Shown: positions 1 through 38,116 of the stretch, in pieces
Position numbering within the stretch: the stretch's first letter is position 1
Layout of the letters: each line of letters begins with the position of its first letter
Assembly: GCA_017546245.1 (NCBI GenBank)
Contig: JAFYXI010000006.1
Location: 1-38,116, forward strand
DNA length: 38,116 nt
Direction of reading: 5' to 3'
Source of the DNA: Clostridia bacterium
Lineage (GTDB): Bacteria; Bacillota; Clostridia; UBA1381; UBA9506
Notes under the pieces: model-generated
Database searches by the model: none
Told to the model about the DNA's origin: nothing
Seen by the model: the letters and a program-made list of their open reading frames with translations, nothing else
Position numbers and translations under genes: made by a program

Positions 1-37
1 TCTGCAACTTGATGTAACCTGCGATTTTCTGAGCCAT
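1..37 (-). CDS. rplK: 50S ribosomal protein L11, N-terminal fragment
   Basis: Only the first 12 codons are inside the window. They read MAQKIAGYIKLQ, the conserved start of bacterial L11 (stalk base of the 50S subunit). A strong GGAGGTG ribosome binding site lies at 44-50. The gene lies downstream of nusG on the same strand, the usual rpmG-secE-nusG-rplK order, and rplA would be expected next, beyond the window edge. Confidence 0.95.
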   Translation of the reverse strand, partial: MAQKIAGYIKLQ

Positions 38-62
38 TAGGGGCACCTCCTTTTTAACGAAT

Positions 63-96
63 GTGGTACTGGCGAACGGACCCTCCGTCCTCCCAC
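63..96 (-). promoter_or_regulatory. Candidate ribosomal protein L1 binding site in the rplK leader
   Basis: Read on the minus strand this 34-nt hairpin begins GTGGGAGG and ends CGCCAGTACCAC, with a small inner hairpin (GACGGA/TCCGTTC). These are the hallmark strands of the L1-binding site of 23S rRNA (helices 76-77) and of the mRNA mimic through which L1 represses the L11-L1 operon in several bacteria. The site sits 26 nt upstream of the rplK start. The motif is seen directly; autoregulation by L1 is inferred from the known mechanism. Confidence 0.7.
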
Positions 97-224
97 GGCA
101 TTGCGGCAAGCTCAAACAGCCACAAGCCAAACATACACATTAAATAACAACACCTGCTGTATTTTCTGTGTACATCACATCTGCCATAAGCAGATAATAT
201 AACAATCCTTTCGGATTTGCTATC

Positions 225-746
225 TTAATGTAAAACTTCAACCTGAGAAAAATCGAGCTCGACGGGAGTTTCCCTACCGAACATTGAAACAACAACCTTA
301 ACAAGCTGTTTTTCTGTGTCGATTTCGCTTACAACACCGACAAAGTCTGCCAAAGGACCATCGCAAACGCGAACGCTTGAGCCGATTTCGAATTTAACAG
401 CAACGGTTTTACGCTCGATACCCATTGCGTAAACCTCTTCATCAGTAAGAGCAACCGGTTTAGAACCCGGACCTACAAAACCTGTAACCCCGCGTGTGTT
501 ACGGATTACATACCAGCTTTCGTCCGTCATATGCATTTTAATCATTACATATCCCGGGAAGACCTTGCGCATTACGGATTTTTGCTCGTTACCTTTTGTT
601 TCGATAACTTCTTCCATAGGCACTTTAATATCTAAAATCTGGTCTTCTAAGCCACGGTTTTCTACAGATTTTTCAATGTCTGTCTGCACTTTTTTCTCAT
701 AACCTGAAAAGGTATGCACAACATACCATCTTGCTTCATCAGCCAT
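225..746 (-). CDS. nusG: Transcription termination/antitermination protein NusG
   Basis: The product is 173 residues, the normal NusG length. The NGN domain (about residues 5-110) starts with WYVVHTFSGYE and contains FPGYVMIKM. A KOW domain follows (about 121-150, DGPLADFVGVVSEID). NusG binds RNA polymerase and modulates pausing, Rho termination and coupling with translation. The start is fixed by the family N-terminus (MADEARWYVVHT). No Shine-Dalgarno lies at normal distance: the only one, AGGAGG at 776-782, is about 30 nt upstream with a small hairpin between it and the ATG. The gene lies between secE and rplK. Confidence 0.97.
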   Translation of the reverse strand: MADEARWYVVHTFSGYEKKVQTDIEKSVENRGLEDQILDIKVPMEEVIETKGNEQKSVMRKVFPGYVMIKMHMTDESWYVIRNTRGVTGFVGPGSKPVALTDEEVYAMGIERKTVAVKFEIGSSVRVCDGPLADFVGVVSEIDTEKQLVKVVVSMFGRETPVELDFSQVEVLH

Positions 747-755
747 ATCAAATCA

Positions 756-782
756 AAGAAGCAAAAGCCTCTTCTGCCTCCT
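756..782 (-). promoter_or_regulatory. nusG leader: distant Shine-Dalgarno separated from the start by a hairpin
   Basis: On the minus strand AGGAGG (782-776) is followed by a 7-bp stem (GCCTCTT at 767-773 / AAGAAGC at 756-762, one G-U pair, AAAA loop) and then nine bases to the nusG ATG. Looping out the hairpin would bring the Shine-Dalgarno to a normal distance. The pairing is seen in the sequence; a translational role is inference. Confidence 0.4.
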
Positions 783-827
783 TTTAAATTAATTTTGAAA
801 TTAATCCCTCGTCGGAGGATATTCCTC

Positions 828-1040
828 TTATTTAAGCAGTGTATTTACTAAGAACTGGAAGAAAAAGTCCAGAACTGCAATTATTGCACCAACCAAAATA
901 AGGGCAGTAATAACGACACCGGTATTGTTTCTTACTTGTTTAAAAGTAGGCCAAACTACTTTTTTAAGCTCGGTCTTCATTTCACGGAAATAAGCTGCAA
1001 TACGCTTAAAAAAACCTGCCTTTTTTTCTTCAGACGCCAT
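828..1040 (-). CDS. secE: Preprotein translocase subunit SecE
   Basis: The 70-residue product has the short single-TM form of SecE found in Gram-positives. An amphipathic N-terminal helix (FFKRIAAYFREMKTELKKVVWPT, conserved WPT motif near residue 31) is followed by one membrane helix at about residues 41-66. SecE clamps SecY in the SecYEG protein-export channel. The gene follows rpmG and precedes nusG on the same strand, the canonical order. Confidence 0.95.
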   Translation of the reverse strand: MASEEKKAGFFKRIAAYFREMKTELKKVVWPTFKQVRNNTGVVITALILVGAIIAVLDFFFQFLVNTLLK

Positions 1041-1080
1041 AACTTACACATCCTTACTTACAAATTTGGCTTGCACAAAA

Positions 1081-1230
1081 TTATTTTGTTTCTTTATGAG
1101 TTGTGTGTTTTTTGCAGAATCTGCAGTATTTGCTCATTTCGATTCTGTCCGGATCATTCTTTTTGTTTTTCATTGTGTTATAGTTTCTCTGCTTACATTC
1201 TGAACATGCGAGTGTGATTCTGGTTCTCAT
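1081..1230 (-). CDS. rpmG: 50S ribosomal protein L33
   Basis: A 49-residue ORF starts [12 protein letters not shown] and ends [11 protein letters not shown]. It keeps both zinc-ribbon cysteine pairs (CSEC and CRFC) and the [13 protein letters not shown] block, so it is the zinc-binding (C+) form of L33. It starts at the ATG complementary to 1228-1230, with AGGAGGTG just upstream. It is the first gene of the rpmG-secE-nusG-rplK unit. Short zinc-containing paralogues of ribosomal proteins are sometimes zinc regulated, but no Zur box is evident here. Confidence 0.95.
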
Positions 1231-1349
1231 GAAAAGCACCTCCTTATGTTTATCAATGCGTTAATATTGCATATTTAAAGCTCTTTTAATGCGATTTTTT
1301 CGAAAAAAAAGCGCACAAAAAAAAAGAACCTAACCCTCAGGTACACTTT

Positions 1350-1378
1350 AATATACCATAATAAAATTATTTCGTCAA
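1350..1378 (-). promoter_or_regulatory. Sigma-A promoter of rpmG-secE-nusG
   Basis: On the minus strand TTGACG (1378-1373) and TATATT (1355-1350) are separated by exactly 17 bp, about 120 bp upstream of rpmG. The leader in between contains long A/T runs. Confidence 0.75.
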
Positions 1379-1409
1379 GAGTTTTTTTAAAAAATATTTA
1401 AAATTATGT

Positions 1410-1438
1410 TTGACAACTCTGTATTTTTCTGTTATAAT
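1410..1438 (+). promoter_or_regulatory. Sigma-A promoter of tRNA-Glu
   Basis: TTGACA (1410-1415), 17-bp spacer, TATAAT (1433-1438): a full consensus promoter ending 18 bp upstream of the tRNA 5' end. It diverges from the rpmG promoter. Confidence 0.88.
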
Positions 1439-1456
1439 AGCTTTGAAATTAAATAT

Positions 1457-1532
1457 GGCCCATTGGTCAAGCGGTCTAAGACACCGCCCTTTCACGGCGG
1501 TAACAGGGGTTCGATTCCCCTATGGGTCACCA
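1457..1532 (+). tRNA. tRNA-Glu (anticodon TTC)
   Basis: The 76-nt cloverleaf has acceptor stem GGCCCAT/ATGGGTC, anticodon stem CCGCC/GGCGG around loop CTTTCAC (anticodon TTC), T-arm AGGGG-TTCGATT-CCCCT, discriminator A and an encoded CCA. A consensus promoter lies just upstream. The last 18 bases recur perfectly at 1816-1833. Confidence 0.96.
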
Positions 1533-1535
1533 CGT

Positions 1536-1565
1536 CGGAGTAAGCTGTGCTTGCTCCGATTTTTT
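1536..1565 (+). terminator. Intrinsic terminator of tRNA-Glu
   Basis: CGGAGTAAGC (1536-1545) pairs with GCTTGCTCCG (1549-1558, one T-G wobble). The 3-nt loop and ATTTTTT tail follow the tRNA by 3 nt. Confidence 0.8.
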
Positions 1566-1680
1566 ATGCAAAAAATCAGTCGCTTGCTTCGCTACTCCTC
1601 CTTATCCCACAAAAGCAAGACTTTTGTGGGAACCCTTATTAAAGTAATACCAAAGGTATTGCTTGCTTTTTATTATTTAG

Positions 1681-1695
1681 AGGGGAATCGAACCC
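1681..1695 (-). repeat. Inverted copy of the tRNA-Glu T-arm
   Basis: AGGGGAATCGAACCC is the reverse complement of the tRNA-Glu T-loop/stem at about 1507-1521. Together with the direct 3'-end copy at 1816-1833 it shows that the insert contains tRNA-derived pieces in both orientations. Confidence 0.6.
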
Positions 1696-1832
1696 TGAGA
1701 GGGTTTTTGCGTTAAGAAAACAGTCCGGCGGACTGTTTTTAGCAAAAAGATGCGAGACCGGTACCGAAAAGCGAAGCTTTTGGGTGGTTGAGCAAGTAAG
1801 ACGCGAAGCGGCTGTTTCCCCTATGGGTCACC

Positions 1833-1868
1833 AGAAAAAGCGACTTGCCTGCGCAAGTCGCTTTTTCT
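1833..1868 (+). terminator. Strong hairpin after the second tRNA 3' end copy
   Basis: AGAAAAAGCGACTTG (1833-1847) pairs perfectly with CAAGTCGCTTTTTCT (1854-1868) across a 6-nt loop. The U-rich 3' strand makes it a likely terminator, placed directly behind the duplicated tRNA end just as the first terminator follows the intact tRNA. Confidence 0.65.
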
Positions 1869-1870
1869 AT

Positions 1871-2063
1871 GAAGCATTCCCTACGGGAACATTAAGTAGC
1901 CTGAGGCAATGAAGTCGCTTCGCTAATGAAGTGTGCCTTACGGCACGTTTTAAATGCTTCGCTTCATTAATTTGCAAAGCAAATTTACTTCATGACGGCA
2001 TAGCCGTCACTTCATATTTGTCTTACGACAAATACTTCGTTTAAAAATAGTCTGCAACTATTT
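1871..2063. repeat. Array of mini-hairpins separated by ATGAAG/CTTCAT spacers
   Basis: The segment contains at least five short perfect palindromes in a row with different stems and 3-5 nt loops: TTCCC/GGGAA (1877-1889), GTGCC/GGCAC (1933-1946), GACGGC/GCCGTC (1994-2008), ATTTGTC/GACAAAT (2016-2033) and AAATAGT/ACTATTT (2045-2063). Around and between most of them the motif AATGAAGT or its complement ACTTCATT recurs. There is no coding potential. It looks like a non-autonomous, REP-like or recombination-grown repeat array. From here to the next promoter (2064-2155) nothing else is recognisable. Confidence 0.6.
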
Positions 2064-2155
2064 CGAACACGAAAATCAAAACCAAATAATGACAAAGGCA
2101 TTGGTAGGTTTTTCATTATTCAATATCGTTTTTTAAATCTTCCCTTATAATTTTA

Positions 2156-2184
2156 TTGAAAAAATATTTTTCTTGTGTTACAAT
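2156..2184 (+). promoter_or_regulatory. Promoter of the yitT-like gene
   Basis: TTGAAA (2156-2161), 17-bp spacer, TACAAT (2179-2184), about 55 bp upstream of the start codon. Confidence 0.65.
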
Positions 2185-2238
2185 AAAAAAGTCTGAATAA
2201 TATATTAAATAGGAAATTAAATATAAAGGGGAACAACT

Positions 2239-3108
2239 ATGAAACACAAAAAAAGGCACAGCTTTAAAGTAATAAATTTTATAGGCTTGACATTGGCAGG
2301 ATTTATAAATGCCTTTGGCATAACCGTTTTTTTATCACCCGTAAAGCTTTACGACAGCGGCATTTCGGGCACATCTATGCTGCTTTCGCAAATTACGCCG
2401 TTTTCTTTGTCGTTTTTTCTTTTGGTTTTAAACGTTCCTCTGTTTTTATACGGATTAAAAAAACAGGGCGCAGTCTTTACCGTATATTCATTATATGCTG
2501 TTGCAATGTATTCTTTAGGCGCATTTTTAATAACCGATGTTTTGCCCATTGATGTTAGTATTGCCTCTCCTTTAGCAGGTCAGGATTTGCTTTTATGTTC
2601 GCTCTTTGGCGGACTTATTTCGGGTATAGGCAGCGGTTTAACCATACGTTTAGGCGGAGCGATAGACGGAGTTGAGGTTATGTCTGTTGTTTTTGCTAAA
2701 CGGCTTGGCATTACGGTAGGAACTTTCGTTATGGTTTACAATGTTATTATATATGTAATAAGCGGCTTTATATTAGACAGCTGGATATTGCCTCTTTATT
2801 CGATTGTAACCTACGGTGCAGGACTTAAAACCATCGACTTTATAGTAGAAGGTCTTGACCGTTCAAAAGCTATTATGATTATAACCGATATGGCAGATGA
2901 AATATGCGATGCCTTATCGGACGAATATGAAAGCGGAGTAACTCAGCTTATAGCACGCGGACATTACTCAAAGCAGGAAAAAACTGCTGTATATTTTATT
3001 GTAAACAGATTCCAGATTCCGAAAGTTAAAGAAATAGCACACGATATTGACCCGAATGCTTTTATGACCATTACCGAGGTTGCAGATGTCTATACAAGCA
3101 TAAAATAA
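2239..3108 (+). CDS. YitT family membrane protein (YitT_membrane plus DUF2179)
   Basis: The 289-residue protein has five or so hydrophobic helices in its first 200 residues (for example FIGLTLAGFINAFGITVFLSP near the N-terminus). It keeps the glycine-rich GGLISGIGSGLTIRLGGAIDG signature of the YitT/DUF161 family. A soluble C-terminal DUF2179-type domain (about residues 205-289, SKAIMIITD, GHYSKQEKTAVYFIV) completes the usual architecture. The molecular role of these Firmicutes membrane proteins is not established. RBS AAAGGGG precedes the ATG. It has its own promoter, and a separate promoter starts ilvB downstream. Confidence 0.88.
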   Translation: MKHKKRHSFKVINFIGLTLAGFINAFGITVFLSPVKLYDSGISGTSMLLSQITPFSLSFFLLVLNVPLFLYGLKKQGAVFTVYSLYAVAMYSLGAFLITDVLPIDVSIASPLAGQDLLLCSLFGGLISGIGSGLTIRLGGAIDGVEVMSVVFAKRLGITVGTFVMVYNVIIYVISGFILDSWILPLYSIVTYGAGLKTIDFIVEGLDRSKAIMIITDMADEICDALSDEYESGVTQLIARGHYSKQEKTAVYFIVNRFQIPKVKEIAHDIDPNAFMTITEVADVYTSIK

Positions 3109-3127
3109 AACACAGCATTACATTTAT

Positions 3128-3156
3128 TTGACATTTTATACTAAAATTGATAAAAT
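3128..3156 (+). promoter_or_regulatory. Promoter of ilvB-ilvN(-rsmA)
   Basis: TTGACA (3128-3133), 17-bp spacer, TAAAAT (3151-3156). The predicted transcript start at about 3163 lies downstream of the ATG at 3147 and so rules that codon out as the ilvB start. The leader is only about 25 nt, leaving no room for a T-box or leader-peptide attenuator. Confidence 0.8.
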
Positions 3157-3188
3157 ACCAATCATATTATATAAAAGAGGGTGAGCAG

Positions 3189-4811
3189 ATGGAAATGACG
3201 GTAGCAGAGGCTGTTTTAAGGGTAGTAAAGGAACAGGGCACAGATGTTATATATGGCTATCCGGGCGCGGCAAATACGCCGATTTATGATAAAATAAATA
3301 ATGCCGGTCTCTACTGTGTTCTCACCCGAAATGAGCAGGGCGCTGCCCACGCGGCAAGCAGTTATTTTAAAATGACAGGTAAGGTTGGTGTATGTACGGC
3401 AACCTCAGGTCCCGGTGCAACAAATTTAATAACCGGAATAGCTAATGCTTATATGGATTCTGCACCGCTTGTTGCAATTACAGGTCAGGTAGCTCTGTGC
3501 AACATCGGAAAGGATGCCTTTCAGGAGGTTGACACAACAGGTGTTACCACCCCTATTACCAAGCACAACTATCTGGTAAAAAATGCCGAAGATGCTGTCA
3601 GCATAATGCGCGAAGCCTTTTATATTGCAAAAACAGGCAGACCCGGTCCGGTTGTTGTTGATATTCCTTTGGATATTCAAAAAGAGATAATTGAATTTAC
3701 CTCCTGCGAACAATCCGAAATAAGAGGATATAATCCCGAGCCTGAGCTGAACGTAAAGCAGATTAAAAAGCTTGCAAAAATGCTTCATTCGGCAAAACGG
3801 CCGTTTGTCGTTTTAGGCGGCGGAGTCTTAGGAGCAGGCGCAAGTGATGAATTTACGGCATTTGTTGAAAAAATTAAAGTTCCGGTAGCATCAACCCTTA
3901 TGGGTATAAGCGGTATAAGCTCAAATCACAGCCAGTATTTAGGAATGCTGGGTCTGCACGGAACACATTCTGCAAACAATGCATTTTTAAATTCCGATTT
4001 AATAATCTTTATGGGTTCACGCATATCTGACCGCGCGGTTTCTGACAGCGAGGCAACTGCCCGCCGTGCAAAAATTGTGCATATAGATATTGACCCTGCC
4101 GAAATAAATAAAAATATTATCTGCGACTTAAGCATTGTTGCAGATATTAAAAAGCTGCTTATTAAATTAAATGAATATACTGATTTTGTGTGTCCCGATA
4201 CCTGGCTTAATGAATGCATTAACGCAAAAAATCAGAATATAAAAGCTGAAGATTCACAGACAAAGCTGGTTAATCCCAAGCTGTTTTTGAAAATGCTTTC
4301 AGATAAAACAACACCCGATACAGTTATTTCGACCGAGGTTGGACAAAATCAGATATGGACAGCAAATCATTATAAATTTTTAAAACCCAATACCTTTTTA
4401 ACCTCAGGCGGATTCGGCACAATGGGCTATGGCTTGCCTGCGGCATTGGGGGCAAAAATAGCACGCCCCGAGCTTACGGTTATCGCAATCGAGGGCGACG
4501 GCAGCTTTCAGATGGCTATGCCCGAGCTTGCTGCTATGCGACAAAGCGGCGCAGACTTAAAAATTGTAATATTTAAAAACCGCTCTTTAGGAATGGTACA
4601 TGAGCTTCAGCAAGAACACTTCAACTCAAATTTTGTAAGTGTTGACTTGGGCGATTATCCGCATCTTGATAAAATTGCAGAGGCATATGATATTCCGTAT
4701 ATGCAAATCAGCACAAACGATGAAATTGAAAACGGCATAAATGCTCTTTTAAAAGACGGACAAGCCTTTATTTTAGAGGTTTTGGTCGATGAGTTTGAAA
4801 GTACATTATAA
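3189..4811 (+). CDS. ilvB: Acetolactate synthase, large (catalytic) subunit
   Basis: This thiamine-diphosphate enzyme condenses pyruvate with pyruvate or 2-oxobutyrate, the first common step of valine, leucine and isoleucine synthesis. The 540-residue product has the N-terminal PYR domain with catalytic glutamate (RNEQGAAHAA), the SGPGATNL motif, a central FAD/Rossmann-like domain and the C-terminal ThDP motif GDGSFQM followed by FKN about 26 residues later. The ATG at 3189 is preferred over 3147 because GAGGGTG (3177-3183) is well placed and 3147 falls inside the promoter. ilvN follows after 11 bp. Confidence 0.92.
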   Translation: MEMTVAEAVLRVVKEQGTDVIYGYPGAANTPIYDKINNAGLYCVLTRNEQGAAHAASSYFKMTGKVGVCTATSGPGATNLITGIANAYMDSAPLVAITGQVALCNIGKDAFQEVDTTGVTTPITKHNYLVKNAEDAVSIMREAFYIAKTGRPGPVVVDIPLDIQKEIIEFTSCEQSEIRGYNPEPELNVKQIKKLAKMLHSAKRPFVVLGGGVLGAGASDEFTAFVEKIKVPVASTLMGISGISSNHSQYLGMLGLHGTHSANNAFLNSDLIIFMGSRISDRAVSDSEATARRAKIVHIDIDPAEINKNIICDLSIVADIKKLLIKLNEYTDFVCPDTWLNECINAKNQNIKAEDSQTKLVNPKLFLKMLSDKTTPDTVISTEVGQNQIWTANHYKFLKPNTFLTSGGFGTMGYGLPAALGAKIARPELTVIAIEGDGSFQMAMPELAAMRQSGADLKIVIFKNRSLGMVHELQQEHFNSNFVSVDLGDYPHLDKIAEAYDIPYMQISTNDEIENGINALLKDGQAFILEVLVDEFESTL

Positions 4812-4822
4812 GGAGGCAGCAA

Positions 4823-5341
4823 ATGTCTAAATATATTTTAAATGCTTTAGTAGAAAATCACGCAGGTATACTTGCAAAAATGGCAAGCCTTTTTGCACGC
4901 AGAGGTTTTAACATCGACAGCCTGGCAGTAGGTGAAACACACGACCCTAAGTTATCTTCTGCTACAATCGTTGTTGACGGAGATGCTCAGACAGTAGACC
5001 AGGTTGAAAAACAGCTTTCAAAGCTGATTGATGTTATAAGTGTGCAGACATTAGCACCCGAAGCATCGGTATCGCGCGAGCTTTCTTTAATAAAGGTATC
5101 GTGCACAGCCAAAAACCGTGCCGAAATTACCCAGATTGTTGATATATTCCGTGCAAATATTATTGATATATCTGACCACGCGGTAATTATTGAGCTTACA
5201 GGCTCGGCTATGAAAATCGAGGCATTTAAAGAAATGATGCGTCCTTATAATATTTTAGAAATGTCACGAACAGGTATGATTGCAATGACACGCAGTCTTG
5301 CAGATTCTAAAAAGGTCGAGGCAGACAACCATATATTATAG
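4823..5341 (+). CDS. ilvN: Acetolactate synthase, small regulatory subunit
   Basis: The 172-residue product has the N-terminal ACT domain (residues 1-75, LVENHAGILAKMASLFARRGFNIDSLAVG) that binds valine in feedback control. The C-terminal ALS_ss_C domain (about 85-160) activates the catalytic subunit. Its length is normal for IlvH/IlvN. RBS AAGGAGG lies 11 bp after the ilvB stop, so the two subunits are co-expressed. rsmA follows 28 bp downstream without a visible terminator. Confidence 0.95.
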   Translation: MSKYILNALVENHAGILAKMASLFARRGFNIDSLAVGETHDPKLSSATIVVDGDAQTVDQVEKQLSKLIDVISVQTLAPEASVSRELSLIKVSCTAKNRAEITQIVDIFRANIIDISDHAVIIELTGSAMKIEAFKEMMRPYNILEMSRTGMIAMTRSLADSKKVEADNHIL

Positions 5342-5369
5342 AATAAATTAAATCAAGAGAGGTAAAAAT

Positions 5370-6239
5370 ATGGATAAGCTGCATTCATCCAAGGGTGTAC
5401 GCAAAACAATGGGCGAGCACGGACTGCATTTTCAAAAAGCTCTCGGACAGAACTTTTTGACAGATGTAATCGTATTAGAGCAGATAGTAGATGCCGCACA
5501 GTTAGACGATGATACCTGCGTTTTGGAAATAGGACCGGGTGCAGGAACATTGACACGCGAGCTTGCACAAAATGCACACAAGGTTGTTGCCGTAGAAATA
5601 GATAAAAACCTGATTCCGATGTTAAGCGAAAACACAGCAGAATTTGACAACGTAAAAATTATAAATCAGGATATTTTAAAAACTGACCTTAAAAAGCTTT
5701 TCTCAGAAGAATTTTGCGGCAAAACCGTTAAGGTTGTTGCGAATCTTCCTTATTATATAACAACTCCGATTATTATGAAGCTTTTAGAAGAAAATCCGGG
5801 CATAAGCTCAATTGTTATAATGATTCAGAAAGAGGTTGCAGAACGTCTTTGTGCAGACCCCGGAACTAAGGCATACGGCGCAGTAACCCTTTCGGTAAAT
5901 TATTACGCAAAACCATCGTTTGTATGCTTAGTACCGCCTGAAAGCTTTGTTCCGCCGCCAAAGGTATGGTCTGCAGTTTTAAAGCTTGATGTTTTAGAAA
6001 ATCCGCCGGTAGAGGTTAAAGACGAAAAGCTTTTCTTTAATCTTATAAAGGCGGCATTCGGACAACGACGCAAGACCTTTATAAACAGCGCAGGCAATTT
6101 TTCGGGCATATCGGCAGATAAAGAAGACATTAAAAATGTGCTTTTAAAACTCGGTTTTTCTGAAACTGCAAGAGGCGAAACTTTTAGTTTGGTAAATTTT
6201 TCACAAATTGCCAACGAGCTGTCTGATTTAAATTTGTAG
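5370..6239 (+). CDS. rsmA: 16S rRNA (adenine(1518)-N6/adenine(1519)-N6)-dimethyltransferase
   Basis: RsmA (KsgA) uses S-adenosylmethionine to dimethylate two adjacent adenosines in helix 45 of 16S rRNA, a late 30S assembly checkpoint. The 289-residue sequence shows KALGQNFL, the SAM motif LEIGPGAGTLT, the acidic VAVEID and the catalytic NLPYY (about residue 126). The C-terminal domain has PPPKVWSAVLKLD and RRKTFINS. The RBS is AGAGAGG. In many Firmicutes rsmA neighbours rnmV; here rnmV sits 11 kb away beside dnaN. Confidence 0.96.
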   Translation: MDKLHSSKGVRKTMGEHGLHFQKALGQNFLTDVIVLEQIVDAAQLDDDTCVLEIGPGAGTLTRELAQNAHKVVAVEIDKNLIPMLSENTAEFDNVKIINQDILKTDLKKLFSEEFCGKTVKVVANLPYYITTPIIMKLLEENPGISSIVIMIQKEVAERLCADPGTKAYGAVTLSVNYYAKPSFVCLVPPESFVPPPKVWSAVLKLDVLENPPVEVKDEKLFFNLIKAAFGQRRKTFINSAGNFSGISADKEDIKNVLLKLGFSETARGETFSLVNFSQIANELSDLNL

Positions 6240-6271
6240 AAATACACTATTAAAATTTATAATAAAATACT

Positions 6272-6299
6272 TTGATTTTTTTGATAATTATGGTATAAT
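6272..6299 (+). promoter_or_regulatory. Promoter and leader of pckG
   Basis: TTGATT (6272-6277), 16-bp spacer and TATAAT (6294-6299), extended by an upstream TGG. The resulting leader is about 110 nt. Its 5' GTTGAGT (6309-6315) can pair with ACTCAAC (6374-6380), so a closed leader structure is possible but not compelling. Confidence 0.7.
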
Positions 6300-6418
6300 A
6301 TTATACAAGTTGAGTTTTTTTCGTTATAATTTTTGTAAAAATTACATAAACTAAAAATGATTATGGCTTAAACACTCAACAGAAGATTAAATGATAGAGA
6401 GATTGAAAGGAGATTACC

Positions 6419-8173
6419 ATGACAAACAACAAGGCTGTAAAAGCTTGGCTTGATGAAATGATTGCTCTTACTACTCCTGACAAAGTAGTTTGGATTGACG
6501 GTAGCGAAGAGCAGAAACAGGCGCTGTATGCAGAATCAGTTGCCGATGGTGAAATGATTAAATTAAACGAAGAAAAGCTCCCGGGCTGTTATCTTCACAG
6601 AACTGCTCCGAACGACGTTGCTCGTGTTGAGGACAGAACCTTTATTTGTACATCTAAAAAAGAAGATGCAGGTCCGACCAATAACTGGGAAGCTCCTGCT
6701 GTTATGTATGAAAAGCTTAACAAATTATTCAAAGGCAGCATGAAGGGTCGCACAATGTACGTTATTCCGTACATGATGGGACCTTATGGCTCACCGTTTT
6801 CTAAAATCGGTATCGAGCTTACTGACTCTCGTTACGTTGTTTTAAACATGGAAATTATGACCCGTGTCGGAACAAAAGTAATGGAAGAATTAGGCGACAG
6901 CGACGATTTCGTACGTTGCTTACATGCTGTTAAGGATGTTGATCCTGAAAACAGATACATTGTTCACTTCCCTGAAGATAACACTATTATGTCTGTTAAC
7001 TCAGCTTACGGCGGTAACGTATTGCTCGGCAAGAAGTGCTTTGCACTCAGAATTGCAAGCCATATGGGTCACCGTGAAGGCTGGATGGCTGAACATATGC
7101 TTATCTTAGGTCTTGAAAATCCGCAGGGCGAAGTTAAATACGTTGCAGCTGCATTCCCAAGTGCCTGCGGTAAAACAAACCTCGCTATGCTTATTCCGCC
7201 GGCAGCTTTAAAAGGCTATAAGGTTTGGACAGTAGGTGATGATATTGCCTGGATGAGAATAGGCGAAGACGGCAGACTTTGGGCAGTTAACCCCGAAGCA
7301 GGCTTCTTCGGTGTTGCTCCTGGTACATCTACTAAAACTAACCCGAATGCTTTAGCTACAACTATGAAGAACACTATCTTCACAAACGTATTCCACAACA
7401 CAGAAGATAATACTGTTTGGTGGGAAGGCTTAGACGGCGAAGCTCCTGAAAAAGGTATTGACTGGCAGGGTCGCCCGTGGACTCGCGACAACGGCGAGAA
7501 GGGTGCTCATCCGAACAGCCGCTTTACCGCACCGGCAGCACAGTGCCCGTGCATTTCAAGCGAATTTGAAAATCCGCAGGGTGTGCCGATTTCTGCTATT
7601 ATCTTTGGTGGCAGACGTGCAAAAACTGCTCCGTTAGTATATGAATCATTTGACTGGCAGCACGGTGTATTCGTTGGTGCTACTATGGCATCTGAAACAA
7701 CTGCTGCAGCTGCAGGTAAGGTTGGTGTAGTTCGTCGTGACCCGATGGCTATGATTCCGTTCTGCGGCTATAACATGGCTGATTATTTTGCACATTGGCT
7801 CGAAATGGGTAAGAAAATCCCTAATCCGCCGAAAATTTTCCACGTTAACTGGTTCCGTCAGGATGATGAAGGACACTTTATGTGGCCCGGATTCGGCGAC
7901 AACCTCCGCGTGCTCAACTGGATTTTAGCTCGTTGCGCAGGCGAAGCTGATGCTAAAGAAACTGAAATCGGTTATCTGCCGAATGCTTCTGACATCAATA
8001 TCGAAGGTCTTGACATCGATAAAGACGTTTTAGAGCAGCTCTTAACCGTTGACAAGAAGGTATGGCTTGAAGATGTTGAAGGTCAGAAAGAATTCTTCGC
8101 TAAATTCGGCGATGACCTTCCGGCAGCAATTAAAGAAGAGCTTGCTGCTTTAGAGGGCCGTCTTTCTAAGTAA
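6419..8173 (+). CDS. pckG: Phosphoenolpyruvate carboxykinase (GTP)
   Basis: This enzyme interconverts oxaloacetate plus GTP with PEP, CO2 and GDP. In fermenting Clostridia it often runs toward oxaloacetate to feed succinate or amino acid synthesis. The 584-residue protein matches the GTP family, not the ATP family: P-loop FPSACGKTNLAM (about residue 247), kinase-2-like VGDDIAWM, NSRFTAPAAQCP, and C-terminal FHVNWFRQDDEG. The RBS AAGGAG and the GC-richer, regular codon use suggest high expression. It has its own promoter. Confidence 0.97.
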   Translation: MTNNKAVKAWLDEMIALTTPDKVVWIDGSEEQKQALYAESVADGEMIKLNEEKLPGCYLHRTAPNDVARVEDRTFICTSKKEDAGPTNNWEAPAVMYEKLNKLFKGSMKGRTMYVIPYMMGPYGSPFSKIGIELTDSRYVVLNMEIMTRVGTKVMEELGDSDDFVRCLHAVKDVDPENRYIVHFPEDNTIMSVNSAYGGNVLLGKKCFALRIASHMGHREGWMAEHMLILGLENPQGEVKYVAAAFPSACGKTNLAMLIPPAALKGYKVWTVGDDIAWMRIGEDGRLWAVNPEAGFFGVAPGTSTKTNPNALATTMKNTIFTNVFHNTEDNTVWWEGLDGEAPEKGIDWQGRPWTRDNGEKGAHPNSRFTAPAAQCPCISSEFENPQGVPISAIIFGGRRAKTAPLVYESFDWQHGVFVGATMASETTAAAAGKVGVVRRDPMAMIPFCGYNMADYFAHWLEMGKKIPNPPKIFHVNWFRQDDEGHFMWPGFGDNLRVLNWILARCAGEADAKETEIGYLPNASDINIEGLDIDKDVLEQLLTVDKKVWLEDVEGQKEFFAKFGDDLPAAIKEELAALEGRLSK

Positions 8174-8240
8174 TATGCTTAATAGACGCTTTTGCGTTTG
8201 TTAATATATTATTGGTTCTTTTACAAGGAGGAAATTTAAT

Positions 8241-8432
8241 ATGAAAAGAAGACTTTTACTTGGCGTTTTAGCCATAGCAGCAGTATCTTCTTTTGCCGGC
8301 TGTTCTGCTAAGGATAATATGGAAGCTCCTGTTTCCCCGTCCGCAGCAGTATCAGATATGACTAACGCTGACAAAGGCAGCGATGGCAATTTAATGACAT
8401 CATCGCCGACAGCTAGTGCTGACATAAAATAA
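8241..8432 (+). CDS. Small putative lipoprotein
   Basis: The 63-residue product begins with a classical lipoprotein signal (MKRR, hydrophobic LLLGVLAIAAVSSFAG, lipobox FAGC with Cys21). The remaining 42 residues are Ser/Ala/Asp-rich, low in complexity and probably disordered. RBS AAGGAGG at 8225-8231. I recognise no family; it should be an outer-leaflet-anchored short lipoprotein. It is closed by a strong terminator and followed directly by the tandem RNA array, so a functional link to that array is possible but unproven. Confidence 0.7.
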   Translation: MKRRLLLGVLAIAAVSSFAGCSAKDNMEAPVSPSAAVSDMTNADKGSDGNLMTSSPTASADIK

Positions 8433-8457
8433 TTTCACCTTCAGAAAAGACATTACC

Positions 8458-8488
8458 GAGTCGCAGATTTATCTGCGGCTCTTTTTTT
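8458..8488 (+). terminator. Intrinsic terminator after the small lipoprotein gene
   Basis: GAGTCGCAGA (8458-8467) pairs with TCTGCGGCTC (8472-8481, one wobble) across a 4-nt loop, followed by seven T residues. Confidence 0.9.
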
Positions 8489-8525
8489 GTAATTAAATAA
8501 AATTTGGAATAAATTGGAAAAACGC

Positions 8526-8554
8526 TGGACAAATATATGCTCTTGTGTTATAAT
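8526..8554 (+). promoter_or_regulatory. Promoter of RNA unit 1
   Basis: TGGACA (8526-8531), 17-bp spacer, TATAAT (8549-8554). The predicted transcript start (about 8561) is the first base of the outer stem. Confidence 0.8.
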
Positions 8555-8560
8555 ATATTC

Positions 8561-8711
8561 GTCACGCAGTTTAATATTTCAACAAGCAGAAGTTTACGTT
8601 TGCTAAAAACGTAGGCTTAGATTTTCATACTTCTGCTTGTATGAAACTGCGTGACAACAGAAATCGAAGCTACGTTTTTGTGCGTGGCTTCGTCGAAGTC
8701 ACGCATTTTTT
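8561..8711 (+). ncRNA. Structured RNA unit 1 (nested stems plus terminator)
   Basis: The predicted RNA is about 150 nt. Outer stem: GTCACGCAGTTT (8561-8572) with 8644-8655, 12 perfect pairs. Inner stem: ACAAGCAGAAGT (8582-8593) with 8629-8640, 12 perfect pairs. The 35-nt apical loop has a mini-hairpin ACGTTT/AAACGT. Apical AAAAACGTAGGCTT (8605-8618) is complementary, with one bulge, to AAGCTACGTTTTT (8667-8679). That downstream strand can instead pair through GAAGCTACG (8666-8674) with CGTGGCTTC (8683-8691). The latter forms the 5' arm of the terminator (8681-8690/8696-8705, T6). I recognise no known RNA family. Confidence 0.75.
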
Positions 8712-8754
8712 AATTTAAGGAGAAATGAATTTGGAATAAATTGGTAAAAAACAC

Positions 8755-8783
8755 TGGACAAGTCTTGACTTTTGTGGTATACT
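8755..8783 (+). promoter_or_regulatory. Promoter of RNA unit 2
   Basis: TGGACA (8755-8760), 17-bp spacer, TATACT (8778-8783). Transcription should begin at about 8789, at the foot of the outer stem. Confidence 0.75.
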
Positions 8784-8788
8784 TATAT

Positions 8789-8954
8789 TTGCGAAGTAAA
8801 TTTAATATTTTAACTTTAAAGTAAGCTGTATTTTGCTATGTGTAAAAATACATGCTCTTTTTCGTACACTTACTTTAAAGTTTCGAAATTTACTTCGCAA
8901 AAGTTGGAGTTATGTATTTTTCGTGCGTGACTTCAACGAAGTCACGCATTTTTT
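8789..8954 (+). ncRNA. Structured RNA unit 2 (nested stems plus terminator)
   Basis: Same architecture as unit 1 with wholly different stems. Outer stem 8788-8803/8886-8901 is 16 perfect pairs and inner stem 8812-8825/8869-8882 is 14. The apical loop keeps TTTTGCTA, and its AAAAATACAT (8844-8853) pairs perfectly with ATGTATTTTT (8912-8921). In units 1 and 3 both partners read ACGT-type sequence instead, so they co-vary. The alternative helix GGAGTTATG (8906-8914)/CGTGACTTC (8926-8934) survives through G-U pairs. Terminator 8924-8933/8939-8948 is perfectly paired, with T6. RNA about 165 nt. Confidence 0.75.
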
Positions 8955-8997
8955 AATTTAAGGAGGAATGAATTTGGAATAAATTGGTAAAAAATAC

Positions 8998-9026
8998 TGG
9001 ACAAATATATGTTCTTGTGTTATAAT
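8998..9026 (+). promoter_or_regulatory. Promoter of RNA unit 3
   Basis: TGGACA (8998-9003), 17-bp spacer, TATAAT (9021-9026). The predicted start at about 9033 again coincides with the first base of the outer stem. Confidence 0.8.
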
Positions 9027-9032
9027 AATATC

Positions 9033-9183
9033 GCTACACATCTAAATAAAACTAAGTTAAGGTTTACGTTTGGCAAAAACGTTGGCTTTAGGTTTTTATA
9101 CCTTAACTTAGGGTTAGATGTGTAGCAACAATAATCCGAAGCCGCGTTTTTCGTGCGTGGCTTCGTCGAAGTCACGCATTTTT
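9033..9183 (+). ncRNA. Structured RNA unit 3 (nested stems plus terminator upstream of a small ORF)
   Basis: Outer stem 9033-9045/9114-9126 (13 pairs) and inner stem 9052-9063/9100-9111 (12 pairs) again have their own sequence. The apical loop closely resembles unit 1 (TTACGTTTG then AAAAACGTTGGCTT at 9075-9088). That loop segment matches GAAGCCGCGTTTTT (9138-9151) with one bulge. Competing helices are 9138-9146/9156-9164 and the terminator 9154-9163/9169-9178 with T5. The terminator lies between this RNA and the ribosome binding site (9189-9195) of the 59-codon ORF, so readthrough here would control that ORF. Confidence 0.75.
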
Positions 9184-9202
9184 AATTTAAGGAGGAATAA
9201 GT

Positions 9203-9382
9203 ATGGAAGGAACAAATTACAGAGAAATGTATTATTTATTATCTCAGACTGTTGCAGACGTAATTGAACATCTGACAGAAAAGCAAATCGAGCTTGAAGA
9301 AATGTACCTTAATCAAGACAGCGAAAATGAACTGAGAAAGCAAGCAGAAATTAATTCTTTTAAACAAGGAAACTCATGGTAA
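9203..9382 (+). CDS. Small acidic protein of unknown function (59 aa)
   Basis: The ORF runs MEGTNYREMYYLLSQTVADV and continues with a charged helical stretch, ending KQGNSW. It has a strong AAGGAGG at 9189-9195, 7 nt from the ATG, and a strong terminator after it. The opening pattern (xYxxMYxxL, then a long amphipathic helix with EEMY) resembles, from memory, short hypothetical proteins common in Clostridia; I cannot assign a function. It is soluble and probably one or two helices. It lies directly behind RNA unit 3, whose terminator may gate its expression. Confidence 0.7.
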   Translation: MEGTNYREMYYLLSQTVADVIEHLTEKQIELEEMYLNQDSENELRKQAEINSFKQGNSW

Positions 9383-9421
9383 AAAATAAATACATAGCTC
9401 TTGTGTGACCAAACAAAGAAT

Positions 9422-9460
9422 ATCTGCAACAAATATTTATTTTGTTGCAGATGTTTTTTT
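9422..9460 (+). terminator. Intrinsic terminator after the 59-aa ORF
   Basis: ATCTGCAACAAA (9422-9433) pairs perfectly with TTTGTTGCAGAT (9441-9452) across a 7-nt loop, followed by G and seven T residues. Confidence 0.92.
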
Positions 9461-9472
9461 GCAGTAAAATTC

Positions 9473-9501
9473 TTGCAATATTTATACATATAGTATATAA
9501 T
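9473..9501 (+). promoter_or_regulatory. Promoter of mntP
   Basis: TTGCAA (9473-9478), 17-bp spacer, TATAAT (9496-9501). The leader of about 28 nt is too short for a yybP-ykoY (Mn2+) riboswitch. Confidence 0.75.
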
Positions 9502-9535
9502 ATAGCAGTCAAAATACATAATCAGGAGGAAAACA

Positions 9536-10099
9536 TTGGGATTAATTGAATTAATTTTAGTTGCCATAGGTCTTTCTATGGATGCTTTTGCGGTTTCTGT
9601 GTGTAATGCTATGACAGTAAATAATCTGCGTTTTCGTGATGCCGCAAAATTCGGATTGTTTTTTGGATTTTTTCAGGCTTTAATGCCATTAATCGGCTGG
9701 GCAGCAGGTAAAACCTTCAGCGCATATGTTACTGCTTTTGACCATTGGGTTGCTTTTGTTTTGCTCGCATTTATCGGCGGAAAAATGATTTATGATGCGG
9801 CTTGCGGATGCGAAGACGAAGCAAGCGAAAATCCTTTAAGCTTTAAGGTTTTATTGGTTTTGGCAATTGCCACAAGCATTGATGCTTTAGCTGTCGGCAT
9901 AACCTTTGCATTTATGCAGATGTCAATTTTGCCGAGTGTTCTGTTAATCGGTGCTATAACCTTTGCTATATCAACAGTAGGCGCATTAATAGGCAAAAAA
10001 GCAGGCGATGCTTTGGGTAACAAAGCTGAAATTGCAGGCGGCATTATTTTAATTTTAATTGGTGCAAAAATTTTAATTGAACATTTATTTTTTTCATAA
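9536..10099 (+). CDS. mntP: Putative manganese efflux pump MntP
   Basis: The 187-residue protein has six hydrophobic helices in two homologous halves. Each half carries the family aspartate motif: GLSMDAFAVSV (about residues 13-23) and ATSIDALAVGI (about residues 111-121). MntP proteins export Mn2+ across the cytoplasmic membrane. Translation starts at a TTG (9536-9538) with AGGAGG at 9524-9529; no in-frame ATG gives a full first helix. It is monocistronic, between a promoter and a terminator. Confidence 0.92.
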   Translation: MGLIELILVAIGLSMDAFAVSVCNAMTVNNLRFRDAAKFGLFFGFFQALMPLIGWAAGKTFSAYVTAFDHWVAFVLLAFIGGKMIYDAACGCEDEASENPLSFKVLLVLAIATSIDALAVGITFAFMQMSILPSVLLIGAITFAISTVGALIGKKAGDALGNKAEIAGGIILILIGAKILIEHLFFS

Positions 10100-10106
10100 A
10101 AATTTA

Positions 10107-10143
10107 GGGATGTAGAAAACTTGGTTTTTTACATCCCTTTTAA
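10107..10143 (+). terminator. Intrinsic terminator of mntP
   Basis: GGGATGTA (10107-10114) pairs with TACATCCC (10130-10137). Inner AAAAC/GTTTT can extend the stem. A TTTT run follows. Confidence 0.8.
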
Positions 10144-10177
10144 ATTGTAAAAAAATTGCGAAAAACCTCAATAAATA

Positions 10178-10206
10178 TTGACATTTTCTTTGAAAAATTA
10201 TAAAAT
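10178..10206 (+). promoter_or_regulatory. Promoter of the iorA-iorB-paaK-ACT operon
   Basis: TTGACA (10178-10183), 17-bp spacer, TAAAAT (10201-10206), about 60 bp upstream of iorA. Confidence 0.75.
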
Positions 10207-10266
10207 TATATATGTATTATTGTATAAAAATACAGTTTTTAAATAAATAAAAAAGGGATGAATGAA

Positions 10267-11994
10267 ATGAAAAAATTAATGCTCGGCAACGAGGCTATCG
10301 CACGCGGAGCATATGAGGCAGGCGTTCACGTTGTGTCCTCATATCCTGGAACTCCGAGTACGGAAATAACTGAATTTATCGCAAAATATGATGAGATATA
10401 TTCAGAATGGGCACCAAACGAAAAGGTTGCTGTCGAAACCGCAATAGGCGCGGCAACAGGCGGCGGACGTGCTCTTTCTGCTATGAAACACGTTGGTCTT
10501 AACGTGGCAGCTGACCCGCTTTTTACAGTTTCTTATATCGGTGTTAACGGCGGTCTTGTTTTAGTTGTTGCCGATGATCCGGGAATGCACAGCTCACAAA
10601 ACGAGCAGGATTCACGAAACTATGCAATTGCAGCTAAAGTTCCTATGCTCGAGCCTGCTGATTCAGCTGAATGTAAAGAATTTACCAAAAAGGCATTCGA
10701 AATAAGCGAACAGTTCGATACTCCCGTTATTTTACGCGTTACCACCCGTGTTGCACATTCACAGAGTATGGTTGAATTAGAGGACCGCAAAGAAGTGCCG
10801 GTTAAAGATTATACAAAAAATATTGCTAAAAATGTTATGATTCCGGCAAACGCAAGACCAAAGCACGTTATGGTTGAAGAGCGCACCAAGGCTTTAAGTG
10901 AATATAACAGCGCATCTGATTTAAACAAAATGGAAATTAATGATACCAAAATCGGTATTATCGCAGCAGGTATTTCTTATCAGTATGCTAAAGAGGCTTG
11001 CCCCGATGCATCTGTTTTGAAAATTGGTATGATTAATCCTATGCCCGAAAAGCTTATCCGCGAATTTGCTGAAAAAGTCGATAAAATTTATGTTGTTGAG
11101 CAGTTAGACCCTGTTATCGAAAATTACTGCCGTTCAATCGGCATTGATGTAATCGGAAAAGAAATATTTACCTTAATCGGCGAATATTCTACCGAGCTTT
11201 TAAAAGAAAAAATACTTGTAGAAAAACCGGCAGAGCCGATGAAAGCAGACGAGCCTATTCCTGTTCGTCCTGCTGTTATGTGCCCGGGATGCTCGCACAG
11301 AGGTGTTTTCTATGTGCTTTCTAAATTAAAACTCAATGTAACTGGCGATATTGGCTGTTATTCTTTAGGCTGTGCAAAACCGCTTGAAAGCATAGATACC
11401 ATCGTTTGTATGGGCGGAAGTATTACTGCAGCTCACGGTATGGAAAAAGCTCGCGGTAAAGATTTTGCACGAAAAACCGTTGCAGTTTTGGGTGACTCTA
11501 CCTTCGTTCATTCAGGAATTACAGGACTTATTGACGTTGTTTACAACAAAGGAACAACAACCACAATTATTCTTGATAACTCAATTACCGGTATGACAGG
11601 ACATCAGCAAAACCCTGCAACCGGCTTTACCATTAAAAACGAGCCTACCCGTCAGGTTGACTTAGAAATGCTGGCTCACGCAGTTGGTGTTGACCGTGTT
11701 GTTATTGCCGATCCGTTTGATGTTGACAATTTTGAAAAGGTAGTTAAAGAAGAAATCGCGGCAGAAGAACCGTCTGTAATTATTGCTCAGCGCCCCTGTG
11801 CACTTATTAAAAAAGCAGGATACACAGGCCGCTACGTTATAAACGACAAGTGCAAGAACTGCAAAATGTGCATGAAGCTTGGATGTCCGGCAATTTCTTT
11901 AACCGAAAACGGACCGAAAATTGATGAAACTCTTTGCGTAGGCTGCGGACTTTGCCCGAATGTTTGTAAATTCGGCGCAATTGAGCGCGCTTAA
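10267..11994 (+). CDS. iorA: Indolepyruvate:ferredoxin oxidoreductase, alpha subunit
   Basis: IorA carries the thiamine-diphosphate and iron-sulfur centres of the O2-sensitive enzyme that oxidatively decarboxylates aryl pyruvates to aryl-acetyl-CoA, reducing ferredoxin. The 575-residue protein begins with the pyrimidine-binding domain (SSYPGTPSTEI). It has the ThDP motif GDSTFVHSGI followed by ILDNSITGMTGHQ. It ends with two ferredoxin-type clusters (CKNCKMCMKLGC, CVGCGLCPNVCKFG). The ATG at 10267 is preferred to 10258 because AAAGGG (10252-10257) abuts the latter. iorB follows. Confidence 0.94.
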   Translation: MKKLMLGNEAIARGAYEAGVHVVSSYPGTPSTEITEFIAKYDEIYSEWAPNEKVAVETAIGAATGGGRALSAMKHVGLNVAADPLFTVSYIGVNGGLVLVVADDPGMHSSQNEQDSRNYAIAAKVPMLEPADSAECKEFTKKAFEISEQFDTPVILRVTTRVAHSQSMVELEDRKEVPVKDYTKNIAKNVMIPANARPKHVMVEERTKALSEYNSASDLNKMEINDTKIGIIAAGISYQYAKEACPDASVLKIGMINPMPEKLIREFAEKVDKIYVVEQLDPVIENYCRSIGIDVIGKEIFTLIGEYSTELLKEKILVEKPAEPMKADEPIPVRPAVMCPGCSHRGVFYVLSKLKLNVTGDIGCYSLGCAKPLESIDTIVCMGGSITAAHGMEKARGKDFARKTVAVLGDSTFVHSGITGLIDVVYNKGTTTTIILDNSITGMTGHQQNPATGFTIKNEPTRQVDLEMLAHAVGVDRVVIADPFDVDNFEKVVKEEIAAEEPSVIIAQRPCALIKKAGYTGRYVINDKCKNCKMCMKLGCPAISLTENGPKIDETLCVGCGLCPNVCKFGAIERA

Positions 11995-12021
11995 CCCGTG
12001 CAGAAAGGATTGTGTGATATT

Positions 12022-12585
12022 ATGAATATAATGATTGTTGGTGTAGGCGGTCAGGGAACACTCTTAGCCAGCCGAATTATAGGTGCAGCCGCAATAAATT
12101 TAGGCGGCGATGTTAAACTTTCTGAGGTTCACGGAATGAGCCAGCGTGGTGGCAGCGTTGTTACCTATGTTCGCTACGGCGAAAAAATTGCATCCCCTAT
12201 TATCGGCGAGGGTGAGGCAGATGTTATTTTAGCTTTTGAACAGTTAGAAGCATACCGCTATATTTCATATCTCAAAGAGGGCGGAAAATATATTGTAAAT
12301 ACTCAAAAAACCAATCCTATGCCTGTTATTACAGGTGCGGCGAAATATCCTGAAGATATTTTAGGCAAGATGGAAAAAATGGGTATTTCTGTTACATCCT
12401 GCGATGCTTTGGCTTTAGCTAAAGAAGCAGGAAACATAAAATCGGTTAATGTTGTTTTAATCGGCGTTATGGCAAAGCATACAAACATCTCTAAAGAAGA
12501 ATGGGAAGAGGCAATCAAGCAAACCGTTCCCGAAAAGTTTTTAGAGGTTAACTTAAAAGCCTTCAGACTGGGATACGATGCTTAA
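12022..12585 (+). CDS. iorB: Indolepyruvate:ferredoxin oxidoreductase, beta subunit
   Basis: The 187-residue product opens with IMIVGVGGQGTLLASRIIG, the glycine-rich start of the gamma-type domain of 2-oxoacid:acceptor oxidoreductases. It contains VHGMSQRGGSV, a family signature. It forms the IorAB heterodimer with the upstream gene. The ATG at 12022 gives the conserved N-terminus; an upstream in-frame GTG at 11998 would add eight unconserved residues and lies before the ribosome binding site AAAGGA (12004-12009). Confidence 0.93.
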   Translation: MNIMIVGVGGQGTLLASRIIGAAAINLGGDVKLSEVHGMSQRGGSVVTYVRYGEKIASPIIGEGEADVILAFEQLEAYRYISYLKEGGKYIVNTQKTNPMPVITGAAKYPEDILGKMEKMGISVTSCDALALAKEAGNIKSVNVVLIGVMAKHTNISKEEWEEAIKQTVPEKFLEVNLKAFRLGYDA

Positions 12586-12621
12586 TTAAAAAACATAATT
12601 ACACATAAAGAGGTGTTATAA

Positions 12622-13926
12622 ATGTCAAAAATATGGAATCCCGAAGCCGAGTGTATGAGCAGGGATAAAATGCACGCACTTCAGAGCGAGCGTTTAATTA
12701 AAAAGGTAAAAGAAGTTTACGATAATGTTCCGCATTATCGTGCTAAAATGGATGAAAAAGGCGTAAAACCTGAAGATATTCGTTCAGTTGATGATTTGCA
12801 TCTTTTACCCTTTACAAGTAAGCAGGATTTAAGAGATACTTATCCGAACGGTCTTTTTGCCCGTCCTAACAAAGATATAGTCGAAATTCACGCAACAAGC
12901 GGCACAACCGGAAAGCAGGTTGTTGCAGGCTATACCAAAAACGACCTCGAGCTTTGGGGCGAGGTTATGGCGCGTGTTTTAGCATCGGCAGGCGGTGATG
13001 AAAATTCTGTTGTTCAGTCATCTTACGGATACGGACTTTTTACCGGCGGTTTAGGTGCTCATTACGGCGCACAGACCTTAGGTGCTATGGCTATTCCTAC
13101 TTCATCGGGCAATACCGAGCGTCAGATTCGTATGATGAAAGACTTAGGCACAACTATTTTATGCTGTACTCCTTCATATGCGGCATATATAGGCGAAACC
13201 ATCCGCGAAATGGGCTTGGATATTAACGAATTTAAGTTAGAAGCAGGCGTTTTTGGTGCAGAGCCATGGACAGTTGAAATGCAGCACGAAATTGAAAAAA
13301 TGCTCAATATCCGCACAGTTGACGTATACGGACTTACAGAAATTATCGGACCGGGTGTTGCTTTTTCTTGTGAAAAAGAATGCGGAATACATATCAACGA
13401 AGACCACTTTATTCCTGAAATTATTGACCCCGATACAGGTGAAGTTTTACCTGACGGAACACTCGGTGAGCTTGTATTTACCTGTATAACCAAAGAGGGT
13501 ATGCCGGTTATCCGTTATCGCACACGTGATATAACATCTTTAACTCATGAGCCTTGCGAGTGCGGACGTACTTTGGTTCGTATGGGTAAAATTCAGGGAC
13601 GTTCTGATGATATGCTTATTATCCGAGGTGTTAACGTATTCCCGTCTCAGGTTGAAAGTGCACTTTTGGATATTTCAGATGTTGCACCATACTATATGCT
13701 TATTGTTGACCGTGTAGGAACACGCGATACCTTAGAGGTTCAGGTTGAAATGGCACCCGACTTTTTCTCAGATGAAATTAAGCATCTTGAAAAGTTAGAA
13801 AAAGAAATTTATGAAAAATTAAAGAGTGCATTAGGTCTTGCAGTAAAGGTTAAGCTCGTTGAGCCAAAGAGCATAACAAGAAGCGAAGGCAAGGCTGTTC
13901 GTGTAATTGACAAACGTAAAAAATAA
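12622..13926 (+). CDS. paaK: Phenylacetate-CoA ligase family protein
   Basis: The 434-residue AMP-forming ligase is of PaaK type. It has the adenylation P-loop HATSGTTGKQVV (about residues 91-102), the YGLTE motif (about residue 238), a GELVFT strand, RYRTRDIT and the hinge/C-domain GRSDDMLIIRGVNVFPSQ. It would activate an aryl acid such as phenylacetate or indoleacetate to the CoA thioester, or work in reverse to harvest ATP from the thioester made by IorAB. The position directly behind iorAB supports an amino-acid fermentation role. Exact substrate unknown. Confidence 0.9.
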   Translation: MSKIWNPEAECMSRDKMHALQSERLIKKVKEVYDNVPHYRAKMDEKGVKPEDIRSVDDLHLLPFTSKQDLRDTYPNGLFARPNKDIVEIHATSGTTGKQVVAGYTKNDLELWGEVMARVLASAGGDENSVVQSSYGYGLFTGGLGAHYGAQTLGAMAIPTSSGNTERQIRMMKDLGTTILCCTPSYAAYIGETIREMGLDINEFKLEAGVFGAEPWTVEMQHEIEKMLNIRTVDVYGLTEIIGPGVAFSCEKECGIHINEDHFIPEIIDPDTGEVLPDGTLGELVFTCITKEGMPVIRYRTRDITSLTHEPCECGRTLVRMGKIQGRSDDMLIIRGVNVFPSQVESALLDISDVAPYYMLIVDRVGTRDTLEVQVEMAPDFFSDEIKHLEKLEKEIYEKLKSALGLAVKVKLVEPKSITRSEGKAVRVIDKRKK

Positions 13927-13948
13927 TAAAACAAGGAGCTGATACTTT

Positions 13949-14380
13949 ATGTTAGTAAAACAGATTTCGGTCTTTGTAGAAAATTCAAAGGGTAAGCTTT
14001 CACGCGTGACAGAAATTTTAGCGCAAAACGGAATTAATTTAAGAGCATTATCTATTGCCGATACAACAGATTTCGGAATTTTGCGTTTAATTGTTCAGAA
14101 TCCCGAAAAAGCTTATGATGTTTTAAAACAAAACGGTGTTACAGTTAAAACTACCGATGTTATAGTTGTTAAAATTAACGACAGACCGGCCGCACTTCAT
14201 AACGTTCTTGCACGTTTGAGCGAAGCCGATATTGCTGTTGAATATATGTATGCTTTTGTAGGCAAAGAAAGAGATGCAGCATATGTAATTATTAAATCTG
14301 ACAACAGCGAAAAAGCGGTTAAAGAATTATCTAAAGGCGGAATAACCGTTGTTCCGGCTAAAGATATTTACGAGATGTAA
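13949..14380 (+). CDS. Tandem ACT-domain protein
   Basis: The 143-residue product consists of two ACT folds. The first (about residues 1-70) has QISVFVENSKGKLSRVTEIL and NLRALSIADT; the second (about 72-140) has VVKINDRPAALHNVLARL and VEYMYAF. Such stand-alone ACT pairs are often found next to iorAB-paaK and are thought to sense amino acids. It probably binds an aromatic or related amino acid to regulate the pathway, but this is inference from context. RBS AAGGAG. It is the last gene before a MITE-like repeat that can act as terminator. Confidence 0.85.
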   Translation: MLVKQISVFVENSKGKLSRVTEILAQNGINLRALSIADTTDFGILRLIVQNPEKAYDVLKQNGVTVKTTDVIVVKINDRPAALHNVLARLSEADIAVEYMYAFVGKERDAAYVIIKSDNSEKAVKELSKGGITVVPAKDIYEM

Positions 14381-14411
14381 AAAAACAGAGACCGCAAAAA
14401 ATTACAAAAAT

Positions 14412-14566
14412 AAAGTGGCTGTCTCAATAATCATATATAGCGAATAATTATGCATCATTTGGTTGTAGGGAACGCATTAATGCGTTCCGCGGAATGGATA
14501 AATCCATTCCCTACAATATTTCGTACATAAATATTCATTAAAAATGTTTATTGAGAAAGCCACTTT
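14412..14566. mobile_element. MITE-like repeat, copy 1 (arms inverted relative to copies 2 and 3)
   Basis: About 155 bp with imperfect terminal inverted repeats (AAAGTGGCTGTCTCAATAA at the left, its near-complement at 14548-14566). A 54-bp core (14463-14516) runs from TTGTAGGG to CCCTACAA and holds two palindromes (GGAACGCATTAATGCGTTCC; GGAATGG/CCATTCC). There is no ORF. Its left arm matches the right arm of the other copies reverse-complemented, yet the core has the same orientation in all three. It lies between the ACT gene and the next gene, and its outer stem plus TTTTT may terminate transcription. Confidence 0.85.
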
Positions 14567-14587
14567 TTAATTAAAGAGGTTTTATTA

Positions 14588-15853
14588 ATGAATTACAGCG
14601 AATTTTTAAATAAAGAATATGGCATAAAGGCTGAAATTGTCAGCCTTATGCAAAAAGCAGAAGCAGAATTAAATGATAAGTTTAAAGAAATAGAGCAAAC
14701 AGCAGAAATTAACACAGCAAAGGTTATGCGTGCTTTTCGTGAGCACAAAGTTAGCGAGCAGCATTTGGGAATAACTACAGGCTACGGCTATGACGATATA
14801 GGAAGAGACACTTTAGATAAAATTTATGCCGATGTTTTCGGAGCTGAAAGTGCTTTGGTGCGTCACAGTATCGTTTCAGGCACACACGCTCTTTCTACCT
14901 GCCTTTTCGGAGTTTTACGTCCCGGAGATGTTATGCTTTCGGTAACAGGCAGACCATATGATACTTTAGAAGAAGTTATTGGAATACGCGGCGAAGGAAA
15001 CGGCTCTTTGGCTGACTGGGGTGTTAAATACCGCGAAGTTGCACTAAAGCCCGACGGCACTCCTGATTTAGATGCTATACGCGCAAATATTACTCCTGAC
15101 GTTCGTTTAATAGAAATTCAAAGGTCAAAGGGTTATGACTGGAGAAAATCTCTCTTAATTGAAGATATACGCAAAATATGCGAATGTGTTAAACAAATAA
15201 ATCCGAATGTCATATGTATGGTAGATAACTGCTACGGTGAATTTGCCGAAACCGAAGAACCCTGCGATGCAGGTGCCGATTTGGTTGTTGGCTCATTAAT
15301 TAAAAATCCGGGTGGCGGTTTAGCTTTAACAGGTGCATATATTGCCGGTCGTGCTGATTTGATTGAACAGGTTTCATATCGTTTAACATCACCCGGAATA
15401 GGTGCAGAGGTTGGTGCCACACTCGGTATGAACCGCAATATGTATCAGGGCTTTTTTATAGCTCCGCACGTTGTAGCCGAAAGTATTAAAACATCACTTT
15501 TAGCAGCTAAAATGCTGGAGCTTTCAGGCTATGAGGTATGCCCAACATCCGATGAAGCGCGCGGGGATATTATTCAGGCAGTTAAACTTGGTTCACCTGA
15601 AAAGCTGTGTGCTTTTTGTCAGGGTATTCAGGCAGGCTCTCCCGTTGATGCATTTGTAACACCTATGCCATGGGATATGCCCGGATATGAAAATAAGGTA
15701 ATTATGGCTGCAGGAACATTTACATCAGGCGCAAGTATTGAAATTTCCGCAGACGGCCCTATCCGTGAGCCATATGTGGCATATATGCAAGGCGGTCTTA
15801 CTTATGAGAGCGGAAAACTGGCTGTTATGTGTGCAATAAATAATATTAAATAA
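14588..15853 (+). CDS. Methionine gamma-lyase family (aluminium resistance family) PLP enzyme
   Basis: The 421-residue protein matches the Met_gamma_lyase/aluminium-resistance family of fold-type I PLP enzymes: GITTGYGYDDIGRDTLD, VRHSIVSGTHALSTCLFGVLRPGD, and VDNCYGEF with its aspartate. The presumed PLP lysine lies in GSLIKNPGGG (about residue 239). Substrate and biological role are not settled; C-S lyase activity is plausible. RBS AAAGAGG. Copy 1 of the MITE separates it from the ior operon, so it may be transcribed separately, though I see no clear promoter between them. Confidence 0.85.
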   Translation: MNYSEFLNKEYGIKAEIVSLMQKAEAELNDKFKEIEQTAEINTAKVMRAFREHKVSEQHLGITTGYGYDDIGRDTLDKIYADVFGAESALVRHSIVSGTHALSTCLFGVLRPGDVMLSVTGRPYDTLEEVIGIRGEGNGSLADWGVKYREVALKPDGTPDLDAIRANITPDVRLIEIQRSKGYDWRKSLLIEDIRKICECVKQINPNVICMVDNCYGEFAETEEPCDAGADLVVGSLIKNPGGGLALTGAYIAGRADLIEQVSYRLTSPGIGAEVGATLGMNRNMYQGFFIAPHVVAESIKTSLLAAKMLELSGYEVCPTSDEARGDIIQAVKLGSPEKLCAFCQGIQAGSPVDAFVTPMPWDMPGYENKVIMAAGTFTSGASIEISADGPIREPYVAYMQGGLTYESGKLAVMCAINNIK

Positions 15854-15892
15854 TGGAATATAAAAATAATATAAAACACCTATTTTTAACAG

Positions 15893-15931
15893 GTTATCAA
15901 CAGATTGTTAATAATTTGTTGATAACTTTTT
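15893..15931 (+). terminator. Hairpin with T-run after the PLP-enzyme gene
   Basis: GTTATCAACA (15893-15902) pairs perfectly with TGTTGATAAC (15917-15926), loop 14 nt, followed by TTTTT. Each arm is also a one-mismatch DnaA-box-like 9-mer, so a binding role is an alternative reading. Confidence 0.6.
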
Positions 15932-16285
15932 CGCTTAAAACCGCTGTTTTTATATTTTATAAAATTTTAAATTAAGCATTTTTTAGCATAATACCGCGGT
16001 TTATTATATTTTTCAACAATTATTTGTTAAAAAACTGTTTTTTAGCTGTTATTATCGTGTTAACAGATTTTTTTTGTAAGTTTAAGAAAAATTTTGTAAT
16101 TTTTTCTGTTAATTGTGTTAATTACCAAATACATTTATAAACACATTATTAACAGTTAAAAATACGTCAGCCGCAACAATTAAATATATTGTTAACAGTT
16201 TCAACAAATACTACTATAACTGCTAATTATATTATTATATTATATATAAGACACTTTTTCGGCAAATTTTTAATCTTTATAACAC
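15932..16285. other. Very AT-rich intergenic region upstream of dnaN
   Basis: No gene is visible between the PLP-enzyme gene and dnaN (about 500 bp). The segment is rich in TTAACA/TGTTAA motifs (for example 16146-16154) and has an almost pure A/T stretch around 16220-16250. An origin-like function is possible because dnaN and parS/parAB are nearby. However, dnaA is absent, exact TTATCCACA boxes are absent, and gene orientation does not flip here. I therefore leave it unassigned. Confidence 0.3.
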
Positions 16286-16314
16286 TTGTCAAAATACTAT
16301 TTTTATGATAAAAT
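16286..16314 (+). promoter_or_regulatory. Promoter of dnaN-rnmV
   Basis: TTGTCA (16286-16291), 17-bp spacer, TAAAAT (16309-16314), about 35 bp upstream of dnaN. Confidence 0.7.
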
Positions 16315-16354
16315 AAATTAATAATATTTTTTCATCCGGTAGGAGGAATTATAA

Positions 16355-17458
16355 ATGAAAGTTAAGTGTAAAAGAAAAGATTTATTAGAAGCTATCAGTA
16401 TTGTAGAACGTGCAGTTGCAGTTAAATCTACAATGAATATTTTAGAAGGAATTTATGTCGAAGCAAAAGATTCATCTCTTCAGTTTTTAAGTAACAATTT
16501 AGAGCTTGGTCTTGACTGCACAATTGATGCACAGGTTGAAAAAGAAGGTGCTGTTGTAATTAAAGCAAATCTTTTTTCAAACGCAGTAAAAAAACTGCCT
16601 GATTTTGAAGAAGATGCTTACATAGAGGTTAACGAAAACGAAGTAATTAACTTGTCATGCGGAAATGCTAAATTCGATTTTTCTACCGCTAAAGCTGACG
16701 AATTTCCTAAACTTACAATAGTTGAAGGAGAAAAAACATTTAAAATTAAAGAATCTGTTTTAAAAAGTATGATTCGCCAGACAATCTATGCAATTGCTCA
16801 AACTGATATTAAACCTCAGCTTTCAGGTATTTATTTTGATATATCCGGCAGTGAGTTTAAAATGGTAGGATGCGACGGATATCGCTTAGCAATAAGAAAA
16901 GAAGCAGTAGAAAACAACGAAGATATTAAATTTATTCTTCCGGGTAAAACAGCAAAAGAGCTTCTTTCAATAATAGGCGAAAGTGATTACGAAATTGAAG
17001 TTATGTTAACCAATAAAAATGCACAGTTAAATCTTAAAAACTGCAAAATGGTTACAAGATTAATTGAGGGCGAATATTTAGACTATACTTCAGTTTGCAA
17101 GCATAAAAATACTCTTGTTATTACAACCGAAACTAAAAAAATTCTCGATTCTATAGACCGTGCCGCTTTAATTGTTAATGAAACAACAAAAGCTCATGTT
17201 GTTTTAAAAATAGAAGACGATAATGTTTACATTAACTGCGAAACAGTTATGGGAAAAGTTAAAGATAAGTTTAGTGTTGATATGCAGGGTGAGCCTATCG
17301 AGATTGCATTTAATCCCAGATACCTGATGGACGCATTTAAAAACTGTGATTGCTCTGATATTAAATTTAGCTTTTCAACACCGGTTAACCCAACTACAAT
17401 AGAACCGGCAGAGGGAGATAACTTTTTATACATTGTTCTTCCGGTAAGAATGAGATAA
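16355..17458 (+). CDS. dnaN: DNA polymerase III subunit beta (sliding clamp)
   Basis: The 367-residue protein is a normal-length beta clamp with three repeated clamp domains. It has MKVKCKRKDLLEAISIVERAV at the start, VGCDGYRLAIRK in the second domain, and the family C-terminus FLYIVLPVRMR. The dimeric ring tethers Pol III and many repair proteins to DNA. RBS AGGAGG. dnaN usually follows dnaA; here a PLP-enzyme gene precedes it. Its stop overlaps the start of the next gene (TAATG), so the RNase M5-like protein is translationally coupled. Confidence 0.95.
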   Translation: MKVKCKRKDLLEAISIVERAVAVKSTMNILEGIYVEAKDSSLQFLSNNLELGLDCTIDAQVEKEGAVVIKANLFSNAVKKLPDFEEDAYIEVNENEVINLSCGNAKFDFSTAKADEFPKLTIVEGEKTFKIKESVLKSMIRQTIYAIAQTDIKPQLSGIYFDISGSEFKMVGCDGYRLAIRKEAVENNEDIKFILPGKTAKELLSIIGESDYEIEVMLTNKNAQLNLKNCKMVTRLIEGEYLDYTSVCKHKNTLVITTETKKILDSIDRAALIVNETTKAHVVLKIEDDNVYINCETVMGKVKDKFSVDMQGEPIEIAFNPRYLMDAFKNCDCSDIKFSFSTPVNPTTIEPAEGDNFLYIVLPVRMR

Positions 17459-18072
17459 TGTACAAAATTAAAGAAGTTATTGTAGTTGAAGGTAAATACG
17501 ATAAAATTAAGCTTTCACAAATTTTTGATACATCTATAATATGTGTTGACGGTTTTCGTATTTATAATAACGAAGATATAATAAAATTTTTAAAAAAGTT
17601 ATCCGATACAAGCGGTGTTATAATTTTTACAGATTCAGACAGCGCCGGCTTCAGAATAAGAAATTATATTAAAAACAAGCTTTCGGGATGCAATATAAAG
17701 CATGCATTTATTCCTGATGTTTACGGCAAAGAATCAAGAAAAGAAAAGCCGTCAAAAGAAGGAAAACTCGGAGTTGAAGGAATCAGTAATGATATAATTA
17801 TAGATTCTGTAAAAAAATGCGGTGCAACATTTTTAGATGATGTAAAAAGTGATAAAAATGAAGATATTTGTTTATTTAAAAAATTTGATTTATATTCATT
17901 AGGTCTTTACGGACAGCAAAACAGCAAAACATTGCGTGATGAATTATTAAAAGAATTGTCACTACCATCACATATGTCATCTAATATGCTTTTAGACGTT
18001 TTAAACACAATGCTAAAAAATAAAATGATTACAATTGAAGAATTATTAAAAAAAAGTTCACTTATAAAGTGA
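17458..18072 (+). CDS. rnmV: Ribonuclease M5-like TOPRIM protein
   Basis: The 204-residue product starts with a TOPRIM domain (about residues 5-95): EVIVVEGKYDK supplies the catalytic glutamate and FTDSDSAGFRIRN the DxD aspartates. The C-terminal part (GKLGVEGIS) fits the DUF4093 domain of RNase M5, which matures the 5' end of 5S rRNA in Firmicutes. It starts one base inside the dnaN stop. The family call is sound; whether it is the 5S maturase itself is likely but not certain, because the usual neighbour rsmA is elsewhere. Its last codons double as a terminator stem. Confidence 0.8.
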   Translation: MYKIKEVIVVEGKYDKIKLSQIFDTSIICVDGFRIYNNEDIIKFLKKLSDTSGVIIFTDSDSAGFRIRNYIKNKLSGCNIKHAFIPDVYGKESRKEKPSKEGKLGVEGISNDIIIDSVKKCGATFLDDVKSDKNEDICLFKKFDLYSLGLYGQQNSKTLRDELLKELSLPSHMSSNMLLDVLNTMLKNKMITIEELLKKSSLIK

Positions 18073-18080
18073 ACTTTTTT
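18051..18080 (+). terminator. Terminator overlapping the 3' end of rnmV
   Basis: AAAAAGTTCACTT (18051-18063) and AAGTGAACTTTTT (18067-18079) form a perfect stem with a 3-nt loop and T-run. The stop codon of rnmV (18070-18072) lies within the stem. Confidence 0.85.
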
Positions 18081-18124
18081 AATATATAAATAATATATAG
18101 CATATATTATAATGGGTGATTTAA

Positions 18125-18994
18125 ATGTTGAAAAAAACTGCACTCATTATTGACAATAAAAAAGAATATTCTGGATTTGAAATATTAAAATTTTATTGTT
18201 TTAAAAAATTAAATTTAAATATAAAAGAAATTATAACAGAAACAACAAATTTTTATATTATAAATATTCCTATACCTGAAAAAATTAAAGAAAAAAATAT
18301 AAAATATCTTACGCAATATATAAAGAGTATTATGGATAAATACCGCTCGAATACCGTTTTTTACTGTTGGCAGGGTAAAAATAAAGATATTTTATATAAT
18401 AAATTCAATAACACAAAAAATAATATATCTTATGTAAGATTATATCCTTTAGATTATATTATTAAAAAGTATGTAATATTTTTTAATAAATCCATTAATT
18501 TAGTAAATTTAATATTAATATGTGACTCACCTATTGAGGCAGAAATTTTAATAAGACAAGTGTGCCGTGATATAAGGTCAGTTCATATATATTCAAAAAA
18601 TAAAGAATTATATAAGCCTTTGACTGATTATTTTTTATCTGAATACGGAATATTTATATCTGTTAGCGAAAATATTGATAATATAGATAAAAAAAACAAA
18701 ATTGCTGTTAATTTATCAAATAATTTAGAATATATAAAACAATTTATTAAAAAAAATGAAATGCAGGTTTTAAATTTATCCGATAAAAACTTAAATATAA
18801 AAAACGTATACGAAAATATGCTTTTCAGATCAAACAAAAGTTTAGAAAATGTTATATCATACCTTGGATTATTTGATAAAAATGTTCTTAATTTTATATT
18901 TAAATCTATGTACAGTGAAAAAAATAAAGCTGAATTTATGCGGTTTATCCATAAATTCGATATTAAAATAACGAAATTTGTAAAAAATGATTGA
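18125..18994 (+). CDS. Unknown AT-rich protein (289 aa)
   Basis: I do not recognise this family. The 289-residue protein is extremely rich in Ile, Asn and Lys, with more A/T than its neighbours. It has alternating beta/alpha character. The middle, LVNLILICDSPIEAEILIRQ (about residues 125-144) followed by RSVHIYSKN, looks like a Rossmann-type strand-loop-helix, though the loop lacks a GxGxxG. There is no signal peptide or TM segment. GGGTGA sits five bases before the ATG. It lies between rnmV and greA, close to parAB. The last codons run into the greA promoter. Confidence 0.6.
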   Translation: MLKKTALIIDNKKEYSGFEILKFYCFKKLNLNIKEIITETTNFYIINIPIPEKIKEKNIKYLTQYIKSIMDKYRSNTVFYCWQGKNKDILYNKFNNTKNNISYVRLYPLDYIIKKYVIFFNKSINLVNLILICDSPIEAEILIRQVCRDIRSVHIYSKNKELYKPLTDYFLSEYGIFISVSENIDNIDKKNKIAVNLSNNLEYIKQFIKKNEMQVLNLSDKNLNIKNVYENMLFRSNKSLENVISYLGLFDKNVLNFIFKSMYSEKNKAEFMRFIHKFDIKITKFVKND

Positions 18995-19019
18995 CTTTTG
19001 TATAAAAGAAGATTATAAT
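18991..19019 (+). promoter_or_regulatory. Promoter of greA
   Basis: TTGACT (18991-18996), 17-bp spacer, TATAAT (19014-19019). The -35 box overlaps the stop codon of the preceding gene. The leader is about 90 nt. Confidence 0.8.
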
Positions 19020-19118
19020 ATATTGTCATATGATACTTTATTATAAATTTAATGCTACAAAGAAATAAAACGAGTTTCTTCCTATATAATAGGAAGCTCA
19101 CAGAAAGGTGATTTAAAA

Positions 19119-19595
19119 ATGGCTGAAAAAGAAGTTATTTTAACCTACGAAGGATTAAAGGCCAGAGAAGAAGAACTTGAGTATTTAAAAACTCAGAAAA
19201 GAAAAGAAATTTCTGAAAAAATTAAAGTTGCTTTAGGATTTGGCGATTTATCCGAAAATGCAGAATACGATGAAGCTAAAAACGAACAGGCAGAAGTTGA
19301 AATGCGTATAGTAAAGCTTGAAAAAATGCTTAAAAATGCAAAAGTTATTGATGATGATAATATTTCAACAGATTCAGTTGTAATCGGATGCAAAGTTAAA
19401 GTTTTAGATATTGATTTTGATGAAGAGGCAGAATATTATATTGTTGGTTCGACTGAAGCAGATCCGAATAAAAACAAACTTTCGGACGAATCTCCGGTAG
19501 GTAAAGCTTTAATAGGTGCAAAAGCAGGCGATACAATTACTGTTGAAGCTCCAAACGGTGAATTTCAGATGAAAGTATTAGAAATTAGCAGATAA
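19119..19595 (+). CDS. greA: Transcription elongation factor GreA
   Basis: The 158-residue protein is standard GreA. An N-terminal coiled coil (about residues 1-75) has the tip motif [13 protein letters not shown], whose acidic residues stimulate RNA cleavage by backtracked RNA polymerase. A C-terminal FKBP-like domain (about 85-158) has [30 protein letters not shown] parS site begins two bases after its stop codon and a terminator follows. Confidence 0.97.
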
Positions 19596-19596
19596 T

Positions 19597-19612
19597 TGTT
19601 TCACGTGAAACA
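19597..19612. promoter_or_regulatory. parS site 1
   Basis: Perfect 16-bp palindrome TGTTTCACGTGAAACA, the ParB/Spo0J nucleation site, located immediately after greA. Confidence 0.96.
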
Positions 19613-19642
19613 TATAAACTAAATTTATAATAAGTTGTTTTT

Positions 19643-19674
19643 AAAGAGCTTTGCAAAAGCAAAGTTCTTTTTTT
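19643..19674 (+). terminator. Intrinsic terminator of greA
   Basis: AAAGAGCTTTGC (19643-19654) pairs with GCAAAGTTCTTT (19659-19670, one wobble), loop AAAA, followed by more T residues. Confidence 0.85.
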
Positions 19675-19688
19675 ATTTAAAATTTAAT

Positions 19689-19704
19689 TGTTTCACGTGA
19701 AACA
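19689..19704. promoter_or_regulatory. parS site 2
   Basis: Second perfect TGTTTCACGTGAAACA, 14 bp upstream of the parA -35 box. ParB spreading from here could repress parAB. Confidence 0.96.
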
Positions 19705-19717
19705 TTACATTTTTTTA

Positions 19718-19746
19718 TTGAAATTTATATCATATGGTGGTATAAT
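19718..19746 (+). promoter_or_regulatory. Promoter of parA-parB
   Basis: TTGAAA (19718-19723), 17-bp spacer, TATAAT (19741-19746). Confidence 0.8.
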
Positions 19747-19794
19747 ATATTATATGAAATAACATAAAATTATGTTGAAAGGGCTGCGTTTATA

Positions 19795-20568
19795 ATGGGT
19801 AAAGTAATAGTAATAGCAAATCAGAAAGGCGGAGTTGGTAAAACAACAACATCCGTTAATTTAAGCGCTTGCCTGGGAGCTGCAGGTAAAAAGGTGCTGG
19901 TTATTGATATTGATCCTCAGGGTAATACTACAAGCGGTTTAGGTATTGAAAAAGATGATGCAGAAATATCAATTTATGATGTTTTAATAAATAATGAAGA
20001 TTTATCTGACGCTATAATTAAAACAGATTATAAAAATCTTTCGTTATGTCCTGCAAATGTTAATTTGGCAGGGGCAGAAATTGAATTGGTTGATATGAAA
20101 GACCGCGAGCATCTTTTAAAAAATGCAATTAATAAGATAAAAGATAAATATGATTTTATAATTATTGACTGTCCGCCATCACTTGGACTTTTAACTTTAA
20201 ATTCATTTATCGCAGCAGACAGCGTTTTAGTTCCCATTCAGTGTGAATATTATGCTTTAGAGGGATTAAGTCAGCTTACAAAAACCATAAAAAGCATTAA
20301 ACAGACATTAAATGACAAAATTCAGTTTGAGGGAATTTTGCTTACTATGTTCGATGCAAGAACAAATCTTTCAATTCAGGTAGCTGATGAGGTTAAAAAA
20401 TTCTTTCCTGATAAAGTATTTAAAAGCGTTATTCCTCGAAATGTGCGTTTAAGCGAAGCGCCAAGTTATGGTGAACCTATTATTATATATGATAAATATT
20501 CAAAAGGTGCAGAAGCATATACCGACCTTGCAAAAGAAGTAATTAAAAACAACAGGGGGTTAAAATAA
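19795..20568 (+). CDS. parA: Chromosome partitioning ATPase ParA (Soj)
   Basis: The 257-residue P-loop ATPase has the deviant Walker A motif KGGVGKTTTSVNLS (about residues 11-24), switch I DIDPQGNTTSG and Walker B IIDCPPSLG. It lacks an N-terminal DNA-binding domain, so it is the chromosomal Soj type. It works with ParB and parS in origin segregation and, in Firmicutes, in controlling DnaA. Its stop overlaps the parB start by one base (TAATG). Confidence 0.95.
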   Translation: MGKVIVIANQKGGVGKTTTSVNLSACLGAAGKKVLVIDIDPQGNTTSGLGIEKDDAEISIYDVLINNEDLSDAIIKTDYKNLSLCPANVNLAGAEIELVDMKDREHLLKNAINKIKDKYDFIIIDCPPSLGLLTLNSFIAADSVLVPIQCEYYALEGLSQLTKTIKSIKQTLNDKIQFEGILLTMFDARTNLSIQVADEVKKFFPDKVFKSVIPRNVRLSEAPSYGEPIIIYDKYSKGAEAYTDLAKEVIKNNRGLK

Positions 20569-21440
20569 TGGCAAAAAGCAGTAAAAAAGGCTTAGGAAAG
20601 GGCATTGGAGCACTTTTAAATACCGATACGGCTATTGATAATGTGTTAGATAAAGACGGCATAACAGAGCTTAAACTTACTGATATAGAGCCTAATAAAA
20701 ATCAGCCCCGAAGAAAGTTTGATGATGAAAAAATTGCAGCATTGGCTGAATCTATTAAAGAATATGGAGTTCTTCAGCCAATAGTTGTTAAAAAATTAGA
20801 TACCGGTTTTTATCAGATTATAGCCGGAGAACGCCGTTGGAGAGCATCAAGAATTGCCGGAATCAAAAAAATACCTGCAATTATTAAAGAATTTGACAAA
20901 AAAGAGACTATGGAAATAGCTCTTATCGAAAATTTACAGCGTGAAGACTTAAATGCAGTCGAAGAAGCAGAGGGATATAAAGAATTAATCGAAGAATTTG
21001 GCTTAACTCAGGAAGAATTATCAAAAAAATTAGGTAAAAGCCGTCCTGCAATAGCAAATAGCTTAAGACTTTTAAATCTTCCTGATGAAATAAAAACTTA
21101 TTTAATAGAAGAAAAAATTTCATCCGGTCATGCACGCGCTCTTTTGGCAGCAGAAAAAAAAGAAATTATGCTTTTGGCAGCAGAAAAAATTATAAAAGAA
21201 GAAATGAATGTAAGACAAACAGAAGCATATATTGCTCAACTTCAAAAAGTAAAGCCGGTTAAGAAAAAATCTGCAAAAGAAAAAGAGATTGAAAGATATA
21301 TGCTTTCTCTGGAAGAAAATTTATCAACAACCTTTGGAACAAAAGTAAAAATTCATCATAAAAAAAATAAAGGTAAAATAGAAATAGAATATTATTCAAA
21401 TGATGATTTTGATAGAATAATGAAGATGATGAAAAGATAA
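20568..21440 (+). CDS. parB: Chromosome partitioning protein ParB (Spo0J)
   Basis: The 290-residue protein contains the ParB/Srx N-terminal domain that binds and hydrolyses CTP (IEPNKNQPRRKFDDE, then GERRWRASR at about residues 88-96). A helix-turn-helix follows (TQEELSKKLGKSRPAIANSLRLL, about 143-165) and then a lysine-rich C-terminal dimerisation region. It loads on the parS sites flanking the operon as a sliding clamp and recruits SMC. GGGGG in the end of parA serves as RBS. Confidence 0.95.
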   Translation: MAKSSKKGLGKGIGALLNTDTAIDNVLDKDGITELKLTDIEPNKNQPRRKFDDEKIAALAESIKEYGVLQPIVVKKLDTGFYQIIAGERRWRASRIAGIKKIPAIIKEFDKKETMEIALIENLQREDLNAVEEAEGYKELIEEFGLTQEELSKKLGKSRPAIANSLRLLNLPDEIKTYLIEEKISSGHARALLAAEKKEIMLLAAEKIIKEEMNVRQTEAYIAQLQKVKPVKKKSAKEKEIERYMLSLEENLSTTFGTKVKIHHKKNKGKIEIEYYSNDDFDRIMKMMKR

Positions 21441-21557
21441 AAATTATATATTTTCCAAAATTTAGGAGCTTAAAATTAAGCTGTGTTAGACAAACAGCGG
21501 TAAGGTAATGTAATTTTATATTAAAAACATCACTTTTAATACATTTTAAAATAAAAA

Positions 21558-21573
21558 TGTTTCACGTGAAACA
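21558..21573. promoter_or_regulatory. parS site 3
   Basis: Third perfect TGTTTCACGTGAAACA, 30 bp upstream of the DUF4446 gene. Three perfect sites within 2 kb strongly suggest that this region is origin-proximal. Confidence 0.96.
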
Positions 21574-21603
21574 TTTTAAAAATTTGACGAAGGAAGAAGA
21601 AAA

Positions 21604-22143
21604 ATGAGTTTTTTTGGAATAAATTTTCCTATTGAATTAGTTTTATTTTATGTTGCAATTATTTTAATAATATTGCTAATAATTTCAATATGGGGTTTGA
21701 CTGTTGCAATTAAAACAAATAAAAAAATGAAAAGTGTTTTAAAAGATGCGGCAGGAAATGATATAACAGATGCAATTATAAATTATTATCAAAAATGCAG
21801 CGAAATAATGAATAACTATCACGAAGCAGAAAGTCGCCTGCAAGAAATTGAACGTGAGGTTGGCAGCTGCGTTAAAAAAATTGGTGCTATAAGATATAAT
21901 GCGTTTGAAGATAATAATGCTAAATTATCGTTTGTAACAGCGGTTTTAGATGATTCAGATTCGGGCTTTGTGTTAAACGGAGTATATTCACGAGGTCAGA
22001 CAGCAACCTATTTAAAGCCTATAACAAACGGAAAATCGCAGTATGAGTTGTCAGAAGAGGAAGAAGAGGCAATAAAAACTGCACAATATAACTATGAAAA
22101 AAGAAGACAGGTAAAATTATCTGAAATAGACACAAAAGAATAA
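21604..22143 (+). CDS. DUF4446 family membrane-anchored protein
   Basis: The 179-residue protein has one N-terminal membrane helix (about residues 8-36, strongly hydrophobic). A coiled-coil-like stretch follows (about 45-95), then a small domain with KKIGAIRYNAFED and LSFVTAVLDDSDSGFVLNGVYSR, which is diagnostic for DUF4446. Function unknown; the family is commonly found beside parB in Clostridia. Inferred topology: N-terminal anchor with a cytoplasmic domain. serS follows 12 bp after its stop, so they form an operon. Confidence 0.85.
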   Translation: MSFFGINFPIELVLFYVAIILIILLIISIWGLTVAIKTNKKMKSVLKDAAGNDITDAIINYYQKCSEIMNNYHEAESRLQEIEREVGSCVKKIGAIRYNAFEDNNAKLSFVTAVLDDSDSGFVLNGVYSRGQTATYLKPITNGKSQYELSEEEEEAIKTAQYNYEKRRQVKLSEIDTKE

Positions 22144-22155
22144 GGAGAAAAAGCT

Positions 22156-23445
22156 ATGTTAGACATAAAATTTGTGAAAGAAAATCCCGAACTTGTAAAA
22201 GAAAACATTAAAAAGAAGTTTAAAGACAGTAAATTACCGTTAGTTGACGAGGCAATAAGCCTTTATGATGAAAAAAAAGCAGCAAACAGCCGAGCAGATG
22301 AGCTCAGAGCTAACAGAAATAAGCTCAGTAAGCAGATTGGTGCTTTAATGGGACAGGGCAAAAAGGAAGAGGCAGAAGATACTAAAAAGCTTGTAAATGC
22401 CCAGGCTGCCGAGCTTAAAGAGCTTGAAGTTAAAGAAAATGAGTTAGAGACAAAGCTTAAAGAAGTAATGATGAAAATTCCTAACATTGTAGACCCGTCT
22501 GTACCTGTTGGAAAATCTGACGAAGATAATGTAGAGGTAACTAAATACGGAGAACAGACAGTTCCTGACTTTGAAATTCCTTATCATACCGATATTATGG
22601 CACATTTTAACGGTATTGATAAAGAAGCTGCAGGCAGAGTTGCAGGCGAAGGTTTTTACTATTTAATGGGTGATATTGCAAGACTTCACAGTGCAGTAAC
22701 AGCTTACGCAAGAGACTTTATGATAGATAAAGGCTTTACCTATTGCATACCTCCGTTTATGATCAGAAGCCGCGTAGTTACCGGTGTTATGAGCTTTGAA
22801 GAAATGGATGCAATGATGTATAAAATAGAGGGCGAGGACCTTTATTTAATAGGTACAAGTGAGCATTCAATGATTGGTAAATTTATTGATACAATGACTC
22901 CTGAAGAAAATTTACCGATGACACTTACCAGTTATTCTCCGTGCTTCAGAAAAGAAAAAGGCGCTCATGGTATAGAAGAACGCGGAATTTACAGAATCCA
23001 TCAGTTTGAAAAGCAGGAAATGATAGTAATATGTAAGCCTGAAGAAAGTATGGAATGGTTTAATAAAATGTGGAATTACAGCGTTGAGCTCTTCCGTTCA
23101 ATGGATATTCCTGTCAGAACATTAGAGTGCTGTACCGGTGATTTGGCTGACTTAAAGGTAAAATCTTACGATATTGAGGCTTGGTCACCAAAACAGGGTA
23201 AATATTTTGAGGTTTGCTCTTGCTCAAATCTTGGAGATGCTCAGGCAAGAAGACTTGGTATTCGTGTTAAAGGTGAAGACGGAAACAAATATTTTGCTCA
23301 TACACTTAATAATACTGTTGTTGCGCCGCCAAGAATGCTTATTGCATTTTTAGAAAACAACTTAGAATTTGACGGTGAAAAATACCGTGTTCGCATTCCG
23401 GAAGCATTAAGACCATACATGGGCGGAAAAGAAATTATAGAGTAA
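22156..23445 (+). CDS. serS: Serine--tRNA ligase
   Basis: The 429-residue class II synthetase charges tRNA-Ser (and tRNA-Sec where present). It has the long N-terminal antiparallel coiled coil that grips the tRNA variable arm (about residues 30-105), motif 2 (YSPCFRKEKGAHG) and motif 3 (LRPYMGGKE at the end). Length is normal. RBS AAGGAG. It is co-transcribed with the DUF4446 gene; no T-box leader is visible, unlike many Firmicutes serS genes. Confidence 0.96.
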   Translation: MLDIKFVKENPELVKENIKKKFKDSKLPLVDEAISLYDEKKAANSRADELRANRNKLSKQIGALMGQGKKEEAEDTKKLVNAQAAELKELEVKENELETKLKEVMMKIPNIVDPSVPVGKSDEDNVEVTKYGEQTVPDFEIPYHTDIMAHFNGIDKEAAGRVAGEGFYYLMGDIARLHSAVTAYARDFMIDKGFTYCIPPFMIRSRVVTGVMSFEEMDAMMYKIEGEDLYLIGTSEHSMIGKFIDTMTPEENLPMTLTSYSPCFRKEKGAHGIEERGIYRIHQFEKQEMIVICKPEESMEWFNKMWNYSVELFRSMDIPVRTLECCTGDLADLKVKSYDIEAWSPKQGKYFEVCSCSNLGDAQARRLGIRVKGEDGNKYFAHTLNNTVVAPPRMLIAFLENNLEFDGEKYRVRIPEALRPYMGGKEIIE

Positions 23446-23453
23446 AATTTAAC

Positions 23454-23488
23454 AGGGATTTATCTTATACAAGATAAATCCCTCTTTT
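23454..23488 (+). terminator. Intrinsic terminator of serS
   Basis: AGGGATTTATCTT (23454-23466) pairs perfectly with AAGATAAATCCCT (23471-23483), loop ATAC, then CTTTT. Confidence 0.85.
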
Positions 23489-23502
23489 AAAAGGTGATAT
23501 AA

Positions 23503-24009
23503 ATGGAAAATATAAAAATAGTACCCGTAAATAAGCCTGAATTGATTGAAAAAACTGCAAACTTAGCAAAAAAAATATGGTTTGAACACTATATTTCAAT
23601 AATTAGCGAAGGTCAGATTGAATATATGGTAAATAAATTTCAATCAAAAAAGGCAATAAAAAATCAGATTGATAATGAAAATTATCAGTATTTTATATTA
23701 GAATATGATGGCGAAAGTGCCGGATATTTTGCAATGTGTGTAAAAGACAAAGCAATATTTTTAAGTAAACTCTACATAGATAAAGCCTATCGCCGCAAGG
23801 GTTTAGCGACAGCGGCAATCAGCTTTATGAGTCGTATAGCAAAACGTGATTCTTTAGATAAAATTTGGCTTACTGTTAATAAAAATAACAATGGCTCAAT
23901 TAAAGCATACGAAAAGCTCGGCTTTAAGACAGAAAAAACTCAGGTGGCAGATATAGGCGAAGGATATGTAATGGATGACTATATAATGGAAAAAATAATA
24001 GAAAAATAA
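23503..24009 (+). CDS. GNAT family N-acetyltransferase
   Basis: The 168-residue protein has the GNAT acetyl-CoA motif A (FLSKLYIDKAYRRKGLATAAISFM; the Q/R-x-x-G-x-G/A core is YRRKGLA) and motif B (KNNNGSIKAYEKLGFK). The substrate is not predictable. The layout with an early WFEHY segment resembles RimI/spermidine-type members. Its RBS AAGGTG overlaps the tail of the serS terminator, so expression depends on readthrough or on a promoter I cannot place. Confidence 0.88.
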   Translation: MENIKIVPVNKPELIEKTANLAKKIWFEHYISIISEGQIEYMVNKFQSKKAIKNQIDNENYQYFILEYDGESAGYFAMCVKDKAIFLSKLYIDKAYRRKGLATAAISFMSRIAKRDSLDKIWLTVNKNNNGSIKAYEKLGFKTEKTQVADIGEGYVMDDYIMEKIIEK

Positions 24010-24026
24010 ATCTTGCGTAAGATAAT

Positions 24027-24179
24027 AAGGGACTGTCTTAATAATCATTTTTTATAAATATTTATGCACAAAATATTGTAGGGAACGCATTAATGCGTTC
24101 CGCGGAATGGATAAATCCATTCCCTACAACCAAGCATTGCATAATTATTCGCTATGTATGATTATTGAGACAGCCTCTT
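24027..24179. mobile_element. MITE-like repeat, copy 2
   Basis: A 153-bp element between two convergent genes. It is nearly identical to copy 3 and has the same orientation of arms and core. The inverted ends match GGCTGTCTCAATAATCAT with a few changes at the left end (GGACTGTCTTAATAATCAT). The 54-bp palindromic core is at 24076-24129. There is no transposase. In this position it could serve as a bidirectional terminator. Confidence 0.88.
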
Positions 24180-24190
24180 TTAAATTTTTA

Positions 24191-24736
24191 TTATACTCTA
24201 TGTTCAATGTAACCCTCTGTTGCATTATCCTTATGAATTATCTTAGCAGGATTGCCAATAACAATGCTATGGTCAGGCACATCAAAATTAACAAAGCTAA
24301 GCGGAGCAATTAAAACATCATTACCTATCTTTACGTTGCCGACAATAACGGCATTTGTGCCAATCCAGCAGTTATCACCTATGGTTGGCGAACCTTTTCT
24401 TTTTCCTCTGTTTTCCTGACCGATGGTAACACCTGTTGCAATGTTTATGTTTTTACCCAAAACAGCATCAGGATTTATTACAACTCTGCCTAAATGCCCA
24501 ATATAAAAACCTTCGCCTATTTCAGTTTTGGATGGAATCTGAATCTGTGTTTTATAAGATAAAAGGCGAAGTTTTACATCGTAATAAAGCTTAAATAAAG
24601 GATTTTTACAAGCCTGCGCTTTTCTTAATAAGTATGTATATTTTATCTCTTTCGGACGAAAAATTCTGTATTTTAAGGTTTCACCCTTTTCGCCATAATA
24701 CCTGTATAAATCTTTTTTAAATATTTCATTTTTCAT
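24191..24736 (-). CDS. Serine O-acetyltransferase-like hexapeptide acyltransferase
   Basis: The 181-residue protein has a C-terminal left-handed beta-helix (about residues 75-165). Repeats include IGEGFYIGHLGRVVINPDAVLG, NINIATGVTIGQ, TIGDNCWIGTNAVIVG and IVIGNPAKII. The HLGRVVI and VTIGQ motifs recall CysE and the short polysaccharide-type acetyltransferases. The protein is shorter than CysE and has a different N-terminus, so a surface-glycan O-acetyltransferase is at least as likely. It lies just outside the candidate att site of the rlmD island. Confidence 0.75.
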   Translation of the reverse strand: MKNEIFKKDLYRYYGEKGETLKYRIFRPKEIKYTYLLRKAQACKNPLFKLYYDVKLRLLSYKTQIQIPSKTEIGEGFYIGHLGRVVINPDAVLGKNINIATGVTIGQENRGKRKGSPTIGDNCWIGTNAVIVGNVKIGNDVLIAPLSFVNFDVPDHSIVIGNPAKIIHKDNATEGYIEHRV

Positions 24737-24747
24737 AAATATTTATC

Positions 24748-24806
24748 CTTTCAAATGTTTTTACTTAGGATAACGACGCACTCCACATGGCTTGTGTGGT
24801 ATCTGC
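24748..24806 (-). pseudogene. Remnant resembling an rlmD 3' end (candidate attachment site side)
   Basis: On the minus strand this stretch reads TSHVECVVILSKNI then stop, with no start codon or gene before it. The intact rlmD ends HVECCVLLCR. The DNA GCACTCCACATG (24778-24789) is identical to 29787-29798 in rlmD. It looks like a displaced 3' end left when an element inserted, and marks the outer boundary of the island. It is short, so chance resemblance is possible. Confidence 0.45.
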
Positions 24807-24813
24807 GACAGTA

Positions 24814-25200
24814 TCACATGATTTGTAAGTTGTAATAAGTTAAAAAATTAATTAATTTTTGTTTGTTTCTATCGTACCATTGAGATGATAGAAAATATCT
24901 TTCTCCATTTATTGTTATGGGCGTAGCGTAATATCGATCTCGACCCAAATGGTCCTTTCTTTGTTCAGATACGTTTGCTCCATTTTGTACTTTTAACAAA
25001 ACGGCAAAATTTATATCAAAAATATTTTTACAATATTCATGTTATTGAAGCTTCTCAATTATGTATTCTGACAAAATATTTGATTCAAGGAAATTTTTAA
25101 AATCATTTTGAACTATGATTCCGACTTTCTTCTCTCTTAAAGAACTAATATATTTATCATTTTGCATACCACCGCATATTTTACACTTAAATACAGCCAT
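24814..25200 (-). pseudogene. Broken gene with N-terminal CxxC motif (in-frame stop)
   Basis: From the ATG at 25200 the frame reads MAVFKCKICGGMQNDKYISS up to TAA at 25044-25042 (52 residues). It then continues in the same frame as an open 76-codon stretch to 24814, ending in a conserved-looking tail (GRDRYYATPITINGERYFLS, then SQWYDRNKQKLINFL). A good AGGAG (25211-25215) overlaps the RhuM stop. The single stop splits what looks like one 128-codon gene. The CxxC could be half a zinc ribbon; the tail family is not identified. A 52-aa functional product cannot be excluded. Confidence 0.6.
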
Positions 25201-25212
25201 TTCTATATACTC

Positions 25213-26205
25213 CTAACTATTCTTGTCTACTTTTGTTTCAATGCTTTTAATAGCATCCAAATAATCTTTTTCAACTTCGCTTAATGTTTTTTGCTGATAT
25301 TTCTTATATTCTTCCGTTGCTTTGCTCATTGCCTGCGAATGTGAAACAGAACCAGCACCAATTAATAATTGTTCACCTGACATTGTGAGAATTTTGTCTA
25401 AATGCTCAGCCCAATCCTGCATAGTCATCAGTTGTTCGCGTTCAGCCTGTCTTTCTGCAAAGTCAAGATAACCCGAAACAATCTGCCCTAACGAACGTAA
25501 CTCTTTCTCATCAAGGTAATTTTTTGCTATTTTCGCATCTGACAGATGTGGTCTTGTTCCCTTGAAGTGCATCAACCCCATAAATTCTTTTTCACTATCT
25601 GCTCTGTTATATATAACTTCAGCAGCAGTTTGCCCATGTACAGCATAATGTATTTTATTCTGCACCTTTTTGAAAAACTCAATTGAAATCTCTGCATTAG
25701 GGTCGTAATCAACGCTTGTTGCATAAATATCAAGAACCTGTCTGTAAAAAACCTTTTCAGAAGCACGAATATCCCTGATTCTTTCTAATAATTCTTTCCA
25801 ATATCCGCCACCGCCAAGATTTTTAAGGCGTTCATCATCCATCGTAAAGCCTTTTCTGATATATTCATTAAGCCGCTTTGTAGCCCACTGTCTGAATTGC
25901 GTGCCGCGTAAAGATTTCACTCTGTATCCTACAGAAATGATTACATCCAAATTGTAATAATCCAGATTTCTCTCAACCTCTCTGTCGCCTTCCATTTGAA
26001 CTGTTGCAAATTTTGCAACAGTTGCTTCAGGCAACAACTCCTTATCTGCATATACGTTTTTTATGTGTCTGGAAATAGTAGATTTATCTCTTTCAAAAAG
26101 GTCTGCCATTTGGTCGATAGTAAGCCAAACAGATTCATTATAAAATCTAACATCTACCTTAATTTGTTCATCTTCTGTTTTGAAAATTATAATATTATTC
26201 TCCAT
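25213..26205 (-). CDS. RhuM family protein
   Basis: The 330-residue protein matches the Virulence_RhuM family: DVRFYNESVWLTIDQMADLFERDKSTISRHI (a winged-helix-like N-terminus), then YYNLDVIISVGYRVKSLRGTQFRQWATKRLNEYI, and the C-terminal FKGTRPHLSDAKIAKNYLDEKEL. RhuM proteins are widespread on mobile elements and phages, and biochemical function is unknown; the N-terminus suggests DNA binding. An RHH gene lies 6 bp upstream and the two probably form an operon. This family supports the accessory nature of the island. Confidence 0.9.
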   Translation of the reverse strand: MENNIIIFKTEDEQIKVDVRFYNESVWLTIDQMADLFERDKSTISRHIKNVYADKELLPEATVAKFATVQMEGDREVERNLDYYNLDVIISVGYRVKSLRGTQFRQWATKRLNEYIRKGFTMDDERLKNLGGGGYWKELLERIRDIRASEKVFYRQVLDIYATSVDYDPNAEISIEFFKKVQNKIHYAVHGQTAAEVIYNRADSEKEFMGLMHFKGTRPHLSDAKIAKNYLDEKELRSLGQIVSGYLDFAERQAEREQLMTMQDWAEHLDKILTMSGEQLLIGAGSVSHSQAMSKATEEYKKYQQKTLSEVEKDYLDAIKSIETKVDKNS

Positions 26206-26211
26206 TTCAAG

Positions 26212-26400
26212 CTACCTCTCAATCTCGATATTATCAACAGAAAATTCCAAGCACATCTGAATTACTTCATTTTTTGTTCTTCTCGTTGCATTACATATCT
26301 CGTCAAGCTTTTTAATTAAATCAAGAGGTAATCTCGCGGATACAACCGCAGTTTCACCCGTATATTTCTTTGAAGATATAATAAGTTTTCTTTCAGCCAA
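26212..26400 (-). CDS. Ribbon-helix-helix (CopG-like) DNA-binding protein
   Basis: The small protein (62 residues from the preferred TTG at 26400) has a beta-strand AVVSARLPLDLIKKLDEICN, then a second helix with RRTKNEVIQMCLEFSV, the RHH/MetJ-Arc fold. The TTG start is chosen because GAGGTG sits 6 bases upstream; an in-frame GTG at 26409 overlaps that site and is less likely. It probably autoregulates its own promoter. Paired with the RhuM gene it resembles a regulator-effector or antitoxin-like couple, but this is not proven. Confidence 0.8.
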   Translation of the reverse strand: MAERKLIISSKKYTGETAVVSARLPLDLIKKLDEICNATRRTKNEVIQMCLEFSVDNIEIER

Positions 26401-26449
26401 TGCAAACACCTCATTTAATCAAACATGAAAATCAAATTATACACATTAT

Positions 26450-26478
26450 ATTGTATTACAAAAGTTTACAAAAGTCAA
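26450..26478 (-). promoter_or_regulatory. Promoter of the RHH-RhuM unit
   Basis: On the minus strand TTGACT (26478-26473), 17-bp spacer, TACAAT (26455-26450), followed by further TATAAT-like sequence. It lies about 50 bp upstream of the RHH start. Confidence 0.7.
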
Positions 26479-26565
26479 CAATATTGGCAAAAAAGATATT
26501 TGTAAAATCATTAAATTTCTATAATAAATAGATTTTATCTTTATCATTATATAACCAAATAAAGA

Positions 26566-26600
26566 GAAAGAGCGTGTTTCGACACGAAACATGCTCTTTC
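26566..26600 (-). terminator. Long hairpin closing the beta-CASP operon
   Basis: A 15-bp stem (26566-26580/26586-26600, one G-U pair) with a 5-nt loop follows the stop of the acidic-protein gene by about 40 bp on the minus strand. Its arms read GAAAGAGC... and ...GCTCTTTC, and it is followed by T-rich TCTTTATTT. Confidence 0.75.
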
Positions 26601-26641
26601 TGGAGTAATATGTTGATAAGTATAAGAAAAATCCTAATATC

Positions 26642-27214
26642 TTATTTATAACCTAAATATTCATCTACCGCATCTTTTGCTACATCATATTTTAGTTCTA
26701 CAATGCGTTTTAAGACTGCATTTAGTGTATTTATGTCTGCAGGATGAAGTTTCCTGCCAAGTTCTAAGATTTCATTATGCAACTGATCTAACTTGCAAAT
26801 TTTTTCTGTATCAACATAAATATCTTCTTCTACATCTGCACAGGCTGACTGATAACCCTGCTTAAAACCCGCGTCAAACCCCTCTTCGTACGCATCATCT
26901 TCAAAATCATCATCTTCTGCATCCCAATCACAACACAAACCTCTATTGCTTTCCTTTGAAAAATATGTAACAGGTATAGAGCTGTCTTCAAAAATATCCG
27001 ATTTCCACATTTCATAGAATATTTTTGCACCCTGACAAATTCCAGCAAAGTAGTCATCGCTGTCAGTAGGTTTTCTCTCTATCTCGAAAGGAAACCTATC
27101 TCCGAAAGGCTTATTATCAAATTTCTCAAAACGTCTTCTTTTTTCAAGATACTTTGAAAAATCATCATTCGACAAAACCATCTTTTTCTTTGTATTTGCT
27201 AAACCATTCGGCAT
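26642..27214 (-). CDS. Unknown acidic protein in the island operon (up to 190 aa)
   Basis: I do not recognise this family. The centre is strikingly acidic (CDWDAEDDDFEDDAYEEGFDA, about residues 95-115) and is followed by GFKQGYQSACADVEED, a pattern seen in helical, repeat-like regions. The C-terminus is helical (KLDQLHNEILELGRKLHPAD). There is no TM segment. The start is uncertain: the ATG at 27214 overlaps the beta-CASP gene by 50 bp, while an in-frame ATG at 27181 (MVLSNDDF) overlaps by only 17 bp. Either way it is translationally linked to the beta-CASP gene. Confidence 0.65.
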   Translation of the reverse strand: MPNGLANTKKKMVLSNDDFSKYLEKRRRFEKFDNKPFGDRFPFEIERKPTDSDDYFAGICQGAKIFYEMWKSDIFEDSSIPVTYFSKESNRGLCCDWDAEDDDFEDDAYEEGFDAGFKQGYQSACADVEEDIYVDTEKICKLDQLHNEILELGRKLHPADINTLNAVLKRIVELKYDVAKDAVDEYLGYK

Positions 27215-28331
27215 TTTCCGTATGAACAGGGATAATCCTTTTTGGTTTTACATCTTTTATAAGTTTATCTATTGTATTGCTGTCAGCATGACCACTTGTA
27301 TGTAGAATATGAACTTTCACGCCTTTGCTTTCCATAAACTCAATAAACTCTTTTGTTTGTGGTTTTTCTAAATAGCCCTTCCACATACCATAAAACAATA
27401 CGCCGTTTTCGAATGATACCAATTCATTCAACTTTAATAAATAGTTCTTCATTGAACTTCTGACACTCATAATAAATGGTGTTTTTGAGATTTCATTTTT
27501 ACCAATTTTAATATCAGAATACTTTTTTAGCTTTTCGTATTGTTTATCTCCGCCTGTCATAAATACCCTCGTATTCTCTGTTGTCATACCTATTGATGTT
27601 GTAATATCAGCAGTATAAATATCCTGCATAAATACTCTGTTCGTCCTTTTGGCTATATTCTTTGCGGTTATAACCCTGTCAATATTCATTGCAGACATCA
27701 TTATAAACGCTGGGCCTTTATGCTTATTCAAATATTCAACCGCAATTTTTTCTAATGTTTCTTCTTTTATATTTTCAATAGAATTCTCACGAGAAAGTGT
27801 AGTTCCCTCTATTATTAAATTATCTACACAAGGAACTTTCTCTAATAATTTGTCAAAGTCCATTCTGCCATTTGCTCTAAAATCTCCTGTATATAGTGTT
27901 TTTTCGTTATCATATTCAATTAAAAGCATGTACGAATCAAATGCAGAATGGTCACAAAGAATAGGAGTAATTGTTATATCTTTGACTTGAATTGAAACAC
28001 CATCTTCAATAAGAATAGGGTTAAAGTTAAACTCAATATCCCTATAATCATAGGCTGATTTCATTACCTTATATGCCTTGTTACCCATATAAACAGGTAT
28101 GTGAGGAAGTAAATAATCTACCAGTCCTATGTGGTCTGAATGATAATGAGAAATAAAAACAGCATCACAATCTTTTTTGCCACAAAACAAACCTTCAATT
28201 TGCGGGACTTCAAGTTCCTTATCCTCATCTAATTCAATGCCAATATCTAAAAATATTCTTGCCTTTTCTGTTGATATTTCAATTATTGAGCCACCTATTT
28301 GGTTTTGGCCTCTATGTATTTTAATTTTCAT
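27165..28331 (-). CDS. Beta-CASP metallo-beta-lactamase fold hydrolase (putative nuclease)
   Basis: The 388-residue protein contains HYHSDH (62-67), DH at 127-128 and GDFR (149-152), which are MBL metal motifs. It has beta-CASP features: IIEGTTL (173-179), SGHAD (346-350) and PVHTE (368-372). This set belongs to nucleic-acid-processing MBL enzymes such as RNase J and CPSF73-like proteins. It is shorter than RNase J (about 550 aa) and lacks its C-terminal domain, so it is unlikely to be the housekeeping enzyme. Its start overlaps the preceding gene by 4 bp (ATGA). Probable island effector nuclease or phosphodiesterase. Confidence 0.85.
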   Translation of the reverse strand: MKIKIHRGQNQIGGSIIEISTEKARIFLDIGIELDEDKELEVPQIEGLFCGKKDCDAVFISHYHSDHIGLVDYLLPHIPVYMGNKAYKVMKSAYDYRDIEFNFNPILIEDGVSIQVKDITITPILCDHSAFDSYMLLIEYDNEKTLYTGDFRANGRMDFDKLLEKVPCVDNLIIEGTTLSRENSIENIKEETLEKIAVEYLNKHKGPAFIMMSAMNIDRVITAKNIAKRTNRVFMQDIYTADITTSIGMTTENTRVFMTGGDKQYEKLKKYSDIKIGKNEISKTPFIMSVRSSMKNYLLKLNELVSFENGVLFYGMWKGYLEKPQTKEFIEFMESKGVKVHILHTSGHADSNTIDKLIKDVKPKRIIPVHTENAEWFSKYKEKDGFVE

Positions 28332-29047
28332 ATATTAACACCAGCATCACCAAGCACCAAATAACTATTGTATATCTTTTTAATTAACCCTACAAACATA
28401 TCAATATCGTCCTTGGTGGTTAAAGGTTTCTTGAACTCAATTTCAATTTCTTTCTTTGCCTTATTATACTGACAAATTAGTGTTGTTTCTTCAGTTTCTC
28501 TGATAATTAAAGACTTAATCTTTTCTCCTATAATAGCATAAGCATCAACTTCGTTTTCAGGTTTATTATGACCAAAGAAGGTACCTTGATTTAAGTGAAA
28601 AGATATTTTAACGCCTTCAGTACCATAAACACTTTCATCTACAGGAGGTATTCTCATAAACCAACCTGCACGAAGAGTTGTCTTTTCGCCAAAATAAGCA
28701 TTAAAATCAGTTTCCATATATAACTCATAATAGTTCTGATTTCCTTCTTCTGTATCTTTTGCTTTTAACATTCTGCCATTATCTGCAACAAAAGAACTTA
28801 ATATTGTCTTTAATTCATCCGCAAATGAAAAAGGCTCTTCTTTTTTAGGTCTTAATGCTTTAATCGCAACGATAAGCATTACAACAGTTATCAAAGTACT
28901 TGCTATATCTTTAACTCCACCCGCAACCGCATCACAAGAAAAATCACCCAAACACATTTCAACTATAATTGCTGCGATAGCAATAACTCCAAATAAACCA
29001 CCTATAATTTTTTCAATAGCATCGTCATCGTTAAAAAAGTTTCTCAT
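28328..29047 (-). CDS. Two-TM membrane protein of unknown function
   Basis: From the ATG at 29047 (GGAGG nine bases upstream) the protein has 239 residues. Two hydrophobic helices (about residues 14-33 and 45-64) are followed by a soluble domain of about 170 residues with strands such as YYELYMETDF, TTLRAGWFMRIPPV and VKISFHLNQGTFFGH. No known motif stands out. An N-terminal two-TM anchor attached to a soluble sensor or binding domain is common in membrane-associated defence proteins, but that reading is inference. The gene overlaps the beta-CASP gene by 4 bp and lies 4 bp after the PD-(D/E)XK-like gene. Confidence 0.7.
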   Translation of the reverse strand: MRNFFNDDDAIEKIIGGLFGVIAIAAIIVEMCLGDFSCDAVAGGVKDIASTLITVVMLIVAIKALRPKKEEPFSFADELKTILSSFVADNGRMLKAKDTEEGNQNYYELYMETDFNAYFGEKTTLRAGWFMRIPPVDESVYGTEGVKISFHLNQGTFFGHNKPENEVDAYAIIGEKIKSLIIRETEETTLICQYNKAKKEIEIEFKKPLTTKDDIDMFVGLIKKIYNSYLVLGDAGVNI

Positions 29048-29051
29048 AATA

Positions 29052-29744
29052 TTAATCCTCCACATAATACAGATTATCTTGTTCTTTAATGTAATAAGGT
29101 TTAATTTCAAGCATTTCCATAAGTTTATATAAATGTGGTCTTTTCTCTAACATTTCCTGATACTGCTTGCCATATTTGAAAACGAATGGACAAGCAACTA
29201 CTTTTGTGTTAGCAGGTAATTCAAAATTATCAAGCAATTTAGCAGTATCTACTGTTTTTAGATATGTATATCCTTCAAGAACACATCTCAACATAGTTTC
29301 ATCACTAAAAGGCTTTTTAAGTTCCAAAACCCTTAAACAGTTACCGTCATAAGAGAGTAAATCTATCTTGCCTGCAATATCAGTTCGTTTATTCTTTAGT
29401 GGTGTTTGGTAATCAATAATATTTCCTATCAAATTATAAGGAGTACCATCTTTTGATTGATTAAACATTTCCATTGCAATTTTTTCTTCCTCACGAGGAG
29501 TTGTTTCATCATACTCTCCTGTATGTGTAAGCGTTTTATATGAACTTTCTCGCGTAATTTTTGGAATGCCATTGATATATTCATCCAAATTATCAATTAA
29601 AAACTCCGCAATAACTTCTGTATAGTATTCATTAGTATCTGTTGTTTTTCCACCATAATTGATAAATGGTTGCTGATAAAATATCTTGACATTTTTTAAT
29701 GCTTGTGTACATTTGTTAATAATATCTTGTCTAGTATATTGCAT
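29052..29744 (-). CDS. PD-(D/E)XK-like nuclease-fold protein
   Basis: The 230-residue product has a candidate PD-(D/E)XK active site: IDLLSYDGNCLRVLELKKP gives D128 and E141-x-K143 with a strand-turn-strand between. A preceding acidic helix (EEEKIAME, residues 85-92) supplies a possible first glutamate. This arrangement is typical of restriction-like endonucleases and related defence proteins. It has RBS AAAGGAGG but begins only 21 bp after the rlmD stop, so it has no room for its own promoter there. It is first in the four-gene island operon. The fold call rests on motif reading only. Confidence 0.65.
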   Translation of the reverse strand: MQYTRQDIINKCTQALKNVKIFYQQPFINYGGKTTDTNEYYTEVIAEFLIDNLDEYINGIPKITRESSYKTLTHTGEYDETTPREEEKIAMEMFNQSKDGTPYNLIGNIIDYQTPLKNKRTDIAGKIDLLSYDGNCLRVLELKKPFSDETMLRCVLEGYTYLKTVDTAKLLDNFELPANTKVVACPFVFKYGKQYQEMLEKRPHLYKLMEMLEIKPYYIKEQDNLYYVED

Positions 29745-29765
29745 TTTAACTATCCTCCTTTATCA

Positions 29766-31136
29766 TTACCGACATAGTAGCACACAGCACTCCACATGCA
29801 CCGTATTCGGAAACATATCAACAGGCTGAATTTTTTTAAGGGCGTATCCGCCTGCGGTTAAATATTTAAGGTCGCGCGCTAAGGTTGCCGGATTACACGA
29901 CACATAAACAATTTTTTCAGGTGACATATTTAAAATTGCGTTTAAAGTTACCTCGTCGCTGCCTTTTCGTGGCGGGTCTATAAAAATTACATCGGGTGAC
30001 AGGCCTTTATCAAGCAATTTCTGGCTTATATCCTCTGCACTTCCGGTATAAAATTCTGCGTTTTTAATGCCGTTTCTTTTTGCGTTTTCTTCGGCGTTTT
30101 TAATTGCTTGTTCTACTATTTCAACACCTATAACACGGGCAGCTTTTTTTGCCGCACACAAAGATATTGTGCCGATTCCGCAATATAGGTCCAAAACTGT
30201 CTGCGAGCCTTTAAGCTCGGCAAAATCTATTGCTGTATTATAAAGCTTTTCTGTCTGCATCGGATTAACCTGATAAAAGCTGTTAGGAGAGACTTCAAAG
30301 TCCAGACCACACAGAATATCATAAATAGATTTTTTTCCAAATAAGGTACGATTTTGCGCGCCTAACACTAAATTATTTTTAGAGTCGTTAATATTAATTA
30401 TAATACTTGCTAAATTAAGCTCACCGGATTCGATATTTAAAAGCTTATCAACTAATTTTTTCTCATTTGGCAGCGATTTTCCGTTTATTGAAATTACAGC
30501 CATCGCCTCATGTGAATAAAGACCTGTTCGCACAAAAAGACGGCGCACCAAACCCTTGTGAGCAGCCTCGTCATACGCCGAAACGTTGTTTTCTTTCATA
30601 TAGCTGATAACTGCAGAAAGGCAATCGGATGCAAATTTGTCCCCTAAAAGACAGTCAGAAAGCGCAATAATGTTATGGCTTTTAGCAGCATAAAATCCGC
30701 CGGTTAAGCGACCGTCAGCCTTTTTTCCGATAGGAAAAACCATTTTATTTCTGTATCTTTCGGGTTTTTCCATACCGATTGTATCAAAAAATTCAGCCTC
30801 GCTAAGGTCTAAATGACCTAAACGGGTTAAAGAATCAAAAACAAATTGTTTTTTAAGCTCAAGCTGTTTTTTGTAATCTATGTGCATAAGCTGACAGCCT
30901 CCGCATCGGTTAAATACGGGGCATTCAGGCTCTTTTCTGTAGTCTGACGGAGTTATAATACACAAAATTTCGGCATTTGCATAGCTCGATTTTACGTTTG
31001 TTATTTTAATTTCTAAAAAATCTCCCTCGCAGGCATTTTCTACAAAAACGGCAAGATTGTCAATTCTGCAGATTCCGTCACCGCTCGATGCCGTTGCTAC
31101 CACTTCTGCCTGATAAATTTCGTTTTTCTTTATCAA
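29766..31136 (-). CDS. rlmD: 23S rRNA (uracil-C5)-methyltransferase, RlmD/RumA family
   Basis: This SAM-dependent enzyme makes 5-methyluridine in 23S rRNA (the U1939 site in E. coli). It has an N-terminal TRAM domain (about residues 1-60), a 4Fe-4S cysteine cluster CPVFNRCGGC, the SAM motif VLDLYCGIGTISL and the catalytic cysteine in VYVSCNPATLARDL. It ends HVECCVLLCR. The TTG at 31136 is preferred because AGAAGG sits nine bases upstream; the ATG at 31145 directly abuts that site. Length about 456. Its 3' end carries the right boundary of the island. Confidence 0.9.
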   Translation of the reverse strand: MIKKNEIYQAEVVATASSGDGICRIDNLAVFVENACEGDFLEIKITNVKSSYANAEILCIITPSDYRKEPECPVFNRCGGCQLMHIDYKKQLELKKQFVFDSLTRLGHLDLSEAEFFDTIGMEKPERYRNKMVFPIGKKADGRLTGGFYAAKSHNIIALSDCLLGDKFASDCLSAVISYMKENNVSAYDEAAHKGLVRRLFVRTGLYSHEAMAVISINGKSLPNEKKLVDKLLNIESGELNLASIIININDSKNNLVLGAQNRTLFGKKSIYDILCGLDFEVSPNSFYQVNPMQTEKLYNTAIDFAELKGSQTVLDLYCGIGTISLCAAKKAARVIGVEIVEQAIKNAEENAKRNGIKNAEFYTGSAEDISQKLLDKGLSPDVIFIDPPRKGSDEVTLNAILNMSPEKIVYVSCNPATLARDLKYLTAGGYALKKIQPVDMFPNTVHVECCVLLCR

Positions 31137-31227
31137 ATAAATCATCCTTCTGGTCGTAATGTGTATATAATTATATAACAAAAAATAATGTTTTTCTATA
31201 GTTTTTTAAATTTTATATTATAAATAA

Positions 31228-31380
31228 AAGGGGCTGTCTCAATAATCATTTTTTATAAATATTTATGCACGAGATATTGTAGGGAACGCATTAATGCGTT
31301 CCGCGGAATGGATAAATCCATTCCCTACAACCAAACCTTGCATAATTATTCGCTATATATGATTATTGAGACAGCCCCTT
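31228..31380. mobile_element. MITE-like repeat, copy 3 (best preserved)
   Basis: A 153-bp element with perfect 22-bp terminal inverted repeats (31228-31249 and 31359-31380, beginning AAGGGGCTGTCTCAATAAT). The 54-bp palindromic core TTGTAGGG...CCCTACAA is at 31277-31330. It has no coding capacity. The GGGGCTGTCTCA ends resemble those of some IS1182-family transposons, which might mobilise it in trans; that comparison is from memory. It lies between mtaD and rlmD. Confidence 0.9.
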
Positions 31381-31423
31381 CATCATTTTTTGTGGTCTGG
31401 ACTATTTTTATAACCCTAATTTA

Positions 31424-32710
31424 TCAAATTCCCATACGTTTTACCGCATCCTTTACCCCGCTTGCCACTCTGTCCATATCAATAGTCAAAAGCTCGCGGT
31501 TTTCCATAACAATCTTTCCGTTTATAATCGTTGTCTGAACGTTTGCGCCGTTTACGCTGTATACAACAGTTGATTCGGGGTTGTGCACGGGTATAAGATT
31601 AGGTGCATTTCTGTCTAAAATAATAACATCGGCACGCATACCCTTTTTAAGCTGACCTCGCTCTGCGCCTCTGCCTAAAATTTCAGCACCGGATGCTGTT
31701 GCCATCTCTAATGCTTTTCGGGCAGGAATCATGGTAGGGTCTAAGCGAATGCCCTTTTGCAGAATAGCTGCAGTTTTCATTTCGGCAAATACGTCAAGTG
31801 AGTTATTGCTTGCCGTTCCGTCAGTTCCCACACCTATTAAGATATTTTTTGCAAGCATTTCGTTAACATTTGCAACACCGCTTGCCAGTTTTAAGTTACT
31901 TATGGGATTATGCGATACGCCAACATTGTTTTCAGCTAAAATTTCCATATCGTTTTCGCTTAAAAATACGCAATGAGCCGCATTTGTAGGGCAATTAAAC
32001 ACACCCATATCACGAAAAACCTCGGTAGGAGACTTTCCGTACTGGCTGTAACAATCACGATTTTCTTTCATTGTTTCGCTAAGATGTATGTGAACACTTG
32101 CGTTGTGCTTTACAGCAGATTCGCCAACGGCTTTTAAAGCCTCTTTTGAGCAGGTGTAAACTGCGTGAGCCGAAAAATCAATTTTAACAGCGCCCGAGTT
32201 TGCTCCGTCATACTCGCTAAAAAGCACCTCCGCCTCGCGAAGACGGTCTTTATAATCGTTGTTTGTGCCGGTTACGCAACGAGCAATATTTGCATTTATG
32301 CCGCTTTCCAGAACCGCACGGATTGTGCTTTCGCTCATAAAATACATATCGGCAAAGAGAGTTGTTCCGCTTTTTATCATTTCGGCACAGGCTAAAAGTG
32401 AGCCCCAGTATACAGCCTCGGTGTCCAGCTTATCCTCTGCCGGAAAAATTTTGTTAAAAAGCCAGTCATTTAGCATCATATCGTCGGCATAGCCGCGAAA
32501 CAAAGTCATCGGTGTATGCGTATGAGCATTAACTAAGCCGGGCATAACAATTGCGCCGCGTGCGTTAATTGTGCGGTCAAAGTCTTCATCCGGCAGAACC
32601 TGCTCACCCACATATGAAATTTTTTCATTTTCAATGCACAAGCTGCCGTTTTCGATTATTTTGCCGTCATCCATCGTAATAAGACGGGCATTTTTAATCT
32701 GTATTTTCAT
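31424..32710 (-). CDS. mtaD: 5-methylthioadenosine/S-adenosylhomocysteine deaminase-like amidohydrolase
   Basis: The 428-residue amidohydrolase has metal ligands in [14 protein letters not shown] (HxH, about residue 58), [16 protein letters not shown] and [11 protein letters not shown], the MtaD/TrzN-like pattern. Members deaminate methylthioadenosine and S-adenosylhomocysteine, recycling SAM by-products. The start is set at ATG 32710, inside the last codons of recA (17-bp overlap), because the protein then begins [17 protein letters not shown] like its relatives. Confidence 0.85.
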
Positions 32711-33773
32711 CAGATAAATCCACTTCCTGTTCATTTTGCGCCGCAGATAAGGTCTCTCTTACCTTGGCTTCTATTTCGTCGCGCAGCTCAGGATTATCTT
32801 TTAAGTACTTTTTAGAATTTTCACGACCCTGACCCAAACGCAGCTCGCCGTAATTATACCAGGTTCCGCTTTTTTGCAGAATGTTCATTTCGGTGGCAAC
32901 GTCTAAAATAGAGCCTTCTTTTGATATTCCCTCGCCGTACATTATATCAAATTCCGCCTCTTTAAACGGCGGAGCAACCTTGTTTTTAACAACCTTTGCT
33001 TTAGTTCTGACACCAATAACATCGGTGCCCTGTTTAATCAGCTCCTGCTTTCTTACCTCTAAACGCACAGATGCGTAGAATTTAAGCGCACGGCCACCTG
33101 TTGTAACCTCGGGATTTCCGTACATAACACCCACTTTTTCACGCAGCTGATTCAAAAAGATTGCAATTGTGTTCGATTTATTTATAACACCTGCCAGTTT
33201 TCTTAAAGCCTGACTCATTAAGCGTGCATGCAAGCCAACGTGCGAATCGCCCATTTCGCCCTCAATTTCGGCTTTCGGAACGAGTGCTGCAACCGAGTCA
33301 ACAACAATAACGTCAATCGCACCGCTTCGTACAAGCATTTCGGCAATTTCTAAAGCCTGCTCACCTGTATCGGGCTGTGCAACAATTAAGTTTTCAACAT
33401 CAACACCTAAATTTTTTGCATAAATCGGGTCTAATGCGTGCTCTGCATCGATAAAAGCAACATCGCCGCCTAATTGCTGAGCTTCTGCAATTGCGTGAAG
33501 AGCCAAAGTTGTTTTACCTGATGATTCAGGTCCGTAAATTTCAACTATTCTTCCGCGCGGAAGTCCGCCTATACCCAAAGCTAAGTCAAGACTTAAAGAG
33601 CCGGTCGGTATAGCTTCGACATTCATTCGGGTCTCTTCGCCCAATTTCATAACCGAGCCTTTACCAAAGGTTTTTTCTATCTGGCTCATAGCCATTTCTA
33701 AAGCTTCTTTTTTATTTGCATTTGCCTCAGATGCAGCCTTTTTAGCTACAACAGTCTTTCTTTCAAGTGCCAT
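32694..33773 (-). CDS. recA: Recombinase RecA
   Basis: The 359-residue protein has Walker [10 protein letters not shown] (about residue 80), Walker [11 protein letters not shown], loop L1/L2 sequences ([41 protein letters not shown]) and an acidic C-terminus ([12 protein letters not shown]). It forms filaments for strand exchange and for LexA self-cleavage. The RBS is AAGGAG. It is controlled by a consensus promoter with LexA boxes. The next gene, mtaD, starts within its 3' end. Confidence 0.98.
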
Positions 33774-33803
33774 ATTTTTATCTCCTTATTATTTCATCTT
33801 TTG

Positions 33804-33816
33804 CGAACGTATGTTC
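33804..33816. promoter_or_regulatory. LexA (SOS) box 1 of recA
   Basis: CGAACGTATGTTC fits the Firmicutes SOS box (GAAC-N4-GTTC) perfectly in its half-sites. It lies just downstream of the predicted recA transcript start, where LexA would block transcription. Confidence 0.88.
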
Positions 33817-33829
33817 TGTATTTGCTTAT

Positions 33830-33858
33830 ATTATAACGCAACAAACGTCGTTCGTCAA
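33830..33858 (-). promoter_or_regulatory. recA promoter with overlapping second SOS-box-like site
   Basis: On the minus strand TTGACG (33858-33853), 17-bp spacer, TATAAT (33835-33830). The spacer contains CGAACGACGTTTG (33842-33854), with one perfect GAAC half-site and a degenerate second half. A weak second LexA site would therefore overlap the -35 region. Confidence 0.75.
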
Positions 33859-33876
33859 GTAGATTTTCAGGAATTT

Positions 33877-35106
33877 TTAAGCATTATTTAAAAGAATTTT
33901 TCTCACAGCATTCATTGCGTTTAATACCGCCGCATATCTTACCTTTTGGCGAGTGCCTATTAAATTAAGCTTTAAAACCTCGCATCCGCCGTCGTATGCA
34001 ACGCCAACATACACCAGACCTACGGGTTTTTCGGGTGTTCCTCCGTCAGGACCTGCAATGCCGGTTATTCCCACACCAATGTCGCTTTTGGCGGCTTTTT
34101 TAATACCCTCTGCCATTTCGCGTGCAGTCTGTTCGCTAACTGCGCCATATTTTTCAAGAGTTTTGTGCGATACATTTAAATATTTTTCTTTTGCTTCGTT
34201 TGAATAGGTAACAACACCTTCGTTCAAAACTGCCGATGCGCCCGGATTATCTGCTATCATAGCAGAAAAAAGTCCTGCCGTGCACGATTCTGCAGCCGCT
34301 ATGGTTTTGCCTTTTTCGGTAAGAAGTCTGCACAAAACCGCTTTCATTTCGTCATCATCAAAGCCGTAAATATATTCGCCTATTCTGTCATTTACTTTTT
34401 TATACATTTCGTCAATTAATGCATCTGCCTCTGCGTCCGATTTAGCCTTTGCGGTAATTCTTAAGATAACCTCGCTGTCTTTGGCATATGGGGCAAGTGT
34501 CGGGTTTGCGCTTTCCATTAAATCCCTTACTTGTTCTGCAGCCGAAGATTCGCCGAGACCGAAAATTCTTAAAACCTTTGATTTCATAATATAGTCAGAT
34601 TTAGCATCAAGATAAGGCTTAACCTGCTCTGAGAACAAAGGCTCAAGCTCGCGCGGAGGTCCGGGCAGCATAATAACGATCTTTTCATCTTTTTCTATTA
34701 TAATTCCGGGTGCTGTTCCGTAGTTATTGTGAATAATCTTTGCTCCCTCGGGGATATATGCCTGCTTTTTATTTGACGGAACTATGCGTCTGCCTCTTAA
34801 ATATTCGGTCATTTCTTCCATAACCTGTTCGTCAAAATAAAGCGGCAGATTAAAATAATCTGCGACAGTTTCTTTTGTCAGGTCATCATCGGTAGGACCT
34901 AATCCGCCGGATAAAACGACAATGTCAGAGCGACGGATTGCCGTGTGTATAACAGATTTTAAGCGGTCGGGATTGTCGCCTACAACCTCCTGATAATAAA
35001 CATCAATGCCTAAGCTTGAAAGCTCGCGCGATAAAAAACGTGCATTGGTGTTTAAAATATCTCCTAACAAAAGCTCTGTTCCGACTGCTATTATCTCAGC
35101 GTTCAT
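33877..35106 (-). CDS. cinA: Competence/damage-inducible protein CinA (NMN amidohydrolase family)
   Basis: The 409-residue protein has the full two-domain CinA form. The N-terminal MoaB/COG1058 domain (about residues 1-170) has IAVGTELLLGDILNTNARFLS and LPGPPRELEPLF. The C-terminal domain (about 255-405) has AAAESCTAGLFSAMIADNPGAS and GITGIAGPDGGTPEKPVGLVY, the nicotinamide-mononucleotide deamidase part. It recycles pyridine nucleotides, and cinA-recA adjacency is conserved in many Firmicutes. The gap to recA holds the recA promoter, so recA has separate SOS control. Confidence 0.95.
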   Translation of the reverse strand: MNAEIIAVGTELLLGDILNTNARFLSRELSSLGIDVYYQEVVGDNPDRLKSVIHTAIRRSDIVVLSGGLGPTDDDLTKETVADYFNLPLYFDEQVMEEMTEYLRGRRIVPSNKKQAYIPEGAKIIHNNYGTAPGIIIEKDEKIVIMLPGPPRELEPLFSEQVKPYLDAKSDYIMKSKVLRIFGLGESSAAEQVRDLMESANPTLAPYAKDSEVILRITAKAKSDAEADALIDEMYKKVNDRIGEYIYGFDDDEMKAVLCRLLTEKGKTIAAAESCTAGLFSAMIADNPGASAVLNEGVVTYSNEAKEKYLNVSHKTLEKYGAVSEQTAREMAEGIKKAAKSDIGVGITGIAGPDGGTPEKPVGLVYVGVAYDGGCEVLKLNLIGTRQKVRYAAVLNAMNAVRKILLNNA

Positions 35107-35204
35107 ATAGTATGCTCCTTTTTTCTATCGTATACGGGATGCAAAAAAGTTCAGACCACACAAAGCGGGTTAAACAAAATAAAAAGTAGTGCGGTATCGT
35201 TATT

Positions 35205-35234
35205 ATAGGGGTCGGCGAGGATGCCGGCCCCTAT
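35205..35234. repeat. Stable GC-rich hairpin between cinA and the small membrane-protein gene
   Basis: ATAGGGGTCGGC (35205-35216) pairs with GCCGGCCCCTAT (35223-35234, one wobble) around GAGGAT. It is much more GC-rich than its surroundings and lacks a clean T-run on the minus strand. It could be a terminator for the upstream gene or a stray short palindromic repeat unit. Confidence 0.55.
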
Positions 35235-35252
35235 GTTAATTTTTATAATTTA

Positions 35253-35780
35253 TCAATCAAGAATTACTGCTCTTGGGTTCATCTTCTTCATAGCCTCCAC
35301 CAATTTTTCAGGAGGCTGGAATGTAAGCATGCTTCTTACACCGTCAACATTATAAATAACGCAGAAAATATCTCCCTTAGATGCATCGTATACAGCATCA
35401 TATTTTTTAGCTATTGCTTCGCTTTCAAAATCGCGTTTATAAACATCGTTATCTTTTCTTGCCATAATCTCAATCTGCTTTGTGTTAAGATTTGTAAGAC
35501 GTTTTCTTACCTTTCGGCTTTTAATTATGTCAATATCCAAATCGCCGTTGGTAAAAATATACTCGTACTCAAGATTAAAATTACGCATAACAATATAAGC
35601 AAAATATACAATACCTGCTAAGAAAAGCGGCATATAAGATGTAACCAAAGGACCGAACATAGCCAGAATGTTAATAACAATAATCATTAAAACAAATGCT
35701 GCCAAAACAACACCTAATTTTTTAAGCACATCCATCATTGTGCTTTTTTTCTCTAATAAGTATTCTAAAAATACGTCCAC
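35253..35780 (-). CDS. Small membrane protein, probably DUF6106 family
   Basis: The 175-residue protein has two adjacent membrane helices (about residues 20-42 and 45-66). A cytoplasmic domain follows with YEYIFTNGDLDIDIIKSRKVRKR, EIMARKDND and IYNVDGVRSMLTFQPPEKLVEAM. The C-terminal part looks like a PH-like or YcxB-like fold. The DUF6106 name is from memory and moderately certain; function is unknown. It has its own promoter and a GGAGG ribosome binding site. Confidence 0.6.
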   Translation of the reverse strand: MDVFLEYLLEKKSTMMDVLKKLGVVLAAFVLMIIVINILAMFGPLVTSYMPLFLAGIVYFAYIVMRNFNLEYEYIFTNGDLDIDIIKSRKVRKRLTNLNTKQIEIMARKDNDVYKRDFESEAIAKKYDAVYDASKGDIFCVIYNVDGVRSMLTFQPPEKLVEAMKKMNPRAVILD

Positions 35781-35810
35781 TTAAAAACCCCTCCTAATAT
35801 TTCTGTCATT

Positions 35811-35839
35811 AGTATAACATATCGTTTTGCTAAAAGCAA
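35811..35839 (-). promoter_or_regulatory. Promoter of the small membrane-protein gene
   Basis: On the minus strand TTGCTT (35839-35834), 17-bp spacer, TATACT (35816-35811). Confidence 0.6.
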
Positions 35840-35863
35840 ATTATCGTACAAAAATTTCACATT

Positions 35864-36667
35864 TTATTTACAAGAGTTTAAAAATCCCGGTTTTGAATAT
35901 GTGCTGTCGGTATCAATTAAACACATACTTTCTTCATAAAATACAGGCTCGTTTCTGCCCATAATAACACGCAAAATGTTAGCGCGCGAATCTAAATCCT
36001 TTTTTCCTGCGCCAAAGCCGGTTGCACTTACTGTCATAGACGGCATTTCGTCAAATCCCTGCGCCAAAGAGCAAATTATTGCAGCGCCTGTTGGGGTTAT
36101 AAGCTGTGTTTTTTCAGCGCAAATTTCAATAGGTGCGCCTGATTCCTTTAAAATCTCGGTAACGCAAGGAACAGGGACTCTCATAAGACCGCTTTCTGTC
36201 ATGGCATATCCCAATCCTTCGGTCAGCGGCGAGCTTATAATTTTGTCAGCACCAAGCATAGATACGCATATTGCCGCCGATACCATATTTACAACAGCAC
36301 GAACAGCGTCTTCGCCTTTTAAAAATGTCTGATTCAAACCATAAACACTTGATTTTGCATCCGCAAAGCTTTTTAATATCAAAAGTGACAGTTTTTTAGC
36401 ACGGCTGTCGAGTTTGCTCTTTAAAATTATCTGTGCTGTATCTTCAAAATCATAAACGCTGCGTGATTTATCAACATAAATATTAAATGCCGTTGCACGA
36501 ACGCCGTTTTTATCGACTTTTTCTGCCTCAATGTCATAAATGGCATCAAGCTCTAATTTGGATAATTCACTTGCCAAGCTATTTGGGTCAATTCCCATAT
36601 CCAAAAAAGCACCGACAGCCATATCACCGCTTATGCCCGACATACAGTCAAAGTATAGGATATTCAT
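35864..36667 (-). CDS. larC: LarC N-terminal-domain (nickel insertion) protein, lacking LarC2
   Basis: The 267-residue protein matches the first part of LarC, the nickel chelatase that completes the nickel-pincer cofactor of lactate racemase. It begins ILYFDCMSGISGDMAVGAFLDMG and has MTESGLMRVPVPC and ITPTGAAIICSLA. Full LarC (about 400 aa) is often made by frameshifting between larC1 and larC2. Here the protein ends in an unrelated tail after ANILRVIMG, and no LarC2 sequence follows on either frame before the next promoter. It overlaps the upstream cyclo-ligase gene by 4 bp. It may be a free-standing LarC1 homologue or a truncated gene. Confidence 0.78.
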   Translation of the reverse strand: MNILYFDCMSGISGDMAVGAFLDMGIDPNSLASELSKLELDAIYDIEAEKVDKNGVRATAFNIYVDKSRSVYDFEDTAQIILKSKLDSRAKKLSLLILKSFADAKSSVYGLNQTFLKGEDAVRAVVNMVSAAICVSMLGADKIISSPLTEGLGYAMTESGLMRVPVPCVTEILKESGAPIEICAEKTQLITPTGAAIICSLAQGFDEMPSMTVSATGFGAGKKDLDSRANILRVIMGRNEPVFYEESMCLIDTDSTYSKPGFLNSCK

Positions 36668-37221
36668 TTTACCAGCACCTCTTTTTCGGTAACTATTATA
36701 TCGACATATTCATCATAGCGGTTGGCTGCGACGGCATCAACCAAACAAAAATCATAGCAAAGACCTATTTTTACGGCATTTTTGGCTTTTGGCAAAAATC
36801 TGTCGTAATATCCTTTGCCGTAGCCTATTCGTGCAAAGTTTTTACCAAAAACGCAGCCCGGTACAATAACGCAGTCAATGTCTTCTTCGTTTGCCTTATT
36901 TTCAGGCTTTGGCTCTAAAATTCCGTACGCGCCGCAGACTAAAGAGTTAAAGCCGTCAATATAATATGCCGTCATCTCGCAGGATTCGGTGTCACAAACG
37001 GGTGCGCATACATTTTTGTCTGCATCCTTTAAAGTGTTTATGAGAGAATGCGTATTAACCTCTTGATTATAGCTTATATAAAGCATTACGGTTTTTGCGT
37101 TTTTAATGGCATCAAGTGACAAAAGAGCCGATAAAATCTGCTCGCTTTTGGCATTTAGCTCTTCTTTGGGCATCTGCCTGCGCAATCCGAGATATTTTTT
37201 TCGCAGTTCAATTTTATTCAT
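36664..37221 (-). CDS. 5-formyltetrahydrofolate cyclo-ligase
   Basis: The 185-residue protein converts 5-formyl-THF to 5,10-methenyl-THF with ATP. It has MNKIELRKKYLGLRRQM at the N-terminus, PGCVFGKNFARIGYGKGYYDRFL near residues 125-147 (the family GxGxGYYDR signature) and a C-terminal IVTEKE. It lies 18 bp after ymdB and overlaps the LarC-like gene by 4 bp, forming a three-gene unit. Confidence 0.93.
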   Translation of the reverse strand: MNKIELRKKYLGLRRQMPKEELNAKSEQILSALLSLDAIKNAKTVMLYISYNQEVNTHSLINTLKDADKNVCAPVCDTESCEMTAYYIDGFNSLVCGAYGILEPKPENKANEEDIDCVIVPGCVFGKNFARIGYGKGYYDRFLPKAKNAVKIGLCYDFCLVDAVAANRYDEYVDIIVTEKEVLVK

Positions 37222-37239
37222 TATAAAATCCTCACAAAA

Positions 37240-38019
37240 TTATCGGGTCTTTGGCCAGATTGCAACAGGTATAACCTCTGTTGTGCGATTAGTTTCGTCA
37301 TCGACACAAAAAACTGCTCCGTTAAGCTGGCTCGGACCGTCGGCAAACTCAAAACGCTGAGGGATACAGCTTAAAAAACGTGTAATGGTTATATCTTTTT
37401 TTACGCCTAAGCAGGAATGATAAGGTCCTGTCATTCCCAGGTCGGTTATATATCCTGTGCCTTTCGGTAAAACACGGGCATCTGCGGTCTGCACATGCGT
37501 ATGCGTACCGAAAACGGCAGTAACCTTGCCGTCTAAATAATATCCCATAGATATTTTCTCGCTTGTTGCCTCTGCGTGAAAGTCAACTAAAATTATGTCG
37601 GCTTTTATACTTTCAACCGCCTTTAAGGTTTCTTTAAACGGACAGTCGCAATAATCCAAATAAATTCTGCCGAGTGCATTTATAACTGCAATCTTTTTTC
37701 CGTTTTTCGAAACTGCGGTAAAGCCTCTTCCCGGTGTGCCCTCCGGATAGTTAACCGGTCTTACGACACGGTCATTGTTTAAAAGCAGATGCACAGCCTC
37801 TTTCTGACGAAAGCTGTGATTGCCGAGCGTTATAACATCTGCCCCTGCCGACAAAAGCATTTCTGCTTTTTTTCGTGTAATTCCGTTGTTTGAGCAGGCA
37901 TTTTCACCGTTTACAACGCAAAAATCAATATTATATTTTTCTTTTAATTCGTCGATATGGTCTAAAAACATATCAGTTCCCGAATCGCCTACTATATCAC
38001 CTATTGCTAAAATATTCAT
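37240..38019 (-). CDS. ymdB: YmdB-family metallophosphoesterase
   Basis: The 259-residue protein belongs to the TIGR00282/YmdB family of di-metal phosphoesterases that hydrolyse 2',3'-cyclic nucleotides. Metal ligands lie in ILAIGDIVGDSGTD (Asp8), VVNGENA (Asn/Glu about 38-39), LGNHSF (about 67-68), VDFHAEATSEK and GTHTHVQTAD. In Bacillus, YmdB influences biofilm and motility decisions. It follows a consensus promoter and heads the operon with the folate enzyme and the LarC-like gene. Confidence 0.93.
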   Translation of the reverse strand: MNILAIGDIVGDSGTDMFLDHIDELKEKYNIDFCVVNGENACSNNGITRKKAEMLLSAGADVITLGNHSFRQKEAVHLLLNNDRVVRPVNYPEGTPGRGFTAVSKNGKKIAVINALGRIYLDYCDCPFKETLKAVESIKADIILVDFHAEATSEKISMGYYLDGKVTAVFGTHTHVQTADARVLPKGTGYITDLGMTGPYHSCLGVKKDITITRFLSCIPQRFEFADGPSQLNGAVFCVDDETNRTTEVIPVAIWPKTR

Positions 38020-38051
38020 AGAATATCCTTTCTATTATATCTTTTTTATAT

Positions 38052-38080
38052 ATTATACTTTTTACAAAAATAAATGTCAA
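38052..38080 (-). promoter_or_regulatory. Promoter of ymdB operon
   Basis: On the minus strand TTGACA (38080-38075), 17-bp spacer, TATAAT (38057-38052): full consensus, about 30 bp upstream of ymdB. Confidence 0.9.
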
Positions 38081-38116
38081 GATTATAGGTTTTTGGGCAA
38101 TGCTTTAAAACCTAAA

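Follow-up and report, generated by a model that had tools for sequence, protein, structure and literature searches.

Three tandem RNA units in a Clostridia genome point to an apparently new family of probable transcription-attenuating leaders

Described systems and the window locus

Riboswitches of the c-di-GMP-I (GEMM) class occur in many copies per genome, in front of diverse genes for surface and secreted proteins. Among the riboswitches acting on transcription, the majority are OFF switches that work by disrupting an antiterminator, and those for preQ1 sequester a 3′ tail once the ligand is bound (PMC2258182). An antisense-acting SAM-I riboswitch is also described, in which the attenuator lies downstream of, and opposite to, a gene (PMC2258182). 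A metagenomic survey of structured RNAs from human microbiomes lists thousands of unnamed candidates (PMC8040213).

The RNAs described here are contained in region 8501-9183 of a 38,116-nucleotide stretch from a Clostridia bacterium (the window). As in the preQ1-I type and other 3′-tail-sequestering riboswitches, which use terminator/antiterminator platforms (PMC2258182), a conserved 3′ tail would be captured by the aptamer side; the OFF-switch and tail-sequestering cases are thus precedents for the mode of working, while the family itself is not among them. Unlike the preQ1-I type, which they resemble in neither sequence nor covariance (no Rfam match), the present RNAs have a pseudoknot of 14-16 bp that encloses the two stems P1 and P2, and reach a maximum of ~27 copies per genome. 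Many copies before surface and secreted protein genes recall GEMM, which makes a global signal plausible; the architecture is different, and the Rfam models give no match to the units. c-di-GMP as a requirement was rejected: GGDEF was found in 12 of 14 unit-bearing genomes and was not seen in the unit-rich drafts G338 and G304, so that this molecule is not clearly required.

At curated gathering thresholds, neither the window units nor 13 further loci match any family of Rfam 15; permissive hits (miRNA families, the L20 leader and LhrC) were taken as chance, since they are far below threshold (24.4 vs 58.7 bits for L20_leader). A first reading made from the letters alone, here called the sequence-only reading, had recognized a structured RNA that it could assign to no named family, and the Rfam comparison, together with the covariation reported below, agrees with it. 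Literature searches, which covered article texts, returned no matching motif; likewise, the main text of the microbiome survey holds none for the terms searched, and the present family could be among its candidates. On the basis of Rfam 15 and of the literature texts searched, the family is apparently new.

The region consists of three units in head-to-tail arrangement with common promoter, loop and terminator, as had been claimed. It is preceded by a small lipoprotein-like ORF (8241-8432), which sits after the PEP carboxykinase gene, and is followed by a 59-aa ORF (9203-9382) and then by mntP. Each unit is built of a conserved upstream block, a -35 box TGGACA, an extended -10, two nested stems, an AAAAA loop, an intrinsic terminator and a Shine-Dalgarno sequence; promoter, loop core, terminator and Shine-Dalgarno are common to the three units, and the stem sequences are unit-specific.

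All features lie on the plus strand. The promoter of unit 1 (8501-8559) comprises the conserved AATTTGGAATAAATTGG block, the -35 TGGACA and the extended -10 TGTGTTATAAT, with the -10 at 8549-8554; the leader RNA (8560-8711) contains P1 at 8561-8572/8644-8655 (12 bp), P2 at 8582-8593/8629-8640 (12 bp) and the terminator at 8680-8711. A Shine-Dalgarno sequence (8717-8722) is followed only by a 4-codon remnant, ATG AAT TTG GAA TAA. In unit 2, the promoter (8728-8787) precedes a leader RNA (8789-8954) with P1 at 8789-8803/8886-8900 (15 bp), P2 at 8812-8825/8869-8882 (14 bp) and the terminator at 8923-8954; here too, a Shine-Dalgarno and four codons are all that separates the unit from the next promoter. 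Unit 3 has its promoter at 8971-9030 (-10 at 9021-9026) and its leader RNA at 9031-9184, with P1 at 9033-9045/9114-9126 (13 bp), P2 at 9052-9063/9100-9111 (12 bp) and the terminator at 9153-9183. Directly 3′ of the latter lies the Shine-Dalgarno (9189-9194) of the 59-aa ORF (MEGTNYREMYYLLSQ...). Inner stems of 12, 14 and 12 bp had been proposed and are found as such; for the outer stems (12, 16 and 13 bp), the first and the third lengths are correct, while that of unit 2 is 15 and not 16 bp.

The three units fold more stably than any of 200 dinucleotide shuffles (z -7.9, -7.4 and -7.5 for units 1, 2 and 3, respectively). Control by a leader peptide was discarded, as inspection by eye found no ORF with a Shine-Dalgarno inside the window units, transcription being taken to start at P1.

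Covariation, distribution and promoters of the family

A 20-sequence alignment was built from similar loci of the window genome and its relatives. In this alignment 88% of the cells pair, and 32 of the 56 pairs have changed on both sides, values that none of 500 shuffles matches; when the partners are slid by 1-3 columns, pairing drops to 35-51%. The stems of the family behave as proposed for the three window units, differing in sequence and remaining paired, and G-U pairs are tolerated in them. A covariance model, R1, was made from the 20 units with the nested stems and the terminator, leaving the pseudoknot out. It recovers window units 1, 2 and 3 with E-values of 5.7e-16, 6.1e-23 and 9.3e-14, which are a rough guide; R1 was trained partly on unit 1.

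R1 gives 28 matches in the window genome, two of them overlapping. It finds units in 77 of the 95 genomes of the order, and in 92 of 391 genomes of the class, belonging to 51 of 220 genera and to ~20 families; in a sample of 299 genomes of the phylum, which serves as a negative control, the only match is the window's own genome. The clean phylum-wide control and the matches in ~20 families answer the concern that homologues might diverge without compensation. The system is apparently undescribed, as the sequence-only reading supposed, but it is not a private set of three copies, being instead a family spread across the class. Under laxer filters ten other genomes have 7-27 matches each, often as tandem pairs, which recur from genome to genome. 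The named records with units belong to uncultured Clostridia, Oscillospiraceae, Ruminococcus and Eubacterium; gut and rumen metagenomes are the source of most of them, and most of the genomes sampled are likewise metagenome assemblies. One unit (L114) comes from a contig that is recorded under Bacteroides sp. and was probably misbinned, its true origin being Clostridia. With its presence in about a quarter of the sampled class genomes, at up to ~27 copies each, the family would count as one of the more common regulatory RNAs in gut Clostridia; despite this abundance, it has no Rfam model.

The promoter extends to the whole family, since a -10-like box (at least 4 of 6 positions) is present in 101 of 101 members; it ends 4-5 nt ahead of the model start in 78 of them, and the extended -10 TG is found in 84. 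At the other end, the units close with a hairpin and a U run. This geometry bears on the nature of the element, for which the sequence-only reading had left RNA and DNA cruciform side by side. Perfect inverted repeats of varying sequence are what cruciforms or recombination sites similar to integron attC would also display; however, such DNA structures leave unexplained the extended -10 at fixed spacing in most units, the intrinsic terminator and the distance to the start codon, and the acceptance of G-U pairs and the mutually tuned pseudoknot and antiterminator described below also count against them. The RNA half of that reading is retained, and the DNA half is very improbable.

In folds computed with the pseudoknot strand kept open, P1 is mostly 12-22 bp long; P1 and P2 are merged in some of these folds, so that mean stem lengths are rough. 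The segment joining P1 to P2 contains an AATA-type motif within 3 nt in 61 of the 101 units, vs ~12% in the flanking background. The top of P2 is GUGUGU/GCAUAC-like, and a U-rich segment connects it to the loop; a U-A-U triple helix was considered, as a speculation. The majority of the conserved bases take part in pairing in at least one of the two states; the candidate unpaired ones are the AATA motif and the U-rich joining segment. A second type of unit, with the loop AAAAACGCAAATTCC or similar and a longer insert, is present at L052, L054, L055, L059, L024 and L025; L053 has the 3′ portion of this type.

Alternative pairings and the proposed attenuation

Several features had escaped the sequence-only reading: the small ORF that follows unit 3, the numerous dispersed copies and, within the units, a pseudoknot and an antiterminator. 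In unit 2, the strand 3′ of the outer stem (GGAGTTATGTATTTTT) is complementary, with one bulged base, to the loop (AAAAATACATGCTC), forming a pseudoknot (8844-8857 with 8906-8921); an antiterminator results if this strand pairs instead with the terminator's 5′ arm (GTGCGTGACTTCAAC), to which it is complementary as well. Since both pairings use one 3′ strand, they are mutually exclusive, and the mechanism can be tested by simple compensatory mutants. In unit 1 the pseudoknot spans 8605-8679, loop strand 8605-8623 pairing with 8662-8679 (-16.5 kcal/mol) outside the model structure, and the terminator 5′ arm alternatively pairs with 8662-8679 (-17.7 kcal/mol); in unit 3 the pseudoknot is formed by 9075-9094 and 9133-9151.

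The pairing between loop and 3′ strand is found in all of the 101 distinct units, at -13 to -22 kcal/mol, though R1 contains no pseudoknot. When strands were swapped among 71 non-redundant units, the mean energy changed from -12.1 (own) to -9.9 kcal/mol (swapped) for the pseudoknot, with z -9.6, and from -17.6 to -13.3 kcal/mol for the antiterminator, with z -12.0; such permutations ignore the relatedness among units, so that the z values overstate independence and are a rough guide. A second run of the test took 42 units whose loci lie outside the order and which had no part in model training; it gave z -6.0 for the pseudoknot and -7.1 for the antiterminator. These units were selected with a descriptor composed of the outer stem, the terminator and a nine-position pseudoknot core, so that this second test informs mainly about the antiterminator and about the pseudoknot outside that core. 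Among the 42, L183+1916 is probably a spurious unit. In the 20-sequence alignment, both sides have changed in 7 of 15 pseudoknot pairs and in 13 of 16 P1 pairs. In the antiterminator register 93% of the cells are paired, vs 20-45% when slid; the exclusion of the terminator by the antiterminator is thus found as sequence complementarity and as covariation.

These data suggest, with a probability of about 0.7, that the units are a new family of cis-acting, riboswitch-like leader RNAs, which attenuate transcription and in which formation of the pseudoknot shifts the balance towards termination. Transcription would start at or beside the first base of P1; P1 and P2 would form first and display a loop of the AAAAA-yGCAu-GCUC type. 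The strand emerging after P1 could then either pair with the loop, giving the pseudoknot, or later with the 5′ arm of the terminator, giving the antiterminator. In the former case the strand would be retained, the terminator would fold and the RNA would end at ~150-165 nt; where the pseudoknot is blocked or undone, the antiterminator would form and the polymerase would enter the gene, whose start codon is usually ~19-20 nt further on. The choice might be set by a cellular signal (a small molecule, a protein or an RNA) through the conserved core, and the three serial units before a single 59-aa ORF may be stacked promoter/attenuator modules. Computed with the pseudoknot left out, the two states, antiterminator and terminator, differ little in energy (by 0.6 kcal/mol on average, sd 3.9); addition of the pseudoknot duplex favours termination by ~12 kcal/mol, a value that ignores the loop cost of the pseudoknot and kinetics. 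From these energy estimates and from the order of synthesis we infer that the pseudoknot is the OFF state.

As for the putative signal, a version of the same attenuation has one global RNA-binding protein as the ligand of the conserved core, with identical RNA mechanics. The stems vary freely, while the loop core and the AATA-type internal loop are conserved, and many unrelated genes would share one control; the same data, however, fit a metabolite equally, and protein control is proposed only tentatively.

Each unit has its own promoter and terminator and could also be a gene for a trans-acting sRNA of 150-165 nt, the loop or the 3′ strand of which pairs with other RNAs; the switch-like pairings would then serve folding or the release of the seed. 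Loop and 3′ strand are nearly alike in all copies, which could therefore pair mutually, and about half of the units have no directly following ORF. On the other hand, the strand that would act as seed has two fully complementary partners in cis, and each of these is matched to the unit in which it lies. A modal spacing of 19-20 nt from terminator to start codon, as half of the loci display, is also unexpected for independent sRNA genes; a trans-acting role is unlikely. The structured RNA of the sequence-only reading stands, and the anatomy suggests a cis-acting attenuator with competing pseudoknot and antiterminator in place of free-standing RNAs alone.

Downstream genes and dispersed partial copies

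Behind 50 of the 101 units, an ORF equipped with a Shine-Dalgarno sequence begins 16-48 nt past the terminator, the rest having no such ORF; the commonest distances from terminator to start are 19 nt (10 units) and 20 nt (8 units). By a crude test, 29 of these 50 ORFs have a hydrophobic N-terminus, resembling a signal peptide or a membrane segment. LRR_5 (BspA-type) is matched by 12 of 41 different downstream proteins, and single or few matches were obtained for dockerin, SLH, Big_2, Cu-amine-oxidase-N, CHAP, trypsin and ABC-transporter domains. One control element would thus link small proteins with numerous surface proteins, those with BspA-type leucine-rich repeats, S-layer or dockerin domains, and would offer a direct handle on the putative signal.

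Relatives of the 59-aa ORF follow units at several other loci; this family has no convincing Pfam match, and tblastn of the small protein against phages gave no match. Other small proteins recur as well: a family of ~77 aa (MNIKVELLKNYISDFINFKIEDFEIDASQIADTTAI...) lies directly behind units in several genomes (L061, L103, L081, L131, L144), Cys-rich proteins (MIIDGPTGIELIPGNGGKDCPGNGENGNECCCDECNY...) are located behind units in other families (L175, L193, L148, L146), and the N-terminus MKQNIKSLVSGIVIGSLLTGG... is common to the proteins behind L132, L138, L146 and L148.

Among the remaining units, 28 face a convergent gene and 19 have a later ORF on the same strand. The convergent genes have no function in common; one phage integrase and one recombinase domain are among them. 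With about half of the units lacking a directly following ORF, and with those 28 facing a convergent gene, not all units can be ordinary leaders. The placement of the convergent ones is that of the antisense SAM-I attenuator (PMC2258182), from which they differ in that a second terminator often follows the units here.

Many units are followed, on the opposite strand, by a partial copy of the 3′ arm of the outer stem and of the pseudoknot 3′ strand. Such copies are found only downstream of units, are always inverted unless they are part of a neighbouring unit, and usually precede a second hairpin terminator; besides the window, they are present at L032, L035, L041, L038, L044 and L048. In the window, the minus strand of the distal site (9388-9418) is a partial copy of P1 3′ arm, linker and pseudoknot 3′ strand, and the site adjoins the second terminator, T2 (9422-9460), an order repeated at other loci. 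The P1 part of the distal sites usually matches other units better than the P1 of its own unit, so that a simple hairpin in cis with the own unit is unlikely; among as many as 27 units, though, one that matches is to be expected. The distal site might serve other units as a pairing partner, or it might be a relic or a piece of the ancestral cassette. Its complementarity to the 3′ strands of other units in the genome would also suit trans-acting sRNAs. Combined with attenuation, it raises the possibility, which we regard as doubtful, of an RNA network: read-through transcripts would pair with other leaders through the distal inverted sites, and a switch class sensing one global signal would set a regulon of surface and small proteins by up to ~27 leaders per genome.

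Up to 27 copies per genome, tandem copies and inverted partial copies on the distal side are also traits of MITE-like sequences, dispersed palindromic repeats whose structure would serve spread and not regulation. In the same-genus genome G002, moreover, the orthologous stretch from the lipoprotein-like ORF to mntP contains none of the three units, and the block was therefore either gained in the window genome or lost in G002; in G001, a unit with a related small ORF is found at a different place. Mobile repeats, however, would hardly differ in their stems and yet remain paired, nor would they preserve promoter, terminator and start-codon spacing with secreted proteins prominent downstream, the model finds nothing outside the class in the phylum sample, and no transposase was noticed in passing beside the units; spread as the sole basis of the structure is accordingly improbable, and regulation by attenuation is preferred. 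A phage or plasmid origin was also rejected, as the exact pattern is absent from viral contigs and plasmids, apart from two fecal 'Bacteriophage sp.' fragments. Another dispersed intergenic repeat (GCAGACCACGCAAAGC...) is located near some units (L003, L020, L167), and it fills the orthologous interval of G002.
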